From assembly GCF_014696385.1 (NCBI RefSeq), contig NZ_JACJQB010000006.1, positions 62,001 through 126,000 of the forward strand: DNA of 64,000 nucleotides, given 5' to 3'. The notes under the pieces are model-generated. The model searched no databases. It saw nothing but the letters and a program-made list of their open reading frames with translations, and was not told the origin of the DNA. Position numbers and translations under genes: made by a program. This stretch comes from Pseudanabaena mucicola FACHB-723. GTDB lineage: Bacteria > Cyanobacteriota > Cyanobacteriia > Pseudanabaenales > Pseudanabaenaceae. This document shows, in pieces, positions 1 to 64,000 of this stretch; within the stretch, counting starts at the first letter, position 1; every line of letters starts with the position of its first letter.

Positions 1-1
1 A

Positions 2-406
2 CCAATTTTGACGCTAGAAGTTGTCTCACACAGCTATAGTGATGAATACGAGAAAAAATTAGAGATTTATCGCAAATTAGGCGTTAAATATTATGTAATT
101 TATAATCCTCAATTCTGGCGACGTGATGGACATCTGCCCTTTGAGGTTTATAAATTAGTGGATGGTGATTACCAATTACAGATTGGTGAGCCATTGTGGA
201 TGCCAGAGATCGGTTTAGGTCTTGGACGCTGTGTGTTGCCAAGCGATCGCTTTGGACGTGAAATATTATCGTGGTTTGATGAACGGGGACAGCGTTATCT
301 TACAGGCGAAGAAAAGGCTGATTTTGAGCGACAACGAGCAGATGCTGCTCAAAATCAGGTGGAGTTATTATTGGCAAAGTTGCGATCGCTTGGTGTTGAT
401 GCGTAA
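2..406 (+). CDS. Uma2 family endonuclease-like protein, 5' end outside the window
   Basis: The frame is open from the first bases and enters with P-I-L-T-L-E-V-V-S, the conserved strand that holds a catalytic Glu in Uma2 (DUF820, PD-(D/E)XK fold) proteins. It continues with YEKKLEIYRKLGVKYYVIYN, the usual Uma2 stretch with the following Lys and Tyr. The C-terminus is a charged helix ending AKLRSLGVDA, typical of cyanobacterial members. The true start lies upstream of base 1, and the TTG at 8 is internal. Uma2 proteins are abundant in cyanobacteria and of unproven function. The neighbour at 479 is a second member in the same direction. Confidence 0.8.
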   Translation, partial: PILTLEVVSHSYSDEYEKKLEIYRKLGVKYYVIYNPQFWRRDGHLPFEVYKLVDGDYQLQIGEPLWMPEIGLGLGRCVLPSDRFGREILSWFDERGQRYLTGEEKADFERQRADAAQNQVELLLAKLRSLGVDA

Positions 407-478
407 TCGCAAATCTTGATCGAATCTTATAAATATTCTTTTTATTAACTCTTATCAGCAAAATATTGTAGGTAAATC

Positions 479-1045
479 ATGATTGCCACACCAAAATTTG
501 ATTACATAACTCCCGACGAATATCTCGCAATGGAAGAGCAAAGTGATATTAAACACGAATATATCGATGGATATGTTTATGCAATGGCTGGCGCAAACGA
601 TCCTCACGTTACGATCGCCTTAAACATGGCTTTTTTAATTCGCAACCATTTACGCGGCTCTAATTGCCGCATCTATATGTCTGACATGAAAGCGAGAATA
701 GATTTATTAAACCGCTTTTATTATCCAGATGTGATGGTGACTTGCGATCCTAGGGATACCCAATCGCAAAATCAAAAGAGATACCCTAAACTAATTATTG
801 AAGTTCTATCCAAATCCACTGAAGGTTTTGATCGCGGTGACAAATTTGCTGATTATCAACAAATAGAAACTCTAGAAGAATACGTTCTCGTCAACACCAA
901 ACGTCAACGCCTTGATTGTTTCTGCCGCAATCAAGAAGGACTTTGGGTGTTAAGGTCATACTCTGGTGAGCAAGACAATTTCCAATTGTCGAGCATCAAT
1001 TTTGAAGGAAAATTTGCCGATCTTTACGAAGATGTCACATTCTAG
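479..1045 (+). CDS. Uma2 family endonuclease-like protein
   Basis: 188 aa, a normal length for Uma2 (DUF820) proteins. The family order is visible: N-terminal TPDEYLAMEE, the Y-I-D-G strand, Y-P-D-V-M-V-T-C-D (catalytic Asp region) near residue 80, K-L-I-I-E-V-L-S-K-S (catalytic Glu) near 105, and D-R-G-D-K-F-A-D-Y with the last motif Lys. The ATG at 479 follows a 72-nt gap after the upstream Uma2 gene; GTAGGTAA just before it gives only a weak ribosome site. The fold predicts a metal-dependent nuclease, but no cellular role is established. It could equally be a domesticated mobile-element gene. Confidence 0.85.
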   Translation: MIATPKFDYITPDEYLAMEEQSDIKHEYIDGYVYAMAGANDPHVTIALNMAFLIRNHLRGSNCRIYMSDMKARIDLLNRFYYPDVMVTCDPRDTQSQNQKRYPKLIIEVLSKSTEGFDRGDKFADYQQIETLEEYVLVNTKRQRLDCFCRNQEGLWVLRSYSGEQDNFQLSSINFEGKFADLYEDVTF

Positions 1046-1098
1046 CAAAAGCGATCGCATGTAATACTAGCTAGCTAGGATACCTTTGGGGTTAGCTG

Positions 1099-1146
1099 AT
1101 GCTACAAATGGCAAAGTTGCGATCACAGGGTATTTCTGAGGAGTAA
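1099..1146 (+). pseudogene. possible C-terminal relic of a third Uma2 gene
   Basis: The 15 codons before TAA read MLQMAKLRSQGISEE. This resembles the last helix of Uma2 proteins and compares with LLAKLRSLGVDA at the end of the gene at 2-406. An in-frame TAG at 1093 closes the frame upstream, so no full gene remains. The match is short and could be chance. The tandem Uma2 context is the main reason to record it. Confidence 0.3.
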
Positions 1147-1193
1147 AACGTCAAGATGTAAAATAGGGCTAGATCAAATCGTGAAAAAAATCT

Positions 1194-3761
1194 ATGCCCG
1201 TACCCGTAGAACAGTTACTTAACTCCGAAATCCTCAAACCTGCCCGTTATCTCGGTAATGAGTTTGGTGCAGTGCATAAGCCTTGGGATCAGGCGATCGT
1301 GCGCTGGTCGCTCACCTATCCTGAAATCTACGAAGTGGGCGCGTCCAACTTGGGGCATATTATTCTTTACAGCATTATTAACTCTAAAGACGGGCAGCTA
1401 TGCGATCGCGCTTATCTCCCTGCACCTGACCTCTCGACAAAGTTGCGCGAAACCAAGACTGATTTATTTGCGGTAGAGTCCAAGCGATCGCTACGGGAAT
1501 TTGACATTTTGGGCTTTAGCCTTAGCTATGAGCTAGGCGCGACTAATGTATTAGAAATGTTTGATCTTGCTAATATTCCGATGACATGGCGCGAACGCAG
1601 TGAATTAAGTATTGAGGAATGTCCGCTAATCTTTGCAGGGGGGCAGACAGCGACTTCTAATCCTGAACCCTATGCGGACTTTTTTGATTTCTTTGCTCTT
1701 GGTGATGGGGAAGAGTTATTACCTGAAATTGGCGAAGTTCTCAAAGCTGCCAAACTCGCAGGTAAAACTCGCCGCGAAACTCTACTCTATCTTGCCAATG
1801 AGGTAAATGGAGTTTATGTCCCTGAATTTTATGATATGGATGAGAAAACAGGTGCAATTACTCCCAATCGTAGTGATGTATCGCCCCGCGCCCTGCGCCG
1901 TGTTGCCACACCGATGCCAGAGCATAGCATTGGCTTAGTTCCCTTAGTGGAAACTGTGCACGATCGCCTCACTATCGAAATTCGGCGCGGATGTACTCGC
2001 GGCTGTAGGTTCTGTCAGCCGGGAATGCTGACCCGTCCTGCCCGTGATGTTGACCCTGAGAAAGTGGTGGATACGATTGAGAAGGCGATTAGGGAAACTG
2101 GCTATAATGAGTTCTCTTTGCTCTCCCTTTCTTGTTCCGATTATCTCGCCTTACCATCGGTGGGCGTACAGATTAAGAATCGCTTTAAAGATGAACACGT
2201 TACTCTCTCTCTTCCTAGTCAAAGAGTCGATCGTTTTGATGAAAATATTGCCCATATGCTGCGTAGTGGCGATGGTCGCCAGCAGGGGCTAACTTTTGCG
2301 CCAGAGGCAGGAACTCAGCGCTTGCGGGATGTGATTAATAAAGGCTTGACCGATGAGGAATTGCTGCAAGGCGTGAAAACTGCCTACGTTGAAGGTTGGG
2401 ATAAGGTCAAACTCTACTTCATGATTGGCTTACCGACAGAAACCGATGAAGATGTAATTGGTATCGTTAATACTGTGGAATGGCTCCAAAATGAATGTTC
2501 GCAAAAGGGAAGGAAGAAGATTTCCTTCAACTTGACCATTTCTAACTTCACACCTAAGCCCCATACACCTTTTCAGTGGTTTACGGTTTCTAGTGGCGAG
2601 TTTGTGCGAAAGCAGAGATTATTACGCCAAGAATTTCGCCGCTTGAGTGGAGTGAAAGTGAACTACACTGAGGTTCGCATCAGTGCAATGGAGGATTTTG
2701 TCGGACGGGGCGATCGTCGTCTCGGTAAGGTGCTGTATCGCGCATGGCAACTGGGCGCAGGTTTCGACTCATGGTTTGAGAATACAGAAAAAGCTTTTGG
2801 CGCATGGACACAGGCGATCGCCGAAGCAGGTTTAGTTTGGGATACGCCATCACTAAAAATGTCTGATCCTTTGCCTTGGGATCATATTGATACAGGGATT
2901 GATAAACAATGGCTGATCGAGGATTGGGAAAGAGCGATCGCAGCGAAGGTAATTCCTGATTGTTCCTTTGGTGGATGCTCGGAATGTGGCGTTTGTGGCC
3001 CTGAATTTGGACATAATGAGGTGATCCCACCTCCAGAAATTCCTGCGATTTCCCTAGAGAAACCACAAATCCCCCCTAGAGTCCAGCGCATCCGCCTCAA
3101 GTTTGGCAAACTCGGCGATATGAGTTTGATTTCCCATTTGGATCTTTATAGATTCTTTCAACGAGCGGCGAGACGGGCAGCGTTACCTATTGCCCATACG
3201 GAAGGCTTTAACCCATTGCCCCGCATTTCCATCGCTAAGGCGCTACCGCTCGGTCAAACTAGCAGTGCTGAGTTTGTGGATTTTGAATTAACTAAGGTGA
3301 TTCCGATTGAGGAATTTCAAGAGCGCTTCAAAGAAGAGTTAGATGCGGATTTACCGATCTATGCGATCGAGGAAGTACCTGTCAATGCCCCTTCCCTAGA
3401 TGCAATGCTAGAGGTTGCCGAATATACGCTGACCTGCGCTTTTATCACGCCTAAAGAGCGCCATGCGGCGGACATTATGGATTTACTCGAAGGTGCTGGT
3501 TATTGTGTCCTCGCCGCAACTTCCATTCAAATGCCGAAGAAATCAAAATCAGGGCGAGATCAAATGATTGAACTACGCGATCGCATTTTTACAATCAATA
3601 TCATCAATCCCGATCCTGAACTGCCAACGATTCACTTTATGGGTAGTTGTAAGCCTGACAGCAATCTCAAGCCTGAGTATGTGATTTACATGATGAATAA
3701 GTATCTTGCCGAAGAGGATGAAATCAAACTAGTCAAAGTTCATCGCGAATCGATGCGGTAA
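1194..3761 (+). CDS. TIGR03960-type B12-binding/radical SAM protein fused to a DUF2344 domain
   Basis: 855 aa, the usual length of the cyanobacterial two-part protein. The N-terminal third resembles a cobalamin-binding-like region (ending near residue 180). The radical SAM core follows, with its cluster motif R-R-G-C-T-R-G-C-R-F-C-Q-P near residue 270 (CxxxCxxC), and FAPEAGTQRLRDVINKGLT and YFMIGLPTETDED as the later strands. A Cys-rich spot FGGCSECGVCGPEFG near 600 precedes the C-terminal DUF2344 domain (from about 635, RIRLKFGKLGDMSLISHLDL). The family has no firmly assigned reaction; tRNA or cofactor modification is often proposed. ATG at 1194 has no strong ribosome site. A clear terminator follows the stop. 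Confidence 0.88.
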   Translation: MPVPVEQLLNSEILKPARYLGNEFGAVHKPWDQAIVRWSLTYPEIYEVGASNLGHIILYSIINSKDGQLCDRAYLPAPDLSTKLRETKTDLFAVESKRSLREFDILGFSLSYELGATNVLEMFDLANIPMTWRERSELSIEECPLIFAGGQTATSNPEPYADFFDFFALGDGEELLPEIGEVLKAAKLAGKTRRETLLYLANEVNGVYVPEFYDMDEKTGAITPNRSDVSPRALRRVATPMPEHSIGLVPLVETVHDRLTIEIRRGCTRGCRFCQPGMLTRPARDVDPEKVVDTIEKAIRETGYNEFSLLSLSCSDYLALPSVGVQIKNRFKDEHVTLSLPSQRVDRFDENIAHMLRSGDGRQQGLTFAPEAGTQRLRDVINKGLTDEELLQGVKTAYVEGWDKVKLYFMIGLPTETDEDVIGIVNTVEWLQNECSQKGRKKISFNLTISNFTPKPHTPFQWFTVSSGEFVRKQRLLRQEFRRLSGVKVNYTEVRISAMEDFVGRGDRRLGKVLYRAWQLGAGFDSWFENTEKAFGAWTQAIAEAGLVWDTPSLKMSDPLPWDHIDTGIDKQWLIEDWERAIAAKVIPDCSFGGCSECGVCGPEFGHNEVIPPPEIPAISLEKPQIPPRVQRIRLKFGKLGDMSLISHLDLYRFFQRAARRAALPIAHTEGFNPLPRISIAKALPLGQTSSAEFVDFELTKVIPIEEFQERFKEELDADLPIYAIEEVPVNAPSLDAMLEVAEYTLTCAFITPKERHAADIMDLLEGAGYCVLAATSIQMPKKSKSGRDQMIELRDRIFTINIINPDPELPTIHFMGSCKPDSNLKPEYVIYMMNKYLAEEDEIKLVKVHRESMR

Positions 3762-3768
3762 TCCTGAA

Positions 3769-3797
3769 AACAAGGGGCTTCAGCCCCTTGTTTTTTT
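3769..3797 (+). terminator. rho-independent terminator after the radical SAM gene
   Basis: A 9-bp GC-rich stem CAAGGGGCT/AGCCCCTTG with a 2-nt loop is followed by eight T residues. It lies 9 nt after the stop of the upstream gene and 32 nt before the next start, so it separates two transcription units. Confidence 0.85.
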
Positions 3798-3828
3798 AGA
3801 GTTAAGCGTTAACCAGTAAAATGTGGTC

Positions 3829-6513
3829 ATGGATATTATTCTTTGTCACGTTACCGCCGATTTTGATACGCTTGGGGCAGCAGTGGGGGCAGCACGTCTG
3901 TATCAGGGGGCGCGGATTGTTTTGACAGGCGGCACACAAGCCCCCGTGCGCGATTTTTTGTCGCTGCATCGTGATGAATATCCTCTGCTGGAAATGCGAT
4001 CGCTAAATCCTGCGTCAATCAAAAGACTGATTTTAGTTGATACCCAATCCCCTGCACAGTTGGGCAATGCGGCAAAGTGGCTAGAGCAACCTAACATCGA
4101 GATCCATGTTTATGATCACCATCCCACTAATATCAAACCTAATTTTCATGCGTCTTTGTGGTGCGTGGAAGCAGTCGGTTCGACCTGTACGCTAATCATT
4201 GAAAAACTGCAAGCAAAGTCAATCTCCCTAACACCCTTTGAGGTCACTGCCATGGCTTTGGGGCTGCATGTGGATACGGGTTCGCTCACTTTCGAGCATA
4301 CGACGGCTAGAGATGCGATCGCATTGGCATGGCTAATGCAACAGGGCATAAATCTCAAGCTTCTATCCAGTTACATTGACTATGCGATGTCGCCTTTGAT
4401 GCAGGAGATTTTATCAAAAGCCTTAGCAGAGTTGCCTGCCCATACCGAAACCATTGAAGGTTATCACATTGCGGTATGGTCACTACATTGCGATCAGTTT
4501 CTGACTGGGCTTTCCAATGTTGTTGAACATTTGATGGAATTGATCGAAGTTGATATTTTGATGGTGGTAGCCTTGCAAGTTGACCGCATCAGTCTGATCG
4601 GACGCTCGCGCCATGAATTTGCCCAATTGCATACGCTGATGCAGAGCTACGGTGGTGGTGGTCATGCTTGGGCCGCCTCAGCATCATGGAAAGTACCTAT
4701 TGATCAAGATTTTCAATTATCGAGACTTGTCAACGATATCAAACAGGCTTTATGCGATCGCATTCCCAAAACGATAACTGCCGAGGCGATGATGTCCTCA
4801 CCTGTGCGTACAATTCGTCCCGAAGCCTCAATTGATGAGGCTCATCGGATTTTATTGCGCTATGGACATTCAGGCTTATCGGTGGTGAATGAGCAGGATC
4901 AACTTGTTGGCATCATTTCCCGTCGTGACCTTGATATTGCCTTGCATCACGGCTTTGGACATGCCCCCGTCAAGGGCTATATGGCAACCACAGTCAGACA
5001 AATCTGCCCCACCACGCCCCTAACAGAAATCCAAGACCTGATGCTGAAGTGGGATATTGGACGTTTGCCCGTGATCGATCAGGGCAATCTGGTGGGCATC
5101 GTTACCCGCACCGATGTCCTGCGTCACCTGCACCGACTCACGCCTGAGACACCCCAAGTCACACAAGTGCGTGATCGCTTGCAAGTACAACTCCACAAGT
5201 TACTCACGCCCCGCTATTGGGATATTCTGCAACAAGCCGCCAAGGCGGCTGATCACTTAAATTTACAACTCTATTTAGTCGGTGGTACGGTGCGAGATTT
5301 TCTGTTAAATCTGGCTACCGACGATCTGGACTTAGTGGTAGACGGCAATCATCCCCTTGTGACTGACGGTGAAGAACCTGAGGGCTGGGGCGTAAAATTA
5401 GCACGATCGCTGCAATCCGTTTATCCTGACACCAAGCTAGAAGTTCACGGCAAGTTCCAAACTTCCGCACTCACTTGGTCAGATGGTTTATGGATCGACA
5501 TTGCCACGGCTCGCACTGAGTTCTATCCCTATCCTGCGGCATTACCAGAAGTCGCCGCCAGTTCGATTCAGCAAGATCTTTATCGCCGTGACTTTACGAT
5601 TAATGCCCTTGCCCTGCGTTTAAATGGTTCTCAAGCAGGACAAATTCTCGATTTTTTTGGTGGTTTAGAAGATTTAGAAAATCGCACGATCAGGGTACTC
5701 CATCCCAATAGCTTTATCGAAGATCCCACTCGCATTATTCGTGCCGTCAGGTTTGCAGTGCGCTTGGGTTTCCAAATCGACGAACGCACAAAGGAATATG
5801 CTCAATCAGCTAGTCACCTTGTCCAGAGCTATAGCCGTCAAGGAATCTGGTCATATCAAAATACCCGACTCAAACAGGAGTTACGCTATGTCCTTACCGC
5901 GACCTATTGGGCAGAAGCACTCGATCAACTCGATCAATTGGGCGCATTGCAATATCTGCATCCTCAGTTAGCGATCACACCGATCATGATCGAGCAGTTG
6001 CAACGGGTGGGCGCATGGCTATTCCATTTTGGGCACATCTATCCAGAAATCGATCGCAGTCACATTTGGCAAGTGCGACTAGAGATGCTGTTAGTTACTT
6101 ATCCCGATGCACTAGAGGTTGCCAAAAGATTACATTTCAACCAAGCAGGGCTAAATCGCCTTGCTACTTTTCCTTCTCTTTGCGATCGCATTTTTGCAAA
6201 AATGACGACTAATCTCAGTGCTAGTCAAGTAGTGCAGCTATTAGAGAATCTTAATGTCACGGAAGTAATTATGCTGGCAGCTATTGCCCCTGCGGAAATT
6301 CGGCGGATTTTCTATCACTACCTCAACGAATGGAACTTAATCAAACTGCCCCTTGGTGGTCGAGAACTAAAACTCATGGGGTATCAACCCAGCAAACAGT
6401 ATCAAGTTATGCTCAATGCCCTCCGCGATCGGGTTTTAGATCAACAGATTTCCACTGTTTCCGAGGCAGAAGTCTTTATCAGGCAGCAATTTCCTTTGAA
6501 CTCAAAGCTCTAG
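3829..6513 (+). CDS. DHH-CBS-poly(A) polymerase/CCA-transferase-type fusion protein
   Basis: About 894 aa with three parts. Residues 1-310 are a DHH/DHHA1 phosphoesterase-like domain (HVTADFDTLGAAVGAARLY, YDHHPTN, and GGGGHAWAAS in the DHHA1 part). Residues 320-430 are two CBS motifs (VRTIRPEASIDEAHRILLRY, then DQGNLVGIVTRTDVLRHL). From about 470 is a class II nucleotidyltransferase: LVGGTVRDFLLN with D-D-L-D-L-V-V, then RRDFTINALALRL and the RNA-binding helices. Such fusions are known as A-adding or tRNA nucleotidyltransferases in deep-branching bacteria and cyanobacteria; the split of A- and CC-adding work cannot be read from sequence. I prefer ATG 3829 over GTG 3823 because MDIILCHVTADFDT starts the DHH strand directly. 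Confidence 0.87.
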   Translation: MDIILCHVTADFDTLGAAVGAARLYQGARIVLTGGTQAPVRDFLSLHRDEYPLLEMRSLNPASIKRLILVDTQSPAQLGNAAKWLEQPNIEIHVYDHHPTNIKPNFHASLWCVEAVGSTCTLIIEKLQAKSISLTPFEVTAMALGLHVDTGSLTFEHTTARDAIALAWLMQQGINLKLLSSYIDYAMSPLMQEILSKALAELPAHTETIEGYHIAVWSLHCDQFLTGLSNVVEHLMELIEVDILMVVALQVDRISLIGRSRHEFAQLHTLMQSYGGGGHAWAASASWKVPIDQDFQLSRLVNDIKQALCDRIPKTITAEAMMSSPVRTIRPEASIDEAHRILLRYGHSGLSVVNEQDQLVGIISRRDLDIALHHGFGHAPVKGYMATTVRQICPTTPLTEIQDLMLKWDIGRLPVIDQGNLVGIVTRTDVLRHLHRLTPETPQVTQVRDRLQVQLHKLLTPRYWDILQQAAKAADHLNLQLYLVGGTVRDFLLNLATDDLDLVVDGNHPLVTDGEEPEGWGVKLARSLQSVYPDTKLEVHGKFQTSALTWSDGLWIDIATARTEFYPYPAALPEVAASSIQQDLYRRDFTINALALRLNGSQAGQILDFFGGLEDLENRTIRVLHPNSFIEDPTRIIRAVRFAVRLGFQIDERTKEYAQSASHLVQSYSRQGIWSYQNTRLKQELRYVLTATYWAEALDQLDQLGALQYLHPQLAITPIMIEQLQRVGAWLFHFGHIYPEIDRSHIWQVRLEMLLVTYPDALEVAKRLHFNQAGLNRLATFPSLCDRIFAKMTTNLSASQVVQLLENLNVTEVIMLAAIAPAEIRRIFYHYLNEWNLIKLPLGGRELKLMGYQPSKQYQVMLNALRDRVLDQQISTVSEAEVFIRQQFPLNSKL

Positions 6514-6516
6514 TTC

Positions 6517-8316
6517 CTACAATTTCCGCTTGATCACCACAAATGTAATGTCATCATAGACCTTGCTATTGCCGATAAAATTACGCACATCATTAATTAC
6601 AGTTTCCCGAATCTGTTCTACTGGCTCTAGGTGATGTTGACTAATCAGATCGACCAAACGCTCAAAGCTATATCTTTGCTTTTGAGCATTTTCTGCTTCA
6701 GTGATGCCATCGGTGTAAAGCAGCACCACATCACCCAAATTGAGATTAATCTTGACCTCAAAGATAAAATTACTAATTTCATCAGTTAAACCAATCGGAA
6801 AGCCCAACTCATCCGTATCAATAATTTCAACTTCCCCATCAGCCCGAACAACGATGACACTCTCATGCTGTCCGCTCAAACGAAGGACATGATCGTGATA
6901 GTCCATCAGAATCAGACTCAAGTTCTTATCGCAATTCATGCGTTGGAGATTGTCATAAATAGTTTGATTGATTGTTGAGAGAAACTTAATCGGATCAGTT
7001 TCGCCATTGATTAGTAAAGCCCGAATCGCAGTTTGTACCATGATCATGATTACGCCGCTTTCTAAGCCATGACCTGTAACGTCACCGATGCCAATTTTGA
7101 TATGTCCATTTTGCTGCAACACATCGTAATAGTCGCCACCCACTTCATCGGCAGGTTCCATAAATCCAACTATATCCAGTGCTTCGATGCTATTGAGTTC
7201 TTTAGTTTTCGGTAAGATCATTTCCTGCAATCGCCGAGTAACTGCTAGTTCAGAACTCATCCGCATATTATCCACAGTCAATTGTTGATTGAGAAAATTG
7301 ATTTCCCGATTGGCGGCAACTAATTCACTAGTACGTTCACCAATAATATCTTCAAGTCTTTTGTTGATTTGATCTAATTCGGTATAGGCATGATCTTTGA
7401 GTACCACTTGCTCATGCAACTTAATGGCAGCGCGTCTATTTTCGGCAACCAGTGCCAAAATTGCGATCGCAGTTATGGAAATCACACCCATAAACAACTG
7501 TAAGAGTAATAGGGAATTGCTATCCTGTGAAATCTTGTAAAAAATCCCGACCTTGTAAGCCGTACTAATTGATGCTGTCATCGCAGTCACCGTGACCAAC
7601 AAAGTCGTAATTCTTGCCCCAAATCGGAATGCTGACCATAGTAATGGGGGCAGCAGCAGATATTCGATTGGTTGGTTTTGAGCAAGTGCTAAATAAGATA
7701 TAGCCGCTAAGCTCGTGACTGTAAAAAATAACTCTTGCAGCCGAAATCTATTGAACTGGGTGCTTGTTTTGGGACTCCACCATACCAATGTCAAAGGTGC
7801 AAATACCAACGCTCCGATCGCATCACCAACCCACCAACTCCAAGTTACATCCCAATAGTTAGCGAATGGGACAAGCCCTGCTACCGTAACATTGAGCGTT
7901 CCCAACAAGGCTTGTAATAAAGTGCCGCCAAAAGTAACGGCAAGGGCAAACGTCACAAAGTGTTTGACATCACCTAAAAAATAACTAGTTTGATTAAATC
8001 GCAATATTAAAGTCGTAGATAGTAGCGCACCTAATGTGGGGATTATTCCATAAATAATTGATGGCAGAAAAGATGACTTAGTGATCAAAAATCCATTTAG
8101 GGCTGCGCCCACAAATATACCAACCCATCGTGATCTTCCCCTTGCCAGTAAAGCACCCACAGTGATGCCAGCAGGTGGCCATACTGGAGAACCAAGTTGC
8201 GATTGTGGCAGTTGCAGCACCCAATTACTCACCCAAAAGTAAAGTAATCCCACAATTAGATTATCAATCCACCAAGAATTATGGATTACTGCTTTTGCCT
8301 GTGCCAAAAATTTCAT
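6517..8316 (-). CDS. MASE1 membrane sensor fused to a SpoIIE/PP2C-type phosphatase
   Basis: 599 aa. The N-terminal half (about 1-300) is a MASE1 integral membrane sensor with roughly eight hydrophobic segments and the signature SPVWPPAGITVGALLARG near residue 45. A coiled-coil linker follows (about 300-370, EQVVLKDHAYTELDQINKRL). The C-terminal half is a PPM/SpoIIE Ser/Thr phosphatase with VGGDYYDVL, GIGDVTGHGLESGVIM and LYTDGITEAEN carrying the metal-binding Asp and Gly residues. Members dephosphorylate STAS-domain anti-sigma antagonists. A STAS gene lies far away at 27397, but a link is only a guess. The gene converges on the upstream nucleotidyltransferase fusion with only 3 nt between stops. 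Confidence 0.88.
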   Translation of the reverse strand: MKFLAQAKAVIHNSWWIDNLIVGLLYFWVSNWVLQLPQSQLGSPVWPPAGITVGALLARGRSRWVGIFVGAALNGFLITKSSFLPSIIYGIIPTLGALLSTTLILRFNQTSYFLGDVKHFVTFALAVTFGGTLLQALLGTLNVTVAGLVPFANYWDVTWSWWVGDAIGALVFAPLTLVWWSPKTSTQFNRFRLQELFFTVTSLAAISYLALAQNQPIEYLLLPPLLWSAFRFGARITTLLVTVTAMTASISTAYKVGIFYKISQDSNSLLLLQLFMGVISITAIAILALVAENRRAAIKLHEQVVLKDHAYTELDQINKRLEDIIGERTSELVAANREINFLNQQLTVDNMRMSSELAVTRRLQEMILPKTKELNSIEALDIVGFMEPADEVGGDYYDVLQQNGHIKIGIGDVTGHGLESGVIMIMVQTAIRALLINGETDPIKFLSTINQTIYDNLQRMNCDKNLSLILMDYHDHVLRLSGQHESVIVVRADGEVEIIDTDELGFPIGLTDEISNFIFEVKINLNLGDVVLLYTDGITEAENAQKQRYSFERLVDLISQHHLEPVEQIRETVINDVRNFIGNSKVYDDITFVVIKRKL

Positions 8317-8381
8317 TGGTGCTGCTATTACATAGAATGATTACTCTAGATTAATACAGCGCTTTGCGCTTACTTAAAACT

Positions 8382-8432
8382 CAGAAAAAATTTTAAAAGC
8401 GGCGCTTCGCGCCGCTTTTAAAATTTTTTCTG
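8382..8432 (-). terminator. long palindromic hairpin after clpB
   Basis: A 51-nt near-perfect palindrome: AT-rich outer arms CAGAAAAAATTTTAAAAG, then GCGGCG around a CTTCG loop. It lies 28 nt beyond the clpB stop and 66 nt upstream of the MASE1-SpoIIE start. A-rich and T-rich arms allow termination in either direction. The left flank (TACAGCGCTTTGCGCTTACTTAAAAC) is tag-like and resembles flanks of the palindromes at 32830 and 58493. Confidence 0.7.
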
Positions 8433-8459
8433 GACTACTTAAAGCAATACTTGCCTTCT

Positions 8460-11078
8460 CTACATTGGCACTAGATTGGCAGATAGACGCTTAAAGGCAA
8501 GACGCTCATTTTCGACATCCACAAAAATCGTGTCTCCATCGGTATAGTCACCGCGCAAAATGCCCTTAGCGATCTGGGTTTCCACCTGACGCTGAATGAT
8601 TCGCTTGAGTGGACGTGCGCCATAAACAGGATCGTAGCCAACTTCAGCAATGAAATCTAAAGCAGCATCGGCAATCTTGAGGTTCATGCGACGATCGGCT
8701 AGACGCTCTTCTAGACGTTGTACTTGCAGCTTGACGATACGGCGTAATTCGTCGCGGCGGAGCGCATGGAAGATCACCAGTTCATCAATACGGTTGAGAA
8801 ATTCAGGACGGAAGCTGGAACGCATCGATTCCATTACCCGTTCACGCATTTCTTCATATTTAGAATCATCACCAGCAATATCAAGAATATATTGCGAGCC
8901 AACGTTACTAGTCATGATGATGATCGAGTTCTTAAAGTCAACGGTGCGACCTTGCGAGTCAGTCACGCGACCGTCATCAAGGATTTGCAGCATGATGTTA
9001 AAGACATCGGGATGTGCTTTCTCAATTTCATCAAAGAGAATTACGGCATAGGGACGACGACGGACAGCTTCAGTGAGTTGTCCACCTTCTTCATAGCCGA
9101 CATATCCAGGAGGTGCGCCCACTAAACGGGAAACGCTGTGTTTTTCCATATATTCCGACATGTCGATCCGCACCATTGACTCTTCAGTGTCAAAGAGATA
9201 GGCGGCAAGAGCCTTGGCTAGCTCGGTTTTACCAACACCTGTTGGCCCTAAAAAGATAAAGCTAGCAATTGGACGATTAGGATCAGCAAGTCCTGCGCGA
9301 GAACGTTGGATGGCATCAGCGATCGCTGTGACAGCTTCTTCTTGTCCAACCACGCGATTATGCAGAACATCTTCTAATTGCAACAGCTTCTCTTTCTCAG
9401 ATTCAACCAACTTACTGACGGGGATACCTGACCATTTGGAAATGATCTCAGCAATGTCTTCTTCCGTCACTTCTTGACGCAATAGGGAACGACCTGATGT
9501 TTTGGCTTCTTCGAGGTTAACCTCAGCGATTTCGAGTTGACGCTGTAAATCAGTTAGTTTGCCATACTTGAGTTCCGCAGCTTTGTTAAGATCATAGTCC
9601 CGTTCCGCCTGCTGGATTTCGACATTAACATGATCAATATCCTCCTTGAGCTTGCGGATGTTATCAATTACATGCTTCTCCGCTTCCCACTGTGCCTTGA
9701 GGGTAGTTTGTTCTTCTTTTAGATCACCCAGTTCTTTATTTAGCTTTTCGAGACGATCTAGAGATTCGCGATCAGTTTCCTTTTTTAAAGATAGACATTC
9801 CATTTCTAGCTGAATTACCTTGCGATTGATTTCATCAAGGGCTTCAGGTTGAGAAGTAATTTCCATTTTTAATTTTGCCGCCGATTCATCAACTAGATCG
9901 ATCGCTTTGTCGGGCAAGAAGCGATCGCTGATATAGCGATTGGAAAGGGTCGCGGCGGCAACTAGGGCAGTGTCCGAGATTTTGACCCCATGGTGTAACT
10001 CGTAGCGATCGCGTAAACCACGTAAAATCGAGATCGTATCTTCAACATTGGGTTGATCGACATAAACCTGTTGAAAACGACGCTCTAGGGCAGCATCTTT
10101 TTCGATGTATTTGCGATATTCATCAAGGGTGGTCGCACCGATGCAACGCAACTCACCACGGGCAAGCATGGGCTTGAGTAAATTACCTGCATCCATGGCT
10201 CCCTGTGTTGCCCCTGCCCCAACAACGGTATGGATTTCATCGATAAAGAGAATGAACTGACCGCTTGATTCAGTAACTTCTTTGAGAACAGCTTTTAGTC
10301 TTTCTTCAAACTCACCACGATATTTTGCCCCTGCAATCAGTCCGCCCATATCGAGAGCAATTAGCTTACGACCTTGCAATGATTCAGGTACATCACCACT
10401 AAGAATACGTTGGGCTAATCCCTCTGCGATCGCAGTTTTGCCAACCCCAGGCTCACCAATTAACACAGGGTTGTTTTTAGTACGGCGTGACAGGATTTGA
10501 ATTGTGCGGCGGATTTCGTCATCGCGTCCAATTACAGGATCAAGTTTACCTTCGCGAGCTAATTCCGTAAGGTCGCGACCATATTTGGTAAGCGCTTCGT
10601 ATTTATTTTCGGGGGTTTGGTCAGTCACTTTTTGGTTGCCTCTTACTTGCTGGATCACATTACGGAGCTTGGCTTCATCGAGTCCCATTTCCTGATAGAG
10701 AGGTTTGCCGAAGCGATCATCTTTGCAGTAGGGCAACAGGATATGTTCAATGGAGATAAAATCATCACCAAAACCTTTACGCTCTTTTTCTGCTCGATCA
10801 AAGAGAACTTCTAAGTTTTTACCAAGATAAACTGAACTATTAGAACTGGATACTTTGGGCTGACGATTGATGAATTCATCGGTGCGATCGCGCAGCCTTT
10901 GAATATTAATTCCCGCTTTGCTAAAAATATTGGCAGCAAGCCCTTCTTCTTCGAGCAATGCCTTGAGTAAATGTTCAGGCTCGATCTGTTGTTGCTGTGA
11001 CGCTTTCACCACATCGGGGGTTTTTGCGATCGCAGCCCATGCTTTTTCAGTAAATTGATTCGGATTTGTTGGTTGCAT
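8460..11078 (-). CDS. clpB: ATP-dependent disaggregase ClpB
   Basis: 872 aa, standard ClpB length. Order: Clp N-domain (about 1-145), AAA+ domain 1 with Walker A GEPGVGKT and Walker B-like [15 protein letters not shown], a long middle coiled coil (about 400-530, the ClpB M-domain that distinguishes it from ClpA/ClpC), AAA+ domain 2 with [15 protein letters not shown] and [16 protein letters not shown], then the small C-domain ([16 protein letters not shown]). It lacks a ClpP-binding IGF/L loop, consistent with a disaggregase that works with DnaK on aggregated protein in the cytosol. It is divergent from ndhS across 167 nt that must hold both promoters. Confidence 0.97.
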
Positions 11079-11245
11079 CGCTAGTTGCCTCCTGTGGTTT
11101 AAAACTTCTGTGAATATCTTAGAGCGGATAGCTTTTAAACAGGATCGGTTCTACATCTCCAAAGGGTGCGTGTTTCCGTACAAAATATGGTCAAAAGCTA
11201 TAGAATGTACTTAGTTAAAACCATAGCAAGGAGTAGAGAAAGAGT

Positions 11246-11455
11246 ATGCAGCCAATCATTTTCCCTGGTTCTGCGGTGCGAGTTGTCAATGAAGGCGATA
11301 CCTATTACGGTTTTCAGGGACAGGTACAGCGTGTGACCGATGGTCGCGTCGCCGTGATTTTTGGTGGTGGTAACTGGGAAAAGATTGTGTCATTTCGCGC
11401 ATCAGAACTAGAACTAATCGACACCACCGTTAGCTCTAAAGCTAAAAAGAAATAA
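11246..11455 (+). CDS. ndhS: NAD(P)H dehydrogenase-like complex subunit S (NdhS)
   Basis: 69 aa. The sequence [20 protein letters not shown], then [20 protein letters not shown] and [15 protein letters not shown], is the compact SH3-like fold of NdhS, the photosynthetic complex I subunit that helps dock reduced ferredoxin on the stromal/cytoplasmic arm at thylakoids. Length is normal; the last ten residues are a Ser/Lys tail. GGAG at 11231 supports ATG 11246, although the spacing is a little long. It leads an apparent operon with an OmpA-like gene 2 nt downstream, then rnz. Confidence 0.9.
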
Positions 11456-11457
11456 TC

Positions 11458-12015
11458 GTGACAAATTTACCGACTCCAGATAAGTCAATAGGTAAATCTT
11501 CGGGCAAACCGTCTGGCAACTTAGGTCAGGCGGGACGTACTGCGATGACATGGATAATTCGCAGTGCCGTTTTGGGTATCGGTGCGATCGCAGGTTTAGG
11601 CATTGGTTTAGCGATTGCGATCGCACGTCCTGAACTAGTATGGCAACCCTCATTTGATTTTTTAAATTATAAAAAGCAACAATTTACACTCTCCTCAGAG
11701 GCTCTATTTGACCCTAACAAGTCTAGTATTCGTCCCGAAAGTTTTCGCCTATTAGATGAGGTCGCAGCCCAATTGCCCCTAGCTACAGGTAAGCGGATCC
11801 GAATTAGTGGGCATATGGAATTGAGCAAAAATGGTGATGAACTCACCCTCTCCTATTTACGGGCTTCGGCAGTTAAAGAATACTTAGCAAGATTGCGTGG
11901 TGAGCAAACCTATTCTTGGATGGTAGTTGGATATGGTGCTAGTAGACCAATAACTAGCAGTGATGCTAACAATCGCCAAAGCAATAGCCGCATTGAGATT
12001 TTTGTAGATGACTAG
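11458..12015 (+). CDS. membrane-anchored OmpA-family C-terminal domain protein
   Basis: 185 aa starting with GTG two bases after the ndhS stop. Residues 1-27 are polar. A single hydrophobic segment follows at about 28-55 (IIRSAVLGIGAIAGLGIGLA). Residues 75-185 are an OmpA/MotB-like peptidoglycan-binding domain: ALFDPNKSSIRPESFRLLDE, ISGHMELS, LSYLRASAVKEYL, GYGASRPI and NRQSNSRIEIFV, ending in the family's R-I-E strand. The domain usually anchors to murein from the periplasm, so a signal-anchor topology is likely. It is the middle gene of ndhS-ompA-like-rnz with nearly touching reading frames; a functional link to NDH-1 or tRNA processing is not evident. Confidence 0.75.
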   Translation: MTNLPTPDKSIGKSSGKPSGNLGQAGRTAMTWIIRSAVLGIGAIAGLGIGLAIAIARPELVWQPSFDFLNYKKQQFTLSSEALFDPNKSSIRPESFRLLDEVAAQLPLATGKRIRISGHMELSKNGDELTLSYLRASAVKEYLARLRGEQTYSWMVVGYGASRPITSSDANNRQSNSRIEIFVDD

Positions 12016-12017
12016 AT

Positions 12018-12950
12018 ATGCAAATCACTTTTCTTGGTACTAGCTCAGGCGTGCCTACACGCGGACGCAATGTCTCTAGCGTGGCAGTGCGTTTACCTCA
12101 ACGCGCCGAAGTTTGGCTGCTAGATTGTGGTGAGGCAACCCAACATCAGCTACTCCGCAGCGATGTCAAAATCAGTCAAATCACCAAAATTTTTGTCACC
12201 CACATGCATGGTGATCACATTTTTGGTTTACCAGGTTTGCTAGCAAGTTGTGGGATGGCAGGCAATGTCAGTCACATCGACATCTATGGACCTAATGGTT
12301 TAGGCGAATATCTTGATGCCTGTTTGCGCTACAGCGAAACTCGTCTGTCCTATTCGATTAAAGTACATAAGGTCAAGGCAGGGCTAGTCTGCGAAGACTC
12401 AGAATTTTATATGATGGCGGCTCCTCTGAAGCACAAAGTAACTGCCCATGGCTATCGATTGGTAGAACGCGATCGCGCAGGTAAGTTCGATGTCGAAAAA
12501 GCCATGGCAATGAATATTCCTTCAGGCCCCATTTTTGGACAGTTGAAGCAGGGCAAAACCGTTACTCTCCCCGATGGTCGTAAAATTGATGGCAAGGAGT
12601 TTTGCGGCTCTCCCCAAGTCGGGCGCAAGATTGCCTATTGTACCGATACAATTTTTTGCGATAGCTCCGTGGAACTAGCGCAAAATGCGGATGTGCTGAT
12701 CCATGAGTCCACCTTTGCCCATCAAGATTCGGATATGGCTTTTCAGCGTTTACATTCCACCAGCACCATGGCGGCACAGGTGGCGCTCTTGGCAAATGTC
12801 AAGCAGTTGATCATGACGCATTTCAGTCCCCGTTATGCCCCCGGTAACGCCATTTTGTTAGAGGATCTAGTGAAGGAGGCGCGAATGATTTTTGCGAATA
12901 CTATTCCTGCTCACGATTTTATGACCTACGAGATTAATCCTTCGCACTAA
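12018..12950 (+). CDS. rnz: ribonuclease Z (tRNA 3'-processing endonuclease)
   Basis: 310 aa, the usual short-form RNase Z length. The metallo-beta-lactamase fold shows ITFLGTSSGVPTRGRNVSSV at the N-terminus, the zinc motif T-H-M-H-G-D-H near residue 65, AAPLKHKVTAHGYR (a further zinc His), YCTDTIF with the bridging Asp, LIHESTF, and a late MTHFSPRY His. The flexible-arm region that clamps tRNA lies at about 150-185. It cleaves tRNA precursors 3' of the discriminator base. Start ATG is 2 nt after the upstream stop, so translation is likely coupled. Confidence 0.95.
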   Translation: MQITFLGTSSGVPTRGRNVSSVAVRLPQRAEVWLLDCGEATQHQLLRSDVKISQITKIFVTHMHGDHIFGLPGLLASCGMAGNVSHIDIYGPNGLGEYLDACLRYSETRLSYSIKVHKVKAGLVCEDSEFYMMAAPLKHKVTAHGYRLVERDRAGKFDVEKAMAMNIPSGPIFGQLKQGKTVTLPDGRKIDGKEFCGSPQVGRKIAYCTDTIFCDSSVELAQNADVLIHESTFAHQDSDMAFQRLHSTSTMAAQVALLANVKQLIMTHFSPRYAPGNAILLEDLVKEARMIFANTIPAHDFMTYEINPSH

Positions 12951-12998
12951 GTTTGTAAGTTTGTGTTTGCACGGCGATGATTTTGAATTTACTACCGC

Positions 12999-13026
12999 AA
13001 AAAAGAGGGCATATGCCCTCTTTTTT
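12999..13026. terminator. bidirectional terminator between rnz and glutamate synthase
   Basis: A perfect 28-nt palindrome, AAAAAAGAGGGCAT/ATGCCCTCTTTTTT, lies between convergent genes. A-tract and T-tract on either side make a rho-independent terminator in both directions. Confidence 0.85.
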
Positions 13027-13033
13027 ATACCTG

Positions 13034-13068
13034 TAGGACTTACGCAAAGTTCTTTTGTGTAAGTCCTA
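13034..13068. repeat. imperfect inverted repeat TAGGACTTACGCAAAG
   Basis: TAGGACTTACGCAAAG is followed at once by its near reverse complement, giving a 35-nt stem-loop. The arm resembles outer ends of cyanobacterial transposon-derived repeats, but that is memory of a motif, not a search. It sits 6 nt beyond the glutamate synthase stop, next to the terminator at 12999. Confidence 0.45.
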
Positions 13069-13074
13069 ATCTGC

Positions 13075-16000
13075 TTAAACTGTTACGGCGACAGTCACTA
13101 CGTCCGTGGCTTCGGGGCTACCTTGCTCCGAAGGTGGCACAACTTGCCAGAACTTGGGTAAATAGCTCGACCAATTATCGAGAATTTCCTTTGCTCTCGA
13201 ACTGCCAGTATGTTCATAGCTAGACTGAATTAGTTCCTTCAATTGCGCGACCCCTGCGGCAGTGACAACCCTTTGTACCTTGAGAACCTCTTGACTGAGA
13301 CGCTCTGAAAACTTGCCGTCGATATCGAGGAAGTAGGCAATACCGCCTGTCATCCCTGCACCAACGTTGCGACCTGTAGTTCCGAGAACAACGATTACGC
13401 CGCCCGTCATATACTCGCAGCAGTGGTCACCTGTGCCTTCCACAACCGCTTTTGCACCAGAGTTACGCACGCCGAACCTTTCACCAGCGCGTCCATGGAC
13501 GAATAGCTGTCCGCCTGTTGCGCCATAGAGACAAGTATTGCCAACAATCGAGTTGTCAGCAGGATTGAAGGTGACATGGTTACTAGGTTTGATGCTGATC
13601 GTGCCACCATTCATGCCTTTGCCCACGTAGTCATTGGCTTCACCGATGACAGAGAGATGTAGACCATTGATGTTAAAAGCACCAAAGCTCTGTCCTGCTG
13701 CGCCCACAAATTCGAGATTGAGGTGGCTAGCGAGTCCAGAGTTGCCATATTGCTTGGCAATTGCCCCTGATACACGGGTGGAAACAGAGCGATCGGTGTT
13801 AACGATTTTGTAGCTCTTATGGAGATCAGTTTGATTTGCGATCGCAGCTTGTACTTCTAGATCTGCCAAAATTTGATCATCGAGAACTGCACCATTGCTG
13901 TGGGCAGTAGCAGAATGTTCTAACCAACTGCGATCGGTCTTGGTGTCAGGAAGGTTGATTAAACAGCCTAAATCAACTTGACTGAGATCGAGTTTAGCCA
14001 GCTTGAGATCTTGACGTTGAGTCAATAGATCCGAACGTCCGATGATGTCCTTGAGGGATTTGTAGCCAAGTTGGGCGAGGATTTGGCGCACTTCTTCAGC
14101 AACGAAGTAAAGGAAGTTAACCACATGCTCAGGGGTTCCGGGGAAACGCTTGCGGAACTGCTCTAATTGAGAAGTTACGCCCACGGGACATTTATTGGTA
14201 TGACATACCCGAGCCATGATGCAACCTTCGGCAATCATCGCGGCTGTACCAAAGCCATATTCTTCACCGCCCAGTAGCGCCGCAATTACCACATCCCAAC
14301 CAGTTTTGAAGCCGCCATCAACTCGCAACAAAACGCGATCGCGTAGTTTGTTACCCATTAGCGCCGTATGGACTTCCGCTAAACCAAGCTCCCAAGGTGA
14401 GCCAGCGTGCTTGATCGAACTTAATGGCGATGCACCTGTACCGCCGTCGTATCCAGAAATTTGGATGATGTCGGCATTAGCTTTCGCTACACCTGCGGCG
14501 ATCGTACCGATGCCAATTTCTGAGACTAGTTTCACGGAAACCTTGGCAGTCGGATTGATTTGATGTAAATCGTAAATCAACTGCGCGAGGTCTTCGATGG
14601 AGTAAATGTCATGGTGGGGCGGCGGCGAAATTAGCGATACTCCTGGTTTGGAGTTTCGCAACATGGCAATATAGCTGCTGACCTTCGGCCCTGGCAACTG
14701 TCCACCTTCCCCAGGTTTTGCCCCTTGCGCCATCTTGATTTCCAATTGATTGGAACTGACTAAATAGGAAGGAGTGACACCAAAGCGTCCTGATGCAATT
14801 TGTTTAATTGCTGAATTAGCAGTGTCACCGTTTTTTAAACCCTTGAGATGAGGGAATGTCGCCGAGATACCTTGATCATTGACATCATTAATAGGCAAGT
14901 AACGCACAGGATCTTCGCCGCCTTCGCCACAATTGGATTTACCGCCAACGCGATTCATGGCGATCGCTAGCACTTCATGGGCTTCGCGACTCAAAGCTCC
15001 GAGGGACATTGCTCCTGTACAAAAGCGCTTCAAGATTTCTGAGGCGGGTTCTACATCTTCCAAAGGGATACTAGATTGATTGCTCTTAAACTCTAGTAAG
15101 TCACGCAAGGCTGTTGGTGTGCGGTTGAGTAACTGTTGGCGATAGACTTCGTAATGATCATAGCCTTCACCCGCGACAGCCTTGTGCAGAGCCTTAGCCA
15201 TTTCAGGACTATTCATGTGGTATTCACCCGTGGGGCGATACTGCACAAAGCCATAGTTTTCTAGTTTCTTGATTTGCAATTCAGGGAAAGCTTGGGAATG
15301 GAAGCTCAATAGTTCGGAAGCAATATCCGCAAAGTTGACACCGCCAACGCGGGAAACTGTACCTTTAAAGGAAGTCTCAATTACTTCTGCACCGATACCG
15401 ATCGCCTCAAAAATCTGTGCGCCGCTATAGCTCGACAATAGGGAAATTCCCATCTTCGAGAGGATCTTCAACAGACCACCTTCAACGGCTTTGCGGTAGC
15501 TATCTTGGACTTGCATAATTGATAGAGCTTTAATTTTACCGCTCTGCATTTGGGTTTGGGTCTTGGTTTTACCCCACCATTGGCGCGTAGTTTCCAGTGC
15601 CATGTAAGGACAAATGGCGCTAGCTCCATAGCCAATCAAGCAAGCAAAATGATGGGTACTCCAACATTGAGCCGTATCGACAATGATCGAAGCCTTCATG
15701 CGGATACCTGAGGCACTGAGGCGATGATGGACTGCACCCACAGCTAGTAATGGTGGAATATAGGCATTGTCGGCATTCAAATTGCGATCGCTAAGAATTA
15801 GCAACTTGGAACCATTTTGCACCGCTTCCACTGCCGCATCACTGAGCTTTGCGATCGCAGTTTTAAGCCCATTAGCTCCAGAAGATACCGCAAAGAGCAT
15901 ATCTAGCTTTGTGGAGGCAAAACCGAGGTTTTGTAATTCCTCCAGTTCAGTTTCATTAATTACAGGGCTAGACACCTTGATTTGGCTAGCGGATTCTGGT

Positions 16001-17706
16001 GTTGCTAACAGCAAGTTTGCCCTTTCGCCCAAAAACATGGACAAAGACATCACCGTACCCTCCCGCAGAGGATCGATCGGCGGATTAGTTACCTGTGCAA
16101 AACGTTGTTTGAAGTAGTCATAGAGCAGGTGTGGGCGCTGTGATAGAAAGGCTAGGGGAGCGTCATCACCCATACAGAACACAGGCTCTTTACCATCCTG
16201 AGCCATCGCTTCAATCACCATTTCCACATCTTCGAGGGTATAGCCAAATGCGGTTTGATGGGTGAGAACTTGCTGCTCATCAAAGGTATTGCTGTCCACA
16301 AAGGGTTTTGCTTCAAGATTTTTACGATACTGTTTAATCCATTCACCGTAAGGATGCGCCTTCACAACCCGCTCCTTAATTTCCCAATTATGGAGAACTT
16401 CATGGGTTTGCAAGTCTACGGCGATGGTTTGTCCGGGGCCAAGGCGACCCTTTTCAATGATCTCAGTTTCAGGAATATCCACAGTTCCTGCTTCGGAACT
16501 AACAATCACCATGCCATCATTAGTAATCATGTAACGAGCAGGACGTAAGCCATTGCGATCGAGAGCTGCGCCGACTATTTTGCCGTCACTAAAGGCGAGC
16601 AGTGCGGGGCCATCCCATGCTTCTTGTAAACCACTGTAATATTCGTAAAAATCAACAATTTCTTGGCGATCGCGTAAATCAGGTTGATTTTCGTAGGCTT
16701 CTGGCACGAGGATCATGATTGCCTCAAGGGGACTGTGACCAGTTTCGATCAACAATTCAAAGACGTGATCTAAGGTTGCCGAGTCACTTTCATTTGCCTT
16801 GAGAACTGGGAGCAAGTCTTTAATCCGATCGCCCTTAGCATCGACCCAATTGGGATGCGCGAGATCCCCTTGACGGGCAAGGAACCAATTGGTATTGCCC
16901 TGCATGGTGTTAATTTCACCATTGTGACCCAGAAAACGCATTGGCTGAGCAAGCGGCCATTTGGGTAAGGTATTGGTGCTGAAGCGGCGGTGATAGATGG
17001 CATAGGCAGAAACATACTCAGGATTCTGCAAATCTAAGTAAAAAGCATCTAAAATTGCCGATCGCACCATGCCTTTATAAACCATGGTGCGGTTGGACAG
17101 TGACGCGATATAAAAGTCACTACCGCCTTGAGGGTATAGCTTTTCAATCGCTAATTTAATGCGCCGACGGGTAATGTAAATGGCACGTTCTAGCTGATCA
17201 AGATTTTGATGCTCAGCATCGGCAAAAAAAGCTGCTTGTTCGATATGAGGCTGATTTTCGCGGGCTTGAATCCCTAACACCTCTGGTTTCACGGGGACAA
17301 CTCGCCAACCAATCAGTTTCAAGCCTTCTTCATTGGCAATTGTGGCAGTAATTTCTTTGCATTGAGCTGCCCGATCGTGGTCTTTGGGGAAGAAAAACAT
17401 TCCCACAGCCGAATGCTCTGGATCGAGCGTCGGAAAGTCTTGTTTGAGCAATGCCCAAGGAATGGCAGTCATCACCCCCGCACCATCGCCCGAATCTTGG
17501 TCAGCGCTACATCCACCCCGATGTTCCATACAAGTCAGTGCTTTGAGGGCATTACTGACAATTTTATGACTGGCTCTACCTTCTTTGTCAGCGATAAACC
17601 CAACCCCGCAGGCATCACGCTCTTCCACTAGCCAAGATGGACCTTGGATCAACTGAGTAGTTACAGACTGATTAGACTGACTTGTATTCACGCGGCTTAC
17701 TTCCAT
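13075..17706 (-). CDS. gltB: glutamate synthase large subunit, probably ferredoxin-dependent
   Basis: About 1543 aa. Residue Cys33 in [12 protein letters not shown] is the N-terminal nucleophile after removal of a 32-residue propeptide, and heads the class II glutamine amidotransferase domain. Then come the central domain, the FMN-binding synthase barrel ([54 protein letters not shown]), the 3Fe-4S motif [15 protein letters not shown] and the C-terminal beta-helix ([19 protein letters not shown]). It makes glutamate from glutamine and 2-oxoglutarate. No small (gltD) subunit is next to it, and length fits Fd-GOGAT (also called glsF or gltS); the NADH form cannot be fully excluded. I chose ATG 17706 because the 21 upstream codons look unlike the family. 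Confidence 0.94.
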
Positions 17707-18129
17707 CGGATTATCTGTTGCTATCAAAAAAAGGTGTATCGAAATTACGAGATTTTTGGGTTGACCCACGAAGTTATAATTACTTCCAAGTTTTTAGACA
17801 TTCTGGACATTATTAAGTCTAAATTAAGCTTTCCATTAACAGATGCAAAACTGCTAATATCTGGCTTGGATAAGTTTGCTGAAACTGAACTAAGGCAAAT
17901 AGATCAGTCAATCATAAACATGTGGCACTGGGACTAGGCAATAAAGACCAGTCTGGTATTTTAATATAAATTTATGATCAGTGGGGCATCATTGATTATA
18001 AACGACAAAGTTTTTCCTTGTGTTCTGCTGACTACACTTTTGCGATCGCAAGTGGCGATAAGATCTTGAAAAATATAGCGCAAGCTTTGCTTGCGCTATA
18101 TTTTTTTCATTTAGTTTATATATTTAACA
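17707..18129. other. intergenic region upstream of glutamate synthase and the EVE gene
   Basis: About 420 nt between divergent genes. It contains a perfect 11-bp palindrome ACCAGTCTGGT at 17947-17957, a HIP1-like site near 18042, and the hairpin at 18071-18103. I saw no GTA-N8-TAC NtcA site and no sequence resembling the GAAGGAACGC part of the glutamine riboswitch. An open frame on the plus strand runs through to 17937 but has no recognisable family. Confidence 0.5.
18071..18103. repeat. palindromic hairpin just upstream of the EVE gene
   Basis: The 15-bp arms AAATATAGCGCAAGC/GCTTGCGCTATATTT enclose a TTT loop, with four more T residues after it. It lies 26 nt before the EVE start, so it either ends transcription arriving from upstream or forms a structured leader. 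It is part of the window-wide set of long perfect palindromes. Confidence 0.65.
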
Positions 18130-18537
18130 ATGGCTTATTGGCTTCTCAAGAGTGAACCCCATGTATATTCATACGCGGATCTAGAACGCGATCGCAAAAC
18201 GATTTGGGATGGGGTGAATAATAATCTGGCGCTCAAGCATATCCGCACGATGCAACCTAAGGACTTGGCTTTGATCTATCACACAGGTGATGAGCGTCGG
18301 GCGATGGGGATCGCGGAAGTGGTGAGTTTGCCCTATGTTGACCCAGCCTTGGATGACCCAAAACGGGCGGTAGTTGACGTGCAGGCAGTGCGATCGTTAG
18401 CTCAACCTGTAACCCTTGCCCAGATTAAACAAGATCCTGATTTTGAGGGGTTTGACTTAATTCGGATTAGTCGCTTATCGGTTGTGCCTGTTTCTGAGGC
18501 GCATTGGCAAAAAATCTTACAACTTGCGGAATTGTAG
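18130..18537 (+). CDS. EVE domain protein
   Basis: 135 aa, full length for a stand-alone EVE (PUA-like) protein. It opens with MAYWLLKSEPHVYSYADLER, has TIWDGVNNNLALKHIRTMQP and IYHTGDERRAMGIAEVVSLP forming the ligand pocket, and ends with the family's FDLIRISRLSVVPVSEAHW. EVE domains recognise modified bases in DNA or RNA; the ligand here is unknown. No ribosome site is obvious before the ATG. It converges on the flavoprotein gene across a hairpin terminator. Confidence 0.9.
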   Translation: MAYWLLKSEPHVYSYADLERDRKTIWDGVNNNLALKHIRTMQPKDLALIYHTGDERRAMGIAEVVSLPYVDPALDDPKRAVVDVQAVRSLAQPVTLAQIKQDPDFEGFDLIRISRLSVVPVSEAHWQKILQLAEL

Positions 18538-18542
18538 AAAAT

Positions 18543-18577
18543 CCAGAGAATTAAAAGCACCGCTTTTAATTCTCTGG
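18543..18577. terminator. bidirectional hairpin between EVE and flavoprotein genes
   Basis: The arms CCAGAGAATTAAAAGC and GCTTTTAATTCTCTGG pair perfectly around an ACC loop, starting 5 nt after the EVE stop. No T-run follows, so termination efficiency is uncertain; the convergent placement argues for that role. Confidence 0.6.
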
Positions 18578-18601
18578 CGAGTACCGCATTGCGCCATGAG
18601 A

Positions 18602-19180
18602 CTAAGGATTGACTTCCTGCTCATGCCAATTGTGTTGCGGATCGCGTGTGTATAACCAACGGTTTTGAGGATTACCCCTTAGCTCTAAACGATCAACTTC
18701 CGTTGGCTCTAGCAATAGCAAACAAAAATCAGAGATTGGTTGCAGCGCGTCGGGCAAGTTGCCATCACCGATATCCCCCACCCTGACCTCCCGTGGATGC
18801 GCCCATGCGAATTGCACCCTTGCTGAATCTGAGAGCGCTTGCCACGACTGCGATCGCAATTTTTGTAACTCATCGTCCAAATTCTGATGATCGATCAGGA
18901 TCAATTTGCCTGAAATCCGAAACTGCGATCGCGTTTTTGGGAAATACCAGCCTATCTCTGCCCAAGGATTGACCGCAATTTGGGCGACTTTTTGACTACG
19001 TGCGTCAGTCACGATTTTGAGGCAATCTTGATAGCGATCGCAGTTTTCGATAAACCCGCGAAATACGACCGTGCGATTACGGGGACGACCATCTAAGCCC
19101 ACGGTGGCTAATTGTAAAAACCTTGCTTCAGGTTGATTACGATGCTGGTGTAAACTTCGAGCTAGGTGCGATCGCCACAT
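18602..19180 (-). CDS. FMN-dependent pyridoxamine-5'-phosphate-oxidase-like flavoprotein
   Basis: About 192 aa from ATG 19180, which begins MWRSHLARSLHQHRNQPEAR as in the cyanobacterial PPOX family (Npun_F5749 type). The split-barrel core shows LQLATVGLDGRPRNRTVVFR, SQKVAQIAVNPWAEIGWYF and ISGKLILID; the C-terminal part has VDRLELRGNPQNRWLYTRD with the Arg-Trp-Leu typical of substrate closure in PNPOx. An oxidoreductase using FMN is expected; whether it acts on pyridoxamine phosphate is not shown. A longer start at 19219 would leave only 14 nt to the divergent gene, so the shorter one is preferred. Confidence 0.8.
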   Translation of the reverse strand: MWRSHLARSLHQHRNQPEARFLQLATVGLDGRPRNRTVVFRGFIENCDRYQDCLKIVTDARSQKVAQIAVNPWAEIGWYFPKTRSQFRISGKLILIDHQNLDDELQKLRSQSWQALSDSARVQFAWAHPREVRVGDIGDGNLPDALQPISDFCLLLLEPTEVDRLELRGNPQNRWLYTRDPQHNWHEQEVNP

Positions 19181-19233
19181 AAAAACACTTAGAATATAGT
19201 CGCGCTGAGCGCAAACCAATTCTAGACGGTTTT

Positions 19234-21273
19234 ATGGCGAATTTGTGGATTGAAGGTGGTACGCATAGTGGCAAAACTGAGCAGATTGTGCAGCAGTTTT
19301 GTGATTGGGCAGAAATGGATTTTGCCCATCAGTTTAATCCGCAAGCCGCATCCCAAAGAGTTTTAGTCTTTGCTGTCGATGCTCAGCAGCGCCGCAACCT
19401 CAGCAATCGCTTAATGCTAGCAACCCATGGAAAATATCCGATTACATCGGTAACGCCAATCAGCTTTTGCCAAAATGAAGTGCGCCTATTTTGGACTTTG
19501 CTAGTCAATAAACTAGATTTTAAAGCTCAGTTTCCCTTGTCACTAAGAATCGAGAATGAACAGGAATTAGCAGCTAAGCTTTGGAAAGATCGCCTTGACA
19601 GTGGCACTTTACAAATGGAAGGAATTGGTCGGGAACGCCTAGTCAGACGACTATTAGATCTCTTCCTATTGTCTGCCTATGCAGGGCGGGATATTCTAGA
19701 AATCCCTGCCATTCTGAATGCTGGCATTGAAATTAATCCGATTGATTCAACAGATCCCAACCTTGTAGGCAGTAGCTCAGATCAATGGCAGGAAATTGGT
19801 GAAGCCTTGCAGGAATGGCGAGCCTATTGCTGGGAAAAGGGCTTACTTACCTATGGCATTATTACCGATTTATTCACCCATCACTTACAGCCCCATCCAA
19901 CCTATCAACGGAAACTAAAGCAGAGATATCGCTATGTCATCGTCGATCGCGCCGACGAGATGCCAGCAATCACCTGTGACCTGTGTAAGTTCTTACTAGC
20001 ACATGATGCTCAAGGACTATTTACCTTCAATCCTGATGGGGCAGCAAGATTAGGGCTAGGTGCTGATCCTGAATATTGGCAAGAAATCAAAACAGAATGC
20101 AAAGTTGTTAGCTTACCCAAGGCAACGGATACCCTAGGCGCACAAATTGCTCAATCGGTGTTAGAGGTTGTGAGTGAGCCAATTTTGCAATGGAAGGAAC
20201 CTTACGACTCAGTACATTCCATTGAATCAGTTTCGAGGGCAAAACTATTTCGCAATGTTGCTGAGACAATTGAATCTGCGATTGCAAATGATATTAAAGC
20301 CAATGAAATCGCGATTATTGCCCCTGGATTAGACAACATTGCTCAATATGCGATCGCGGAAATTCTCCGCAAGAAAAACATCAACATCACCCCCCTCAAC
20401 GATCAACGCCCATTATCCTATTCAGCAAAAGTGCGATCGCTAATTACGTTGCTAACCTTGGTCTATCCCAACCTTGGGCAACTAGTGAGCCGCGATCATA
20501 TTGCCGAAATGTTAGTAGTCCTCACGGATGCGATCGATCCAGTCCGCGCAGGCATGTTAGCTGACTATTGCTTTGTAAGACATCCCGAAAATCCTCAACT
20601 ACTAGAAGCCGAAACCTACAATCAATGGAATCGTCTCGGCTATGAAGCCACTCAAGCCTATGAGCAGTTAAGACAATGGCTCAAAGATCAATCTCCTAAA
20701 GATGCCCCACTTCTATGCATTGATCGCGCAATTCAGCATTTCTTTAAACCACGCAAACTCAGTTATGAGCATACATCCACCTTACAGTCGCTAATTGAGA
20801 CAGCGCAACATTATTGGCAACTCGGATATCGCCTTGATCCTCATTTAGAGCGAGACGAATCGATGATCTTAGAAAACTTCATTCAACTAATTCGCCAAGG
20901 TACAGTCGCGGCTAATCCCTATGCACCCAATCTGCCTGAAGATAGTGTTGTGCTTGCCACAATTTTTCAATACCGCATGGCGAGACTATCGCATCGTTGG
21001 CAATTTTGGCTCGATGCCAGTTCAGAATTATGGCTACAGGGTGGCTCGGCGGCTCTATTTGCTGCGCCGCTATTTCTCAAGAATTGGCATGGCGGATTAT
21101 GGACAATCGAAAACCAACGCGATGTTGATATGCAACGTTTACAAAGATTGCTCAGGGACTTACTCGATCGCACCCAAGAGCAGATCTATCTCTGCCACAG
21201 TGAACTCAATACCAATGGACAACTCCAAAATGGCGTACTCCTTCCTCTAATTGAGATTAGCGCCACCGCATAG
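19234..21273 (+). CDS. P-loop NTPase of the UvrD/RecB-like superfamily, cyanobacterial type
   Basis: 679 aa. The start MANLWIEGGTHSGKTEQIVQ holds a Walker A (GGTHSGKT, residues 8-15). RYRYVIVDRADEMPAITCDL near residue 230 fits a Walker B in the position of the helicase DE motif, but with D-R-A-D-E spacing. KAKIR-like helicase motifs III-VI are hard to see; LSYSAKVRSLITLLTLVYP near 395 and YQYRMARLSHRWQFWLD-type text near 585 resemble AddB/RecB-like accessory proteins. There is no clear nuclease or cysteine cluster. It could be an inactivated helicase partner in recombination. The gene is divergent from the flavoprotein gene and lacks a clear ribosome site. Confidence 0.6.
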   Translation: MANLWIEGGTHSGKTEQIVQQFCDWAEMDFAHQFNPQAASQRVLVFAVDAQQRRNLSNRLMLATHGKYPITSVTPISFCQNEVRLFWTLLVNKLDFKAQFPLSLRIENEQELAAKLWKDRLDSGTLQMEGIGRERLVRRLLDLFLLSAYAGRDILEIPAILNAGIEINPIDSTDPNLVGSSSDQWQEIGEALQEWRAYCWEKGLLTYGIITDLFTHHLQPHPTYQRKLKQRYRYVIVDRADEMPAITCDLCKFLLAHDAQGLFTFNPDGAARLGLGADPEYWQEIKTECKVVSLPKATDTLGAQIAQSVLEVVSEPILQWKEPYDSVHSIESVSRAKLFRNVAETIESAIANDIKANEIAIIAPGLDNIAQYAIAEILRKKNINITPLNDQRPLSYSAKVRSLITLLTLVYPNLGQLVSRDHIAEMLVVLTDAIDPVRAGMLADYCFVRHPENPQLLEAETYNQWNRLGYEATQAYEQLRQWLKDQSPKDAPLLCIDRAIQHFFKPRKLSYEHTSTLQSLIETAQHYWQLGYRLDPHLERDESMILENFIQLIRQGTVAANPYAPNLPEDSVVLATIFQYRMARLSHRWQFWLDASSELWLQGGSAALFAAPLFLKNWHGGLWTIENQRDVDMQRLQRLLRDLLDRTQEQIYLCHSELNTNGQLQNGVLLPLIEISATA

Positions 21274-21297
21274 AAATAGAACAAGGGGCTTAAGCCC

Positions 21298-22257
21298 TCA
21301 GGCTAAAGATAAATCGCCAACTGCCTCCAGACGGCTGTATTTGCCAATGGATAGAAAAGATTCCTCTAGGGTTTGAGCAACGGTGGGACTAATCCAGCCC
21401 AATTGTTTTAACAAATGGATCGAAACCGCAGTCTTCGCTCGCTTCGAGCCATCCATCACTTTAATCGCCAGACCCAAACCTTCCCCAATGCGCCCCATAC
21501 ATTGCACCCCTTCAGCCCCTGATTTGCTAACAACTGCACCATTAGTGAGACGCATCAACTCCGTATCAAACTGACCATCACCAGAGACCATATCAGGATG
21601 TCTAGTCATCGCACGGGTGATCCGTTCTAAATGCAATTGATCGTGGGCAGACAGCAGAGCATAGAGTCTTGCTAATTGACTAATTTCCAAGAGATAGGTG
21701 GGAACGCCACAATCATCATGGGCGCAGATAAATTCCGCCGCAGGCATTTGCAACAAATCTGCCATGGTGTTGAGCGCTAGTTGCTGAACAGGATGCTGCC
21801 GATCCAGATAGGAGGAGATTTGCCAACCCTGTTGTTTACAGATGGCGATCATTCCTGCGTGCTTACCTGAGCAGTTATGTTGCAGTGGACTTTTTTGACA
21901 TTCGGGAACGGGACATTGCAACGCACTCGGCTCAACATCACAACGCCAGAGAATACTAAAAACCTGTCTGGCTTGGGCAATTGTGCCTTGATGCGATCCA
22001 CAAATGATGGCGAGATCGGTTTCTGAAAGATTAAAGCGCTCCTGTGCGCCAGTAATCGAAACAGGCAAAGCTTGAATTGGTTTGAGACAAGAACGGGCAA
22101 AGGTAGTTGTCTGGGGATCTCCTGCCGCCGACAAAACCCGACCTCTGGTATCAACTACCGCAGCTTGGCAAGAATGTACCGATTCAACTATGCCTTCGCG
22201 GAGCAATTGCACGGTAATTTTGTTTGCAGAAAAACGGTTGCGCTTGCCAAGATTCAT
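21298..22257 (-). CDS. asparaginase of the Rhizobium etli ReAV type
   Basis: About 319 aa from ATG 22257; a GTG at 22281 is a possible earlier start. Family signatures are TFARSCLKPIQALPV (Ser-x-x-Lys), IICGSHQG, HNCSGKHAGMIAICK (the Cys-Ser/Lys catalytic and zinc area), HDDCGVPTYLLE, and RHPDMVSGDGQFDTELM. This class, distinct from the bacterial type I/II asparaginases, hydrolyses asparagine to aspartate and ammonia, probably in the cytosol. It ends against the convergent P-loop gene, with a weak GGGCTTAAGCCC stem between the stops. Substrate is inferred from family only. Confidence 0.85.
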   Translation of the reverse strand: MNLGKRNRFSANKITVQLLREGIVESVHSCQAAVVDTRGRVLSAAGDPQTTTFARSCLKPIQALPVSITGAQERFNLSETDLAIICGSHQGTIAQARQVFSILWRCDVEPSALQCPVPECQKSPLQHNCSGKHAGMIAICKQQGWQISSYLDRQHPVQQLALNTMADLLQMPAAEFICAHDDCGVPTYLLEISQLARLYALLSAHDQLHLERITRAMTRHPDMVSGDGQFDTELMRLTNGAVVSKSGAEGVQCMGRIGEGLGLAIKVMDGSKRAKTAVSIHLLKQLGWISPTVAQTLEESFLSIGKYSRLEAVGDLSLA

Positions 22258-22351
22258 AATGTACTGCTTGAGGATCGCCACTATGATCCTACTTTAAGTT
22301 AGAGATCTATGTGAAGATATGTAACAGTTGTGTATTTGAATTAATTAAACT

Positions 22352-23245
22352 ATGCAGACAGTATCAGCAAGTACCGCACCGATTGCAGGCGAGTATTGGC
22401 TCTGGCGGGAACAAAAAGTCTATTTTGTGAAGGCGGGGACGAATACGCAGCGTCCACCATTGCTGTTAGTGCATGGCTTTGGGGCATCCACCGATCATTG
22501 GCGCAAAAATATTGCTGAACTCAGCCAAGACTTTGAAGTATACGCGATCGATTTGCTGGGTTTTGGTCGATCGCAAAAACCCGATTGGCAATATAGCGGC
22601 AATCTTTGGCGCGATCAGCTCCATGATTTTATTACTGAAAAAATTCAACGACCTGCGGTGATTGCGGGCAATTCCCTTGGTGGGTATTCCTCATTGTGCG
22701 TGGCAGCAGACTATCCGCAATCGGTGGCAGGCATCGTCTTACTCAATAGTGCAGGCCCATTTACCGATACCAATCCTTTAGGGGCGAAAAAAGTAAACCC
22801 TGTGCAGAAAGCGATTTCCAAAACTTTACAGGGTGTTTTGCGGCAGCCTTGGGCAAATCAATTACTGTTTAGCTTTGTGCGCCAAAAGTCTCGCATCCGT
22901 AGCACTCTGCAAAAAGTGTATTTGGATCAGTCGGCAGTGACCGATCAACTCGTCGAAGAAATTTATCGTCCATCCTGTGATCAAGGTGCGCCGCAGGTAT
23001 TTGCCTCTGTATTCAGTACGCCCCAAGGCAAAAAGGTGGATGAATTATTACAGGTGATGAGTTGTCCGCTATTGGTGATTTGGGGAGAAGGCGATCCTTG
23101 GATGAATTCCCGTGCCAGAGGGGCAAAGTTTCGTGAGTTTTACCCAACTTTGACGGAGCATTACATTAATGCTGGACATTGCCCCCATGATGAACGTCCA
23201 GAGTTAGTTAACCAATTAATTCGTGATTGGTACGCATTGATTTAA
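22352..23245 (+). CDS. alpha/beta hydrolase
   Basis: 297 aa, a typical single-domain hydrolase. LLLVHGFGASTDHWRKNIAE holds the oxyanion HG motif, IAGNSLGGYSSLCVAADYPQ the nucleophile elbow (Ser in GNSLGG), VIWGEGDPWMN the acid Asp, and INAGHCPHDERPELVN the catalytic His. Related chloroplast and cyanobacterial proteins act on pheophytin/chlorophyll breakdown products or lipids, but the substrate cannot be assigned. ATG 22352 is taken from the ORF; the N-terminus GEYWLWREQKVYFVKAG is typical of plant-type relatives. Confidence 0.85.
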   Translation: MQTVSASTAPIAGEYWLWREQKVYFVKAGTNTQRPPLLLVHGFGASTDHWRKNIAELSQDFEVYAIDLLGFGRSQKPDWQYSGNLWRDQLHDFITEKIQRPAVIAGNSLGGYSSLCVAADYPQSVAGIVLLNSAGPFTDTNPLGAKKVNPVQKAISKTLQGVLRQPWANQLLFSFVRQKSRIRSTLQKVYLDQSAVTDQLVEEIYRPSCDQGAPQVFASVFSTPQGKKVDELLQVMSCPLLVIWGEGDPWMNSRARGAKFREFYPTLTEHYINAGHCPHDERPELVNQLIRDWYALI

Positions 23246-23280
23246 TTTTTGGAAGCCCGCCTGCGGCGGGCTTCCAAAAA
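23246..23280. repeat. perfect 16-bp-arm hairpin after the hydrolase gene
   Basis: It starts immediately after the TAA of the hydrolase: TTTTTGGAAGCCCGCC, loop TGC, GGCGGGCTTCCAAAAA. The 3' side carries A rather than T residues on the plus strand, so it is a poor plus-strand terminator but would work on the minus strand or as an mRNA 3' stabiliser. The next start is at 23332. Confidence 0.65.
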
Positions 23281-23331
23281 AACGATGTTTGGCAGGAACT
23301 GCAAAAACTGTATAATCAGAACTTTGTGAAA

Positions 23332-23685
23332 ATGGCAACTTGGCAATGTATTAGCGGCTGTGGAGCTTGCTGCAATCTCAACCCTAGCGAGCGTCCCGAC
23401 CTCGAAGAATACCTCACTCCTGATGAATTGCGGCAATATTTGAGCATGGTCGGGAATGATGGCTGGTGCATCAATTTTGATCACCTCAATCGCAAATGTG
23501 GTATCTACGAGCAACGTCCCCGATTTTGCCGAGTTGAGCCTGAAACGTTTTACGACATGTTTGCGATTGAGCCAGAGGATCTTGATGAATTTGCGATCGC
23601 ATGTTGTGAAGAACATATTGAGTCAATCTATGGCGATCGCTCCCTAGAGTTACTAAGATTTCAGCAAGCAGTGGGTTGTGATTGA
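23332..23685 (+). CDS. YkgJ family cysteine-cluster protein
   Basis: 117 aa from ATG 23332 (MATWQCISGCGACCNLNPS). The frame is open further upstream to 23227, but that would run through the palindrome at 23246 and overlap the hydrolase. Cys residues in CISGCGACC, then CINFDHLNRKCGIYEQRPRFC, fit the family pattern CxxCxxCC ... C ... C thought to bind a metal or Fe-S cluster. DMFAIEPEDLDEFAIACCEE closes the domain. Function is unknown. It follows the hydrolase in the same direction. Confidence 0.85.
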   Translation: MATWQCISGCGACCNLNPSERPDLEEYLTPDELRQYLSMVGNDGWCINFDHLNRKCGIYEQRPRFCRVEPETFYDMFAIEPEDLDEFAIACCEEHIESIYGDRSLELLRFQQAVGCD

Positions 23686-23776
23686 GATCACTAGGGCGGG
23701 GCGATATTAGTCACACCAATATCACAAGTTTTACAGGATGCTTAGACTCATAGAGGTATCTATTTGGGAGACATCC

Positions 23777-23965
23777 ATGAATGATAGAAGCGTTATCAAG
23801 AACTTGGTAAGTCGTGCATTGCTCGTCAAGCGTCTTACCCCTGAACTAGAAAACATGATTAATCGCGAGCTTTCGGCTCAAGGTTACATCACTGACAATG
23901 ATTACGAGGCTTTGGAATATCTGATGCAAGCTGTTGATAAAGGTCAAGTGCAGCAAATTAGTTAG
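23777..23965 (+). CDS. small conserved cyanobacterial-type protein, function unknown
   Basis: 62 aa from ATG 23777 (MNDRSVIKNLVSRALLVKRL), chosen because GGGAG lies 8-10 nt before it. The protein is all-helical in look, with alternating Leu and charged residues and no Cys, signal peptide or membrane segment. It resembles small cytosolic proteins seen across cyanobacteria, but I cannot name a family. A minor inverted repeat GATATT/AATATC lies upstream at about 23702. Confidence 0.65.
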   Translation: MNDRSVIKNLVSRALLVKRLTPELENMINRELSAQGYITDNDYEALEYLMQAVDKGQVQQIS

Positions 23966-24046
23966 GGAATTTAAGTGGATTTGCTTCAAGCAATGATCTT
24001 AAATAAACCTGTAAACTAGATTTGCATAATCTTCAGCATTGCACAT

Positions 24047-25522
24047 ATGGGTTCTTTGACCTGCCAGCGACGACGTGACCTGCGATCGCAAATGCGCCAA
24101 TCAATTTCTTGGGCGCTGCTTTGTGTTGCAACGGGAATAGCGGCGGTCGCGGTGAATGCTTGCCAGCAGAAATCTACGACTTTAGACCCTTTGCCACAGC
24201 ACCCCAAAGTACAAGTTTTTTTTAACCACAATCAAGCAGCACGTTACACCGACCCCTATCGCAACATTGAGCGATTCGGTGATGACCTAGAGCGAGTTTG
24301 GGTTGATAACATCAATCAGGCTAAGACCAGTATTGATATTGCTGTCCAAGAGCTGCGTTTACCCAATATCTCTAGAGCAATTGTCGATGCCAAGTTGAGG
24401 GGAATCAAGGTTCGATTAATTTTAGAAAATAATTACAGCAAAGCTTGGAGTGAGTTTACACCGCAGCAAATTAACGACCTAAATCCCCGAGATCGTGAAC
24501 GTCACCAAGAATTTCAAAAATTTGCGGATATTAATAACGACGGTCAGTTAAGTGATGATGAACTAGACCGTCGCGATGGGTTGCGGCTGATTAAAGCCAC
24601 AAATGTGCCTTGGGTTGATGATACTGCGGATGGCTCGAAGGGCAGTGGGCTGATGCACCATAAATTTATGGTGGTCGATGATCGGTTAGTGCTGTTTGGG
24701 TCGGCCAATCTGACCATGAGCGATATCCATGGTGACTTCACTAGACCTGATACTAGGGGGAATGCTAATAATCTATTGCGGATTGACAGCCCAGACTTGG
24801 CGCAAAGATTTAAAAAAGAGTTTGAGCTAATGTGGGGAGATGGCCCCAATGGTAAGTCAGATAGTTTATTTGGTAACCAAAAGCAGTCACGGAAAATCGA
24901 TTATCTGATTGTGGATGGGGCGCAAATTCGGATTAAGTTTTCGCCTGATCCTAAGCAAACACCCCTAGAGCAAACTAGTAGTGGCATGATTGCCACTGCG
25001 ATCGCAGGTACAAAAAAGACTGTCGATATGGCTTTATTTGTTTATACCGATCAATATATTTCGACGATTCTAGAAGATCGGCAACAACAAAATATTCAAA
25101 TTCGCGCATTAATTGAGCCTCAATTTGCCTATCGAGATTACTCTGCGACCCTAAATATGTGGGGCTTACGGTCTGATCAATCCTGTAAAAAAGGGATAAA
25201 TAACGCATGGCAGAAGCCGATCAATACTGTGGGCATTCCTAATCTTGTAAAAGGGGATACACTGCATCACAAATTTGCAATTCTCGATCGCAATTTAGTG
25301 TTAACAGGTTCGCACAACTGGTCAGGTGCGGCGAACTATACCAACGATGAAGTTGTGGTGGCGATTCAAAATGATCTCGTGGCTGCCCATTATCAAAGGG
25401 AATATGATCGCCTGTATGCTAATGCCACCTTTGGCCCAACCGCCAAATTAGTGAAAGAAACAGCGAAAGGCTGCGCGACAAGATCCAAATCTGAACCTAC
25501 TCCTGAAGATACAGAATCGTGA
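24047..25522 (+). CDS. secreted phospholipase-D-family protein with an EF-hand calcium loop
   Basis: 491 aa. A hydrophobic N-terminal segment (about 18-38) ends in V-N-A-C39, a plausible lipobox. Two HKD motifs mark the phospholipase D/nuclease fold: HHKFMVVDDRLVLFGSANLT near 205 and HHKFAILDRNLVLTGSHN near 405. Between the first strand region and the first HKD, residues 161-172 are D-I-N-N-D-G-Q-L-S-D-D-E, a textbook 12-residue EF-hand loop. Similar bacterial proteins hydrolyse phosphodiesters of lipids or DNA; substrate is not determinable. The protein probably sits in the periplasm or outer membrane. No operon partner is evident. Confidence 0.85.
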   Translation: MGSLTCQRRRDLRSQMRQSISWALLCVATGIAAVAVNACQQKSTTLDPLPQHPKVQVFFNHNQAARYTDPYRNIERFGDDLERVWVDNINQAKTSIDIAVQELRLPNISRAIVDAKLRGIKVRLILENNYSKAWSEFTPQQINDLNPRDRERHQEFQKFADINNDGQLSDDELDRRDGLRLIKATNVPWVDDTADGSKGSGLMHHKFMVVDDRLVLFGSANLTMSDIHGDFTRPDTRGNANNLLRIDSPDLAQRFKKEFELMWGDGPNGKSDSLFGNQKQSRKIDYLIVDGAQIRIKFSPDPKQTPLEQTSSGMIATAIAGTKKTVDMALFVYTDQYISTILEDRQQQNIQIRALIEPQFAYRDYSATLNMWGLRSDQSCKKGINNAWQKPINTVGIPNLVKGDTLHHKFAILDRNLVLTGSHNWSGAANYTNDEVVVAIQNDLVAAHYQREYDRLYANATFGPTAKLVKETAKGCATRSKSEPTPEDTES

Positions 25523-25635
25523 GCAGTAACTTTGGCTAAGCTATTTAATTAGAATTATTGCGATCGCAATGCCTGAAGTTTTGTTAAGCTAGAATCTCTG
25601 AAATTCTGTGCGTCAATACTGCATCAACTACAAAT

Positions 25636-26973
25636 ATGGTCAATCTGGTTCAACCCGTCAAACCCACGATCGCATTTTCTCACTTGGGTTGTGAAAAGAA
25701 CCGCGTCGATACGGAACACATGTTAGGGCTGCTCGTGCAAGCAGGTTATCAAGTCGATAGCAACGAAGAATTAGCAGACTATGTAATCGTCAATACCTGT
25801 AGCTTTATTGAAGACGCTCGCCGCGAGTCGGTACGAACCTTAGTTGAACTTGCCGAAATGGGCAAACGGATCGTCATTGCTGGATGCATGGCACAACATT
25901 TTCAGCAAGAATTACTAGATGAAATTCCTGAAGCAGTTGCCCTTGTTGGTACTGGCGACTATCAAAAAATTGTTGATGTGATCGAACGTGCCGAAACAGG
26001 CGAACGGGTTACTGAAGTTACCCAAGTTCCCACCTATATTGCCGATGACACCGTACCGCGCTATCGCACCACCAATGAGGCAGTTGCCTATGTTCGTGTT
26101 GCCGAGGGTTGTGACTATCGCTGTGCATTTTGCATCATTCCCCACCTACGCGGCGATCAGAGATCCCGCACGATTGAGTCCATCGTGGCGGAATGCGAAC
26201 GATTAGCCAGTGAAGGGGTCAAGGAAATTATTTTGATTTCTCAAATCACCACTAACTATGGTTTAGATATTTATGGGCAACCTCGCCTTGCAGAGCTATT
26301 AACTGCCCTTGGACAGGTTGATGTACCTTGGATCAGGATGCATTACGCCTATCCCACAGGACTCACTCCCAAGGTGATTAATGCGATGAAGTCCACCCCC
26401 AATGTTGTTCCTTATCTTGATCTACCCTTGCAACACTCCCATCCTGATGTGCTGAGAGCCATGAATCGACCTTGGCAGGGACGAATCAATGACAAAATCA
26501 TGGAACAACTCAAGGCATCACTGCCCGATGCGATCGCTCGCACCACCTTTATTGTCGGTTTTCCGGGCGAAACCGAAGAGCAGTTTGAGCATTTATTAGA
26601 ATTTGTCAAACGCCACGAATTTGATCATGTTGGTGTATTTACCTTCTCAGCAGAAGAAGGTACACCTGCCTTTGACCTGCCGAACCAATTGCCTGAAGAA
26701 GTAAAACAAGAGCGTCGCGATCGGATCATGGCAGCGCAACAGGAAATTTCCTATAAAAGAAACCAGTTGGAAATTGGCAAAACCGTTGATGTCCTAATTG
26801 AGCAGGAAAATCCTAACACTGGTGAATTAATTGGTCGTTCCGCCAGATTCGCCCCTGATGTTGATGGGGTTGTCTATGTGCGCGATCCATTAGGTAAAGC
26901 GACTCTCGGTTCTATGTTTTCTGTGAAAATAACTGCGGCTGACCATTACGACTTATTTGGTGAGATTGTTTAA
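25636..26973 (+). CDS. rimO: ribosomal protein S12 methylthiotransferase RimO
   Basis: 445 aa, normal for RimO. The UPF0004 domain starts [20 protein letters not shown], with further Cys in [14 protein letters not shown] and IAGCMAQHF for one 4Fe-4S cluster. The radical SAM motif is [20 protein letters not shown]. The C-terminal TRAM domain begins near residue 375 ([17 protein letters not shown]). D-T-E-H after the first Cys separates RimO from MiaB. It methylthiolates an aspartate of ribosomal protein S12. A possible -10 TAGAAT lies in the 110-nt upstream gap. Confidence 0.95.
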
Positions 26974-27008
26974 ACAGAATCCTAGAGAAACTTTTCTTAA
27001 TTTAAAAA

Positions 27009-27051
27009 CCAGCATATAAGTGGCAGTGAAACGCCGCCACTTATATGCTGG
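27009..27051. terminator. hairpin after rimO
   Basis: The 16-bp arms CCAGCATATAAGTGGC/GCCACTTATATGCTGG enclose an 11-nt loop, 35 nt past the rimO stop. There is no T-run, so it may be an mRNA end stabiliser as much as a terminator. Confidence 0.55.
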
Positions 27052-27140
27052 CTATTGCTCGGCTAAAGTAGCAGCGTAGCAAATTTTTGGTAGCTGCGAA
27101 TACATTGATTTTATTAAATTTATAGAATAATGATGTCTAG

Positions 27141-27186
27141 TAACTTTTATATAACTTTTTAAGGGTAAGTTACTAACTTTTATATA
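27141..27186. repeat. direct repeat TAACTTTTATATA spaced 33 bp
   Basis: Identical 13-mers start at 27141 and 27174, about three DNA turns apart, 210-250 nt upstream of the STAS gene. The spacing suits two molecules of a regulator on one face of the helix; this is inference. Confidence 0.45.
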
Positions 27187-27396
27187 TCTCTAAACGGTTA
27201 TAAGCCCTGAAAAAGAGGGAATAATTGAAGGCATAGAGAAAATCAAAGTGTCATCACAAAGGTAGAAATAAAGATCTACATTGTTGATTTATTGACCTAA
27301 TCCTGTATTGTCTAAGCACAATAACTTACTTATCGCACTTGGAAATTCATCACCGCAAGCAAGCACAACATCTCAAACAAATTAGCAGGAAAGACA

Positions 27397-27822
27397 ATGG
27401 ATACAATTTCTAAAGTTAACCAATTATCTTTACAGCAAGGTTTAGGTAACAAGAATGCGTTTGTGATCAAGCTTAGTAGTAGCAAATTTGATCATTTCGC
27501 AGCGTCTGAGTTGCTCGCTAAAATTGAATCTTGGGTTGCCGCCAATATGATGATGAGCAATAAAGATGTTCCAATCTTGATTGTGGATATGGAAAATGTC
27601 AGCTTTATTGACAGCGATGGTTTACAGAAGCTAGTAGCTGCATTGAGAATAATGAAATCACAGAATAGTAACTTGTTACTCTGTGCTCAACAGCCTTCTG
27701 TCCGTTTGGTATTTGAGATTTCGGGACTTGACCAATTGTTTGCGATTTTTTCTGATACACATACTTTCGATCTACAGGTTAATCCAAATCAATCTGTCGC
27801 AACTCCAGTGCTAAGTCTGTAA
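27397..27822 (+). CDS. STAS-domain protein (anti-sigma factor antagonist-like)
   Basis: 141 aa with one STAS domain at about 20-125: VIKLSSSKFDHFAASELLAK, ILIVDMENVSFIDSDGLQKL and NLLLCAQQPSVRLVFEISGL. In SpoIIAA-type proteins the phosphorylated residue is the second Ser of D-S-S-G-L; here the motif reads D-S-D-G-L, so that site is Asp. The first Ser remains. Such proteins usually bind anti-sigma/kinase partners and are reset by SpoIIE-type phosphatases; this one may be locked in a phospho-like state. It is a single gene with a long upstream region and AGGAAAGAC as ribosome site. Confidence 0.85.
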   Translation: MDTISKVNQLSLQQGLGNKNAFVIKLSSSKFDHFAASELLAKIESWVAANMMMSNKDVPILIVDMENVSFIDSDGLQKLVAALRIMKSQNSNLLLCAQQPSVRLVFEISGLDQLFAIFSDTHTFDLQVNPNQSVATPVLSL

Positions 27823-27933
27823 TCCTAATTTGCAATCCTCCTTCTCAATCAACAATACAAGCCATTATTAGAGAAGTCGATCAAGTCTTTAGCTTGCTGA
27901 GCTTTGTGTCACTAGCCAAGCAAGTTTTGTCAT

Positions 27934-27986
27934 AAAACCAGAAGCAGAATTGCGGCGCAAAGCGCCGCAATTCTGCTTCTGGTTTT
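27934..27986. repeat. 53-nt perfect palindrome between STAS and crtQ
   Basis: Arms of 25 bp starting AAAACCAGAAGCAGAATTGC pair around GCGCAAAGCGC. Outside it the right flank TTGGTTTGCTGTAAGTGCC, read in reverse, resembles the tag beside other palindromes in this window (AAACCAAAAC next to the stem). It lies 112 nt after the STAS stop and 107 nt before crtQ. Confidence 0.7.
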
Positions 27987-28092
27987 GGTTTGCTGTAAGT
28001 GCCAAAAACTACAAGCCATATCCCCTATGACCAAAACAAGATTACAATATGTTAAGCAAACGTAACGACAGTATAAAGGTCGAACATAAGAC

Positions 28093-29496
28093 ATGAAAGC
28101 AGCGATTATTGGTGCGGGTTTGGCGGGTATGAGTACGGCGGTTGAACTCAGCGAGCAGGGCTATGAAGTGGAGCTTTTTGAGTCCCGTCCCTTTGTTGGC
28201 GGCAAAGTCAGCAGTTGGTTAGACAAAGATGGCAACCATATCGAGATGGGCTTGCATGTATTTTTTGGCTGCTACTACAACCTCTTCGCCCTCATGAAAA
28301 AAACGGGCGCTTTTGATCATCTCCGTCTCAAGGAGCATACACATATTTTTGTGAATCCAGGCGGATCTCAAGCAGCTTTAGATTTTCGCAACTTTGGGGG
28401 CGCACCCTTTCATGGCTTGAAGGCATTTGTAACCACAGGGCAGTTACCACTGAAGGACAAGATTCAAAATGCGATCGCAATCGGTCGTAGTCCTTTAATT
28501 CGTGGCTTAGTTGATCATGTTGGCGCAATGAAAGAAATCCGCGCCCTTGACAACATTAGTTTTAAAGATTGGTTTTTGGGCATGGGAGGCTCGCAGGCAA
28601 GTCTTGATCTGATGTGGGATGCAATCGCCTATGGTTTAGGCTTTATCGACTGCGAAAATATTTCCGCACGCTGTATGTTGACCATCTTCCAATTCTTTGC
28701 ATCCAGAACCGAAGCTTCCATTTTGAGAATGTTGGAAGGCGCACCCGATGAATTTCTTCATAAGCCAATTGTGAACTTGATTGAATCCAAGGGTGGCAAA
28801 ATTCATTTGCGTCGTGGTGTTCGTGAAGTTCTCTTTGAAGGTGAAGGCGAAGATACTCGTGTGACTGGATTTATCGTTGGGAAAGAAGATGGCGAAGAAA
28901 TTGTCACCGCCGATGTTTATATTTGTGCGACTGATGTGCCAGGAGTAAAGCGGATTATTCCTGAGAAGTGGCGTGCATGGTCACAGTTTGACAATATCTA
29001 TAAGCTCGATGCCGTACCTGTTATTACCGTCCAACTCCGCTTTGATGGTTGGGTGACGGATATTGATAATTTGCTCTATGCCACTCGCGTTGATTTCTCC
29101 ACCTTCGCTGATCTCGCAATTACTAGCCCAACTGATTATTATAAGGAAGGAGAAGGTTCGCTATTGCAGGTGGTGATTACGCCTGCGGATGATTACATCA
29201 AGCTCAGTAATGAGGTAATCGTAGAGAAGATGATTGCTCAAGTGCATGAGATTTTCCCTTCTTCCAACAAGCTTAATGTCACTTGGTCAAGTGTGGTCAA
29301 ACTGGCGCAGTCGCTCTATCGTGAAGCCCCCGGCAAAGATCCTTTCCGCCCAACGCAAGCAACTCCTATCAAAAACTTCTTCTTAGCAGGTAGCTATACC
29401 ATGCAGGACTACATCGACAGTATGGAAGGTGCGACGCTTTCGGGAAAAATGTGTGCAGCGGAAGTGATTAAGCGCCATCAGTTGGTGAAATCTTAG
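28093..29496 (+). CDS. crtQ: 9,9'-di-cis-zeta-carotene desaturase CrtQ/ZDS
   Basis: 467 aa. The N-terminal dinucleotide-binding motif is [20 protein letters not shown], followed by E-S-R-P-F-V-G-G-K and [20 protein letters not shown], which is characteristic of plant-type zeta-carotene desaturase rather than phytoene desaturase or CrtI. The C-terminal FAD strand is [20 protein letters not shown]. It converts zeta-carotene to lycopene at thylakoid or envelope membranes using FAD. The start ATG follows an 11-nt A-rich stretch without a strong ribosome site. No other carotenoid gene is adjacent. Confidence 0.93.
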
Positions 29497-29502
29497 TAAG
29501 CA

Positions 29503-29610
29503 CTCACCCCTAGCCCCTCTCCCATAGGGAGAGGGGAATAAGAGAATAATAGGCTATGGCTCAGCGATAGTCCTCACCACTCTCCCGCAGGAAAGGGGAA
29601 TAAGAGAATA
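29503..29610. repeat. CCCCTCTCCC-type intergenic repeat, copy 1
   Basis: CTCACCCCTAGCCCCTCTCCC begins a hairpin (29514-29536, CCCCTCTCCC/GGGAGAGGGG), followed by a second half CCTCACCACTCTCCC and GGGGAATAAGAGAATA, which repeats the first half. The same family is at 30540, 45466 and 47608. Confidence 0.75.
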
Positions 29611-29613
29611 TGT

Positions 29614-30531
29614 ATGGATTTACCATTAATCTATCATCCCAATTACGTTGCACCACTGGCGAACACTAATCGGTTTCCGATGGAAAAGTTTCGCTTGTTG
29701 CATGAGATGTTGATCATGGATGGAGTGGCTCGACCAGAGCAGTTTTTTTGTCCAGAACTACCAGACTTGGCAACGATTGCCACGGTGCATGATCGCGCAT
29801 ATGTAGAAGCCTATTGGACAGGAACTCTTGACTCAAAAGCTCAGAGGCGGATTGGGTTACCTTGGACTCCAGAGCTTGCCTATCGAACTCGGATTGCGGT
29901 GGGTGGGACTTTGCTCACGGCCCGTTTAGCCCTCGCCCATGGTTTGGCTTGCAATACCGCAGGAGGAACCCATCATGCTTTTCCTAGCTATGGCTCAGGT
30001 TTTTGTATTTTTAACGATCTTGCGATCGCAACTCAAGTGTTGCGACAGGAAGGCGCTGTTCAAAGGGTTTTAATTGTTGATTTGGATGTGCATCAAGGTG
30101 ATGGCACGGCTTTAATTTTTCAATCTCAGCCAGATGTATTTACGTTCTCCATGCATTGCCAGATTAATTTTCCATCGGTGAAGCAAATTAGCGATCGTGA
30201 TGTTCCTTTACGTGAGGGCATGGAAGACGATGAATATTTACGCACTCTTGCCGCTCATTTGCCAGATTTATTAACTGATTTTCAGCCCGATTTGGTGCTG
30301 TATGATGCGGGAGCAGACCCACATATTGGTGATCGTCTCGGTAAGTTAGCCCTCACTGATGCAGGACTTTATCGTCGTGATATGCAGGTTTTGAGTACCT
30401 GCATATCGCAAGGTTTTCCCGTCGCCTGTGTTATTGGGGGTGGATATTGTGAAGATATGCGATCGCTAGTGTATCGGCATTCGCTATTACATCGGGCGGC
30501 GAGTGAGGTATATCGCCACTATCGTCTCTAA
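29614..30531 (+). CDS. histone deacetylase family (arginase/deacetylase fold) protein
   Basis: 305 aa. Family motifs in order: IYHPNYVAPLANTNRFPMEK, NTAGGTHHAFPSYGSGFCIF (tandem His of the charge relay), ILIVDLDVHQGDGTA (zinc Asp and His), FSMHCQINFP, and VLYDAGADPHIGDRLGKLAL (zinc Asp). The last part GYCEDM replaces the usual catalytic Tyr context with GGGYCEDM. Bacterial members deacetylate polyamines, acetoin-like or other small acyl amines; the substrate here is unknown. It follows crtQ with a repeat between. Confidence 0.88.
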   Translation: MDLPLIYHPNYVAPLANTNRFPMEKFRLLHEMLIMDGVARPEQFFCPELPDLATIATVHDRAYVEAYWTGTLDSKAQRRIGLPWTPELAYRTRIAVGGTLLTARLALAHGLACNTAGGTHHAFPSYGSGFCIFNDLAIATQVLRQEGAVQRVLIVDLDVHQGDGTALIFQSQPDVFTFSMHCQINFPSVKQISDRDVPLREGMEDDEYLRTLAAHLPDLLTDFQPDLVLYDAGADPHIGDRLGKLALTDAGLYRRDMQVLSTCISQGFPVACVIGGGYCEDMRSLVYRHSLLHRAASEVYRHYRL

Positions 30532-30539
30532 CAGGCAGA

Positions 30540-30634
30540 CCTCACCCCTAGCCCCTCTCCCGTAGGAGAGGAGAACAAGAAAACATGAGTTTGGCTCTCC
30601 TTTTCCCTAGGGAGAAGGGGGTGGGGGATGAGGG
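30540..30634. repeat. CCCCTCTCCC-type intergenic repeat, copy 2
   Basis: It starts CCTCACCCCTAGCCCCTCTC and ends GGGGGTGGGGGATGAGGG, so the whole block is palindromic and contains two smaller hairpins. It lies between the convergent deacetylase and FHA-PrsW genes and may end transcription of both. Confidence 0.75.
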
Positions 30635-30649
30635 TTCCACTTCCCTCTT

Positions 30650-31945
30650 TTATTTAGGCGAAAAACTATGGGCTTTGAGAATTGCGGCTACTAAAAAAGC
30701 GTAGGAAACTGCACCCACAATTGCCAATAGCCAGAAACTCACCAAGGCGCTTGTATTCCAAAGGGCATGGAGCAATGCCGAACTGAGATAGCCCACGGTG
30801 AGAATTTGCCAACGGAGAGAAGGTTTAAGAATGCTCAGTCCGATAAAATAGCCAAAATAGCCGCTATATGCCATATGTCCTGCCACCGAACCAAGCACGC
30901 GGGGAATCAGTAATTGTAGTCCTGTTAATTCTGCGATTTCTAGTCCGCCTGCTTGATTGGAGACGCTTTGAATGATGTTCGGCACATATAGCCCCAATGT
31001 CTCCGTCAGCGTAAACCCTACTGCGGAAGCCGCACCGATCAAGATTCCATCCAATGGTTCCGTAATGCCAAATCGCGATCGCAATTTTTTGCTTAGCCCC
31101 AAGCATCCAAACCAGAGCGCAAAAATCGGTAACGCCTTCAGTAATTCCTCCATCAATCCCGCGCCAAAAAACATGGAGATAAACACATTGACGAAATTGG
31201 TTGATTCCCTTGGTATCGCCCCTGGCAAGACTTGGTAAAAGAACCAGAAAAATATTTGCAGGATCGGACTTTTGAGAATCCCTACCGTAAATAGGGCTGC
31301 GCCTAAAATTACCCACCAAGGCTTATTTTTGCCACATAGTCGATAGACAAAATAGTAAGCGGCGAGGCTGATGTAAATAGAAATAGTCAGGTTGAATAAT
31401 TTGGGTTGCCCTAAAAAGGCAAACATCATCACCACAAATCCAACGGTAGCCATTCCGGGCAGGAGATAATCTTTTTTCCAAAGCTCATTACCTGTTGAAA
31501 AGATTGGTAATAACTTCGTGAGCGTAATATCGGTAATCTGCGATTGGGAACGTTGCTTAAAGCCGCCATAGCGATTTTCGGTAGCTGGTACAGCCGCTAA
31601 TTCAAACACAAATTGGGGGCCATCCTTGGTGAGTTGAATGTGATCGCCATGCTGTAGAATGTGGCAGCCCTGCAACCGCTGACCGTTAATAAATGTGCCA
31701 TTAGCGCTATTGCGATCGCAAATTTCCCAGCCCTGAATTACCCCTCCTAAAACAGGATGAATCTCGGCATGTCGGCGTGACACCGAGCCATAGATCTTGA
31801 GATTAATGGCAATTTCACAACTCGGATCACGACCAAAAGTAACTGATCGCTCACCCAAAGCCGTCACAATGTCCCTGCGATTTTGGGAAGAACCCTCCGC
31901 AGAGATTTGTTTGATAAAAGCGGTAGGCAAAATGCGATCGGACAT
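30650..31945 (-). CDS. FHA domain fused to a PrsW-type membrane protease
   Basis: 431 aa. Residues about 25-115 form an FHA phosphothreonine-binding domain: VTFGRDPSCEIAINLKIYGS, S-R-R-H-A-E-I-H, and N-S-A-N-G-T-F-I-N-G. From about 150 there are eight or so membrane segments with the PrsW glutamates in GLMEELLKALPIFALW near 265 and conserved His late (SVAGHMAYSGYFG, ALLHALWN). PrsW proteases cut membrane anti-sigma factors; an FHA domain would let phosphorylation steer the protease. Substrate is unknown. Start ATG 31945 has weak upstream sequence. It is followed by no same-strand gene. Confidence 0.85.
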   Translation of the reverse strand: MSDRILPTAFIKQISAEGSSQNRRDIVTALGERSVTFGRDPSCEIAINLKIYGSVSRRHAEIHPVLGGVIQGWEICDRNSANGTFINGQRLQGCHILQHGDHIQLTKDGPQFVFELAAVPATENRYGGFKQRSQSQITDITLTKLLPIFSTGNELWKKDYLLPGMATVGFVVMMFAFLGQPKLFNLTISIYISLAAYYFVYRLCGKNKPWWVILGAALFTVGILKSPILQIFFWFFYQVLPGAIPRESTNFVNVFISMFFGAGLMEELLKALPIFALWFGCLGLSKKLRSRFGITEPLDGILIGAASAVGFTLTETLGLYVPNIIQSVSNQAGGLEIAELTGLQLLIPRVLGSVAGHMAYSGYFGYFIGLSILKPSLRWQILTVGYLSSALLHALWNTSALVSFWLLAIVGAVSYAFLVAAILKAHSFSPK

Positions 31946-31990
31946 AGGGTCATTTTATGGGTGAAGTGCTACCAAAAGCGCAGCAACCGC

Positions 31991-32683
31991 TCAAATCAGA
32001 ATTCTTTCAATATCTAGCTCAGCCGCAGCATGGGCAAGTTTAGCAATATCGCTTAGATTGTCAATATAGGGAAGTATTCCCAAAACAGGAATTGAGGTAA
32101 GTCGCGAAATCATCTGCGGCGGTGCAAGATCTTCAATTTCTTCAGGGGTATAGGCTTGCGAACAAGCCAACACAATTCCTCGCAGTTTTACTTTTTGAGT
32201 ATTCGCCAAAGCCACATTTGCGATCGCTTGCGAGATCGCCCCTAAGCGTACAGGCACAACTAAAATTGCCTCCAAAGCCCAATCTCGCGCCAAGTCCGCC
32301 ACAATATACTCATCAGTAATCGGTGAGCCTAATCCGCCCATGGACTCAACGAGCAAACATTGTTTTTGTTGTTGCAGCTTCAGAAAATTCCGCCAAATTA
32401 ATCCCAAATCGATCGATTTACCTTCTTTGATTGCCGCGATCGCAGGGGCTATGGGAGTCTCAAAGTATAAAGGCGTAATCTCATCGAGGGTTTGCGCCAG
32501 TGAGAAAGTTTGGCTATAAAATTCGCGATCGCCTTCTCCTGATTGCAATGGTTTATAAATGCCCAGAGATGTACTAGGTTGGGTTTTATCGCGATAGGTT
32601 AGCCAATAGGCGGCTAAAGCTGCTGTTAAGACAGTTTTACCCACACCCGTATCACTACCAACAATCAATAAAGGCTTCGTCAT
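31991..32683 (-). CDS. bioD: dethiobiotin synthetase BioD
   Basis: 230 aa, usual length. Starts LLIVGSDTGVGKTVLTAALA with the deviant P-loop G-T-D-T-G-V-G-K-T-like motif (here GSDTGVGKT), then YKPLQSGEGD with the substrate-binding Lys, LVESMGGLGSPI, and IDLGLIW. It closes the ureido ring to form dethiobiotin from diaminopelargonic acid, CO2 and ATP in the cytosol. No other bio gene is nearby. It lies 45 nt upstream of the FHA-PrsW gene on the same strand and may be cotranscribed with it. Confidence 0.92.
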   Translation of the reverse strand: MTKPLLIVGSDTGVGKTVLTAALAAYWLTYRDKTQPSTSLGIYKPLQSGEGDREFYSQTFSLAQTLDEITPLYFETPIAPAIAAIKEGKSIDLGLIWRNFLKLQQQKQCLLVESMGGLGSPITDEYIVADLARDWALEAILVVPVRLGAISQAIANVALANTQKVKLRGIVLACSQAYTPEEIEDLAPPQMISRLTSIPVLGILPYIDNLSDIAKLAHAAAELDIERILI

Positions 32684-32759
32684 TATTTTTAAACTTAATC
32701 TTTAAACTTTATTTTTAAACTTCATTTAAGTAGCTAATCGCAATTAAATATAAACTACT

Positions 32760-32798
32760 CAAACCTGTGGCGCACACTGTGTGTGCGCCACAGGTTTG
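32760..32798. repeat. palindrome with core CCTGTGGCGCAC, tagged family
   Basis: Arms CAAACCTGTGGCGCACAC and their complement pair across 39 nt. Read on the minus strand, the preceding 40 nt contain GCTAGGTATAATTAAAACC, which aligns with GCTAGGCGTAATTAAAACC before the palindrome at 58493; the sequence after it (AGTAGTTTA) also matches AGCAGTTTA there. It lies between bioD and carA, next to the palindrome at 32830. Confidence 0.75.
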
Positions 32799-32829
32799 AG
32801 CTTTAGGTTTTAATTATACCTAGCGACTT

Positions 32830-32872
32830 AACACTTTAAAAAGCGCGGCAAAGCCGCGCTTTTTAAAGTGTT
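32830..32872. terminator. palindrome after carA, tagged family
   Basis: Arms AACACTTTAAAAAGCGCGGC/GCCGCGCTTTTTAAAGTGTT around AAA. On the minus strand it is preceded by GTTAAGTGCTGAATTAAAACC, which is the same tag as at 32760 and 58493. It begins 27 nt beyond the carA stop; a T-rich arm supports a terminator role. Confidence 0.75.
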
Positions 32873-32899
32873 TTGGTTTTAATTCAGCACTTAACGCTA

Positions 32900-34093
32900 C
32901 TAAACTGCAACCAAATTGTTTTTATGCTCACGCATCGCCTTAACAAAACGCTCGAACAAATAATCAGCATCATGGGGGCCGGGACTAGCTTCGGGGTGAT
33001 ACTGCACCGAGAAAATTGGCAGGGTTTTATGCTCTAGTCCTGCAACGGTCTTATCATTGAGATTGATGTGAGTCAACATCGCCGCAGATTGCTCAAAGGA
33101 TTCACCAGTCAGGGCAAAACCATGATTTTGGCTAGTGATCTCCACGCGGCGATCGGCATTTTCAGCTTGGTTTTGTGCGGGTTGATTTAGTCCGCGATGC
33201 CCAAACTTGAGCTTGAAGGTATCGCCACCCATGGACAAGCCTAAAATTTGGTGTCCAAGACAAATGCCAAACATCGGTTTATTTGCTTCCAGCAAAGCTT
33301 TTGCGGTCTCAATGCCTTGGGTAACAGCCGCAGGATCTCCCGGTCCGTTGGAGAGAAAAATACCGTCGGGATTGTAGGACAAAATCTTTTCGGCGGAAGT
33401 GTCGGCAGGGACAACAATAACACGGCAGCCGTAGCTAGCAAGGCGGCGGAGAATATTGCGCTTTACGCCAAAGTCGATCGCTACGACGGTGAGAGATGCG
33501 CCTGTGAGATGTGATGCCTCCACAAATTCCCATTCAGGTAAGGTTTTGTCAGACCATTCATAAATGCGATCTGTGGATGCTTCTTGGGCAAGGTTTTGAC
33601 CTTGCATTGAGGGGGCTGCCTTGACCTTGGCAAGTAACGCTTCAGGATCAAGAATTTCCGTGGAAATACCGCCATTCATTGCCCCTAGCGATCGCAATTT
33701 TCGGGTAAGGGCGCGAGTGTCGATCCCAGCAATACCAACAACATTATGGGCTTTGAGGTAATCGGGTAAGGACTGACGCGACCGCCAGTTGCTCGGTAAT
33801 GTCGTAATGTTACGGGCAATTACACCACGCACTTGAGGACGATCGGACTCTTCATCTTCAGGAGTTACACCAGTATTACCCAATTCAGGACAGGTAAAGG
33901 TAACTATTTGACCTCTGTAACTAGGATCGGTGATTACCTCTTGGTAACCAGTCATACCTGTATTAAATACTACTTCGCCGATCGCGGTTCCAGACGCGCC
34001 AAAGGCATAGCCTCGGTAACAAGTACCATCCGCCAAGACCAAAATCGCCGCTTGCTTTGTTGCCATATCTTCTAATAATCGTGCGTTAGACAT
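32900..34093 (-). CDS. carA: carbamoyl-phosphate synthase small subunit
   Basis: 397 aa. The N-terminal domain has [20 protein letters not shown] and [20 protein letters not shown]. The C-terminal class I glutamine amidotransferase has [18 protein letters not shown], the nucleophile Cys in [11 protein letters not shown], and the His-Glu pair in [13 protein letters not shown]. It supplies ammonia from glutamine to CarB for pyrimidine and arginine synthesis. ATG 34093 is annotated; ATG 34066 ([14 protein letters not shown]) is also plausible and would match homologs' starts better. It is the last conserved gene before the accessory island. Confidence 0.95.
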
Positions 34094-34239
34094 CCATTGT
34101 GGACACTAGCGAGTATTCTAAACGTTATCTAGGTCACAAGATTAGATCTTAATTGGTTTGCTGCTGAATATTTGGCTATAAAATCTCCGATCCCCAAAAT
34201 TTTGTTTTTGCCCACTAGCTTTGAAAATACTTATTTGTG

Positions 34240-34317
34240 GACGCAACTCTGTTAACACGTAATCTGTCTGATTTTGAAAATATTGCCAACTTGCAAGTGG
34301 AAGATTGGACAAGTTAG
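34240..34317 (+). pseudogene. C-terminal relic of a VapC-type PIN toxin gene
   Basis: The 25 codons before TAG read DATLLTRNLSDFENIANLQV then EDWTS. This is the common end of VapC PIN-domain toxins (T-x-N/R-x-x-D-F ... G-L-x-V-E-D-W). An in-frame TGA at 34222 closes the frame and no upstream PIN residues are visible. It marks the left edge of the accessory island and is on the opposite strand to its other genes. Confidence 0.6.
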
Positions 34318-34361
34318 CCGATCACCTTTTGTCTTCATCAAGCGCGATCGCAAAATATCTC

Positions 34362-34745
34362 TTAGTATTCTCGAACGATAAATACTGGTGTACTGAATTT
34401 GGGTTGATTTTGCTTTTGGATACGGATTAGACGATCGCTAAGTTCTGTTGTCTGAGATTGCAAAAAGTCATTGATAAAGTTGGCTTGTCCCTGATAGTCA
34501 CGATCATCTTTACAAATAATGATGCCGCTATGATTCATGCCACTACGATGTAAATCGATAAAATCATCACGATTAAAAGTTATTAGAATTCGATTTTGAT
34601 TTGTGGCAAATTTTAGAACTTCAGGGTCGGGAATTCCTTGATTTGCTTGTCCTGCTTCGTAGGAGGTAAGTACATCATGCTCGTAATCGCGCAGGATTTG
34701 CACAATGTCGATCGCAAAGTTTTCGTTGGAATACAATCTAGCCAA
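34362..34745 (-). CDS. DUF5615 family PIN-like toxin
   Basis: 127 aa beginning MARLYSNENFAIDIVQILRD from a TTG at 34745 inside the end of the upstream gene; no nearer ATG gives the conserved N-terminus. The family pattern follows: H-D-V-L-T-S-Y-E-A-G-Q-A-N-Q-G-I-P-D, LKFATNQNRILITFNRDDF and G-I-I-I-C-K-D-D. Conserved acidic residues (Asn/Glu7, Asp in IPDPE, Asp-Asp in RDDF) fit a PIN-type RNase active site. It overlaps the DUF433 gene by 8 nt, the standard DUF433-DUF5615 toxin-antitoxin arrangement. Confidence 0.85.
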   Translation of the reverse strand: MARLYSNENFAIDIVQILRDYEHDVLTSYEAGQANQGIPDPEVLKFATNQNRILITFNRDDFIDLHRSGMNHSGIIICKDDRDYQGQANFINDFLQSQTTELSDRLIRIQKQNQPKFSTPVFIVREY

Positions 34746-35076
34746 TGATCGCTTCCTCTTGTTCGTATTGGTGAGAGGCGATCGCGTGATCGATTTCTTC
34801 TTGATGTGCAGTGTAATAGAATCGGGCGTTACTCAAATCGTCTGTGGTTAATGATGGGAAGTTGCGTAAAAGCTCTGGGGTATTGGCTCCTTGCTGTTGC
34901 AGTGAGATGATTGTCCAAACTGGAATGCGGGTATTGCGAATTCTTGCATGACCTCCACATACGCCGATGGTTTTCTGGATTGCGCGGGATTTTAGTTTTT
35001 CTTGCAATAGGGCATATTCTTCTGGTGCAAGGGATTCGATAACTTGGGCTAAGGATTCTACTAGTTTTGTATTCAT
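34738..35076 (-). CDS. DUF433 antitoxin of the DUF433-DUF5615 pair
   Basis: 112 aa. An N-terminal helix (SLAQVIESLAPEEYALLQEK) precedes the DUF433 domain: GVCGGHARIRNTRIPVWTII, GANTPELLRNFPSLTTDDLS and the closing Y-Y-x-x-H-x-x-E-I helix. DUF433 is a small winged-helix-like domain thought to neutralise the downstream PIN-like toxin and bind its own promoter. ATG 35076 overlaps the stop of a tiny upstream frame. Its homologous domain also occurs in the gene at 37792, but with a different partner. Confidence 0.83.
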   Translation of the reverse strand: MNTKLVESLAQVIESLAPEEYALLQEKLKSRAIQKTIGVCGGHARIRNTRIPVWTIISLQQQGANTPELLRNFPSLTTDDLSNARFYYTAHQEEIDHAIASHQYEQEEAIIG

Positions 35077-35162
35077 AGTTTTGTATCTATGCTCTGAAAT
35101 TGATATGAATCGCGCAATTCGTTCATGATTTCATAGGTCTGTGGATGGCGCATATTCGTCAT
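35073..35162 (-). CDS. tiny open frame upstream of the DUF433 gene, doubtful
   Basis: 29 codons starting ATG 35162, three bases after the stop of the restriction-gene relic, and ending CTATGA so that its TGA overlaps the ATG of the DUF433 gene. The peptide starts MTNMRHPQTYEIMNELRDSY and has no family I know. The ATGA overlap suggests either a leader peptide that couples translation or chance after rearrangement. Confidence 0.2.
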   Translation of the reverse strand: MTNMRHPQTYEIMNELRDSYQFQSIDTKL

Positions 35163-35164
35163 GC

Positions 35165-35311
35165 CTAATTCTCTGACAGTCCCATATCTGGCAAGCCTTT
35201 CAGGATTTTAACGGTTTCTAAGCTCAGAATAATGACTTGCTTAATCAATCTCACGATATAGATATATTTGATTTGGGTTTTGTCTTTGCTGGGGCGCATT
35301 TTTTCGACTCG
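35165..35311 (-). pseudogene. internally deleted second copy of the restriction gene C-terminus
   Basis: The 48 codons before TAG read RVEKMRPSKDKTQIKY, then IYIVRLIKQVIILSLETVK and ILKGLPDMGLSEN. They match two separate parts of the gene at 36000-37340: RVEKMRLSKDKTQIKY (36250-36305) and EYIVRLVKQVITVSLETVKI-type text to its end (36000-36095). About 50 codons between them are missing, without shifting the frame. The copy begins 5 nt after the HepT gene stop. Confidence 0.85.
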
Positions 35312-35316
35312 CTTAT

Positions 35317-35688
35317 TCAACAAATATCACTCCTAATCTTTGCTAATGTTTGCTTGAGACACTCTAGTTCAAAAGCACATATCGTATAAACTTCCTCATG
35401 ATCGGCATCAAAATAAGCATGAGCCAAAATATTTCTAATTCCTTTAACCTCTCCCCAATTAACATCAGGATATTTATTAAGTGTACCCTTGCCAATAATT
35501 TTGTCAATTCTGCAAATATTTTCACTAATAGCAATCAACATCATATTGATGCCATCTAAGCGGTCTAGTCCATCATCATCACGAATAAAATCGTCTGGCT
35601 CTTTAATTCCATTAAAACGCCTCTCAATCCTTCTGATTGCCTCATCAATTTCTAAAAATAGTTTCAAAAGATCTACTTGTTCACGCAT
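35317..35688 (-). CDS. hepT: HepT-like HEPN toxin (DUF86)
   Basis: 123 aa, all helical. The HEPN active motif is R-N-I-L-A-H-A-Y (R-X4-H-X-Y), near residue 92, with the Tyr that partner MntA proteins adenylylate in characterised systems. The N-terminus MREQVDLLKLFLEIDEAIRR and the loop DDDGLDRLDGINMMLIAISE are typical of DUF86. It is an RNase toxin paired with the nucleotidyltransferase gene upstream, overlapping it by 8 nt. Both genes lie between the intact and deleted copies of the restriction gene end. Confidence 0.85.
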   Translation of the reverse strand: MREQVDLLKLFLEIDEAIRRIERRFNGIKEPDDFIRDDDGLDRLDGINMMLIAISENICRIDKIIGKGTLNKYPDVNWGEVKGIRNILAHAYFDADHEEVYTICAFELECLKQTLAKIRSDIC

Positions 35689-35983
35689 AAATAGCCTCCC
35701 TATCGATTTCTGATTTTAGATAAGGATTCATGCTCTTGCGATAGCGAATAACATCAACTTCTTTGTCAAATAATCTCTCTAACTCCTGTTTAAGCCCAAC
35801 TCGCTTTAACATATTTGGTTCCATTTCTACAACAATATCAATATCGCTTTCTTCAGTGGCTTCATTTCTTGCTACTGAACCAAAGATACCGATCTTAGTG
35901 ACTTTATAGCGATCGCGTAGTTTTAACTTCAAACCGCGCAACTCATTTAATATATACTCTCTATCTAGTGAATTTGTAATCAT
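35681..35983 (-). CDS. mntA: MntA-like minimal nucleotidyltransferase antitoxin
   Basis: 100 aa. The nucleotidyltransferase motif is G-S-V-A-R-N-E-A-T-E-E-S-D-I-D (GSX10DXD), followed by I-V-V-E-M carrying the third acidic residue. In characterised MntA-HepT systems this enzyme transfers AMP to the toxin Tyr and silences it. Length and the C-terminal helix (ELERLFDKEVDVIRYR) are normal. ATG 35983 lies 16 nt after the stop of the recognition-domain gene, so all these genes are probably on one transcript. Confidence 0.85.
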   Translation of the reverse strand: MITNSLDREYILNELRGLKLKLRDRYKVTKIGIFGSVARNEATEESDIDIVVEMEPNMLKRVGLKQELERLFDKEVDVIRYRKSMNPYLKSEIDREAIYA

Positions 35984-35999
35984 TGGTTTACATTTCTCC

Positions 36000-37340
36000 C
36001 TAATCTTTTGGTAATCCTAAATCTGGTAGACCTTTCACAATTTTAACGGTTTCTAAGCTGACGGTGATTACTTGCTTAACCAGTCTCACGATGTATTCTT
36101 CGTCATCAAGGCGATTAGGATCGTTGGTGATGCCGCTTCGTTTGTCGGTGCTGACTTGGTATTGATCGATGATCCAGTCTAGGGCGGAACGGTTGCCTAG
36201 TTTGTATTCAAAGGTTTCTGGGGGAATACCTGTGAGGGTTAGGAAGTCGTTATATTTGATTTGGGTTTTGTCTTTGCTGAGGCGCATTTTTTCGACTCGC
36301 CAATCAATTGGGAGATCTTTGTTTTCGATATGTTTGAGGCGATATTCGGGTTGTTGTTCGTAGTTGATATGGATTTCGGTGAGGCGTTTTCCTGCGATCG
36401 CAAAGGGATGAAACTCTGGTGCGAAGGGGATGCGCGGTAGTTCGCGTTTGAGGTTGGCGGCGTAGCGTTGACGATAGTGGGGATGATGGAGTAGGGCGTA
36501 GGTGTAATGGAAGATGTCCCATTTGGTAATTTTGGGATCTTGATAATGGGTTTGGAATTGTTCTAATGCCCAATCAGTAATGTTTTCGCGGCGGTTATTT
36601 CCATCTTCATCATAAGTGTAGAAAGGAAAGCATTGAGTTTGATCTATTGACGTTAAAGATAAATTTGTAATCAAATTAGAGATAAAACTCCAAAATTTAG
36701 TTCTTCCGCCTGCTCCCGGCACAGAAATAATTAAATTCTCTACTTCTGATTGATGATTAGGATAAATTAATGGGAACAGCCCACGACGATCATTTATAAC
36801 TTCATCAAAATACATGAATTGCTTGCAGAATGGACGAGACAAAGCACTTCTAATTTGATCAGAATTAAATTTATGCAGATCACCTCTTTTTAACCATGTT
36901 TTGAGAGTACTGCTCCAACTGATTTTTGTGTCATCATAAATTATAAAATCATCAATGTTTAATGATTTTGATTCTTGTTGATTCCATCGACTGACTTGGA
37001 TGTTGTATGCCTCAACTGTTGTTTTAATGTTTGCTGATAAATCATTAGAAGTAAAACTATATACCCAAGCATCACGATTAGTTTTTACCCCGTTGCTAAA
37101 AATCTTAAAAATACAATCGGTTACATCTACCTTTGACGCTTTAGATTCTTTGCTTCCCAAGGCAATAAAGCTATCAAAATCATCCTCAAATCCTTCTGTT
37201 AGCCAAACATATTTTTTATCTGGTTTAATTTCTTGCCAATCAACATCTTGAAGATTCTCAAACTTCTCCAAACAACTTAACTTCTGTTCCTTGCGCCAAA
37301 ACTCATCCATCCGCGCATAATAAATCTTAGCCTTTCTCAT
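36000..37340 (-). CDS. C-terminal (target-recognition) part of a split Type IIG-like restriction-modification enzyme
   Basis: 446 aa without nuclease or methyltransferase motifs. It begins MRKAKIYYARMDEFWRKEQK, which in intact single-chain enzymes of this class follows directly after the methyltransferase domain. The rest (FYTYDEDGNNRRENITDWAL, YTYALLHHPHYRQRYAANLK, PETFEYKLGNRSALDWIIDQ) is the recognition domain and its C-terminal helices common to Type ISP/IIG enzymes. ATG overlaps the HicB-like stop (ATGA), suggesting coupled translation. Together with the gene at 38235 it would give about 1028 aa, near full length. No frameshift is seen in either part, so activity as two chains is possible. 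Confidence 0.85.
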   Translation of the reverse strand: MRKAKIYYARMDEFWRKEQKLSCLEKFENLQDVDWQEIKPDKKYVWLTEGFEDDFDSFIALGSKESKASKVDVTDCIFKIFSNGVKTNRDAWVYSFTSNDLSANIKTTVEAYNIQVSRWNQQESKSLNIDDFIIYDDTKISWSSTLKTWLKRGDLHKFNSDQIRSALSRPFCKQFMYFDEVINDRRGLFPLIYPNHQSEVENLIISVPGAGGRTKFWSFISNLITNLSLTSIDQTQCFPFYTYDEDGNNRRENITDWALEQFQTHYQDPKITKWDIFHYTYALLHHPHYRQRYAANLKRELPRIPFAPEFHPFAIAGKRLTEIHINYEQQPEYRLKHIENKDLPIDWRVEKMRLSKDKTQIKYNDFLTLTGIPPETFEYKLGNRSALDWIIDQYQVSTDKRSGITNDPNRLDDEEYIVRLVKQVITVSLETVKIVKGLPDLGLPKD

Positions 37341-37525
37341 AGATTTTCTTGATTTGATTGGTCAGCAATAACTCGTAAAGCTAAAGCTTGCACATTTGCG
37401 ATCGCCTGTTGTTGACTATTCCCATAAACTAAAATGCCAGCAATTTCGAGGATTTCAGCAATCCAGCGACCATCTTCTTCTTGTTCTGTTTCAATAGTGA
37501 AATGATTGGAAATATGTTGTGTCAT
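37337..37525 (-). CDS. HicB-like protein without a HicA partner
   Basis: 62 aa. HFTIETEQEEDGRWIAEILE, then GILVYGNSQQQAIANVQALA, is the short HicB antitoxin fold (partial RNase H-like). HicB is normally next to the small dsRBD-like toxin HicA; none is visible here. It lies 10 nt after the RelE-like gene and overlaps the start of the recognition-domain gene by 4 nt. It may act as an accessory antitoxin or simply as a coupling cistron; both are inference. Confidence 0.8.
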   Translation of the reverse strand: MTQHISNHFTIETEQEEDGRWIAEILEIAGILVYGNSQQQAIANVQALALRVIADQSNQENL

Positions 37526-37535
37526 ATTGTTTTCC

Positions 37536-37811
37536 TTAATAAATATCTCCCCTAAAATCTATCGCATAAATGAGTAATTCATTTTGTTCAAAATCAATTG
37601 CATATATCACTCTAATTTTCCCAACCCTTAGCCTTGAGAAGCCATCCCAAGAACCTTTTAATGGCTTGACATCAAGTTCTTTAGAAATAATTGAATCTGG
37701 CTTTTCTGCTAAATCAAGTAAATAGAGGATTTTAGTCTTGATCTTTTCGCTATCTTTGGGCGGAATCTTTTCAAGAAACTTAATCGCACTTTTACTTAAA
37801 ACTAGTTTCAT
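37536..37811 (-). CDS. RelE/ParE-superfamily toxin-like protein
   Basis: 91 aa. The family fold is clear: KSAIKFLEKIPPKDSEKIKT helices, then VKPLKGSWDGFSRLRVGKIR and VIYAIDFEQNELLIYAIDFR, the central sheet with Arg residues that RelE-type mRNA interferases use. Length is normal, and no disruption is seen. Its start overlaps the upstream DUF433/RelB-like gene by 20 nt, the normal antitoxin-toxin layout, which supports pairing of these two. Confidence 0.85.
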   Translation of the reverse strand: MKLVLSKSAIKFLEKIPPKDSEKIKTKILYLLDLAEKPDSIISKELDVKPLKGSWDGFSRLRVGKIRVIYAIDFEQNELLIYAIDFRGDIY

Positions 37812-38220
37812 TTCTCACCCAATCTGTCATATCTACAAATTCGGCTCTATCATAATCAGATGGCGAACCAAAATGCTCCTCAATATCCGCCTGTTCCTCA
37901 TCACTGACACAAGGGGTCTGAGAGAATATAAAAGCAAATTTCTCTTTTCTCAAAACCTCATTCATCGTCTCTTGGACAGTCTGTTGAACAACTTCTTTGA
38001 GTCCTTGAGTCTCTAGATTTACTCTTAATGTCGTAGCCGCATACTGTAGAACCTCTTGTATGTCCGCTGCTTCTAAATCAGGCAATGCCTGTAAGATTTC
38101 TTGATCTCGCATTCCATCCGCAAACATATCAAAGACAGTTGTAACAGGTATTCTCAAAGAGCGAATACAGGGGACACCACCCATCTTTTGAGGATTAGTT
38201 GTAATTCTCGCAAATTGCAT
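37792..38220 (-). CDS. chimeric antitoxin: DUF433 domain joined to a RelB-like tail
   Basis: 142 aa. Residues 1-72 are a canonical DUF433 domain (KMGGVPCIRSLRIPVTTVFD, MRDQEILQALPDLEAADIQE). After a helical linker (about 73-95), the tail FIFSQTPCVSDEEQADIEEH, then EFVDMTDWVRNE, resembles the toxin-wrapping end of cyanobacterial RelE-associated antitoxins. DUF433 usually partners a DUF5615 toxin, but the downstream overlapping gene encodes a RelE-like toxin. AGAGG overlapping the stop of the methyltransferase gene is the ribosome site, 11 nt before ATG 38220. Confidence 0.75.
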   Translation of the reverse strand: MQFARITTNPQKMGGVPCIRSLRIPVTTVFDMFADGMRDQEILQALPDLEAADIQEVLQYAATTLRVNLETQGLKEVVQQTVQETMNEVLRKEKFAFIFSQTPCVSDEEQADIEEHFGSPSDYDRAEFVDMTDWVRNETSFK

Positions 38221-38234
38221 AGTTGATTTAACCT

Positions 38235-39995
38235 CTAACGCTTTCTTACAAAAATATTAACACTTACCCCAACTTGAATACCAAAAACATTATGAGTTGT
38301 TCCCGATAATTTAGGATTCTTGCGAATATTTCCGCCTAAATCAAATACATAGATTTGATCAAACTCCTGTTCTAAATATTGGCGCATCCCATCAAACGCA
38401 ATCCCATCAATAAAACTGTTGTTAGTCACAAACGCAACCACTCCTTCATCACCAATTCTATCCGATGCCCACCGAATTGCTTTTACGTAGGGATCAGAAA
38501 GAGAGTTTTTTAAAGTCGCTTTTGAAGCTTTGGCATAGGTAGCCGCTACGCGATCATCAATCCCCGTCTTGTTTTTAGTCGTGTACTTACGATTCTTATT
38601 GTTATCATTCTCATTCAACTGACCCACATTATACGGAGGATTCCCAATCACCACAAACAAATCTGACTCCCTTTGTCTTTCCACCCGTTTCATATTCTCA
38701 GGTGTAAACAAACCCAACTGCTCAATACGCTGATCCTCAAACGTATCTACTAAACAAATCCCCTCAAACGCCTCATACTTCCCAGTTTGCTCAAAATACT
38801 CATGCTCAATATTCATCGATGCAATGTAATAAGGCAGCAACATCACCTCATTGCAATGCAACTCATGCTCATACTTGTGAGGCAAAGCCGACTTCTGGAT
38901 TTCCGCAATCTCGCGCATCACCCGCATGATGAAATTCCCCGTACCCACAAACGGATCGAGAATATGCACACCCTTATCCACCAGAGACTTACCAAACTCC
39001 CGTTGCAAAATCTCCTCCACACTCTTCACCATGAAATTCACAATCGGCTGTGGTGTATACACAATCCCATGCGTATCCGCCACCTTTGTCGAAAAGCCCT
39101 GAAAGAACTTCTCATAGACCGTATTCAAAAAGTCCTGCTTTTGCGAAAAATCATCAATTGTTGCTGCTGTTTCTTCGATCGCCCCATAAAACCGATCCAA
39201 ACTACTCAAAAAATGAGCGCGGCTGAAATGCTTAGAGGTCAAAGCATTGATCACCTTCTCAATCTCAACCGCAATAATATTTCTCTGAGCAAAATCAGGA
39301 TTATTGAACACACTCCGAAAAATCCGTTCCGTTAGCAAATGCTGAATCAACATCTCCTCAACCGCTGACTCCGCCAGATTGGGATTAATCGACTGACGGC
39401 AAAGCTGCATAAACGCTGCAAACGCATCGATAAACTTTTTGTTCGTCTTTTCCTGTGTGCGAATTAGCTCCAGTAAAGCCGTAGCATGATCCTTCACGCG
39501 ATCGCCAAATTCCTCAGCCGCCTTCTCCCATTGTGCGATCGCAGGCGCACGATATTCAAAAAACTGGCGCACCACGTCCACCAATTCCTGCTCTTTGGTA
39601 ATGTCCACATCCATTACCAACTTGCCATCCTGATAAAGAATGGCGCGATCGGGCTGCTGAAAAATAATATTGTCTTTGGGATAGCCCACCGCAAACTTTT
39701 TCTGAACTTCCTTCTTCAGATCGTCCTTGCTATCCTTTGCTTCCCAATAAGCACGCGGCAAATGATAAATATCTACTAATGCCCCATCAATGCGAATTGG
39801 TTGTTTTTGCGATCGCTTAATTGCAAATTGCTGCTCTAAAGTCCACTCAAACTGCCGCCCACAGGACTCTAGCAACTGCTGAAAAGCCGACAACACTGCG
39901 CCCTCATGCACTATGCCCAACTTGCCATAGCGATCCAAAGCTTCATAGTAATTCTTGATTGGCTTGTGCGATGGCTTAAGGCTGAGACTAGGCAT
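38235..39995 (-). CDS. N-terminal (nuclease and adenine methyltransferase) part of a split Type IIG-like restriction-modification enzyme
   Basis: 586 aa. Residues 55-90 hold a PD-(D/E)XK-type nuclease pattern: R-I-D70-G-A and Y-W-E85-A-K87. A helical spacer follows (about 140-300). The N6-adenine methyltransferase has GIVYTPQPIVNFMV near 310, motif I D-P-F-V-G-T-G-N-F at 347-355 and motif IV N-P-P-Y at 452-455. The chain ends VGVSVNIFVRKR, where intact enzymes continue into the target-recognition domain; here that domain is a separate gene at 36000. There is no helicase, so Type IIG fits better than full Type ISP. The catalytic motifs are intact. Confidence 0.88.
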   Translation of the reverse strand: MPSLSLKPSHKPIKNYYEALDRYGKLGIVHEGAVLSAFQQLLESCGRQFEWTLEQQFAIKRSQKQPIRIDGALVDIYHLPRAYWEAKDSKDDLKKEVQKKFAVGYPKDNIIFQQPDRAILYQDGKLVMDVDITKEQELVDVVRQFFEYRAPAIAQWEKAAEEFGDRVKDHATALLELIRTQEKTNKKFIDAFAAFMQLCRQSINPNLAESAVEEMLIQHLLTERIFRSVFNNPDFAQRNIIAVEIEKVINALTSKHFSRAHFLSSLDRFYGAIEETAATIDDFSQKQDFLNTVYEKFFQGFSTKVADTHGIVYTPQPIVNFMVKSVEEILQREFGKSLVDKGVHILDPFVGTGNFIMRVMREIAEIQKSALPHKYEHELHCNEVMLLPYYIASMNIEHEYFEQTGKYEAFEGICLVDTFEDQRIEQLGLFTPENMKRVERQRESDLFVVIGNPPYNVGQLNENDNNKNRKYTTKNKTGIDDRVAATYAKASKATLKNSLSDPYVKAIRWASDRIGDEGVVAFVTNNSFIDGIAFDGMRQYLEQEFDQIYVFDLGGNIRKNPKLSGTTHNVFGIQVGVSVNIFVRKR

Positions 39996-40006
39996 ATTAA
40001 GAGTGC

Positions 40007-40159
40007 ATGAAATTTTTTGGCAATAACATTACTATAAATGAATTTAGAAAGATCGAGAAAAACAGGGCTGAAATAGTTGTTTTACAAATACCAGAAGCAT
40101 TATACCAACGCCTAGCGATTCCGTATTGCATCACTTCACTCCAACAGCCTCAAACTTAG
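40007..40159 (+). pseudogene. N-terminal fragment of an antitoxin-like gene
   Basis: 50 codons on the plus strand. The stretch AEIVVLQIPEALYQRLA resembles the start of a cyanobacterial antitoxin-like family that reads V-L-x-I-P-[DE]-A-L-Y-Q-R-L. After that the sequence runs into the 3' end of xisI in antisense and stops. It looks like the head of a gene cut off by a junction. ATG 40007 lies 11 bp from the divergent methyltransferase gene start. Confidence 0.45.
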
Positions 40160-40454
40160 GCAGAAATGCAAGATCAATATCATTCTGAGGAATTCCCCTT
40201 TGAATCAAATCTTGAGTGATCCCTCCCTCAATTCCATCATACTCAATTAGAACCTTCCCATCCTTAATACTCACATAAATCAAATTACCCCGCACCCGTC
40301 TCTCCCGATCCCAACCAAACTGCATCAGCGCATAGCGACTATTCACATCATCAAATATCGGTTCCAAGTGAATATTGCCATGAGAAGGACGCAACTTAGC
40401 ATACTCACTAATTACCTGCTTGATTACTGCTTGATAGGATTTGACGGTATCCAT
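40131..40454 (-). CDS. xisI: XisI family protein (fdxN element excision controlling factor-like)
   Basis: 107 aa, near normal. The family order is seen: VKSYQAVIKQVISEYAKLRP, EPIFDDVNSRYALMQFGWDR, RRVRGNLIYVSIKDGKVLIE, YDGIEGGITQDLIQRGIPQN and IDLAFLPKF. In heterocystous strains XisH and XisI are needed for excision of the fdxN element with XisF, but most cyanobacterial copies have no such element nearby. AAGGAG is the ribosome site and overlaps the stop of the truncated xisH frame upstream, so the two were built as a coupled pair. Confidence 0.88.
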   Translation of the reverse strand: MDTVKSYQAVIKQVISEYAKLRPSHGNIHLEPIFDDVNSRYALMQFGWDRERRVRGNLIYVSIKDGKVLIEYDGIEGGITQDLIQRGIPQNDIDLAFLPKFEAVGVK

Positions 40455-40466
40455 TGAGTTATCTCC

Positions 40467-40628
40467 TTAGTGCTTAGATTTACAAACACCGATAAAGCCA
40501 CTTGCCGCAAGATCGACAAACAAAAAGCGATCGACATAGGAAATAACATAGGGATCGTCAGTCACTTCCCATCCATCTTTAATAACTGCTTCTTTTACAG
40601 CCTCATGAATGGAGTCTCTAACTGGCAA
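40467..40628 (-). pseudogene. xisH: truncated xisH
   Basis: 53 codons from TTG 40628, with GGAG 9-12 nt before it. The peptide MPVRDSIHEAVKEAVIKDGW, then FLFVDLAASGFIGVCKSKH, is the N-terminal part of XisH (normally near 138 aa). The later part with the nuclease-like E-x-K and the core strands is absent, and the stop TAA sits in the ribosome site of xisI. Either a deletion joined an early stop to the xisI leader or the remainder was never included. Confidence 0.75.
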
Positions 40629-40694
40629 ATTATTTACTCCTCGTTTGTTAATTTCTTGCCTATTATGATAATTGTTTTGTTTCCATATCCATAT

Positions 40695-41216
40695 TTAGCT
40701 GATGACTTCAGCGATTTCAATTACTTGTCCGTCGGGATCTTTGACTAAAAAATTAAGGGGCTTTTCGCTGCGTACCTTGTGTTTAATACCTTTAATTTGA
40801 ATCTGTAACAGCACCTGCTCTACACAGTCGCGATTGAAGCAAATATGTCTGCCGCGTTTAGGGTCGGTGATACTGGCTCCGGGGACGATATGTAGTTGGA
40901 CATTTTTCTTGAGCTGATACCACGCACCTTCCATATCCGCTGAATATTGCGATGAGCGGGATCGTCTTGCCTCCGCAGGAATATAGATTGGGTCTGCGGG
41001 TGCGCCCATGCCATATTCATAGCCATAGTAGTAATGTAGTGGCACATCGGCGATTGGCAGTTTTAACTCACCCTCATAAAAATATCTTGCCTGATCAAGA
41101 TCAGAGACCATGATCGTATGTACTTTTGGGGCGCTGGTGAGAAACATCCACATGGCAACGGCATACGCACCAAGCAGCATAACCATGATGCCTTGAGTAG
41201 AAAACAGTGACTCCAT
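40695..41216 (-). CDS. VOC (glyoxalase/bleomycin-resistance fold) protein with an N-terminal membrane segment
   Basis: 173 aa. Residues about 8-27 (GIMVMLLGAYAVAMWMFLTS) are hydrophobic, likely a membrane anchor. The rest is a vicinal-oxygen-chelate domain: VHTIMVSDLDQARYFYEGEL, GAWYQLKKNVQLHIVPG, GRHICFNRDCVEQVLLQIQI and FLVKDPDGQVIEIAEV. The usual metal ligands (His at the start, His in L-H-I, Glu in I-E-I) appear present. Substrate unknown. It ends 66 nt from the truncated xisH and marks the return to conserved genes. Confidence 0.8.
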   Translation of the reverse strand: MESLFSTQGIMVMLLGAYAVAMWMFLTSAPKVHTIMVSDLDQARYFYEGELKLPIADVPLHYYYGYEYGMGAPADPIYIPAEARRSRSSQYSADMEGAWYQLKKNVQLHIVPGASITDPKRGRHICFNRDCVEQVLLQIQIKGIKHKVRSEKPLNFLVKDPDGQVIEIAEVIS

Positions 41217-41315
41217 CGTAAAAGCAACTACATATTTTTTAAGAGACTTAGTTTTTTAGTTTAGCTCAAGTATCAGGAATTTAAGTTGTTTTCGTGAACC
41301 TGCAAGGCAAACTGC

Positions 41316-42053
41316 TTACAAATTTAGATAAAACTCCTTGACTAAGCCGACGTAATCTTGCGTATAAACATGTTTATGCATTTCTATAGTCATCGTAGAT
41401 TCTTGGGTGGGAGAGGGGGTTGGGCTTAGTGACATCAATATCCGTTTCACGGCACTGGTGGGGGTTGGCTTGATATAAACTTTGCGATCGCAAAACAAAT
41501 GGAAATCCCTAGCCCTTTCCAGAAAATTATGGGCTAAGTCGGTGGGATAAATAACGGCTAAATGCCCAGTGGGATTGAGTAGTTGTTGGGCAATTTCCAG
41601 CAAATCCTGTTGAGTCAGGCTATCACTATGCCGCGCCAAGGTGCGTGAGGGCTGGGATGCTTTATAGGCGTTTTCAAAAAAAGGGGGATTGGCAATAATC
41701 AGGTCGTAATGGTGAGCATACTTATTCGTAAGGTTCTGATTCGCAAAGTCTTGAATCCGAGAGTGATAGATATTAAGGCGATCGCGCCAAGGTGAATTTT
41801 GGATATTCTCTTTTGCTTGTGCATAGGCAGACCCATCAATTTCCACGGCATCAATTAAGGGCTGAGACAGGGAAAATTGCGATCGCTGTGCCAACATGAT
41901 TGCAAGTAAACCAGTACCAGTGCCAATATCCAGAATGTGCGACTTGTCCGACAGATCTGCCCATGCTCCCAACAAAATGCCATCTGTCCCCACTTTCATC
42001 GCACATTTGTCTTGCTGGATCGTAAATTGTTTAAAGCGAAAAGAGGCATTCAT
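41316..42053 (-). CDS. tRNA1(Val) adenine-37 N6-methyltransferase-like protein (TrmN6/YfiC family)
   Basis: About 245 aa from ATG 42053; GTG 42065 is an alternative. The start MNASFRFKQFTIQQDKCAMK and VGTDGILLGAWADL are typical of the family. Motif I is ILDIGTGTGLLAIMLAQR, and the N6-adenine motif IV is I-I-A-N-P-P-F-F. H-S-D-S-L-T-Q-Q-D-L-L follows as in YfiC. In E. coli the enzyme methylates A37 of tRNA1(Val); the target here is inferred. It is divergent from maf, with a palindrome in the gap. Confidence 0.85.
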   Translation of the reverse strand: MNASFRFKQFTIQQDKCAMKVGTDGILLGAWADLSDKSHILDIGTGTGLLAIMLAQRSQFSLSQPLIDAVEIDGSAYAQAKENIQNSPWRDRLNIYHSRIQDFANQNLTNKYAHHYDLIIANPPFFENAYKASQPSRTLARHSDSLTQQDLLEIAQQLLNPTGHLAVIYPTDLAHNFLERARDFHLFCDRKVYIKPTPTSAVKRILMSLSPTPSPTQESTMTIEMHKHVYTQDYVGLVKEFYLNL

Positions 42054-42077
42054 AATATCGGTCACAATAAGCTAATG

Positions 42078-42124
42078 TAGATATTAGAGAAGTCAGCGCA
42101 AAGCGCTGACTTCTCTAATATCTA
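42078..42124. repeat. 47-nt perfect palindrome in a divergent promoter gap
   Basis: The 22-bp arms TAGATATTAGAGAAGTCAGC and beyond close around GCGCAAAGCGC. It occupies over half of the 86 nt between the divergent trmN6-like and maf starts, so it cannot be a simple end-of-gene terminator for either. Confidence 0.75.
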
Positions 42125-42139
42125 CCCTGTTATGTTGCC

Positions 42140-42754
42140 ATGTCCAATCCCGTTTTTGTGCTTGCTTCTGCTTCGCCTACCCGCAAAAATATTTTAGAAA
42201 ATGCAGGAATCACACCGATCATCAAAGTTAGTCACTTTGATGAAGATGCGATTCAGGTCAGCGATCCCACCTCATTGGTCTTGACCTTGGCGCAGTGTAA
42301 AGCCAAAGCCGTTGCACCCGAATTTGCAGGACAGGATGCGCTAATTATCGGTTGCGACTCGGTGATGTATCTCAATGGCATGATCTATGGCAAACCAGAT
42401 TCCAAGGAAATTGCGATCGCAACATGGCAAAAGATGCGTGGCAATTATTGCGAACTCTATACTGGGCATTGCTTGATTGATGCAAAAAATCAGCGCTCGG
42501 TCATGCGTCATGGCGTGACCAAAGTGCATTTTTCAGAAGTAACTGATGCCGAAATTGATAGCTATGTGGACTCAGGCGAACCGCTCTGCTGTGCAGGATG
42601 TTTCACGTTAGAGAAACTAGGGGGATTGTTAATCGATAAAATCGAAGGCTGCCATACAAATGTATTGGGATTGAGTTTGCCGATTTTGCGCCAAATGCTG
42701 AGTGAACTTGGTTACAGCATCCACTTTACGGCCAATGGAACTGTAATTAGATGA
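42140..42754 (+). CDS. maf: Maf family nucleotide pyrophosphatase
   Basis: 204 aa. FVLASASPTRKNILENAGI is the N-terminal Maf motif (usual S-P-R-R, here S-P-T-R, so one Arg is changed). K-A-K-A-V-A follows, then IIGCDSVMYLNGMIYGKPDS with the catalytic Asp, MRGNYCELYTGHCLID, and I-D-S-Y-V-D-S-G-E-P-L-C-C-A-G. Maf proteins hydrolyse modified or canonical nucleoside triphosphates. It overlaps menD by 4 nt (ATGA), so translation is coupled. Confidence 0.88.
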   Translation: MSNPVFVLASASPTRKNILENAGITPIIKVSHFDEDAIQVSDPTSLVLTLAQCKAKAVAPEFAGQDALIIGCDSVMYLNGMIYGKPDSKEIAIATWQKMRGNYCELYTGHCLIDAKNQRSVMRHGVTKVHFSEVTDAEIDSYVDSGEPLCCAGCFTLEKLGGLLIDKIEGCHTNVLGLSLPILRQMLSELGYSIHFTANGTVIR

Positions 42755-44544
42755 ATACGGCGAATCGAAATACAATCTGGGCGAGCATTGTTGCCGAAGA
42801 ACTCTATCGCTCTGGTGTGCGGACGGTTTGTGTTTCTCCCGGATCAAGGTCTACCCCCCTTGTGATTGCTTTTGCGGAACTGCGCGATCGTAGTCCCGAT
42901 TTTCAGATTTTGGTACATATCGATGAGCGATCGAGTAGCTTTTTTGCGTTAGGTGTTGCCAAAGTTCAGAAGTCTCCCGTAGCTTTGTTATGTACATCGG
43001 GAACTGCCGCCGCCAATTATTATCCTGCGATTATTGAAGCCTATTACAGCCAAATACCCCTAATTGTCTTAACCGCCGACCGTCCGCCAGAGATGCGCGA
43101 TTGTGGTTCTGGACAAACCATTGATCAAATTAATATCTATGGAAAACATGTTCGCTATTTCTTTGAAGTAGGAACGCCAGAGATGATAGGCTTCCGTTTA
43201 CGCTATTTGCGATCGCTGATCGGTCGTACCGTCAGTATTGCGATGGGCAAAGGTGACCCCCCCGCAGGAGCCGTGCATCTTAATTTTCCGTTCGCTGACC
43301 CGATGCCACCCTTCCCTGTCCCTCACGATGTGCCAGAGGATTTAGCCCTGAGTAGTCCTGAGGCGATGCGTGGCAATCCATCAGGAGCGGCTTATAGCCA
43401 AATTATCGCAGGAATGCGAGCCTTTGATACTGATACCATCGCTGCGATGGCAAATCAAATCATTAGCCATCCCAAGGGTGTGCTAGTTGTGGGTGTGTAC
43501 GACGCGCCCATAGGATTTCTAGAGGCAGTGCGGCACTTGGCGAGGGCAACGGGTTATCCGTTATTGATCGAAGCCACAGGAGCGCATCGTCACAATGAAA
43601 TTGGACATTACGATAGTTTTTTGCGATCGCAAAACTTCTGCAATACCCATGTTCCCGAACTGGTAATTCGCTTCGGAGCCATGCCCACTTCCAAAAGCTA
43701 TTTGCTCTGGCTTCAGAAACATATCAGTTGTCAGCAAATTGTCGTTGGCAGCACCAATAGCGACCCTACCCACGGGCTTACCCAAGCTTTAAATGTTGAT
43801 CCTGTCAGCCTTTGTCAACAGTTAGCGCACTATCTAGAAAACTATGCTCAATCTATCTGGCAAGATAAACAATGGCGTTTAGATTTTGAACTAGCGGAAA
43901 GTATTGCTGAACATACGATTACAGAATCCCTTGAAAAAATTGAGGAATTATTCGATGGCAAAGTCTATGGAGAACTCGCGCAAATTCTCCCCGAAGATAG
44001 TTATATCTATGTGGCAAGCAGTACACCAATTCGTGATTTAGATACATTCTTCCACTGCGATCGCCCAGTTACAGTTTTAGCGAATCGCGGTGCAAATGGT
44101 ATCGATGGCACTATATCCAGTGCGCTTGGTGCAGCTTGGGGTTGCGATCGACCCATGGTTCTCATTTGCGGAGATTTAGCCTTCTATCATGATTTAAATG
44201 GTTTACTTGCCGCCAAAAAATATCATATTTCGCTCACAGTAATTCTTTTAAATAACGATGGCGGTGGCATTTTTAATTTATTGCCAATTGCTAAATTTAC
44301 AGATACCTTTGAAGAATTCTTCGGCACATCTCACGGTATAGATTTTGCGCCAATTGTTAAGGCTTATGATTGCGAATATACATTGATTCAAGATTGGCAA
44401 CATTTTCATACAACATTGACAAATTCCCTCAATCAAAAAGGTACTCAAGTCCTAGAAATTAGAAGCGATCGCCAACGTAATCAAGAGCTTCATTTCACGA
44501 TTTGGAATCAGATTATCGAAAATTGCGATCGCAACTTTAGTTAA
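42751..44544 (+). CDS. menD: 2-succinyl-5-enolpyruvyl-6-hydroxy-3-cyclohexene-1-carboxylate synthase MenD
   Basis: 597 aa. The ThDP-enzyme order is seen: GVRTVCVSPGSRSTPLVIAF with HIDERSSSFFALGVAKVQKS (catalytic Glu region), LLCTSGTAAANYYPAIIEAY, VLTADRPPEMRDCGSGQTID, then the C-terminal cofactor domain with VLANRGANGIDGTISSALGA and the GDLAFYHDLNGLLAAKK ... N-N-D-G-G-G-I-F ThDP-magnesium motif. It joins isochorismate and 2-oxoglutarate for phylloquinone synthesis. It follows maf with a 4-nt overlap and ends at a hairpin facing nrtD. Confidence 0.95.
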   Translation: MNTANRNTIWASIVAEELYRSGVRTVCVSPGSRSTPLVIAFAELRDRSPDFQILVHIDERSSSFFALGVAKVQKSPVALLCTSGTAAANYYPAIIEAYYSQIPLIVLTADRPPEMRDCGSGQTIDQINIYGKHVRYFFEVGTPEMIGFRLRYLRSLIGRTVSIAMGKGDPPAGAVHLNFPFADPMPPFPVPHDVPEDLALSSPEAMRGNPSGAAYSQIIAGMRAFDTDTIAAMANQIISHPKGVLVVGVYDAPIGFLEAVRHLARATGYPLLIEATGAHRHNEIGHYDSFLRSQNFCNTHVPELVIRFGAMPTSKSYLLWLQKHISCQQIVVGSTNSDPTHGLTQALNVDPVSLCQQLAHYLENYAQSIWQDKQWRLDFELAESIAEHTITESLEKIEELFDGKVYGELAQILPEDSYIYVASSTPIRDLDTFFHCDRPVTVLANRGANGIDGTISSALGAAWGCDRPMVLICGDLAFYHDLNGLLAAKKYHISLTVILLNNDGGGIFNLLPIAKFTDTFEEFFGTSHGIDFAPIVKAYDCEYTLIQDWQHFHTTLTNSLNQKGTQVLEIRSDRQRNQELHFTIWNQIIENCDRNFS

Positions 44545-44548
44545 AGAG

Positions 44549-44579
44549 GCGATTGGTGGCGCGGAGTGTCACCAATCGC
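44549..44579. terminator. hairpin between menD and nrtD
   Basis: Arms GCGATTGGTG and CACCAATCGC with an 11-nt loop, between two convergent stops. There is no T-run; position supports a bidirectional terminator. Confidence 0.55.
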
Positions 44580-44585
44580 TGATGA

Positions 44586-45422
44586 TTACTCGTCGTGGGC
44601 AAAACGGTTATACAGAAAATCTAAAGCTGTATTTCTAAGATCGTAATATAAAGGATCTTCCATGATTTGGGCGCGATCGCGAGGACGGGCAAAGGGAATA
44701 GTCATGATTTCGCCAATACTTGCGGCTGGGCCATTGGTCATCATTACTAAGCGATCGGCTAGGAATAAAGCCTCATCAATATCATGGGTAATCATTAATA
44801 CCGTACAGCGATGCTCTGTCCAAATTTGCAATAGTTCCTCCTGCAATTCCTCTTTGGTGATTGCATCCAATGCCCCAAATGGTTCATCAAGAATTAATAC
44901 CTCGGGACGAATTGCTAAGGCTCTAGCGATCGATACACGCTGTTTCATCCCCCCTGAAATTTGGGTTGGCTTTTTCTCGGCAGCTTCGCTTAAGCCTACC
45001 ATCGCGAGGTGATGGCGAACGATATCATTTTTTTCACTTTTGGATAGGTTAGGATTTACCGAGTCCACTGCCAGCATCACATTTTCATAAACCGTTAACC
45101 AAGGTAACAGCGCATAGCCTTGAAATACGACCATGCGATCGGGCCCCGGTTTAGTGATTAATTTGCCATTTACGGATACTTCACCAATGGAAGGCTTAGA
45201 AAATCCACCAACCATATTAAGAAGTGTGGATTTGCCGCAGCCAGAGTGACCGATCAGGCAAATAAATTCACCTTCTTGAATATGTAAATTCACATCTTTG
45301 AGAACAACATATTCACCGTTATTTGGTGTGGGATAGATTTTAGAGACATTCTCAATGCGAAGGAAAGATTCTTGTGGTGGAATTGTTGCGATCGCGTTTC
45401 TGTTAAGGATGGTTTGGGTCAT
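44586..45422 (-). CDS. nrtD: nitrate ABC transporter ATP-binding protein NrtD
   Basis: 278 aa. Walker A is IGHSGCGKSTLLNMVGGFSK, signature QISGGMKQRVSIARALAIRP, Walker B LILDEPFGALDAITKEELQE, and the His-loop T-H-D-I-D-E-A. There is no C-terminal substrate-binding domain, which separates NrtD from NrtC. With NrtC it powers NrtB for high-affinity nitrate (and nitrite) uptake at the plasma membrane. It is the last gene of the operon and is preceded by a repeat at 45466. Confidence 0.93.
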   Translation of the reverse strand: MTQTILNRNAIATIPPQESFLRIENVSKIYPTPNNGEYVVLKDVNLHIQEGEFICLIGHSGCGKSTLLNMVGGFSKPSIGEVSVNGKLITKPGPDRMVVFQGYALLPWLTVYENVMLAVDSVNPNLSKSEKNDIVRHHLAMVGLSEAAEKKPTQISGGMKQRVSIARALAIRPEVLILDEPFGALDAITKEELQEELLQIWTEHRCTVLMITHDIDEALFLADRLVMMTNGPAASIGEIMTIPFARPRDRAQIMEDPLYYDLRNTALDFLYNRFAHDE

Positions 45423-45465
45423 AGGTCTTAGTTAACAAGTTTCTAAAGTTTTTGGAGGGAATAAG

Positions 45466-45569
45466 ACCCTCTCCCCTCTCCCCTCTCCCAAAAGGGGAGA
45501 GGAGAACAAGATAGGATTTTTCTAGCTCCCCCTCTCCCATTAAGGGAGAGGGGGCTGGGGGGTGAGGGA
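45466..45569. repeat. CCCCTCTCCC-type intergenic repeat, copy 3
   Basis: ACCCTCTCCCCTCTCCCCTC starts the block, AAAAGGGGAGAGGAGAACAAG forms a hairpin with it, and the second half CTCCCCCTCTCCC/GGGAGAGGGGG ends in GGGGGGTGAGGG. It fills the gap between nrtC and nrtD inside the operon, so it would be transcribed. Confidence 0.75.
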
Positions 45570-45571
45570 AG

Positions 45572-47569
45572 CTAAGCCACCATTCGCATTGATTCCATTG
45601 CAATTTCTGCCATTGTGATATTGCGCTTGATGTCTAACTGATTGAGATAGGCGATCGGATCTTCGGCATTAAAGGGAATATCGTCAAAGAGTTGAATCGC
45701 ATTGCGGCTATAGCTGATATCAGTCAGACCGAGTTCACGCGCTGCCGTACTGAATACGCCCACACGACAGGTTTTTTCTAATACTTCCACCCAGTTGCGA
45801 GGGAAGGGAACATCACCCCAACGCGCCATTTGGGTAATGTGCCAGAGATGTTCAGAGCGGCTAGGACGATTGACACCAGCGCCATAGAACTGATGGTGAG
45901 CAGGTTCTCGCATCGGGGTGTCGATCGCACAGGTGACATCATCGGGGTTGCCTAAATGGATGTAATTCACATTGGTGCTAACGTAGGCGCGACGGGAGAG
46001 AATTTGGCGGATCTCTTCGGCATTGTTAGAATCGGCGCAGTACATACAGGCTTCTAAAAGTGCCTTGACCAGTGCAATGTGGGTATTAGGATAGGCATTT
46101 GCCCAGTCTTCGCGCACGCCGAGAACTTTTCCGGGGTGACCATTCCAGATTTCTAAATCCGTAGCAACGGTGAAGCCGATATTTTCCATGGCGGCACGGA
46201 AGTTCCAAGGCTCACCAACACAGAAACCATCGATACTGCCTGCTTTCAGGTCAACCACCATTTGCGCGGGAGGAATAGTTTTCAGTTCCACATCAAGATC
46301 AGGGTCAATGCCGCCAGCCGCTAGCCAATAACGCAATAGCAGATTGTGCATCGATGAAGGATGGACTACGCCCATGCGGTGCGTGCGATCGCGAGTATTT
46401 TGGAGCATCGCTTTAAAATCAGCGAGGGTATGAATACCGCGATCATAGAAATGCTTATCTAGAGTAATGGCGTTACCGTTACGGGTCATGGTTAGCGCCG
46501 TGACGATGGGCTTACAAGTGCCCGCACCACCGAGGGTCATCCACATTGGTAAACCTGAAGGCATTTGTGCTGCATCGAGATAGCCGCCTGCAATACCATC
46601 GACAATGCCACGCCAACTGGTTTCACGAACGAGAGAAACTTCATCAAGTCCATGCTTCTCAAAGAAACCTTTCTCCTTCGCGATAGCGATCGGTGCACAG
46701 GCAGTTAAGGGAACGAAGCCGATCTCTAAGTTGACTTTTTCTAGACCGTGGCGGGCAACAGTGGCAACCTTACGGGCATTTAGTTTCTTGACGCGCTTTT
46801 GTTGGTTCAAGAAATAGATGATTTCGCTACGGAGACTGTAGTAACTAGGATGATTAACCGCTTCCATGCGTTGACGAGGACGAGGAATGTCAACTTCCAA
46901 AATGCCGCCAATTTTCGAGGCAGGGCCGTTGGTCAACATCACAATGCGATCGCTAAGTAGTACCGCTTCATCAACATCGTGGGTAACCATCACGGCAGTG
47001 ATCTGGTCTTCATTACAGATCTGCATCAACTTTTCTTGCAAGTTACCGCGAGTCAAGGCATCCAAAGCGCCAAAGGGTTCATCAAGGAGCAATAGCTTAG
47101 GACGGACAGCTAATGCGCGGGCGATCGCTACTCTTTGACGCATTCCCCCCGATAGCTGTGTTGGTGGCTTATCGATCGCATGGGCAAGCCCGACCATCTT
47201 CACATAGCGCTCCACTAAATCATGACGCTCACCCTTCGGCAAATGGGAAAGCACTTCATCAACAGCAAGAGCCACATTTTCGCGTACCGATAGCCAAGGC
47301 AATAGCGAATAGTTTTGAAATACCACCATGCGATCGGGGCCGGGGCGAGTGACGCGCTCATCTTCGAGCATGACTACGCCGCCAGTGGGTAAGTCTAGCC
47401 CTGCAATCATATTGAGCAAGGTGGATTTGCCGCAACCAGAGTGACCGATGAGGGAGATAAATTCACCTTTTTTTATTTGGAGATCAATTCCCTTGAGGGC
47501 AATATATTCTTTGCCACCGCCCAATGGGAAGGTTCTTTCTATTTGGTCAACTAAAACAAAGTCCTGCAT
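45572..47569 (-). CDS. nrtC: nitrate ABC transporter ATP-binding protein NrtC with C-terminal NrtA-like domain
   Basis: 665 aa, the usual two-domain form. Residues 1-255 form the ABC ATPase (IGHSGCGKSTLLNMIAGLDL, QLSGGMRQRVAIARALAVRP, LLLLDEPFGALDALTRGNLQ). From about 280 the chain resembles the substrate-binding protein NrtA (LEIGFVPLTACAPIAIAKEK, DAAQMPSGLPMWMTLGG, SIDGFCVGEPWNFRAAMENI). In the known transporter this cytosolic domain inhibits uptake when ammonium is present. The gene lies between nrtB and nrtD in the expected order. Confidence 0.95.
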   Translation of the reverse strand: MQDFVLVDQIERTFPLGGGKEYIALKGIDLQIKKGEFISLIGHSGCGKSTLLNMIAGLDLPTGGVVMLEDERVTRPGPDRMVVFQNYSLLPWLSVRENVALAVDEVLSHLPKGERHDLVERYVKMVGLAHAIDKPPTQLSGGMRQRVAIARALAVRPKLLLLDEPFGALDALTRGNLQEKLMQICNEDQITAVMVTHDVDEAVLLSDRIVMLTNGPASKIGGILEVDIPRPRQRMEAVNHPSYYSLRSEIIYFLNQQKRVKKLNARKVATVARHGLEKVNLEIGFVPLTACAPIAIAKEKGFFEKHGLDEVSLVRETSWRGIVDGIAGGYLDAAQMPSGLPMWMTLGGAGTCKPIVTALTMTRNGNAITLDKHFYDRGIHTLADFKAMLQNTRDRTHRMGVVHPSSMHNLLLRYWLAAGGIDPDLDVELKTIPPAQMVVDLKAGSIDGFCVGEPWNFRAAMENIGFTVATDLEIWNGHPGKVLGVREDWANAYPNTHIALVKALLEACMYCADSNNAEEIRQILSRRAYVSTNVNYIHLGNPDDVTCAIDTPMREPAHHQFYGAGVNRPSRSEHLWHITQMARWGDVPFPRNWVEVLEKTCRVGVFSTAARELGLTDISYSRNAIQLFDDIPFNAEDPIAYLNQLDIKRNITMAEIAMESMRMVA

Positions 47570-47607
47570 TTTAAAATTTCTCCTTTCTTCATATAAAACT
47601 GTTTTTA

Positions 47608-47688
47608 ACCCCTCCCTAACCCTCCCCTTGAAAGGGGAGGGAACAAGACTTCCAATCTCCCCCCTTTCAAGGGGAGACTAAGGGAGAT
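47608..47688. repeat. CCCCTCTCCC-like intergenic repeat, copy 4
   Basis: ACCCCTCCCTAACCCTCCCC is followed by TTGAAAGGGGAGGGAACAAG, then CTCCCCCCTTTCAAGGGGAG. It is a variant of the family at 29503, 30540 and 45466, placed between nrtB and nrtC inside the operon. Confidence 0.7.
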
Positions 47689-47689
47689 A

Positions 47690-48532
47690 TTACTTCTGTT
47701 CTTCAGGCAAGATCACATTTTGCAGCCATGCCACAGCGCGATCGAGAATCAAACCAACAGCACCGATGTAAACTAGCGCCAAGATAACTTCGCCCACTTT
47801 GTCATTGGTGTAAGAGTTCCAGATGAAGAAACCGATCCCGACAATCCCTGACATGATGATTTCGGCGGCGATAATGGCAAGCCATGCGAGACCGATGGAA
47901 ATGCGTAAACCAGTGAAAATATAAGGCAGTGCCGAAGGAATCAAAATCTTGAAGAAATACTTTTGGCGAGAGAGTTGCAGCACCCGCGAAACGTTGCGAT
48001 AGTCCTGAGGGATTTGCTTCACACCCACAGTGGTATTTAACAAGATTGGCCATACAGCAGTGATGAAGATAACAAACAATGCTGCTGGTTCATTTTGACG
48101 CAATGCTGCAAGTGCGATTGGAACCCATGCAAGAGGTGGTACTGTTCGTAAAAACTGGAAGAGAGGATCGAGAGCTTTGTCAATTACTGGCGTTGTGCCG
48201 ATTAAAATACCCATACCGATACCGACGATCGCGGCTAGTGAGTAACCTTTAGCAACACGCTCGAAGCTAGCGAGAGTCTGCCAGAAAAGTCCTTTATCAG
48301 TGCCACCACGATCGAAGAAGGGATACAGTAACAGGGTACGAGTGTTTTTCTCAGAAATGATATTAATGGGACTTGGTAACTTGAGTAAGCCCGTGCCAGA
48401 GAGGATTTGCCATAGGAGCAAAAATCCCAAAAGTCCGATAATTGGCAGTGCCCAGTTTTGAGCATTTTTTTGCCAGAATTTGCTGAGCGATCTCCCTAAG
48501 CTACCGTTACGATTACCAATACTTGCTGCCAT
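47690..48532 (-). CDS. nrtB: nitrate ABC transporter permease NrtB
   Basis: 280 aa with about six membrane segments (for example WALPIIGLLGFLLLWQILSG near residue 28, and GIVGIGFFIWNSYTNDKVGE late). The inner-membrane permease EAA loop is ALPYIFTGLRISIGLAWLAI near 198. IPQDYRNVSRVLQLSRQKYF is shared with SsuC/TauC/NrtB permeases. It forms the transmembrane channel with NrtC/NrtD on the cytosolic side. It follows the porin gene by 49 nt. Confidence 0.93.
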   Translation of the reverse strand: MAASIGNRNGSLGRSLSKFWQKNAQNWALPIIGLLGFLLLWQILSGTGLLKLPSPINIISEKNTRTLLLYPFFDRGGTDKGLFWQTLASFERVAKGYSLAAIVGIGMGILIGTTPVIDKALDPLFQFLRTVPPLAWVPIALAALRQNEPAALFVIFITAVWPILLNTTVGVKQIPQDYRNVSRVLQLSRQKYFFKILIPSALPYIFTGLRISIGLAWLAIIAAEIIMSGIVGIGFFIWNSYTNDKVGEVILALVYIGAVGLILDRAVAWLQNVILPEEQK

Positions 48533-48581
48533 AAACTATTTACTCCTATGAAATTTAATTGGTTGTTAGCTGTTGTTTTTT

Positions 48582-50309
48582 TTAGAATGTGAAGGTGGTT
48601 CGTAATACCCCAACAGTTGCGGTAGGGGCGTTATTGATGCCTTCAGGATTAAATACAAAGAACACGCCGGGGGTAATACTGATATTTCTAGATACTTTGA
48701 AGTTGAAATATCCTTCTAATTGATATGGCTTGGCTGTGGCTGTATTGGGAATAGTGGCAAGTCCACCAGCAGCACTACGGGCTAGAGGTTGACCGAAGAG
48801 AACACCTGCTGTATTGCCCTCCTGAAAGACATCGCTAAAATGGAATCCACTCATCCAACTAGTAAAAGTGGTGGAAGCATCCTTATTAGTAAGATTGGCA
48901 AAAATCCAAGCGCCAGACAGGTTAAAAGCAATCTTAGGGGTAATCCGCCATGTTAAAGTCGAGCCGATAGAATTCAGTTTAATTGGGTCGTCTAGTTCTG
49001 TCTCTGCGCCACTAATTGCATTAATGTCTGCGGAAGCTAAACCAGTTCCCAAAATATTGATCTGGTGATAGCTATTGGCATAGTTAAGTCCGATGTCTAA
49101 ATTGGAAGTGGGTTTGAGGGTTAATTGAGCAGCCGCAATGGTACTACCACCAAAGAAGCCTGCACCAAGCAAAGTAGTGGGGCTGTTAGCTGCGATCGCA
49201 GAGTTGACACTGCCGTATAAAGCTCGCAAATCAACCTGATCAGAGGGATTCCAGATTAAACCAACAGCAGCAGCTAGCCCAGTACCAGATGTACCTCCAG
49301 ATACACGAGTCGCCGCATTTAAGCCTTGACCAAAACGGGAGATAGAGCCTTGACCTTCACTAGCAAATGGGCTAATCGCAGGGAAAGCATCGGAAACTTC
49401 CGCATTGGAACCTGCAAACATTGTCAACTTATCGGCAACTGGGAAAATGTAGAGCAGCTTGTAAAGATTGACCGAGTTGGCGGCGGCTGTATTGGAGTTC
49501 GATGGATTGAAGTTGATAAATTGATTCTCAAATCCTAGACGGACATTACTAGAACTTTTGATGGGGTCATCCGCATAGCCTAAAGGTGCAGCTAGACTGT
49601 TGATATTGCTGGCTTGCAAGCCCGTAATCAATAAGTCCTTACCAGAAAAACTGGTCAATAAATTCAGGCGTACACGGTTATTAAAAGCAATGTTAGTGTT
49701 TGTACCACCGTTGTTAGGATTTGCTCCTGTTGCGCCCGACACGCTGAAAATCGCTTCGCCACTTAGTTTAGTTGTCGTGGAGAACTGTTGCGCTTCCAGT
49801 TTGGCGGTTTTCGCATCAAGGGCATCAACTCGTCCACGCAGGGTTGCGAGTTCGGCGGCAAATTCCTCTTGGAGTTTTTGTAGGGTTGCGAGGTCTTCTT
49901 TACTAACCTTGTCAGATAGTCCCGCCGAAACAATCTCATTGATTTTGTCAAGACAAGCATTTAAGCCAGCCGCAAACTCGTAGCGAGAGGCTACTTGTTT
50001 GCCGCGAAATGTGCTATCGGGATAGCCTGCGATGCAACCATAGCGCTCAACTAGGGATTGTAAAGCGGTGAAAGCCCAATCCGTAGGACGTACATCTGAT
50101 AGTTGAGAAACTGATGTGACATTTTGAGCAATGGGATCAGTTGCGATCGCATTATGTTGAATTTCGCTAGCGATTGGTGAAACAGTAGAGGTTGTATTTG
50201 AAGTTAAATTGTCGGGATTGGCTTCTGCCGATGATGATATAAATATGACTCCTAGTGATAGAGACAAACTTATTAGAAGTAATTCAAGTTTACTAGTGTG
50301 AATTTTCAA
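48582..50309 (-). CDS. SLH-domain outer-membrane porin (cyanobacterial OprB/iron-uptake-porin family)
   Basis: 575 aa from a TTG at 50309, with GAGAG upstream; no good ATG gives a signal peptide. Residues 1-30 (LELLLISLSLSLGVIFISSS, then AEA) are a signal peptide. Residues about 68-125 are an SLH domain (DVRPTDWAFTALQSLVERYG, FRGKQVASRYEFAAGLNACL) that binds cell-wall polymers, then a coiled coil (EEFAAELATLRGRVDALDAK), then a beta-barrel of alternating strands ending in F-T-F. It lies inside the nitrate operon between nrtA and nrtB, so it probably lets nitrate cross the outer membrane; substrate is inference. Confidence 0.88.
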   Translation of the reverse strand: MKIHTSKLELLLISLSLSLGVIFISSSAEANPDNLTSNTTSTVSPIASEIQHNAIATDPIAQNVTSVSQLSDVRPTDWAFTALQSLVERYGCIAGYPDSTFRGKQVASRYEFAAGLNACLDKINEIVSAGLSDKVSKEDLATLQKLQEEFAAELATLRGRVDALDAKTAKLEAQQFSTTTKLSGEAIFSVSGATGANPNNGGTNTNIAFNNRVRLNLLTSFSGKDLLITGLQASNINSLAAPLGYADDPIKSSSNVRLGFENQFINFNPSNSNTAAANSVNLYKLLYIFPVADKLTMFAGSNAEVSDAFPAISPFASEGQGSISRFGQGLNAATRVSGGTSGTGLAAAVGLIWNPSDQVDLRALYGSVNSAIAANSPTTLLGAGFFGGSTIAAAQLTLKPTSNLDIGLNYANSYHQINILGTGLASADINAISGAETELDDPIKLNSIGSTLTWRITPKIAFNLSGAWIFANLTNKDASTTFTSWMSGFHFSDVFQEGNTAGVLFGQPLARSAAGGLATIPNTATAKPYQLEGYFNFKVSRNISITPGVFFVFNPEGINNAPTATVGVLRTTFTF

Positions 50310-50451
50310 AATTAACGGCTCTCTCTTAATAGTTTTGATTCGCTTGCTTATCTATCTAGAATTCTTTAAGTCTTTAGGTTTGGTTTAGATGTGATTGACA
50401 TGAGTTTTGACCACATCACATCTAAACTCTGCATAAATCCTATGCTTGGGA

Positions 50452-51801
50452 CTATGCCTTCTTAATCTTCAATCCATCCAGATAAGCCTGTGGATTCTCA
50501 GGATCGAATTTTGTACCATCAAAGAATTCTTCAATGCCGCGAGAAGTGCTAGGGGGAATGTCGGCGGTGAATCCTGCTTCCTTAGCAGCTTCGCGCCAGA
50601 TATCTTCGCGATTGATCTTTTTAATCAAATCCTTAGCCGTAGCTAAAGACTCTTTTGGCAAGAAGCCCCAGCGCACACTCTCAGTGATGAACCAAAGATC
50701 GTGACTCTGATAGGGATAAGACACATTGCCCTTCGCGTCTTTCCAATAGAGAGGAGCCATGCTCTTGTCATCAATGATGCGTCCATCACCCATATCGTAC
50801 TTACCCATCATCGGGTCAGTAAGGATTTCAGGATCAACACCAAAATAGTTTTGACCCGAAACAATCTGGATGAGTTCTTTGCGGTTGTCAAAGTTATCGC
50901 ACCATTGCTGTGCTTCCATGATTGCCTTCAGCACAGCCTTGGTTGCCTTAGGGTTTTTATCAACCCAATCGGCACGCATCGCCAAATATTCTTCAGGATG
51001 TCCTTTCCAAATTTCGGCAGTGAGAGCCGAGACGAATCCAATTTTTTCTTTAACGATGCGATAGGGCCAAGGGTCACCTGTACTGAAGGCATCCATTGTG
51101 CCAGTTTTCATGTTGGCAACGGTTTGGGCGGCGGGTACAGTTAGCAGATCAATGTCAGCATCTGGATCGACTCCATTGGCAGCTAACCAGTAACGAATCC
51201 AGAACTCTTGATTAGCTTTGGGGAATGTGTAAGCCGCTTTAAACTTTTTCCCTTCTGATTTCATCTTGTCAATGACTGGCTTTATCTTGTCAGATTTCAG
51301 AGCTAGCCCCTGATCTTTTAGCTTACCTGCGATCGCAATGCCATTGCCGTGAGTATTTAATTGGAGCAATACGTACATTGGAACTTTGAGATTGTCGGTA
51401 ATAATACCTTCTGACATTAAGTAAGGCATGGGCATTTGCCATTGACCGCCATCAATACCACCTGCGGAGGAACCGATTTTAGCGTTATCTCTAGCCGCAC
51501 CCCAGTTAGCTTGCTTTGAGATATCAACATCAGTCATGCCATACTTTGCAAAGAAGCCCTTTTCTTTAGCAATAATTAATGGTGCAGCCTCAACAATTGG
51601 TAAGTAACCGAGCTTGACCTTCGTAATTTCAGGGACTTGCTCTGGGGGAAGATTGATCTTAGTAGCATTAGTAGAACTTATAGTTGGTGTGTCCTCAGGT
51701 GGGTTACCCAAACATCCTTTAAGAAGTACAGAACTAAGTGCTGTTGCCCCTGCTGTAGCAAGGAAACGTCGTCGTGAAATATTGTTTTTGAGACTAGACA
51801 T
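50452..51801 (-). CDS. nrtA: nitrate/nitrite-binding lipoprotein NrtA
   Basis: 449 aa from ATG 51801; a TTG at 51828 is less likely. The start [18 protein letters not shown] has a twin-arginine-like signal ending at Cys in L-L-K-G-C-L-G, so the protein is probably a lipoprotein. The mature part has [24 protein letters not shown]-type text [20 protein letters not shown], and [20 protein letters not shown] near the nitrate pocket, matching NrtA and the C-half of NrtC. It delivers nitrate to NrtB in the periplasm. It is the first gene of the operon; 142 nt separate it from the porin. Confidence 0.94.
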
Positions 51802-52151
51802 AGCTTCTAAAGGCTTTTGTAATAACAATTGGTTTCTTTGTGTTGCTATCTTAGGGTGAATAGTAGATAGAGTAAAGTCTATTATTTTTATAATAAAGAT
51901 AAGTTAAAATCTATGCATTTTTTTGATAAAGTTTCTATAGGTAAATTTATATGGTTATCATCCTTATGTAGCTATAAATCATCTTTTGCATGTGTCAAAT
52001 CTAGCTTTGAGCGATAATAGCTGTAGATTGGTTAGATAAATAAATCTAATCAATCTGCGAGGCAAACTCATAAATCCCTAACAAGGCGCTTAAGCCCCTT
52101 GCTTGTTGAAATTACTTCTAAACTAATCTCACTATCCAATAGCAAAAAATC
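51802..52151. other. divergent promoter region of nrtA and the polyferredoxin gene
   Basis: About 350 nt. I checked each GTA for an NtcA site (GTA-N8-TAC) and found none, which is unexpected for a nitrate operon; degenerate sites cannot be excluded. The part nearest nrtA is very AT-rich (TATTATTTTTATAATAAAG). An imperfect CAAGGCGCTTAAGCCCCTTG hairpin lies at 52083-52102. No gene is seen. Confidence 0.5.
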
Positions 52152-54917
52152 ATGCTTGCTCAAATATCTGAACAACAAATCCGAAAAGTGCGATGGGTCT
52201 TAACCTGTGCTTGGTTACTGCTCATTGCTTCGCTCTTTTATGATCCGATTTCTCCTCTAATTACGACTGCAAATCAAACTTGGAGTCCTTTTCGCATTAA
52301 GCCCGAAGATTGCATAGCTGTGCAAAATACTTGTTTAGATCTGCAACCCTATCCCCTTGGCGCACCAATATTTTGGGGGATGATCGTCCCTAGTTCAATC
52401 TTTATCTTATTAGTATTTGGGCATGAGCTATGGCGGCGCATTTGTCCTTTATCCTTCTTATCACAAATTCCTCGCGCTTTGGGATGGCAAAGGCAAATAA
52501 AGAGAACCGATAGTAAAACTGGGAAAATTCGTTATGAAATTCCGAAGGTTAAAAAAGATTCTTGGCTAGGTAAAAACTATTTATATCTTCAGTTCGGACT
52601 GTTATTCATTGGTCTATGTAGTCGGATTTTGTTTATTAATGGCAATGCGATCGCCTTGGGTTTATGGCTACTGATGACGATCGCCGCAGCTATCACCGTC
52701 GGCTATCTCTATGGCGGTAAGACTTGGTGTAATTACTTCTGTCCGATGGCTCCTGTACAGAAGGTATATGCCGAGCCATCAGCATTATTGGCGACGAAGG
52801 CACACATGAGTGATCGCACAATTACTCAGTCAATGTGTCGGACAATCACCGATAGCAAAGAGCAAAGCGCCTGTGTTGCTTGCCAAAATCCCTGTATTGA
52901 CATTGATTCCGAGCGATCATACTGGGATGGCATAGAGAAACCTGAATCAAAGATGCTTTATTACGGTTATTTGGGATTAGTAGTTGGTTATTTCTTCTAT
53001 TACTATCTCTATGCAGGTAGTTGGGACTATTATTTTTCAGGAGCTTGGGCAATGGAAGGAAATTCTATCCAAAATCTCTTATCTTCTGGATTATATTTGT
53101 ACAATCAAGCTATTCCCATTCCCAAGATTTTGGCAGTACCGATTACCTTGGGGCTATTTACAGGCTTAGGTTATATTTTTGGGCATCTTTCAGAACGGAT
53201 CTATCGCGCTTATTTACATTTTTATAAGCAAAAAGCACCACTTACCCTAATTCGACATCATTTATTTAGCATTTGTACCTTTATTGCTTTTAACCTATTC
53301 TTTATTTTTGGCGGTCGCCCATTTATCCGTTTATTACCTAGCTTTTTTCAGGAAACTATTGATGTAGTTATTGTCTTACTCAGCACTTTGTGGCTCTATC
53401 GCACAATCAGACGCGATCCTGAATTGTATGCCAAGGAAGGGCTAGCGGGAAGATTTCGCAAACAATTGCTCAAAATGAATTTCCCCCTAGAACAATATTT
53501 TACGGGCAAAGATATTGAAGAGCTAAATCCCCATGAAGTTTATGTCCTCGCCAAAGTTTTGCCCGGATTTACCAAACAAAAACGTTACGAGGCATATAAA
53601 GGCGTATTGCGTGAAGCCTTGGAGGAAGGTTACACCAATTCATCTAGTAGCTTAGAAGTGCTACGGCAGTTACGCACAGAATTAGACATTTCCGATGCAG
53701 AACACCGCACCCTTTTAGATGAGTTAGGCGTAGAAGATCCGCAACTCCTTGATCCTAGCCGTCAACGTAATTTGGAAAATTTAGTGCGGATTTCTGGATA
53801 TCGCAAAGCGATGGAAAGATTGATGTATTTGCAAAATTTAGATGTGACTACAGCGTCTCAGAAAGTGGCTAAGACTTACAGCATTACCCCTGCGGAAGAG
53901 CGCGAGATTATGCAGGATTTTGATCAGGAGGCTTCTCTAAAACAAAAATCCTATTACTATCTTGAAAGTTTAACGCGACTTTTACGGTTGTATCATAGTC
54001 TGAATCAGTCTTTTTTACTTGATGAAAGAGCAATAGTATCACTACTTTTAGAAGCAATTCGCCGTAAGAAGCAGATGTTGGTTTTAGCGATTTTAGAGGC
54101 AATTGCGACATTAAATAACGAAGAAGCAGTTGATATCGCAAGAAATTTAGGGAATCTCTCGCCTACAGTTTTACAGGACATTTTGGACGATTGTGAGTGC
54201 GAATGGTATCAGAGACTAGATGCTAGTCTAATTGCAATTCTGAAAAGTTCTGGTCAAGATACTGCTTGTTCTGTCTCATTGGATATTTCTGAGGTCGCTG
54301 ATGCTTTAACAACGCTGTTGCAAGAACAAAATCCTCTGATCCAGTCCGCTAGTTTATATCTCTTGCAAAAACTTGATTTCACGCTCAGTCATTCTCTAGC
54401 TGTCGATGTAAATAGCAAACATCCGTTAGTAGAAGAAACCATTAATTTTATTACTAAAAATAACCACGCAGTTACTCTGGCAAGTTTTCCGATCTTAGAG
54501 CGTATTGTCTACCTCTTTAATAGTGACTTTTTCCATTCTCTCGACAATGAAATTTTAATCGAGCTAGGTAATCGCGCCTATGTCAAGTCCTATCAAGAGG
54601 AAGAACATATTAGTGAGGCTGGTGATACTTGTCGGGAACTGTTGTTATTGATTGAAGGGTCTGTGGAAATTAGAGTAAAACGCGCCGATCAAACCGAAAT
54701 TATTTCCAATCTTCTACCTGGTAAGGTGCTGGATGAGTTGGAAGTTCTCACGCATACTAACCAGACGGGAACAATCACGGCAAAAGCTTCTCCGACTAGA
54801 GTATTAGCTATTCCTGTCGATACCTTTGATGATCTGATGGATCGCGATCGCAATCTTGCCATCAAAGTTTTGGAGCTAGAAAGTCTCCGAATTAAAGGTC
54901 TGTTAGGGACTGTGTGA
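52152..54917 (+). CDS. membrane polyferredoxin-like (NapH/NosR-type) protein with C-terminal cyclic-nucleotide-binding-like domain
   Basis: 921 aa. Five to eight membrane segments span about residues 12-420. Cys motifs are R-R-I-C-P-L near 97, W-C-N-Y-F-C-P-M near 195 (as in NapH/CcoG membrane proteins) and A-C-V-A-C-Q-N-P-C near 240, which could bind a 4Fe-4S cluster. Residues 440-780 are helical and unassigned. Residues about 795-915 are a cNMP-binding-fold (KSYQEEEHISEAGDTCRELL, LLIEGSVEIRVKRADQTEII, LPGKVLDELEVLTHT). The protein may move electrons across the membrane under control of a ligand. It is divergent from nrtA; no partner reductase is adjacent. Confidence 0.8.
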   Translation: MLAQISEQQIRKVRWVLTCAWLLLIASLFYDPISPLITTANQTWSPFRIKPEDCIAVQNTCLDLQPYPLGAPIFWGMIVPSSIFILLVFGHELWRRICPLSFLSQIPRALGWQRQIKRTDSKTGKIRYEIPKVKKDSWLGKNYLYLQFGLLFIGLCSRILFINGNAIALGLWLLMTIAAAITVGYLYGGKTWCNYFCPMAPVQKVYAEPSALLATKAHMSDRTITQSMCRTITDSKEQSACVACQNPCIDIDSERSYWDGIEKPESKMLYYGYLGLVVGYFFYYYLYAGSWDYYFSGAWAMEGNSIQNLLSSGLYLYNQAIPIPKILAVPITLGLFTGLGYIFGHLSERIYRAYLHFYKQKAPLTLIRHHLFSICTFIAFNLFFIFGGRPFIRLLPSFFQETIDVVIVLLSTLWLYRTIRRDPELYAKEGLAGRFRKQLLKMNFPLEQYFTGKDIEELNPHEVYVLAKVLPGFTKQKRYEAYKGVLREALEEGYTNSSSSLEVLRQLRTELDISDAEHRTLLDELGVEDPQLLDPSRQRNLENLVRISGYRKAMERLMYLQNLDVTTASQKVAKTYSITPAEEREIMQDFDQEASLKQKSYYYLESLTRLLRLYHSLNQSFLLDERAIVSLLLEAIRRKKQMLVLAILEAIATLNNEEAVDIARNLGNLSPTVLQDILDDCECEWYQRLDASLIAILKSSGQDTACSVSLDISEVADALTTLLQEQNPLIQSASLYLLQKLDFTLSHSLAVDVNSKHPLVEETINFITKNNHAVTLASFPILERIVYLFNSDFFHSLDNEILIELGNRAYVKSYQEEEHISEAGDTCRELLLLIEGSVEIRVKRADQTEIISNLLPGKVLDELEVLTHTNQTGTITAKASPTRVLAIPVDTFDDLMDRDRNLAIKVLELESLRIKGLLGTV

Positions 54918-54952
54918 GTAAGCTGTATCAGTAAACCAAGTCAATTAAGTCC

Positions 54953-55003
54953 CAGAAAAAAATTAAAAAGGCTTGCCAAGCAAGCCTTTTTAATTTTTTT
55001 CTG
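54953..55003 (+). terminator. palindromic terminator between the polyferredoxin gene and ndhB
   Basis: Arms CAGAAAAAAATTAAAAAGGC and complement close around TTGCCAAGCAA, with a T-run on the 3' side. It lies 35 nt past the stop. Confidence 0.8.
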
Positions 55004-55077
55004 AAGGGGAACACAAGAACTTAGAGAGTCTCAAGTTTTGCTATACAATTGCCATAGCAACAACACATGAATTAAGT

Positions 55078-56631
55078 ATGGATACAGCAAGTCTCAATGC
55101 TCTACTCAATAGTGGCGCGATCTTGCCAGAACTAATTGTCATTGGGACATTGGTACTCGTATTGATCGTCGATCTGATTGCATCGGGGCGCAAGTCGGCA
55201 AACGTTCTCCCCTATATTGCGATCGCAGGTTTAGTCGCCACCACTGCTGCCCTAGTTTGGCAATGGACAGGACTGGAAAACCCGATCGCATTTTTGGGCA
55301 GTTTTAATAGTGACAAACTCAGCATTATTTTTCGCGGCATTATTGCTCTTTCAGCTCTATTAACGATCCTCGTTTCAGTGCGTTATCTAGAGCAGTCGGG
55401 TGTAGTTGTGGGCGAATATCTGGTAATTTTGCTCAGCGCCACCCTAGGGGCAATGTTCCTCACAGGGGCTGACGATATGGTGATGGTGTTTGTATCCCTT
55501 GAAACCCTGAGTATTTCCTCGTACTTGCTGTCGGGTTACACCAAGCGCGATCCTCGCTCTAATGAAGCAGCTCTCAAATATTTGTTAGTTGGTGCGGCAA
55601 GTTCCGCAATTTTTCTCTATGGGATGTCTTTGCTATACGGACTATCGGGCGGCGAAACATCACTATCGGCAATCGCCTCGAAAATCACGATTAGCAACAC
55701 AGCCTTAATTATTTCCATGGTGTTTGTGATTGCAGGGGTTTCTTTCAAGCTCTCGGCAGTACCTTTCCACCAATGGACTCCCGACGTATACGAAGGTTCA
55801 CCCACACCAGTAGTAGCCTTTTTGTCGATTGGCTCGAAAGTCGCAGGTTTTGGACTAGCTCTCAGATTTTTGATTACAGCGTTCCCTCTTGCCTCACAGC
55901 AATGGCACTATGTATTTGTCGTCCTGACCATCTTGAGCATTGTTTTGGGTAACGTCGTGGCGATTGCTCAAACCAGTATGAAGCGGATGCTAGCTTACTC
56001 ATCAATTGGTCAAGCAGGTTTTGTGATGCTCGGTATGGCAATCGACACCGAAGCGGGTTATGCCAGCATGATCTTTTACTTGATCCTTTACCTGTTCATG
56101 AACATGGGTGCATTTGCCTGTGTGATTTTGTTTGCTTCTCGCACTGGCACTGACCAAATTAGTGAATACAGTGGTCTCTACCAGAAAGATCCTTTGCTCA
56201 CCTTGGCACTCAGTATTTGTTTATTGTCCCTCGGTGGTATTCCACCTCTCGCAGGTTTCTTTGGTAAGCTCTACATTTTCTGGGCAGGTTGGCAAGCCCA
56301 TGCCTACGGCTTGGTATTGCTAGCCTTAGTCATGAGCGTTGTCTCTCTTTACTACTACATCCGCGTTGTCAAGATGATGGTTGTCAAAGAACCCCAAGAG
56401 ATGTCGGAGTCAATTCGCAACTATCCTGCGATTTCATGGACTCAAGTGGGGATGAAACCATTACAAGCCGCGATTGTGTTTACCTTGGTATTCACAGTTA
56501 TTGCTGGTGTTGCGTCTAACCCCCTCTTTGCTATCTCTAATCAAGCGGTACAAGAAACTAAGTTTTTGCAAGCAAAAGCACCTAATGCAAAATCATTGGC
56601 AGTATTACAAGATCCTGCACCTTTAAATTAA
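55078..56631 (+). CDS. ndhB: NAD(P)H-quinone oxidoreductase subunit 2 (NdhB)
   Basis: 517 aa, about 14 membrane segments. Proton-channel motifs are [60 protein letters not shown] (the Lys and His-x-W-x-x-D-V-Y-E-G-A/S-P antiporter motif) and [19 protein letters not shown]. It is a core antiporter-like subunit of the thylakoid NDH-1 complex used in respiration, cyclic electron flow and CO2 uptake. It is a lone gene with a terminator before it and a hairpin after it. Confidence 0.95.
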
Positions 56632-56685
56632 ATAAATTAAAAAAAGAGATCGGGTCGTCCCCCAACGAACCGCAGAATCTCTTTG

Positions 56686-56740
56686 AAATGAAAACCCCAA
56701 AAGGGAATTGCAACGCAATTCCCTTTTGGGGTTTTCATTT
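56686..56740. repeat. 55-nt palindrome after ndhB
   Basis: Arms AAATGAAAACCCCAAAAGGG and beyond pair almost perfectly around GCAACGC. A smaller stem AAAGAGAT/ATCTCTTT (56643-56684) precedes it. Both lie between ndhB and the next gene, 65 nt before ATG 56805. Confidence 0.7.
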
Positions 56741-56804
56741 GCTGTTTTGAAAAAATTGCCAAAAAGATAACTGCGATCGCACCTTTATTTTTTATGATGT
56801 ATAA

Positions 56805-58454
56805 ATGCCCAGATTTCAAAGCCGACTTTTTAATTGGATTGATCAATCTTTACCTGCCCAACTAGGACGCAGTGTAAGACGCTCGATCGATCAAAAAATT
56901 CGGCAAATTGCAGGATTACCTATACAGGATTTGCCGAGACTATTGGCTTATCAAGTGGCAAAATCTGCTCTCTATCCTGTGTATCTGATTACCTCAACTG
57001 CCAAGCGTACTTTTCCCGCTCTTAATCGTGGCAAAAATTCGGTGCGCGAAGAATTGCGATCGCAGCCTGATCCCATAGGACTATTACCAGAAAATGAATT
57101 AATTGCCAAAGATATTACTGATAACCAAGACTTACCCCAGCCAGAAATACCTCTATTTTGGCGACCACTGGCTAAATTTCTCAATTGGATTGATGCTGCT
57201 AAAACTAAATTAGATCGGAATATTAGTGCGATCGTCAAACGGTCGTCAGACAATCTTGCGAATGTTGACCCATCGGAAGTCGAACCAAAATTAATTGCTA
57301 ATCGATTCTTTGCGGAAATCTGGAAACAAGAGGTAGAGCAAAGGCAATCTGCTCAAAATGTGATCAAAAATGCGATCGCAGAAAATAATCGCTTAGCAGA
57401 AAGTGTTGCCCTCGGCGAAAATACGCGCATGGCAAAGCTAAGACGTTTGATTGAAGCTGCGATCGCCTATTTTTTCGGCAAGCAACCTGCGGCTCAATCC
57501 CAAAGTTTAGGAGAGGATCAAGATAACTTAGAAGATCCCGAAATCGATGGGACAGATATCTCTAACGTTGATTCATTACCAGATAGTCCAAGACTGAGAA
57601 GACGGGGAGTGCGCTCGGCAAGTGTTAAATCAAATATGCCGCTATCGCGCCGACCTAGCCTAGAGCGATTGCGGGAATTGATTGCTGCCGCCATTGACTA
57701 TTTCATTGGCAAACGCTCTCTTGATGGAGATGTAGATAACAATGTAGATGGAACTCTAGAAATTGATGGAACTCAACCTGATTTATTGATTGGCAAGATA
57801 ATTGAGAAGCTGCAAAAAAGATCAATGAGTTCCCCTAAACGCAATCAGAATGATGCGGCGGCAGCTCCCGATTATGATGATTCGCTTAAATTCGATAATC
57901 AGCTAGAACGTCTCCAAAAATTGATTGAAGCTGCCATTGACTATTTCCTCCACAGACGGTCGCAACCAAGTTTAGAACAAACTACGGATATTGCTCCTAG
58001 CGAAGAAGCATGGTTAACCATGGAAGAAGTGTTTGGGAATGACAATGGCCCATGGCCAATGCCATTGGAATATGAATCGATTGCATTTAGTAAATCGCCC
58101 GATCGCCTTGTAATTCATTCGTCAGGAGAACTACAATACTTTGAAACTACAACTACCCAAATCTCGCAGGATCGACTAAAAGGCAGTTTAGTTTTTGATG
58201 ATGACGAATTTAAGTTATATCAAAAAAAGCAAGAACCAGACATAGATGGTGAACGTCCGTTGCGAGCATGGATTGATGCAAGGGCAACCATCTTGGGTTA
58301 TGCTTACAACCCTGTGATGACCGTAATTCTATGGGTTGATGCAGTCATTTTCAAAATTGAAGATTGGATCATTGCAACTTGGAAATGGTTGATTAATTTT
58401 CCCAAGAATTTATTCAAGTTTGTAAGATATGGAAAGAAGAAAAGCAAGAAATGA
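56805..58454 (+). CDS. hypothetical protein with a triple amphipathic-helix repeat
   Basis: 549 aa, family unknown to me. Three copies of a 20-residue motif occur: AKLRRLIEAAIAYFFGKQP (about 209), LERLRELIAAAIDYFIGKRS (about 287) and LERLQKLIEAAIDYFLHRRS (about 366), separated by acidic, low-complexity linkers. The N-terminus (RFQSRLFNWIDQSLPAQLGR) and the C-terminus (VILWVDAVIFKIEDWIIATW, then a Lys-rich end) have Trp-rich amphipathic or membrane-touching segments. It may be a peripheral membrane scaffold; this is inference. ATG 56805 is the only sensible start. No operon partner is visible. Confidence 0.7.
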   Translation: MPRFQSRLFNWIDQSLPAQLGRSVRRSIDQKIRQIAGLPIQDLPRLLAYQVAKSALYPVYLITSTAKRTFPALNRGKNSVREELRSQPDPIGLLPENELIAKDITDNQDLPQPEIPLFWRPLAKFLNWIDAAKTKLDRNISAIVKRSSDNLANVDPSEVEPKLIANRFFAEIWKQEVEQRQSAQNVIKNAIAENNRLAESVALGENTRMAKLRRLIEAAIAYFFGKQPAAQSQSLGEDQDNLEDPEIDGTDISNVDSLPDSPRLRRRGVRSASVKSNMPLSRRPSLERLRELIAAAIDYFIGKRSLDGDVDNNVDGTLEIDGTQPDLLIGKIIEKLQKRSMSSPKRNQNDAAAAPDYDDSLKFDNQLERLQKLIEAAIDYFLHRRSQPSLEQTTDIAPSEEAWLTMEEVFGNDNGPWPMPLEYESIAFSKSPDRLVIHSSGELQYFETTTTQISQDRLKGSLVFDDDEFKLYQKKQEPDIDGERPLRAWIDARATILGYAYNPVMTVILWVDAVIFKIEDWIIATWKWLINFPKNLFKFVRYGKKKSKK

Positions 58455-58492
58455 CTTACCCCTAAATAGCTAGGCGTAATTAAAACCAAAAC

Positions 58493-58535
58493 CTAAAACC
58501 TGTAGCGCACGCTGCTCGTGCGTTACAGGTTTTAG
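58493..58535. repeat. palindrome with core CCTGTAGCGCAC, tagged family
   Basis: Arms CTAAAACCTGTAGCGCACG pair with the complement with two G-T type mismatches around CTGC. It is preceded by GCTAGGCGTAATTAAAACC, matching the tag beside the palindromes at 32760 and 32830, and followed by AGCAGTTTA, also matched at 32760. Confidence 0.75.
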
Positions 58536-58623
58536 CAGTTTACCAATGTCTAGGGATCAACTTTTGAGATAGCATAAACTTAGTTACAGTTGCTTAATTA
58601 TCCAAATCTATTATTAATTTTCT

Positions 58624-58866
58624 ATGCCCAAGCTGTCGAAACCACCAGATCCTAACGATCCTGAATACCAAAGCCTCGAACGCAGAGTTAACTTTTATCT
58701 GCACCTTGCCATCTATTCGGCTTGCAGCACCTGTATGTGGTTTATCCAATCCATCACCGATAGAGTCTGGATTTGGTCAGTTTGGGTCGCTGTAATTTGG
58801 GCAATATTTATCCTTGGTCACGGGATCTGGGTTTTATCGAAGGAAAAACAAGTAGTGAATCAATGA
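58624..58866 (+). CDS. 2TM-domain small membrane protein
   Basis: 80 aa. LERRVNFYLHLAIYSACSTC, and then WIWSVWVAVIWAIFILGHGI, are the two membrane helices of the 2TM family, with a short periplasmic turn. The N-terminus is Pro-rich (KLSKPPDPNDPEY). Function is unknown; such domains often occur beside sensor kinases. Its TGA overlaps the ATG of the next gene (ATGA), and a histidine kinase follows at 59180. Confidence 0.8.
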   Translation: MPKLSKPPDPNDPEYQSLERRVNFYLHLAIYSACSTCMWFIQSITDRVWIWSVWVAVIWAIFILGHGIWVLSKEKQVVNQ

Positions 58867-59159
58867 GTACCTCAGAACGTATCGAACAATTAGCGGCGGC
58901 GATCGCAGAAGATGTTTATATTGACATTGCCAAGTGGCATTTGTACTTAAATGACGCACATTTGCACCGTCCTCTCGCCGAGAAGTTTTATCCACTCTTG
59001 CTTGATGGCATTACCGCATCGGCAGTTACAAAAGTGCTAAATGAAACTGCGATCGCAATTGGTGGTGGTAAGCGTGAAATCCCTCTTAGTGATTTGATCC
59101 CTAACTCTTGCCAAAATCGGTTGTTAACGGTTTTAGAAGAATTTGAACGAGCGCTATAA
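58863..59159 (+). CDS. DUF3181 family small protein
   Basis: 98 aa from ATG 58863 (MSTSERIEQLAAAIAEDVYI), which overlaps the preceding stop by 4 nt. The sequence DIAKWHLYLNDAHLHRPLAE, GITASAVTKVLNETAIAIGG and KREIPLSDLIPNSCQNRLL fits the cyanobacterial DUF3181 family. It is soluble and helical, with no known function. It is probably coupled in translation with the 2TM gene and lies 20 nt before the kinase gene. Confidence 0.78.
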   Translation: MSTSERIEQLAAAIAEDVYIDIAKWHLYLNDAHLHRPLAEKFYPLLLDGITASAVTKVLNETAIAIGGGKREIPLSDLIPNSCQNRLLTVLEEFERAL

Positions 59160-59179
59160 ATCTTTGGCGATAACCTGCA

Positions 59180-60493
59180 ATGACCACTGCTCCTGACAAT
59201 CCTGTCTTTCAGTCCATGCGCCGTCGTCTGGCATTGTGGTACGCCACCGTCACCGCAATTTTATTAATTGTGTTTGCGACAGGTTTCTATCTATACGTGC
59301 AGACGACACTAATTGATCGAATTGATGACACGATTGATCATGTGGCGGAGGTCATTGAGCGATCCCTAATCCGTTCTAATTTAATTGATTTGGAGTCAGA
59401 CTTTAGCGATAACTTTTCCGTTAATGCACAGTCAATCGACGCTGATCACATTGATATTGATTGGTTTAGTCCCGATGGCGATATTCTCTGGACAACCAAT
59501 CAAACTGTGGAGTCATTGCAATCGCGAGAAAAAGGGATTCTGCAACCCGTTTACCGCACAGTGCATCTGTCCGAAGCCGAACCTTTGCGACAAATGACGG
59601 AGCCAATTGTGATCGGCGGTAAATTACTGGGCTATTTGCGGATTAGTCATCCTTGGTTTGAAGTCACCAAACCCGTTAAGCAGCTATTTCTCGACTTAGC
59701 GATCGGTACAACCTTGATGGTGTTTGTAGTGCTGCTCTGTGGCTGGTGGCTCGCAGGAATCGCCATGGAACCCGTGCGCGAATCTTACCAACGCTTGAAG
59801 CAATTTACTGCCGATGCCTCCCACGAGTTGCGTAACCCAATCGCCGTAATTCAAACCAATGTCCAAGTTGCCCTTGCTGATCCTGAGCCAGAATTTCAGC
59901 GATCGCAATTGGAAACCATCGAACGCATCACCCGCCGTCTCGGAAGATTAATTGAAGATTTATTGTTTTTAGCGCGTCATGATGGCGGTATCACAAATCA
60001 GGTGCGCGAAAATTGCAATTTATCGCAAATTTTGCAAGAAGTTGCCGAAGAACAACAGACAATTGCTCAACAAAAACAAATCACTCTGGAGTTAACTATT
60101 TCAGAACCAAAGTTAATCCTGTCAGGAGATCGCGATCGTCTCGGTCGTTTATTCACTAATTTAGTCACCAATGCGATCGCCTATACACCCACAGGAGGCA
60201 AAGTCCAAATTATCGCACAGTCGATGCCTACCCAAAACCAGATGCAGGTACAGGTTAAAGATACAGGCATGGGCATTCCCGAAAATGAGCTATCCCAAAT
60301 ATTTGAGCGGTTTTATCGCTATCAACCCCAAAAAAGCAATAAATCTAGTCCTAAATCAACAGCTAGCGCCACCAGTGGATCGGGACTTGGGCTTGCGATC
60401 GCAAAAGCGATTGCCGAGAGTCATCAGGGACAGATTAAGGTCGAGAGCAAAGTCGATCAGGGAACAACTTTTACAGTGAATTTTAGAACTTAG
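59180..60493 (+). CDS. membrane sensor histidine kinase
   Basis: 437 aa. Two membrane segments (about 14-38 and 165-195) bracket a periplasmic sensor of roughly 125 residues. The H-box is ADASHELRNPIAVIQTNVQV, with phospho-acceptor His near 221. ATPase motifs are LFTNLVTNAIAYTPTGGKVQ, V-K-D-T-G-M-G-I-P and SGLGLAIAKAIAESHQGQI. The N-terminus (RRRLALWYATVTAILLIVFA) resembles the cyanobacterial ManS/RppB kinase group, so metal or redox sensing is possible. No response regulator is adjacent. Its stop lies inside a palindrome shared with the convergent rhomboid gene. Confidence 0.88.
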   Translation: MTTAPDNPVFQSMRRRLALWYATVTAILLIVFATGFYLYVQTTLIDRIDDTIDHVAEVIERSLIRSNLIDLESDFSDNFSVNAQSIDADHIDIDWFSPDGDILWTTNQTVESLQSREKGILQPVYRTVHLSEAEPLRQMTEPIVIGGKLLGYLRISHPWFEVTKPVKQLFLDLAIGTTLMVFVVLLCGWWLAGIAMEPVRESYQRLKQFTADASHELRNPIAVIQTNVQVALADPEPEFQRSQLETIERITRRLGRLIEDLLFLARHDGGITNQVRENCNLSQILQEVAEEQQTIAQQKQITLELTISEPKLILSGDRDRLGRLFTNLVTNAIAYTPTGGKVQIIAQSMPTQNQMQVQVKDTGMGIPENELSQIFERFYRYQPQKSNKSSPKSTASATSGSGLGLAIAKAIAESHQGQIKVESKVDQGTTFTVNFRT

Positions 60494-60529
60494 AGTACGT
60501 CTGCTTCGCAGACGCACTCTAAGTTCTAA
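60483..60529. terminator. palindrome covering both stop codons of a convergent gene pair
   Basis: Arms TTAGAACTTAGAGTACGTCT and complement pair around GCTTCGC with one mismatch. The kinase TAG (60491-60493) and the rhomboid stop (60526-60528, minus strand) both lie inside it. It probably ends transcription from both sides. Confidence 0.7.
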
Positions 60530-61176
60530 TTGCGATCTCGTCTATTTAACAACAACATGGCAATCGCACCGATCGCAAAACCACTCACATGGGCTAGATA
60601 GGCAACCCCCGGTAAATTGGGGTTTGCCATCGCGGCATATATCGTTTGCCCTGCAATCCATAACCCCAAAAATACTGCCGAGGGAATGGGAACTGCGGTA
60701 ATAAAAAATCCTAAAAATACCAGACTTAAAATCCTTGCACGGGGAAACCTCACTAAATAAGCTCCCATTACCCCTGAAATTGCTCCACTTGCCCCCACCA
60801 TCGGCACTAATGAAGTCGGTGCAGTCATGGCATGGACTCCCGCTGCCACCGCACCGCAGAGCAAATAAAATCCCAAAAATTTCCAATGCCCTAACTGGTC
60901 TTCAATATTATTACCAAACAAATAGAGAAACCAAATATTGCCCACTAAATGCAACAGATTGCCATGGAGAAACTGCGAGGTTAATAATGCGATCGCATGT
61001 TTAGCAGGATTGGCAACTAACTGGCTCGGTACTAAAGCCCAATTGCTCAACCATTCTGCTAACTGAAAGTTAGGCAAACTCACCTGATATCCAAAAACTA
61101 GGACGTTTGCCAAAATTAACGCATAGACAACGATAGAAGTATCTTGAGTCGGATTGTCATCATGTAAAGGAAACAT
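60526..61176 (-). CDS. rhomboid family intramembrane serine protease
   Basis: 216 aa with about six membrane helices. The catalytic Ser is in V-G-A-S-G-A-I-S-G (helix 4) and the His in YLAHVSGFAIGAIAMLLLNR (helix 6). The loop-1 motif HGNLLHLVGNIWFLYLFGNN with W-x-x-L and N-x-x-E nearby is typical. It cuts transmembrane substrates, none of which is evident here. The N-terminal tail is short (DDNPTQDTS). It is convergent with the kinase gene. Confidence 0.9.
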   Translation of the reverse strand: MFPLHDDNPTQDTSIVVYALILANVLVFGYQVSLPNFQLAEWLSNWALVPSQLVANPAKHAIALLTSQFLHGNLLHLVGNIWFLYLFGNNIEDQLGHWKFLGFYLLCGAVAAGVHAMTAPTSLVPMVGASGAISGVMGAYLVRFPRARILSLVFLGFFITAVPIPSAVFLGLWIAGQTIYAAMANPNLPGVAYLAHVSGFAIGAIAMLLLNRRDRN

Positions 61177-61242
61177 TGCTAACCATACGTTACAGCTTTC
61201 TAAATTCTATCAATATTGAAATTGTGACTAAGTAGCTAGATG

Positions 61243-61285
61243 CTAGAACCGATGGCGCACGCTGCGCGTGCGCCATCGGTTCTAG
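61243..61285. repeat. palindrome with core CCGATGGCGCAC, tagged family
   Basis: Arms CTAGAACCGATGGCGCACGC pair exactly around a short loop. The inner GGCGCAC/GTGCGCC is shared with the palindromes at 32760 and 58493, while the outer arm is CCGAT/ATCGG instead of CCTGT/ACAGG, so both arms differ together. AGTAGCTAG precedes it. Confidence 0.7.
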
Positions 61286-61399
61286 AGTTTTATATTATTT
61301 TTTCTTGATTTTTTTATCGTGGGAACTAAGTGAAAATTTACCAGTCTCAGAATAAAGGGGAAATAATAAAATTCAGTTAAATATGGAGATTAAATACCC

Positions 61400-61930
61400 A
61401 TGAAATGGCATTACAAAGTTTTTCTATTACTATGTACATTTGCTTTAGGTAGTAGCGCATTGCTAACTAGCCCTGCCGAAGCTCAAAAGGGTAGGGGAAG
61501 ATATGACAAAAAAAACGATTCGTCTAATACTGAAGTGCAAAGAGTAAATAGGAGCAGGACTACCACAACTACCACGACAACTCCTGTTACTACGACTACC
61601 ACAACGTCAACAGTCACTCTCAGCCCTTATCAACGTACTCAAATTATTGAGATTATTCGTGGCACAAGTACCTACAGCTACTTAATCAGTGATGATATCC
61701 GTGAACAAATTTATATCCAGCGCAGCTCATTGCCCCCCGGAATTCGGAAAAATTTAGCTCGTGGCAAAGGCTTACCCCCTGGCATTGCGAAGAAGGTTTT
61801 ACTTCCCCGTAATGTTGTTAGTCACCTGAATCTACCTAGCAACACGAATATTATTGTAATTGGCTCCAATATCGTTGTGATTGATCCAATTAGTAATCTT
61901 GTTCTCGATATTCTTGCCAATATTTTCTAG
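61400..61930 (+). CDS. secreted Thr-rich protein with repeated LPPGI motif, function unknown
   Basis: 176 aa. Residues 1-29 are a signal peptide (HYKVFLLLCTFALGSSALLT, cut after A-E-A). A basic linker follows, then a Thr-rich stretch near residues 55-75 (RTTTTTTTT, PVTTTTTTSTVT). The C-terminal domain has SSLPPGIRKNLARGKGLPPG and I-A-K-K-V-L-L-P, a repeated L-P-P-G-I-x-K/R motif seen in small bacterial periplasmic proteins (RcnB-like), then two beta-strand-like hydrophobic stretches to the end. I cannot assign a role. It ends at a strong terminator. Confidence 0.7.
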   Translation: MKWHYKVFLLLCTFALGSSALLTSPAEAQKGRGRYDKKNDSSNTEVQRVNRSRTTTTTTTTPVTTTTTTSTVTLSPYQRTQIIEIIRGTSTYSYLISDDIREQIYIQRSSLPPGIRKNLARGKGLPPGIAKKVLLPRNVVSHLNLPSNTNIIVIGSNIVVIDPISNLVLDILANIF

Positions 61931-61965
61931 AATCAAGGCGATTCCTCTATATCAGGACAAATAAA

Positions 61966-62006
61966 AAACCAAAAAGAGAGTTAAGGATCGACTCTCTTTT
62001 TGGTTT
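61966..62006. terminator. bidirectional terminator between the Thr-rich gene and the permease gene
   Basis: Arms AAACCAAAAAGAGAGT and ACTCTCTTTTTGGTTT pair perfectly around a 9-nt loop, between convergent stops. It supplies an A-rich and T-rich arm on either strand. Confidence 0.8.
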
Positions 62007-62010
62007 GGGA

Positions 62011-63039
62011 TTATTCCATGTCATCGAGCTTGATGCGCGGGTCAACAGCTTTTAGCAGCAAATCACCAATCAGATTGCCAACCACTAACATCAATGTGCC
62101 TAACATCAATCCCGCCATCACTAAATTTGTATCCTTTTCTCTGGTGGCATCGAGTAATAATTTGCCCAACCCCGGCCAGCTAAAAAAGAACTCTGTAATA
62201 AATGCACCGCCAAGTAAACCGCCAAACTCAAATCCTAATAGGGTAATTAAAGGGTTAATGGCATTACGCAAGGCATGGGTATAGATGACCTTATTTTCAG
62301 GTAAACCCTTAGCACGAGCAGTTTTGATATAGTCTTGCCGCAACACATCCAACAGACTACCGCGCATGATTCGTTGTAGGCCTGCAAAGCTAACTAGGGT
62401 CAAAGTTAAAATTGGCAAGATCATATGATGCCCAATATCTAGCGCTTGTCCTAGGGGTGATAAATCGGCAAAATCAATACTAGTCATACCGCCCACAGGA
62501 AACCAGCCTGTATTTTGCGCCACCATTAGCAATAAAATTGCCAAAATAAAACTGGGAAAACCCTGTGTGGCATAGCTGAGGATCTGGATAATGCGATCGC
62601 TCCAAGTATTTTGTTTAACAGCGCTATAAATGCCGAGGGGAATTGCCAAGAGCCATGTGGTCAACAGAGATGCGATCGACATTAACAGTGTATTGCCAGC
62701 TCGCTCGACAATTAGTGGCGTAACAGGGGCTAAGCCTTGACAACGCACTCCCAAATTTCCATTCAAGGTATTTTGCAACCACAGCAGATATTGCACTGCT
62801 TCGGGCTTATCGTAATTCAGTTGTTTTTCGAGTTGTTCGATCGTTGACTTGGGCGTGCTGGGGTTATTCCGCAATTCGGCAAAACAGTTGCCGGGGGATT
62901 TGGTAATTGCAAAAAAACTGAGGATTGATACACCGACAACTACGATAATCGCTTGTCCGAGCCGCTTTACTACAAATATGGTCGTATCGTTGATGATCCA
63001 GCGCCAGAAAGATCGATTGTCTCTATTTGCAGTTGTCAT
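62011..63039 (-). CDS. DppB/OppB-type ABC transporter permease
   Basis: 342 aa with about six membrane segments. The N-terminal segment V-V-G-V-S-I-L-S-F-F and P-G-N-C-F fit the DppB family. The EAA loop is IKTARAKGLPENKVIYTHAL, then RNAINPLITLLGFEFGGLLG, and the end has I-T-E-F-F-F-S-W-P-G-L-G-K-L-L. It would carry peptides, nickel or similar small solutes with partner subunits that are not in this window. The extended cytosolic N-terminus (NRDNRSFWRWIINDTTIFVV) is common in cyanobacterial versions. Confidence 0.88.
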   Translation of the reverse strand: MTTANRDNRSFWRWIINDTTIFVVKRLGQAIIVVVGVSILSFFAITKSPGNCFAELRNNPSTPKSTIEQLEKQLNYDKPEAVQYLLWLQNTLNGNLGVRCQGLAPVTPLIVERAGNTLLMSIASLLTTWLLAIPLGIYSAVKQNTWSDRIIQILSYATQGFPSFILAILLLMVAQNTGWFPVGGMTSIDFADLSPLGQALDIGHHMILPILTLTLVSFAGLQRIMRGSLLDVLRQDYIKTARAKGLPENKVIYTHALRNAINPLITLLGFEFGGLLGGAFITEFFFSWPGLGKLLLDATREKDTNLVMAGLMLGTLMLVVGNLIGDLLLKAVDPRIKLDDME

Positions 63040-63140
63040 AGTTTAAATCTAGGAAAAAGTTCAGACTCGTCACAAATTGGTGAACCTTACTTGGAAGGAT
63101 TCTGCGATTTAATTATGCTAGCGTAAAGCTCCGTAAAACC

Positions 63141-63179
63141 ACAAAAGAGTTGCAACGTGAAGCGCTGCAACTCTTTTGT
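63141..63179. terminator. hairpin downstream of tRNA-Leu
   Basis: Arms ACAAAAGAGTTGCA and TGCAACTCTTTTGT pair around an 11-nt loop, 7 nt beyond the tRNA 3' end (minus strand). The preceding GCTAGCGTAAAGCTCCGTAAAACC is a looser version of the palindrome tag. Confidence 0.65.
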
Positions 63180-63186
63180 CATTAAT

Positions 63187-63266
63187 GCGGATGGAGAGAC
63201 TCGAACTCTCACATCAAAGATACTAGAACCTAAATCTAGCGCGTCTACCAATTCCGCCACATCCGC
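63187..63266 (-). tRNA. tRNA-Leu (UAG anticodon)
   Basis: On the minus strand the sequence folds as a class II tRNA: acceptor GCGGATG/CATCCGC (7 bp), D-arm GGCGGAATTGGTAGAC with GG, anticodon stem CTAGA/TCTAG around TTTAGGT (anticodon TAG), a short variable arm ATC-TTT-GAT and the T-arm GAGAG-TTCGAGT-CTCTC. It is 80 nt long and no CCA is encoded. It reads CUA and probably other CUN codons. Confidence 0.95.
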
Positions 63267-63483
63267 TTAGTGCTGGTGTTTTTTGCACCGAATAGAATAA
63301 TACAGCAATCTTGGACAATTACAGCATAAAGTTTGGAAACTTTGGTTTATTTTTAAAAATTTGCGATCGCAGTCACCTTTTCGCTAGTCTTTACCTTCTT
63401 GTTTTGGTTGCTATACAATCGTTTTGAGGAGATTGCAAATATGAAATTTTTAAACCTCATATCCTTATTGAGTATATTGATCA

Positions 63484-63897
63484 GTGCATATCCATAAGCC
63501 TCAAAAAATTGATATCGATCAAACTTACCCTTGTCCCTGCCCACGCAAACGTGGCAAGCTCAAGCCGATTGCACTGACTGATGCCTTTGGTTGCGATCGC
63601 TGCTCGCTCCTGTTTGAGTTAGAAAATGACGGCTACAGCCTCTTACAAATAGGTGGGCTTGATACCCAGAGACACACATGGCAATGGATTGGTAAGTGGA
63701 AAGCCATAAATGCTTATCAACAAAGCATCTTAGAAAGAATTTTGATGATCGCCTCAGCGCTGTTATTTCTAGGGTTAGTCATTTTATGGGCGCTCAATCT
63801 GCAATCAACTTTGGGGATTCCCTTGGCAATTATGTTGTTTACTCTATCTGGTTTGCTAATATGGCGATTGCTTGCGATTTGGCGGCGCGATATTTAG
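63484..63897 (+). CDS. zinc-ribbon-like protein with two membrane segments, function unknown
   Basis: 137 aa starting with GTG 63484. Y-P-C-P-C-P-R-K-R-G-K-L-K-P and F-G-C-D-R-C give two Cys pairs, a likely zinc ribbon at residues 16-40. A beta-rich middle (YSLLQIGGLDTQRHTWQWIG) precedes two hydrophobic helices at about 88-130 (LMIASALLFLGLVILWALNL, then IMLFTLSGLLIWRLLAIW). It looks like a conserved cyanobacterial membrane protein. A ribosome site is not obvious, so an alternative start cannot be ruled out. Confidence 0.7.
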   Translation: MHIHKPQKIDIDQTYPCPCPRKRGKLKPIALTDAFGCDRCSLLFELENDGYSLLQIGGLDTQRHTWQWIGKWKAINAYQQSILERILMIASALLFLGLVILWALNLQSTLGIPLAIMLFTLSGLLIWRLLAIWRRDI

Positions 63898-63928
63898 CGC
63901 AATATTCACAAATTACTTATTACGGCAT

Positions 63929-64000
63929 ATGTCACCAGAAGACCTGACTGGCTTCATTTACAAATCCCACTCCGCAGCTCTGCAACTCATGCAGATTCCT
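63929..64000 (+). CDS. start of an unidentified gene, cut by the window end
   Basis: From ATG 63929 the frame stays open for 24 codons to the last base: MSPEDLTGFIYKSHSAALQL, then MQIP. It starts 31 nt after the zinc-ribbon gene. No ribosome site is clear and the fragment is too short to classify, but its composition is protein-like and the spacing suits an operon. Confidence 0.4.
   Translation, partial: MSPEDLTGFIYKSHSAALQLMQIP

Follow-up and report, generated by a model that had tools for sequence, protein, structure and literature searches.

A probable two-chain, DrdV-like Type IIG restriction-modification enzyme with toxin–antitoxin genes at its methylase/recognition junction in Pseudanabaena mucicola

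The window, a 64,000-nucleotide stretch of DNA from Pseudanabaena mucicola FACHB-723, contains an RM-chain gene and an S-chain gene that lie 0.9 kb apart, with three small co-directional genes between them; all five are on the minus strand. The RM-chain gene (38235–39995; P0001, 586 amino acids) is followed by a chimeric antitoxin-type gene (37792–38220; 142 amino acids), a RelE/ParE-type toxin gene (37536–37811; 91 amino acids), a truncated orphan HicB-like gene (37337–37525; 62 amino acids), and the S-chain gene (36000–37340; P0002, 446 amino acids). In this order, the junctions are 14 nt, a 20-nt overlap, 10 nt, and a 4-nt overlap (ATGA); the original prediction gave the last three correctly and put the first at 15 nt. 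It also described both enzyme halves as free of frameshifts, and these ORFs contain none. Further along the minus strand, the S-chain gene is followed by a gene for an MntA-type MNT nucleotidyltransferase (35681–35983; PF01909, PF18765) and its paired HepT-like HEPN gene (35317–35688; PF01934), by a 3′-end remnant of a second S gene (35164–35312; two stretches, of 50 nt and 97 nt, are 98% and 77% identical to the S gene, respectively, and part of the interior is deleted), and by a DUF433 antitoxin-type gene (34738–35076) and a DUF5615 PIN-like toxin gene (34362–34745), both identified by profile matches. An own-genome match also supports the S-gene remnant. The genome carries a second split locus, in which the S gene is frameshifted. 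Upstream of the RM chain lies a minus-strand XisI-type gene (40131–40454; PF08869), an association that does not imply membership in the system.

A Pfam search of the RM chain returned ISP_coupler (PF22240), starting at residue 156, and N6_Mtase (PF02384), and no helicase domain. The chain carries a nuclease-like D...EAK motif (RIDGALVD...YWEAKD) as well as DPFVGTGNF and NPPY, in keeping with a PD-ExK-type nuclease, a helical coupler, and a gamma N6-adenine methyltransferase, and it ends after residue 586, within the M–S linker. In the same search, the S chain matched PF18135 (Type_ISP_C; E = 7e-102) only. The RM chain matches residues 18–577 and the S chain residues 587–1025 of the single DrdV chain (7LO5), and the S chain also aligns to LlaGI and LlaBIII. 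ORFs, domains, and the DrdV alignment thus agree with the earlier assignment of nuclease and adenine-methyltransferase functions to one gene and of recognition to the other. When modeled alone, the S chain is predicted to fold stably, with a pLDDT of 88.9 and a pTM of 0.86, and the predicted fold has a TM-score of ~0.8 to the recognition regions of DrdV, LlaGI, and LlaBIII. Its first ~50 residues are less certain, which would suit a segment that docks on the methylase. Residues 1–50 are probably such a docking segment, ahead of a hypervariable recognition core (residues 76–265) and a conserved C-terminal part (residues 266–446).

Among 130 fetched relatives, 99 loci encode a single chain and 31, from several lineages, are cut at the M/S point, so that both the intact homologs and the other split genomes that the original prediction proposed to look for exist. 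The notion that the two chains are always encoded separately was rejected, the fused form being the usual one; fused forms occur in many phyla of the tree, which yields the number of changes and not their direction. Across 38 fused enzymes, 326 columns reach a conservation of at least 90%, and the window's two chains keep 322 of them. Relative to fused homologs, only a variable linker of 5–9 residues has been lost, which also disposes of the idea that an essential segment is missing at the junction. The split had been placed exactly at the methyltransferase/recognition border. This is accurate for the sequence modules, whose connecting linker holds the cut, but not for the crystal domain border, since by alignment S-chain residue 5 corresponds to residue 1156 of LlaBIII, ~50 residues ahead of the crystallographic TRD core, which starts at residue 1205 (PMC4872093). 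An AlphaFold model of a fused relative, of middling quality (pLDDT 74, pTM 0.50), has a coil between two strands at the junction. The fused-to-split step was not caught at the nucleotide level among the fused relatives examined within the window's clade because these have a different recognition module. The plasmid relatives on Geminocystis pGM04 and Rhizobium p6 are both fused and provide no intermediate form. An apparent second split within S at residues 266/271 in clade B proved to be an in-frame insertion inside one ORF. A single relative (47%) was present in a viral collection.

The window's arrangement is common to several cyanobacteria, and a second cyanobacterial clade (~40% identical) has the identical cut with other toxin–antitoxin (TA) genes. 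The cut holds other accessory genes in single cases from Chloroflexota and Acidobacteriota, and two cut loci in clade B have no gene in the junction. Two further cut cases are insertion sequences; this explanation, considered as a general one, holds for L018 and L161 only. Taken together, the locus survey and the tree place the identical split point in several lineages, and they indicate that the same cut with different small genes arose more than once and is recurrent, not an accident of one genome.

Comparisons of split pairs gave dN/dS values of 0.005–0.10 for M and 0.06–0.5 for S, and fused pairs gave 0.08–0.23 and 0.23–0.40, respectively. By this measure, both halves are under purifying selection, much like their fused relatives, and look functional; codon decay in relatives, which had been named as possible counterevidence, was not what these ratios indicate. 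A pseudogene or frameshift reading of the window enzyme was rejected on the basis of dN/dS and the conserved columns. Separate catalytic and specificity chains, as originally proposed, are the best reading because intact homologs are mostly single-chain, the junction lacks nothing essential, the chains are under purifying selection, and the split is shared with other genomes.

Residues 1–66 of the chimeric gene share 70% identity with a DUF433 gene that stands alone and has DUF5615 as its partner, and residues 69–142 are 57% identical to an antitoxin that elsewhere stands alone ahead of RelE. The earlier label, DUF433/RelB-like, was therefore right about the DUF433 part and is refined to a chimera of a DUF433 head and a RelE-partner antitoxin tail. 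By homology, this tail and the neighboring RelE-type gene, itself identified by a profile match, form one complete pair in the junction, with the toxin next to its own antitoxin; dN/dS is 0.08–0.14 for the chimeric gene and 0.05–0.14 for the toxin gene among near relatives. The gene called HicB-like has no significant Pfam match (DUF7387 is below the cut-off). Its residues 1–56 are nevertheless 91% identical to a 74-residue HicB that has a HicA partner in relatives, and the label now becomes a truncated orphan. The window junction contains neither a HicA for this HicB nor a DUF5615 for the DUF433 head. Across split loci, the junctions hold 80 TA-like stretches, of which 79 are co-directional; together with the recurring split point, this exceeds chance. 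TA genes have dN/dS values of 0.02–0.30, in keeping with purifying selection.

Identity to near relatives varies by segment, being 93–100% for M, 41–63% for S residues 76–265, and 96–98% for S residues 266–446. In the fused L005, M residues 1–283 (98%) and the S C terminus (93%) are conserved and the middle is different. Measured by segment, the recognition core is exchanged while M and the S C terminus stay near-constant. TA content is, on the same kind of evidence, also exchanged alone: L001 and L162 have M chains 99% and S chains 95% identical but carry DUF433–RelE and ParD–ParE, respectively. L149 and L152 are split without any TA gene. The last 2–6 codons of M differ with the cassette among the split loci compared, and remnants of M and S ends lie between and beside cassettes. 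No common motif, as expected of site-specific insertion, was found at the left edge of the junction.

The closest known relative in architecture is the Type IIG enzyme DrdV (PDB 7LO5/7LVV), in which nuclease, helical connector, adenine methylase, and recognition region follow one another as they do here and to which both window chains align over almost all of their own length. Enzymes of this kind cut at a fixed distance and methylate their site. DrdV, however, holds all activities in one 1029-residue chain, whereas the window encodes two chains with three small genes between them. The Type ISP enzymes LlaGI and LlaBIII (5FFJ, 4XQK) share a homologous coupler, methylase, and PF18135 recognition region but are single chains with a helicase-like ATPase between nuclease and coupler, which the RM chain lacks. 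Type IIB enzymes exist both as RM + S and as RMS fusions (PMC11997821); BcgI and BsaXI resemble the window locus in pairing a nuclease–methylase chain with a separate specificity chain, and the text consulted makes no mention of TA genes between RM and S. Type IIB enzymes cleave on both sides, and their S subunits are Methylase_S proteins with two TRDs, unlike the PF18135 S chain of the window. The locus also lacks the HsdR translocase and Methylase_S-type HsdM/HsdS of Type I systems. In those systems hsdM and hsdS have been distinct genes all along, whereas the window's single-chain enzyme had to be cut. Cyanobacterial Type I loci nonetheless offer a parallel, with TA or accessory genes between the methylase and specificity genes: hsdM directly adjoins hsdS in only 3 of 19 Pseudanabaena loci inspected, and TA/accessory genes cluster with Type I R-M genes on the Synechocystis pSYSG island (PMC4963859). 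In the Streptococcus pneumoniae tvr locus (SpnIV, Type I; PMC6265443), TA-type genes likewise lie among exchangeable recognition cassettes between R-M genes, although tvr has a tyrosine recombinase and repeats and no split single-chain enzyme. Although hsdM–hsdS loci, tvr, and RM + S Type IIB enzymes are close analogies, the statement that no such layout has been described broadly holds for this family of enzymes, as far as the open-access literature searched goes. As a further precedent, an M–S fusion of EcoKI remains active (PMC3510504, PMC6158711).

We consider it probable that the locus encodes a DrdV-like Type IIG enzyme in two chains (RM + S) and that its M/S junction takes in TA genes, like the Type I hsdM–hsdS junctions of the same genus. 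A single-chain ancestor would have been cut in the short linker between methylase and recognition module. The RM and S products would re-associate noncovalently, and the resulting bifunctional enzyme would methylate or cut at a site picked by the S chain. The cut would open a permissive position that small TA-type genes can occupy without abolishing enzyme function. Such genes come in, are replaced, and disappear there, and the recognition core would be swapped by homologous recombination between conserved flanking sequences (M core and S C terminus). The TA genes may mainly stabilize, or hitch-hike on, this exchangeable junction rather than regulate restriction. More tentatively, and with the balance against it, cutting at this border may be a recurrent adaptive step toward a cassette platform, in which S is exchanged alone or with TA genes, S production is coupled to the upstream TA gene, and specificity evolves jointly with TA content as a single exchangeable unit.

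The S start overlaps the stop of the last small gene by exactly 4 nt (ATGA) in 12 of 25 scored loci, after upstream genes of many different kinds, and the window retains this overlap despite deletion of HicA. The recurrent overlap is consistent with translation of S being coupled to that of the upstream gene, and R-M genes are often regulated by small proteins or translational coupling (review PMC12707154). Restriction might then be gated, with S production requiring translation of the upstream TA gene, and with TA autoregulation or antitoxin turnover setting the amount of S and turning restriction on or off. This seems unlikely to us, as tight overlaps are commonplace in bacterial operons, S spacing is loose (20–80 nt) in L001, L002, L007, L008, and L028, and consensus scans for a promoter or terminator inside the junction did no better than shuffles. 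Because TA genes are exchanged between near-identical enzymes, eroded (as are the window's orphan HicB and DUF433), or absent where M and S remain conserved, dedicated regulatory dependence on one particular TA pair is disfavored. Somewhat less doubtful, yet still improbable, is an addiction or anti-shuffling role, in which a TA pair in the exchangeable segment poisons cells that lose it or suppresses excision, as proposed or shown for the Phd–Doc-type tvrAT of pneumococcal tvr. TA genes under purifying selection, strongly concentrated and co-directional between recombining flanks, would suit such a role, and so would the tvr precedent of TA genes between hsdM and hsdR among hsdS cassettes (PMC6265443). 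That role is not confirmed in tvr itself, however; no inverted repeats were found at the window locus, inspection between 33 and 43 kb revealed no recombinase-like ORF, and the only repeat is a direct repeat of the S end. TA toxins have been lost in several copies, the window's included, and in L013 the R-M genes have decayed beside intact TA genes.

In a decay account, selfish TA genes inserted and broke the enzyme, which is now being lost. A large minority of related split loci have a broken M or S; the breaks in related loci affect S in L009, L012, L013, and L143 and M in L144, L145, and L146, and L003 has a frame break near the M start. Insertion sequences interrupt L018, L143, L158, and L161, and S-end remnants surround the window locus. 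We regard decay as highly improbable for the window, given the very low M and fused-like S dN/dS at substantial dS between split relatives, the conserved catalytic motifs, a precise cut that spared the conserved residues, and the persistence of this layout, intact, in different genera. Equally remote is a layered defense, in which the toxins are a fall-back freed when a phage blocks the restriction enzyme, as for PrrC with EcoprrI. R-M operons are frequently associated with HEPN and TA-type RNases (PMC3710099), the toxins here are of RelE, HicA, PIN, and HepT types, and EcoprrI–PrrC likewise has a toxin-type gene embedded in an R-M locus. But PrrC is a single dedicated anticodon nuclease under control of the R-M complex, whereas the TA pairs here come from many unrelated families; as these change freely and carry their own antitoxins, direct toxin inhibition by the enzyme is unlikely.

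If the two-chain reading is true, these loci would be natural, repeated evidence that a cut single-chain Type IIG enzyme, with an RM chain and a free specificity chain, still works, which would bear on models of R-M evolution and on specificity engineering. TA genes also occupy a single defined position in a host gene and are exchanged there, and naturally occurring pairs such as L001 and L162, whose main difference is the TA cassette, make the question of whether these genes stabilize, regulate, or hitch-hike directly testable.

The locus comprises five ORFs on the minus strand, each found at its predicted coordinates. M (P0001, 38235–39995, 586 aa) has a nuclease-like D...EAK motif at its N-terminus and contains ISP coupler and N6 methylase domains. 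Downstream are a DUF433/RelE-antitoxin chimera (37792–38220, 142 aa), a RelE (37536–37811, 91 aa), a shortened HicB (37337–37525, 62 aa), and S (P0002, 36000–37340, 446 aa), whose sole Pfam domain is PF18135, the Type ISP C-terminal specificity domain. Spacings in the M-to-S order are +14, −20, +10, and −4 nt; the last three agree with the original prediction, which gave 15 nt for the first. The PF18135 region is common to P0002 and Type ISP enzymes, but a Pfam scan of the window proteins revealed no helicase domain, and the enzyme is therefore not Type ISP. Both chains match the same PADLOC Type IIG models in consecutive stretches (PDLC03621: 21–584 and 592–1012), and their top structural match is one chain, DrdV 7LO5 (P0001, 18–577; P0002, 587–1025).

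In fused, single-chain relatives, the two modules are connected by a variable linker, such as VGVSINLFVRNKNGQNSKPAQIYYARVDELWRKEEK. In the window, M ends with VGVSVNIFVRKR-stop and S starts with ATG-RKAKIYYARMDEFWRKEQK, 0.9 kb downstream. The cut had been placed exactly between methyltransferase and recognition domain; it does fall within the linker of the two modules, but lies ~50 residues ahead of the crystallographic recognition core of LlaBIII, which starts at residue 1205 (PMC4872093); P0002 residue 5 aligns with LlaBIII 1156. No essential segment is missing at the junction, which would have counted against a split enzyme: the window chains retain 322 of the 326 columns conserved in ≥90% of 38 fused enzymes. 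Predicted alone, S is well folded (pLDDT 88.9, pTM 0.86), with a TM score of ~0.8 to the recognition regions of LlaGI, DrdV, and LlaBIII. The least sure part of the prediction is the first 50 residues, which probably dock on the methylase.

The split is real and recurrent. Relatives were collected from a scan of bacterial genomes (80 loci) and from searches of cyanobacterial genomes, which yielded both the intact single-chain homologs and the other split genomes that had been sought: 99 fused, 31 split, and 9 partial among 139 loci, proportions that are not frequencies because the set was selected by similarity to the window and contains some duplicates. Among 386 evenly sampled cyanobacterial genomes there were ~54 homologous places, most of them fused, with clean splits in G000, G087, G280, G060, and G241. 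Split loci occur in the window's cyanobacterial clade, in a second, ~40% identical cyanobacterial clade, in one Chloroflexota (L028), and in one Acidobacteriota (L058), and the split label requires at least 9–11 changes on the methylase-half tree. In L018 and L161 the interruption is an insertion sequence, whereas the split loci L149 and L152 contain no gene between the two halves. Since fused forms occur in many phyla, we take the fused form as ancestral; the methylase tree itself gives no direction. In the second cyanobacterial clade, the S proteins of L149, L151, L152, L157, and L158 have an extra in-frame stretch of ~160–230 residues where P0002 has 266/271.

Pairwise dN/dS among split relatives was 0.005–0.10 for M and 0.06–0.5 for S, compared with 0.08–0.23 and 0.23–0.40 in fused pairs, the S values being inflated by recognition-core exchange; toxin–antitoxin (TA) genes gave 0.02–0.30. 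Decay does occur, as M or S is broken in several other split loci, but the window, L001, L002, L007, L008, L010, L011, L014, L015, and L016 are not in that condition.

Junctions in the window's clade hold the Pfam families DUF433, RelE/ParE, HicA, ParD-like, DUF5615, DUF6883, DUF4926, MNT/HepT, and XisH/XisI; those of the second clade hold DUF2281 with PIN, DUF4258 with an MqsA-like gene, or, in L158, an HNH gene. Genes of the same HicB type as the window's had no significant Pfam match; their name comes from their HicA partners and from HicB-type matches in L007 and L058. The L012 MNT and HepT assignments and the L144 XisI assignment are based on similarity to window P0006, P0007, and P0010, not on scans of those genes themselves. 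The junction genes of L028 (GxxExxY-type PDDEXK_3) and L058 (Uma2 and HicB-like) do not form clear TA pairs and are better described as accessory. No TA-like stretch was found inside M at any locus. In L144 (6194–7744, oriented with M on +), a complete HicA is joined in frame to the N-terminus of the S chain (516 aa), and the adjoining methylase gene is broken. The window cassette is eroded, with RelE as its only complete pair: two antitoxin types are fused in 37792–38220, a DUF433 head and a RelE-partner antitoxin tail, a chimera that apparently arose by deletion between neighboring TA pairs, and the C-terminal residues of the shortened HicB resemble the tail of the missing HicA. At 40131–40628 (minus strand), XisI is intact and the adjoining XisH looks broken; in related loci XisH/XisI variously precede M, follow S, or sit in the M–S junction.

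Identity to close relatives is 93–100% for M and 96–98% for the S C-terminus, and only 41–63% for S 76–265. Fused L005 matches M 1–283 at 98% and the S C-terminus at 93% and differs from M 541 to S 265; hence, recognition module and split/fused state travel together. L001 and L162 are near-identical (M 99%, S 95%) and carry DUF433–RelE versus ParD–ParE, so TA genes can also be replaced on their own. Cassettes in L008, L011, L015, L144, and the window (35164–35312) are flanked by remnants of M or S ends, and L012 has recognizable S-tail sequence (read by eye) ahead of its MNT gene; in our reading, such remnants were left by duplication and replacement that happened repeatedly. The window remnant (minus strand, behind the MNT/HepT pair) derives from the 3′ end of a second S gene, has lost an internal stretch, and shares 98% identity with the resident S over 50 nt; it marks an S cassette that formerly stood in tandem. 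Genome G395 (L162, L177) has two split systems with ParD–ParE and DUF433–DUF5615 pairs and different S chains. The window's own genome also encodes another split enzyme, belonging to the second cyanobacterial clade (L176:5348–6469 and L175, at the ends of C89 and C11); a contig end interrupts it, its S is frameshifted, and DUF4258 and MqsA-like genes separate M from S.

In Pseudanabaena and relatives, hsdM adjoins hsdS in only 3 of 19 Type I loci inspected by ORF size and position; the junctions (L209–L228) usually hold TA, ATPase, Uma2, GxxExxY, or XisH/XisI-like genes. Ten intervening genes were tested: five were TA-type (one DUF2281, three PIN, one FitA-like RHH), one was MNT, and four had no clear family. 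The split enzyme therefore adopted a layout already present in Type I loci of the genus. TA modules also lie in or near Type I loci on Synechocystis pSYSG (PMC4963859), and the pneumococcal tvr locus has Phd-Doc-type genes among its recognition cassettes, their main measured effect being suppressed excision (PMC6265443). One Type IIB enzyme class occurs as RM + S and RMS versions (PMC11997821), and an EcoKI M–S fusion is active (PMC3510504, PMC6158711). The open-access papers searched describe neither a PF18135-type enzyme divided in this way nor TA genes located within one.

At the level of sequence comparison, these data demonstrate fission relative to homologs, conserved-residue retention, selection, exchange, and coupling geometry, and the two chains would bind and act together. 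Of 80 TA-like stretches at the junction, 79 are co-directional, and at 12 of 25 scored loci the start of S overlaps the small gene before it by exactly 4 nt. TA translation could possibly gate restriction, the one observation pointing that way being this ATGA overlap. The likeliest explanation for the persistence of the TA genes is that the junction offers them a permissive site within an exchangeable segment, which they may stabilize or on which they may ride.
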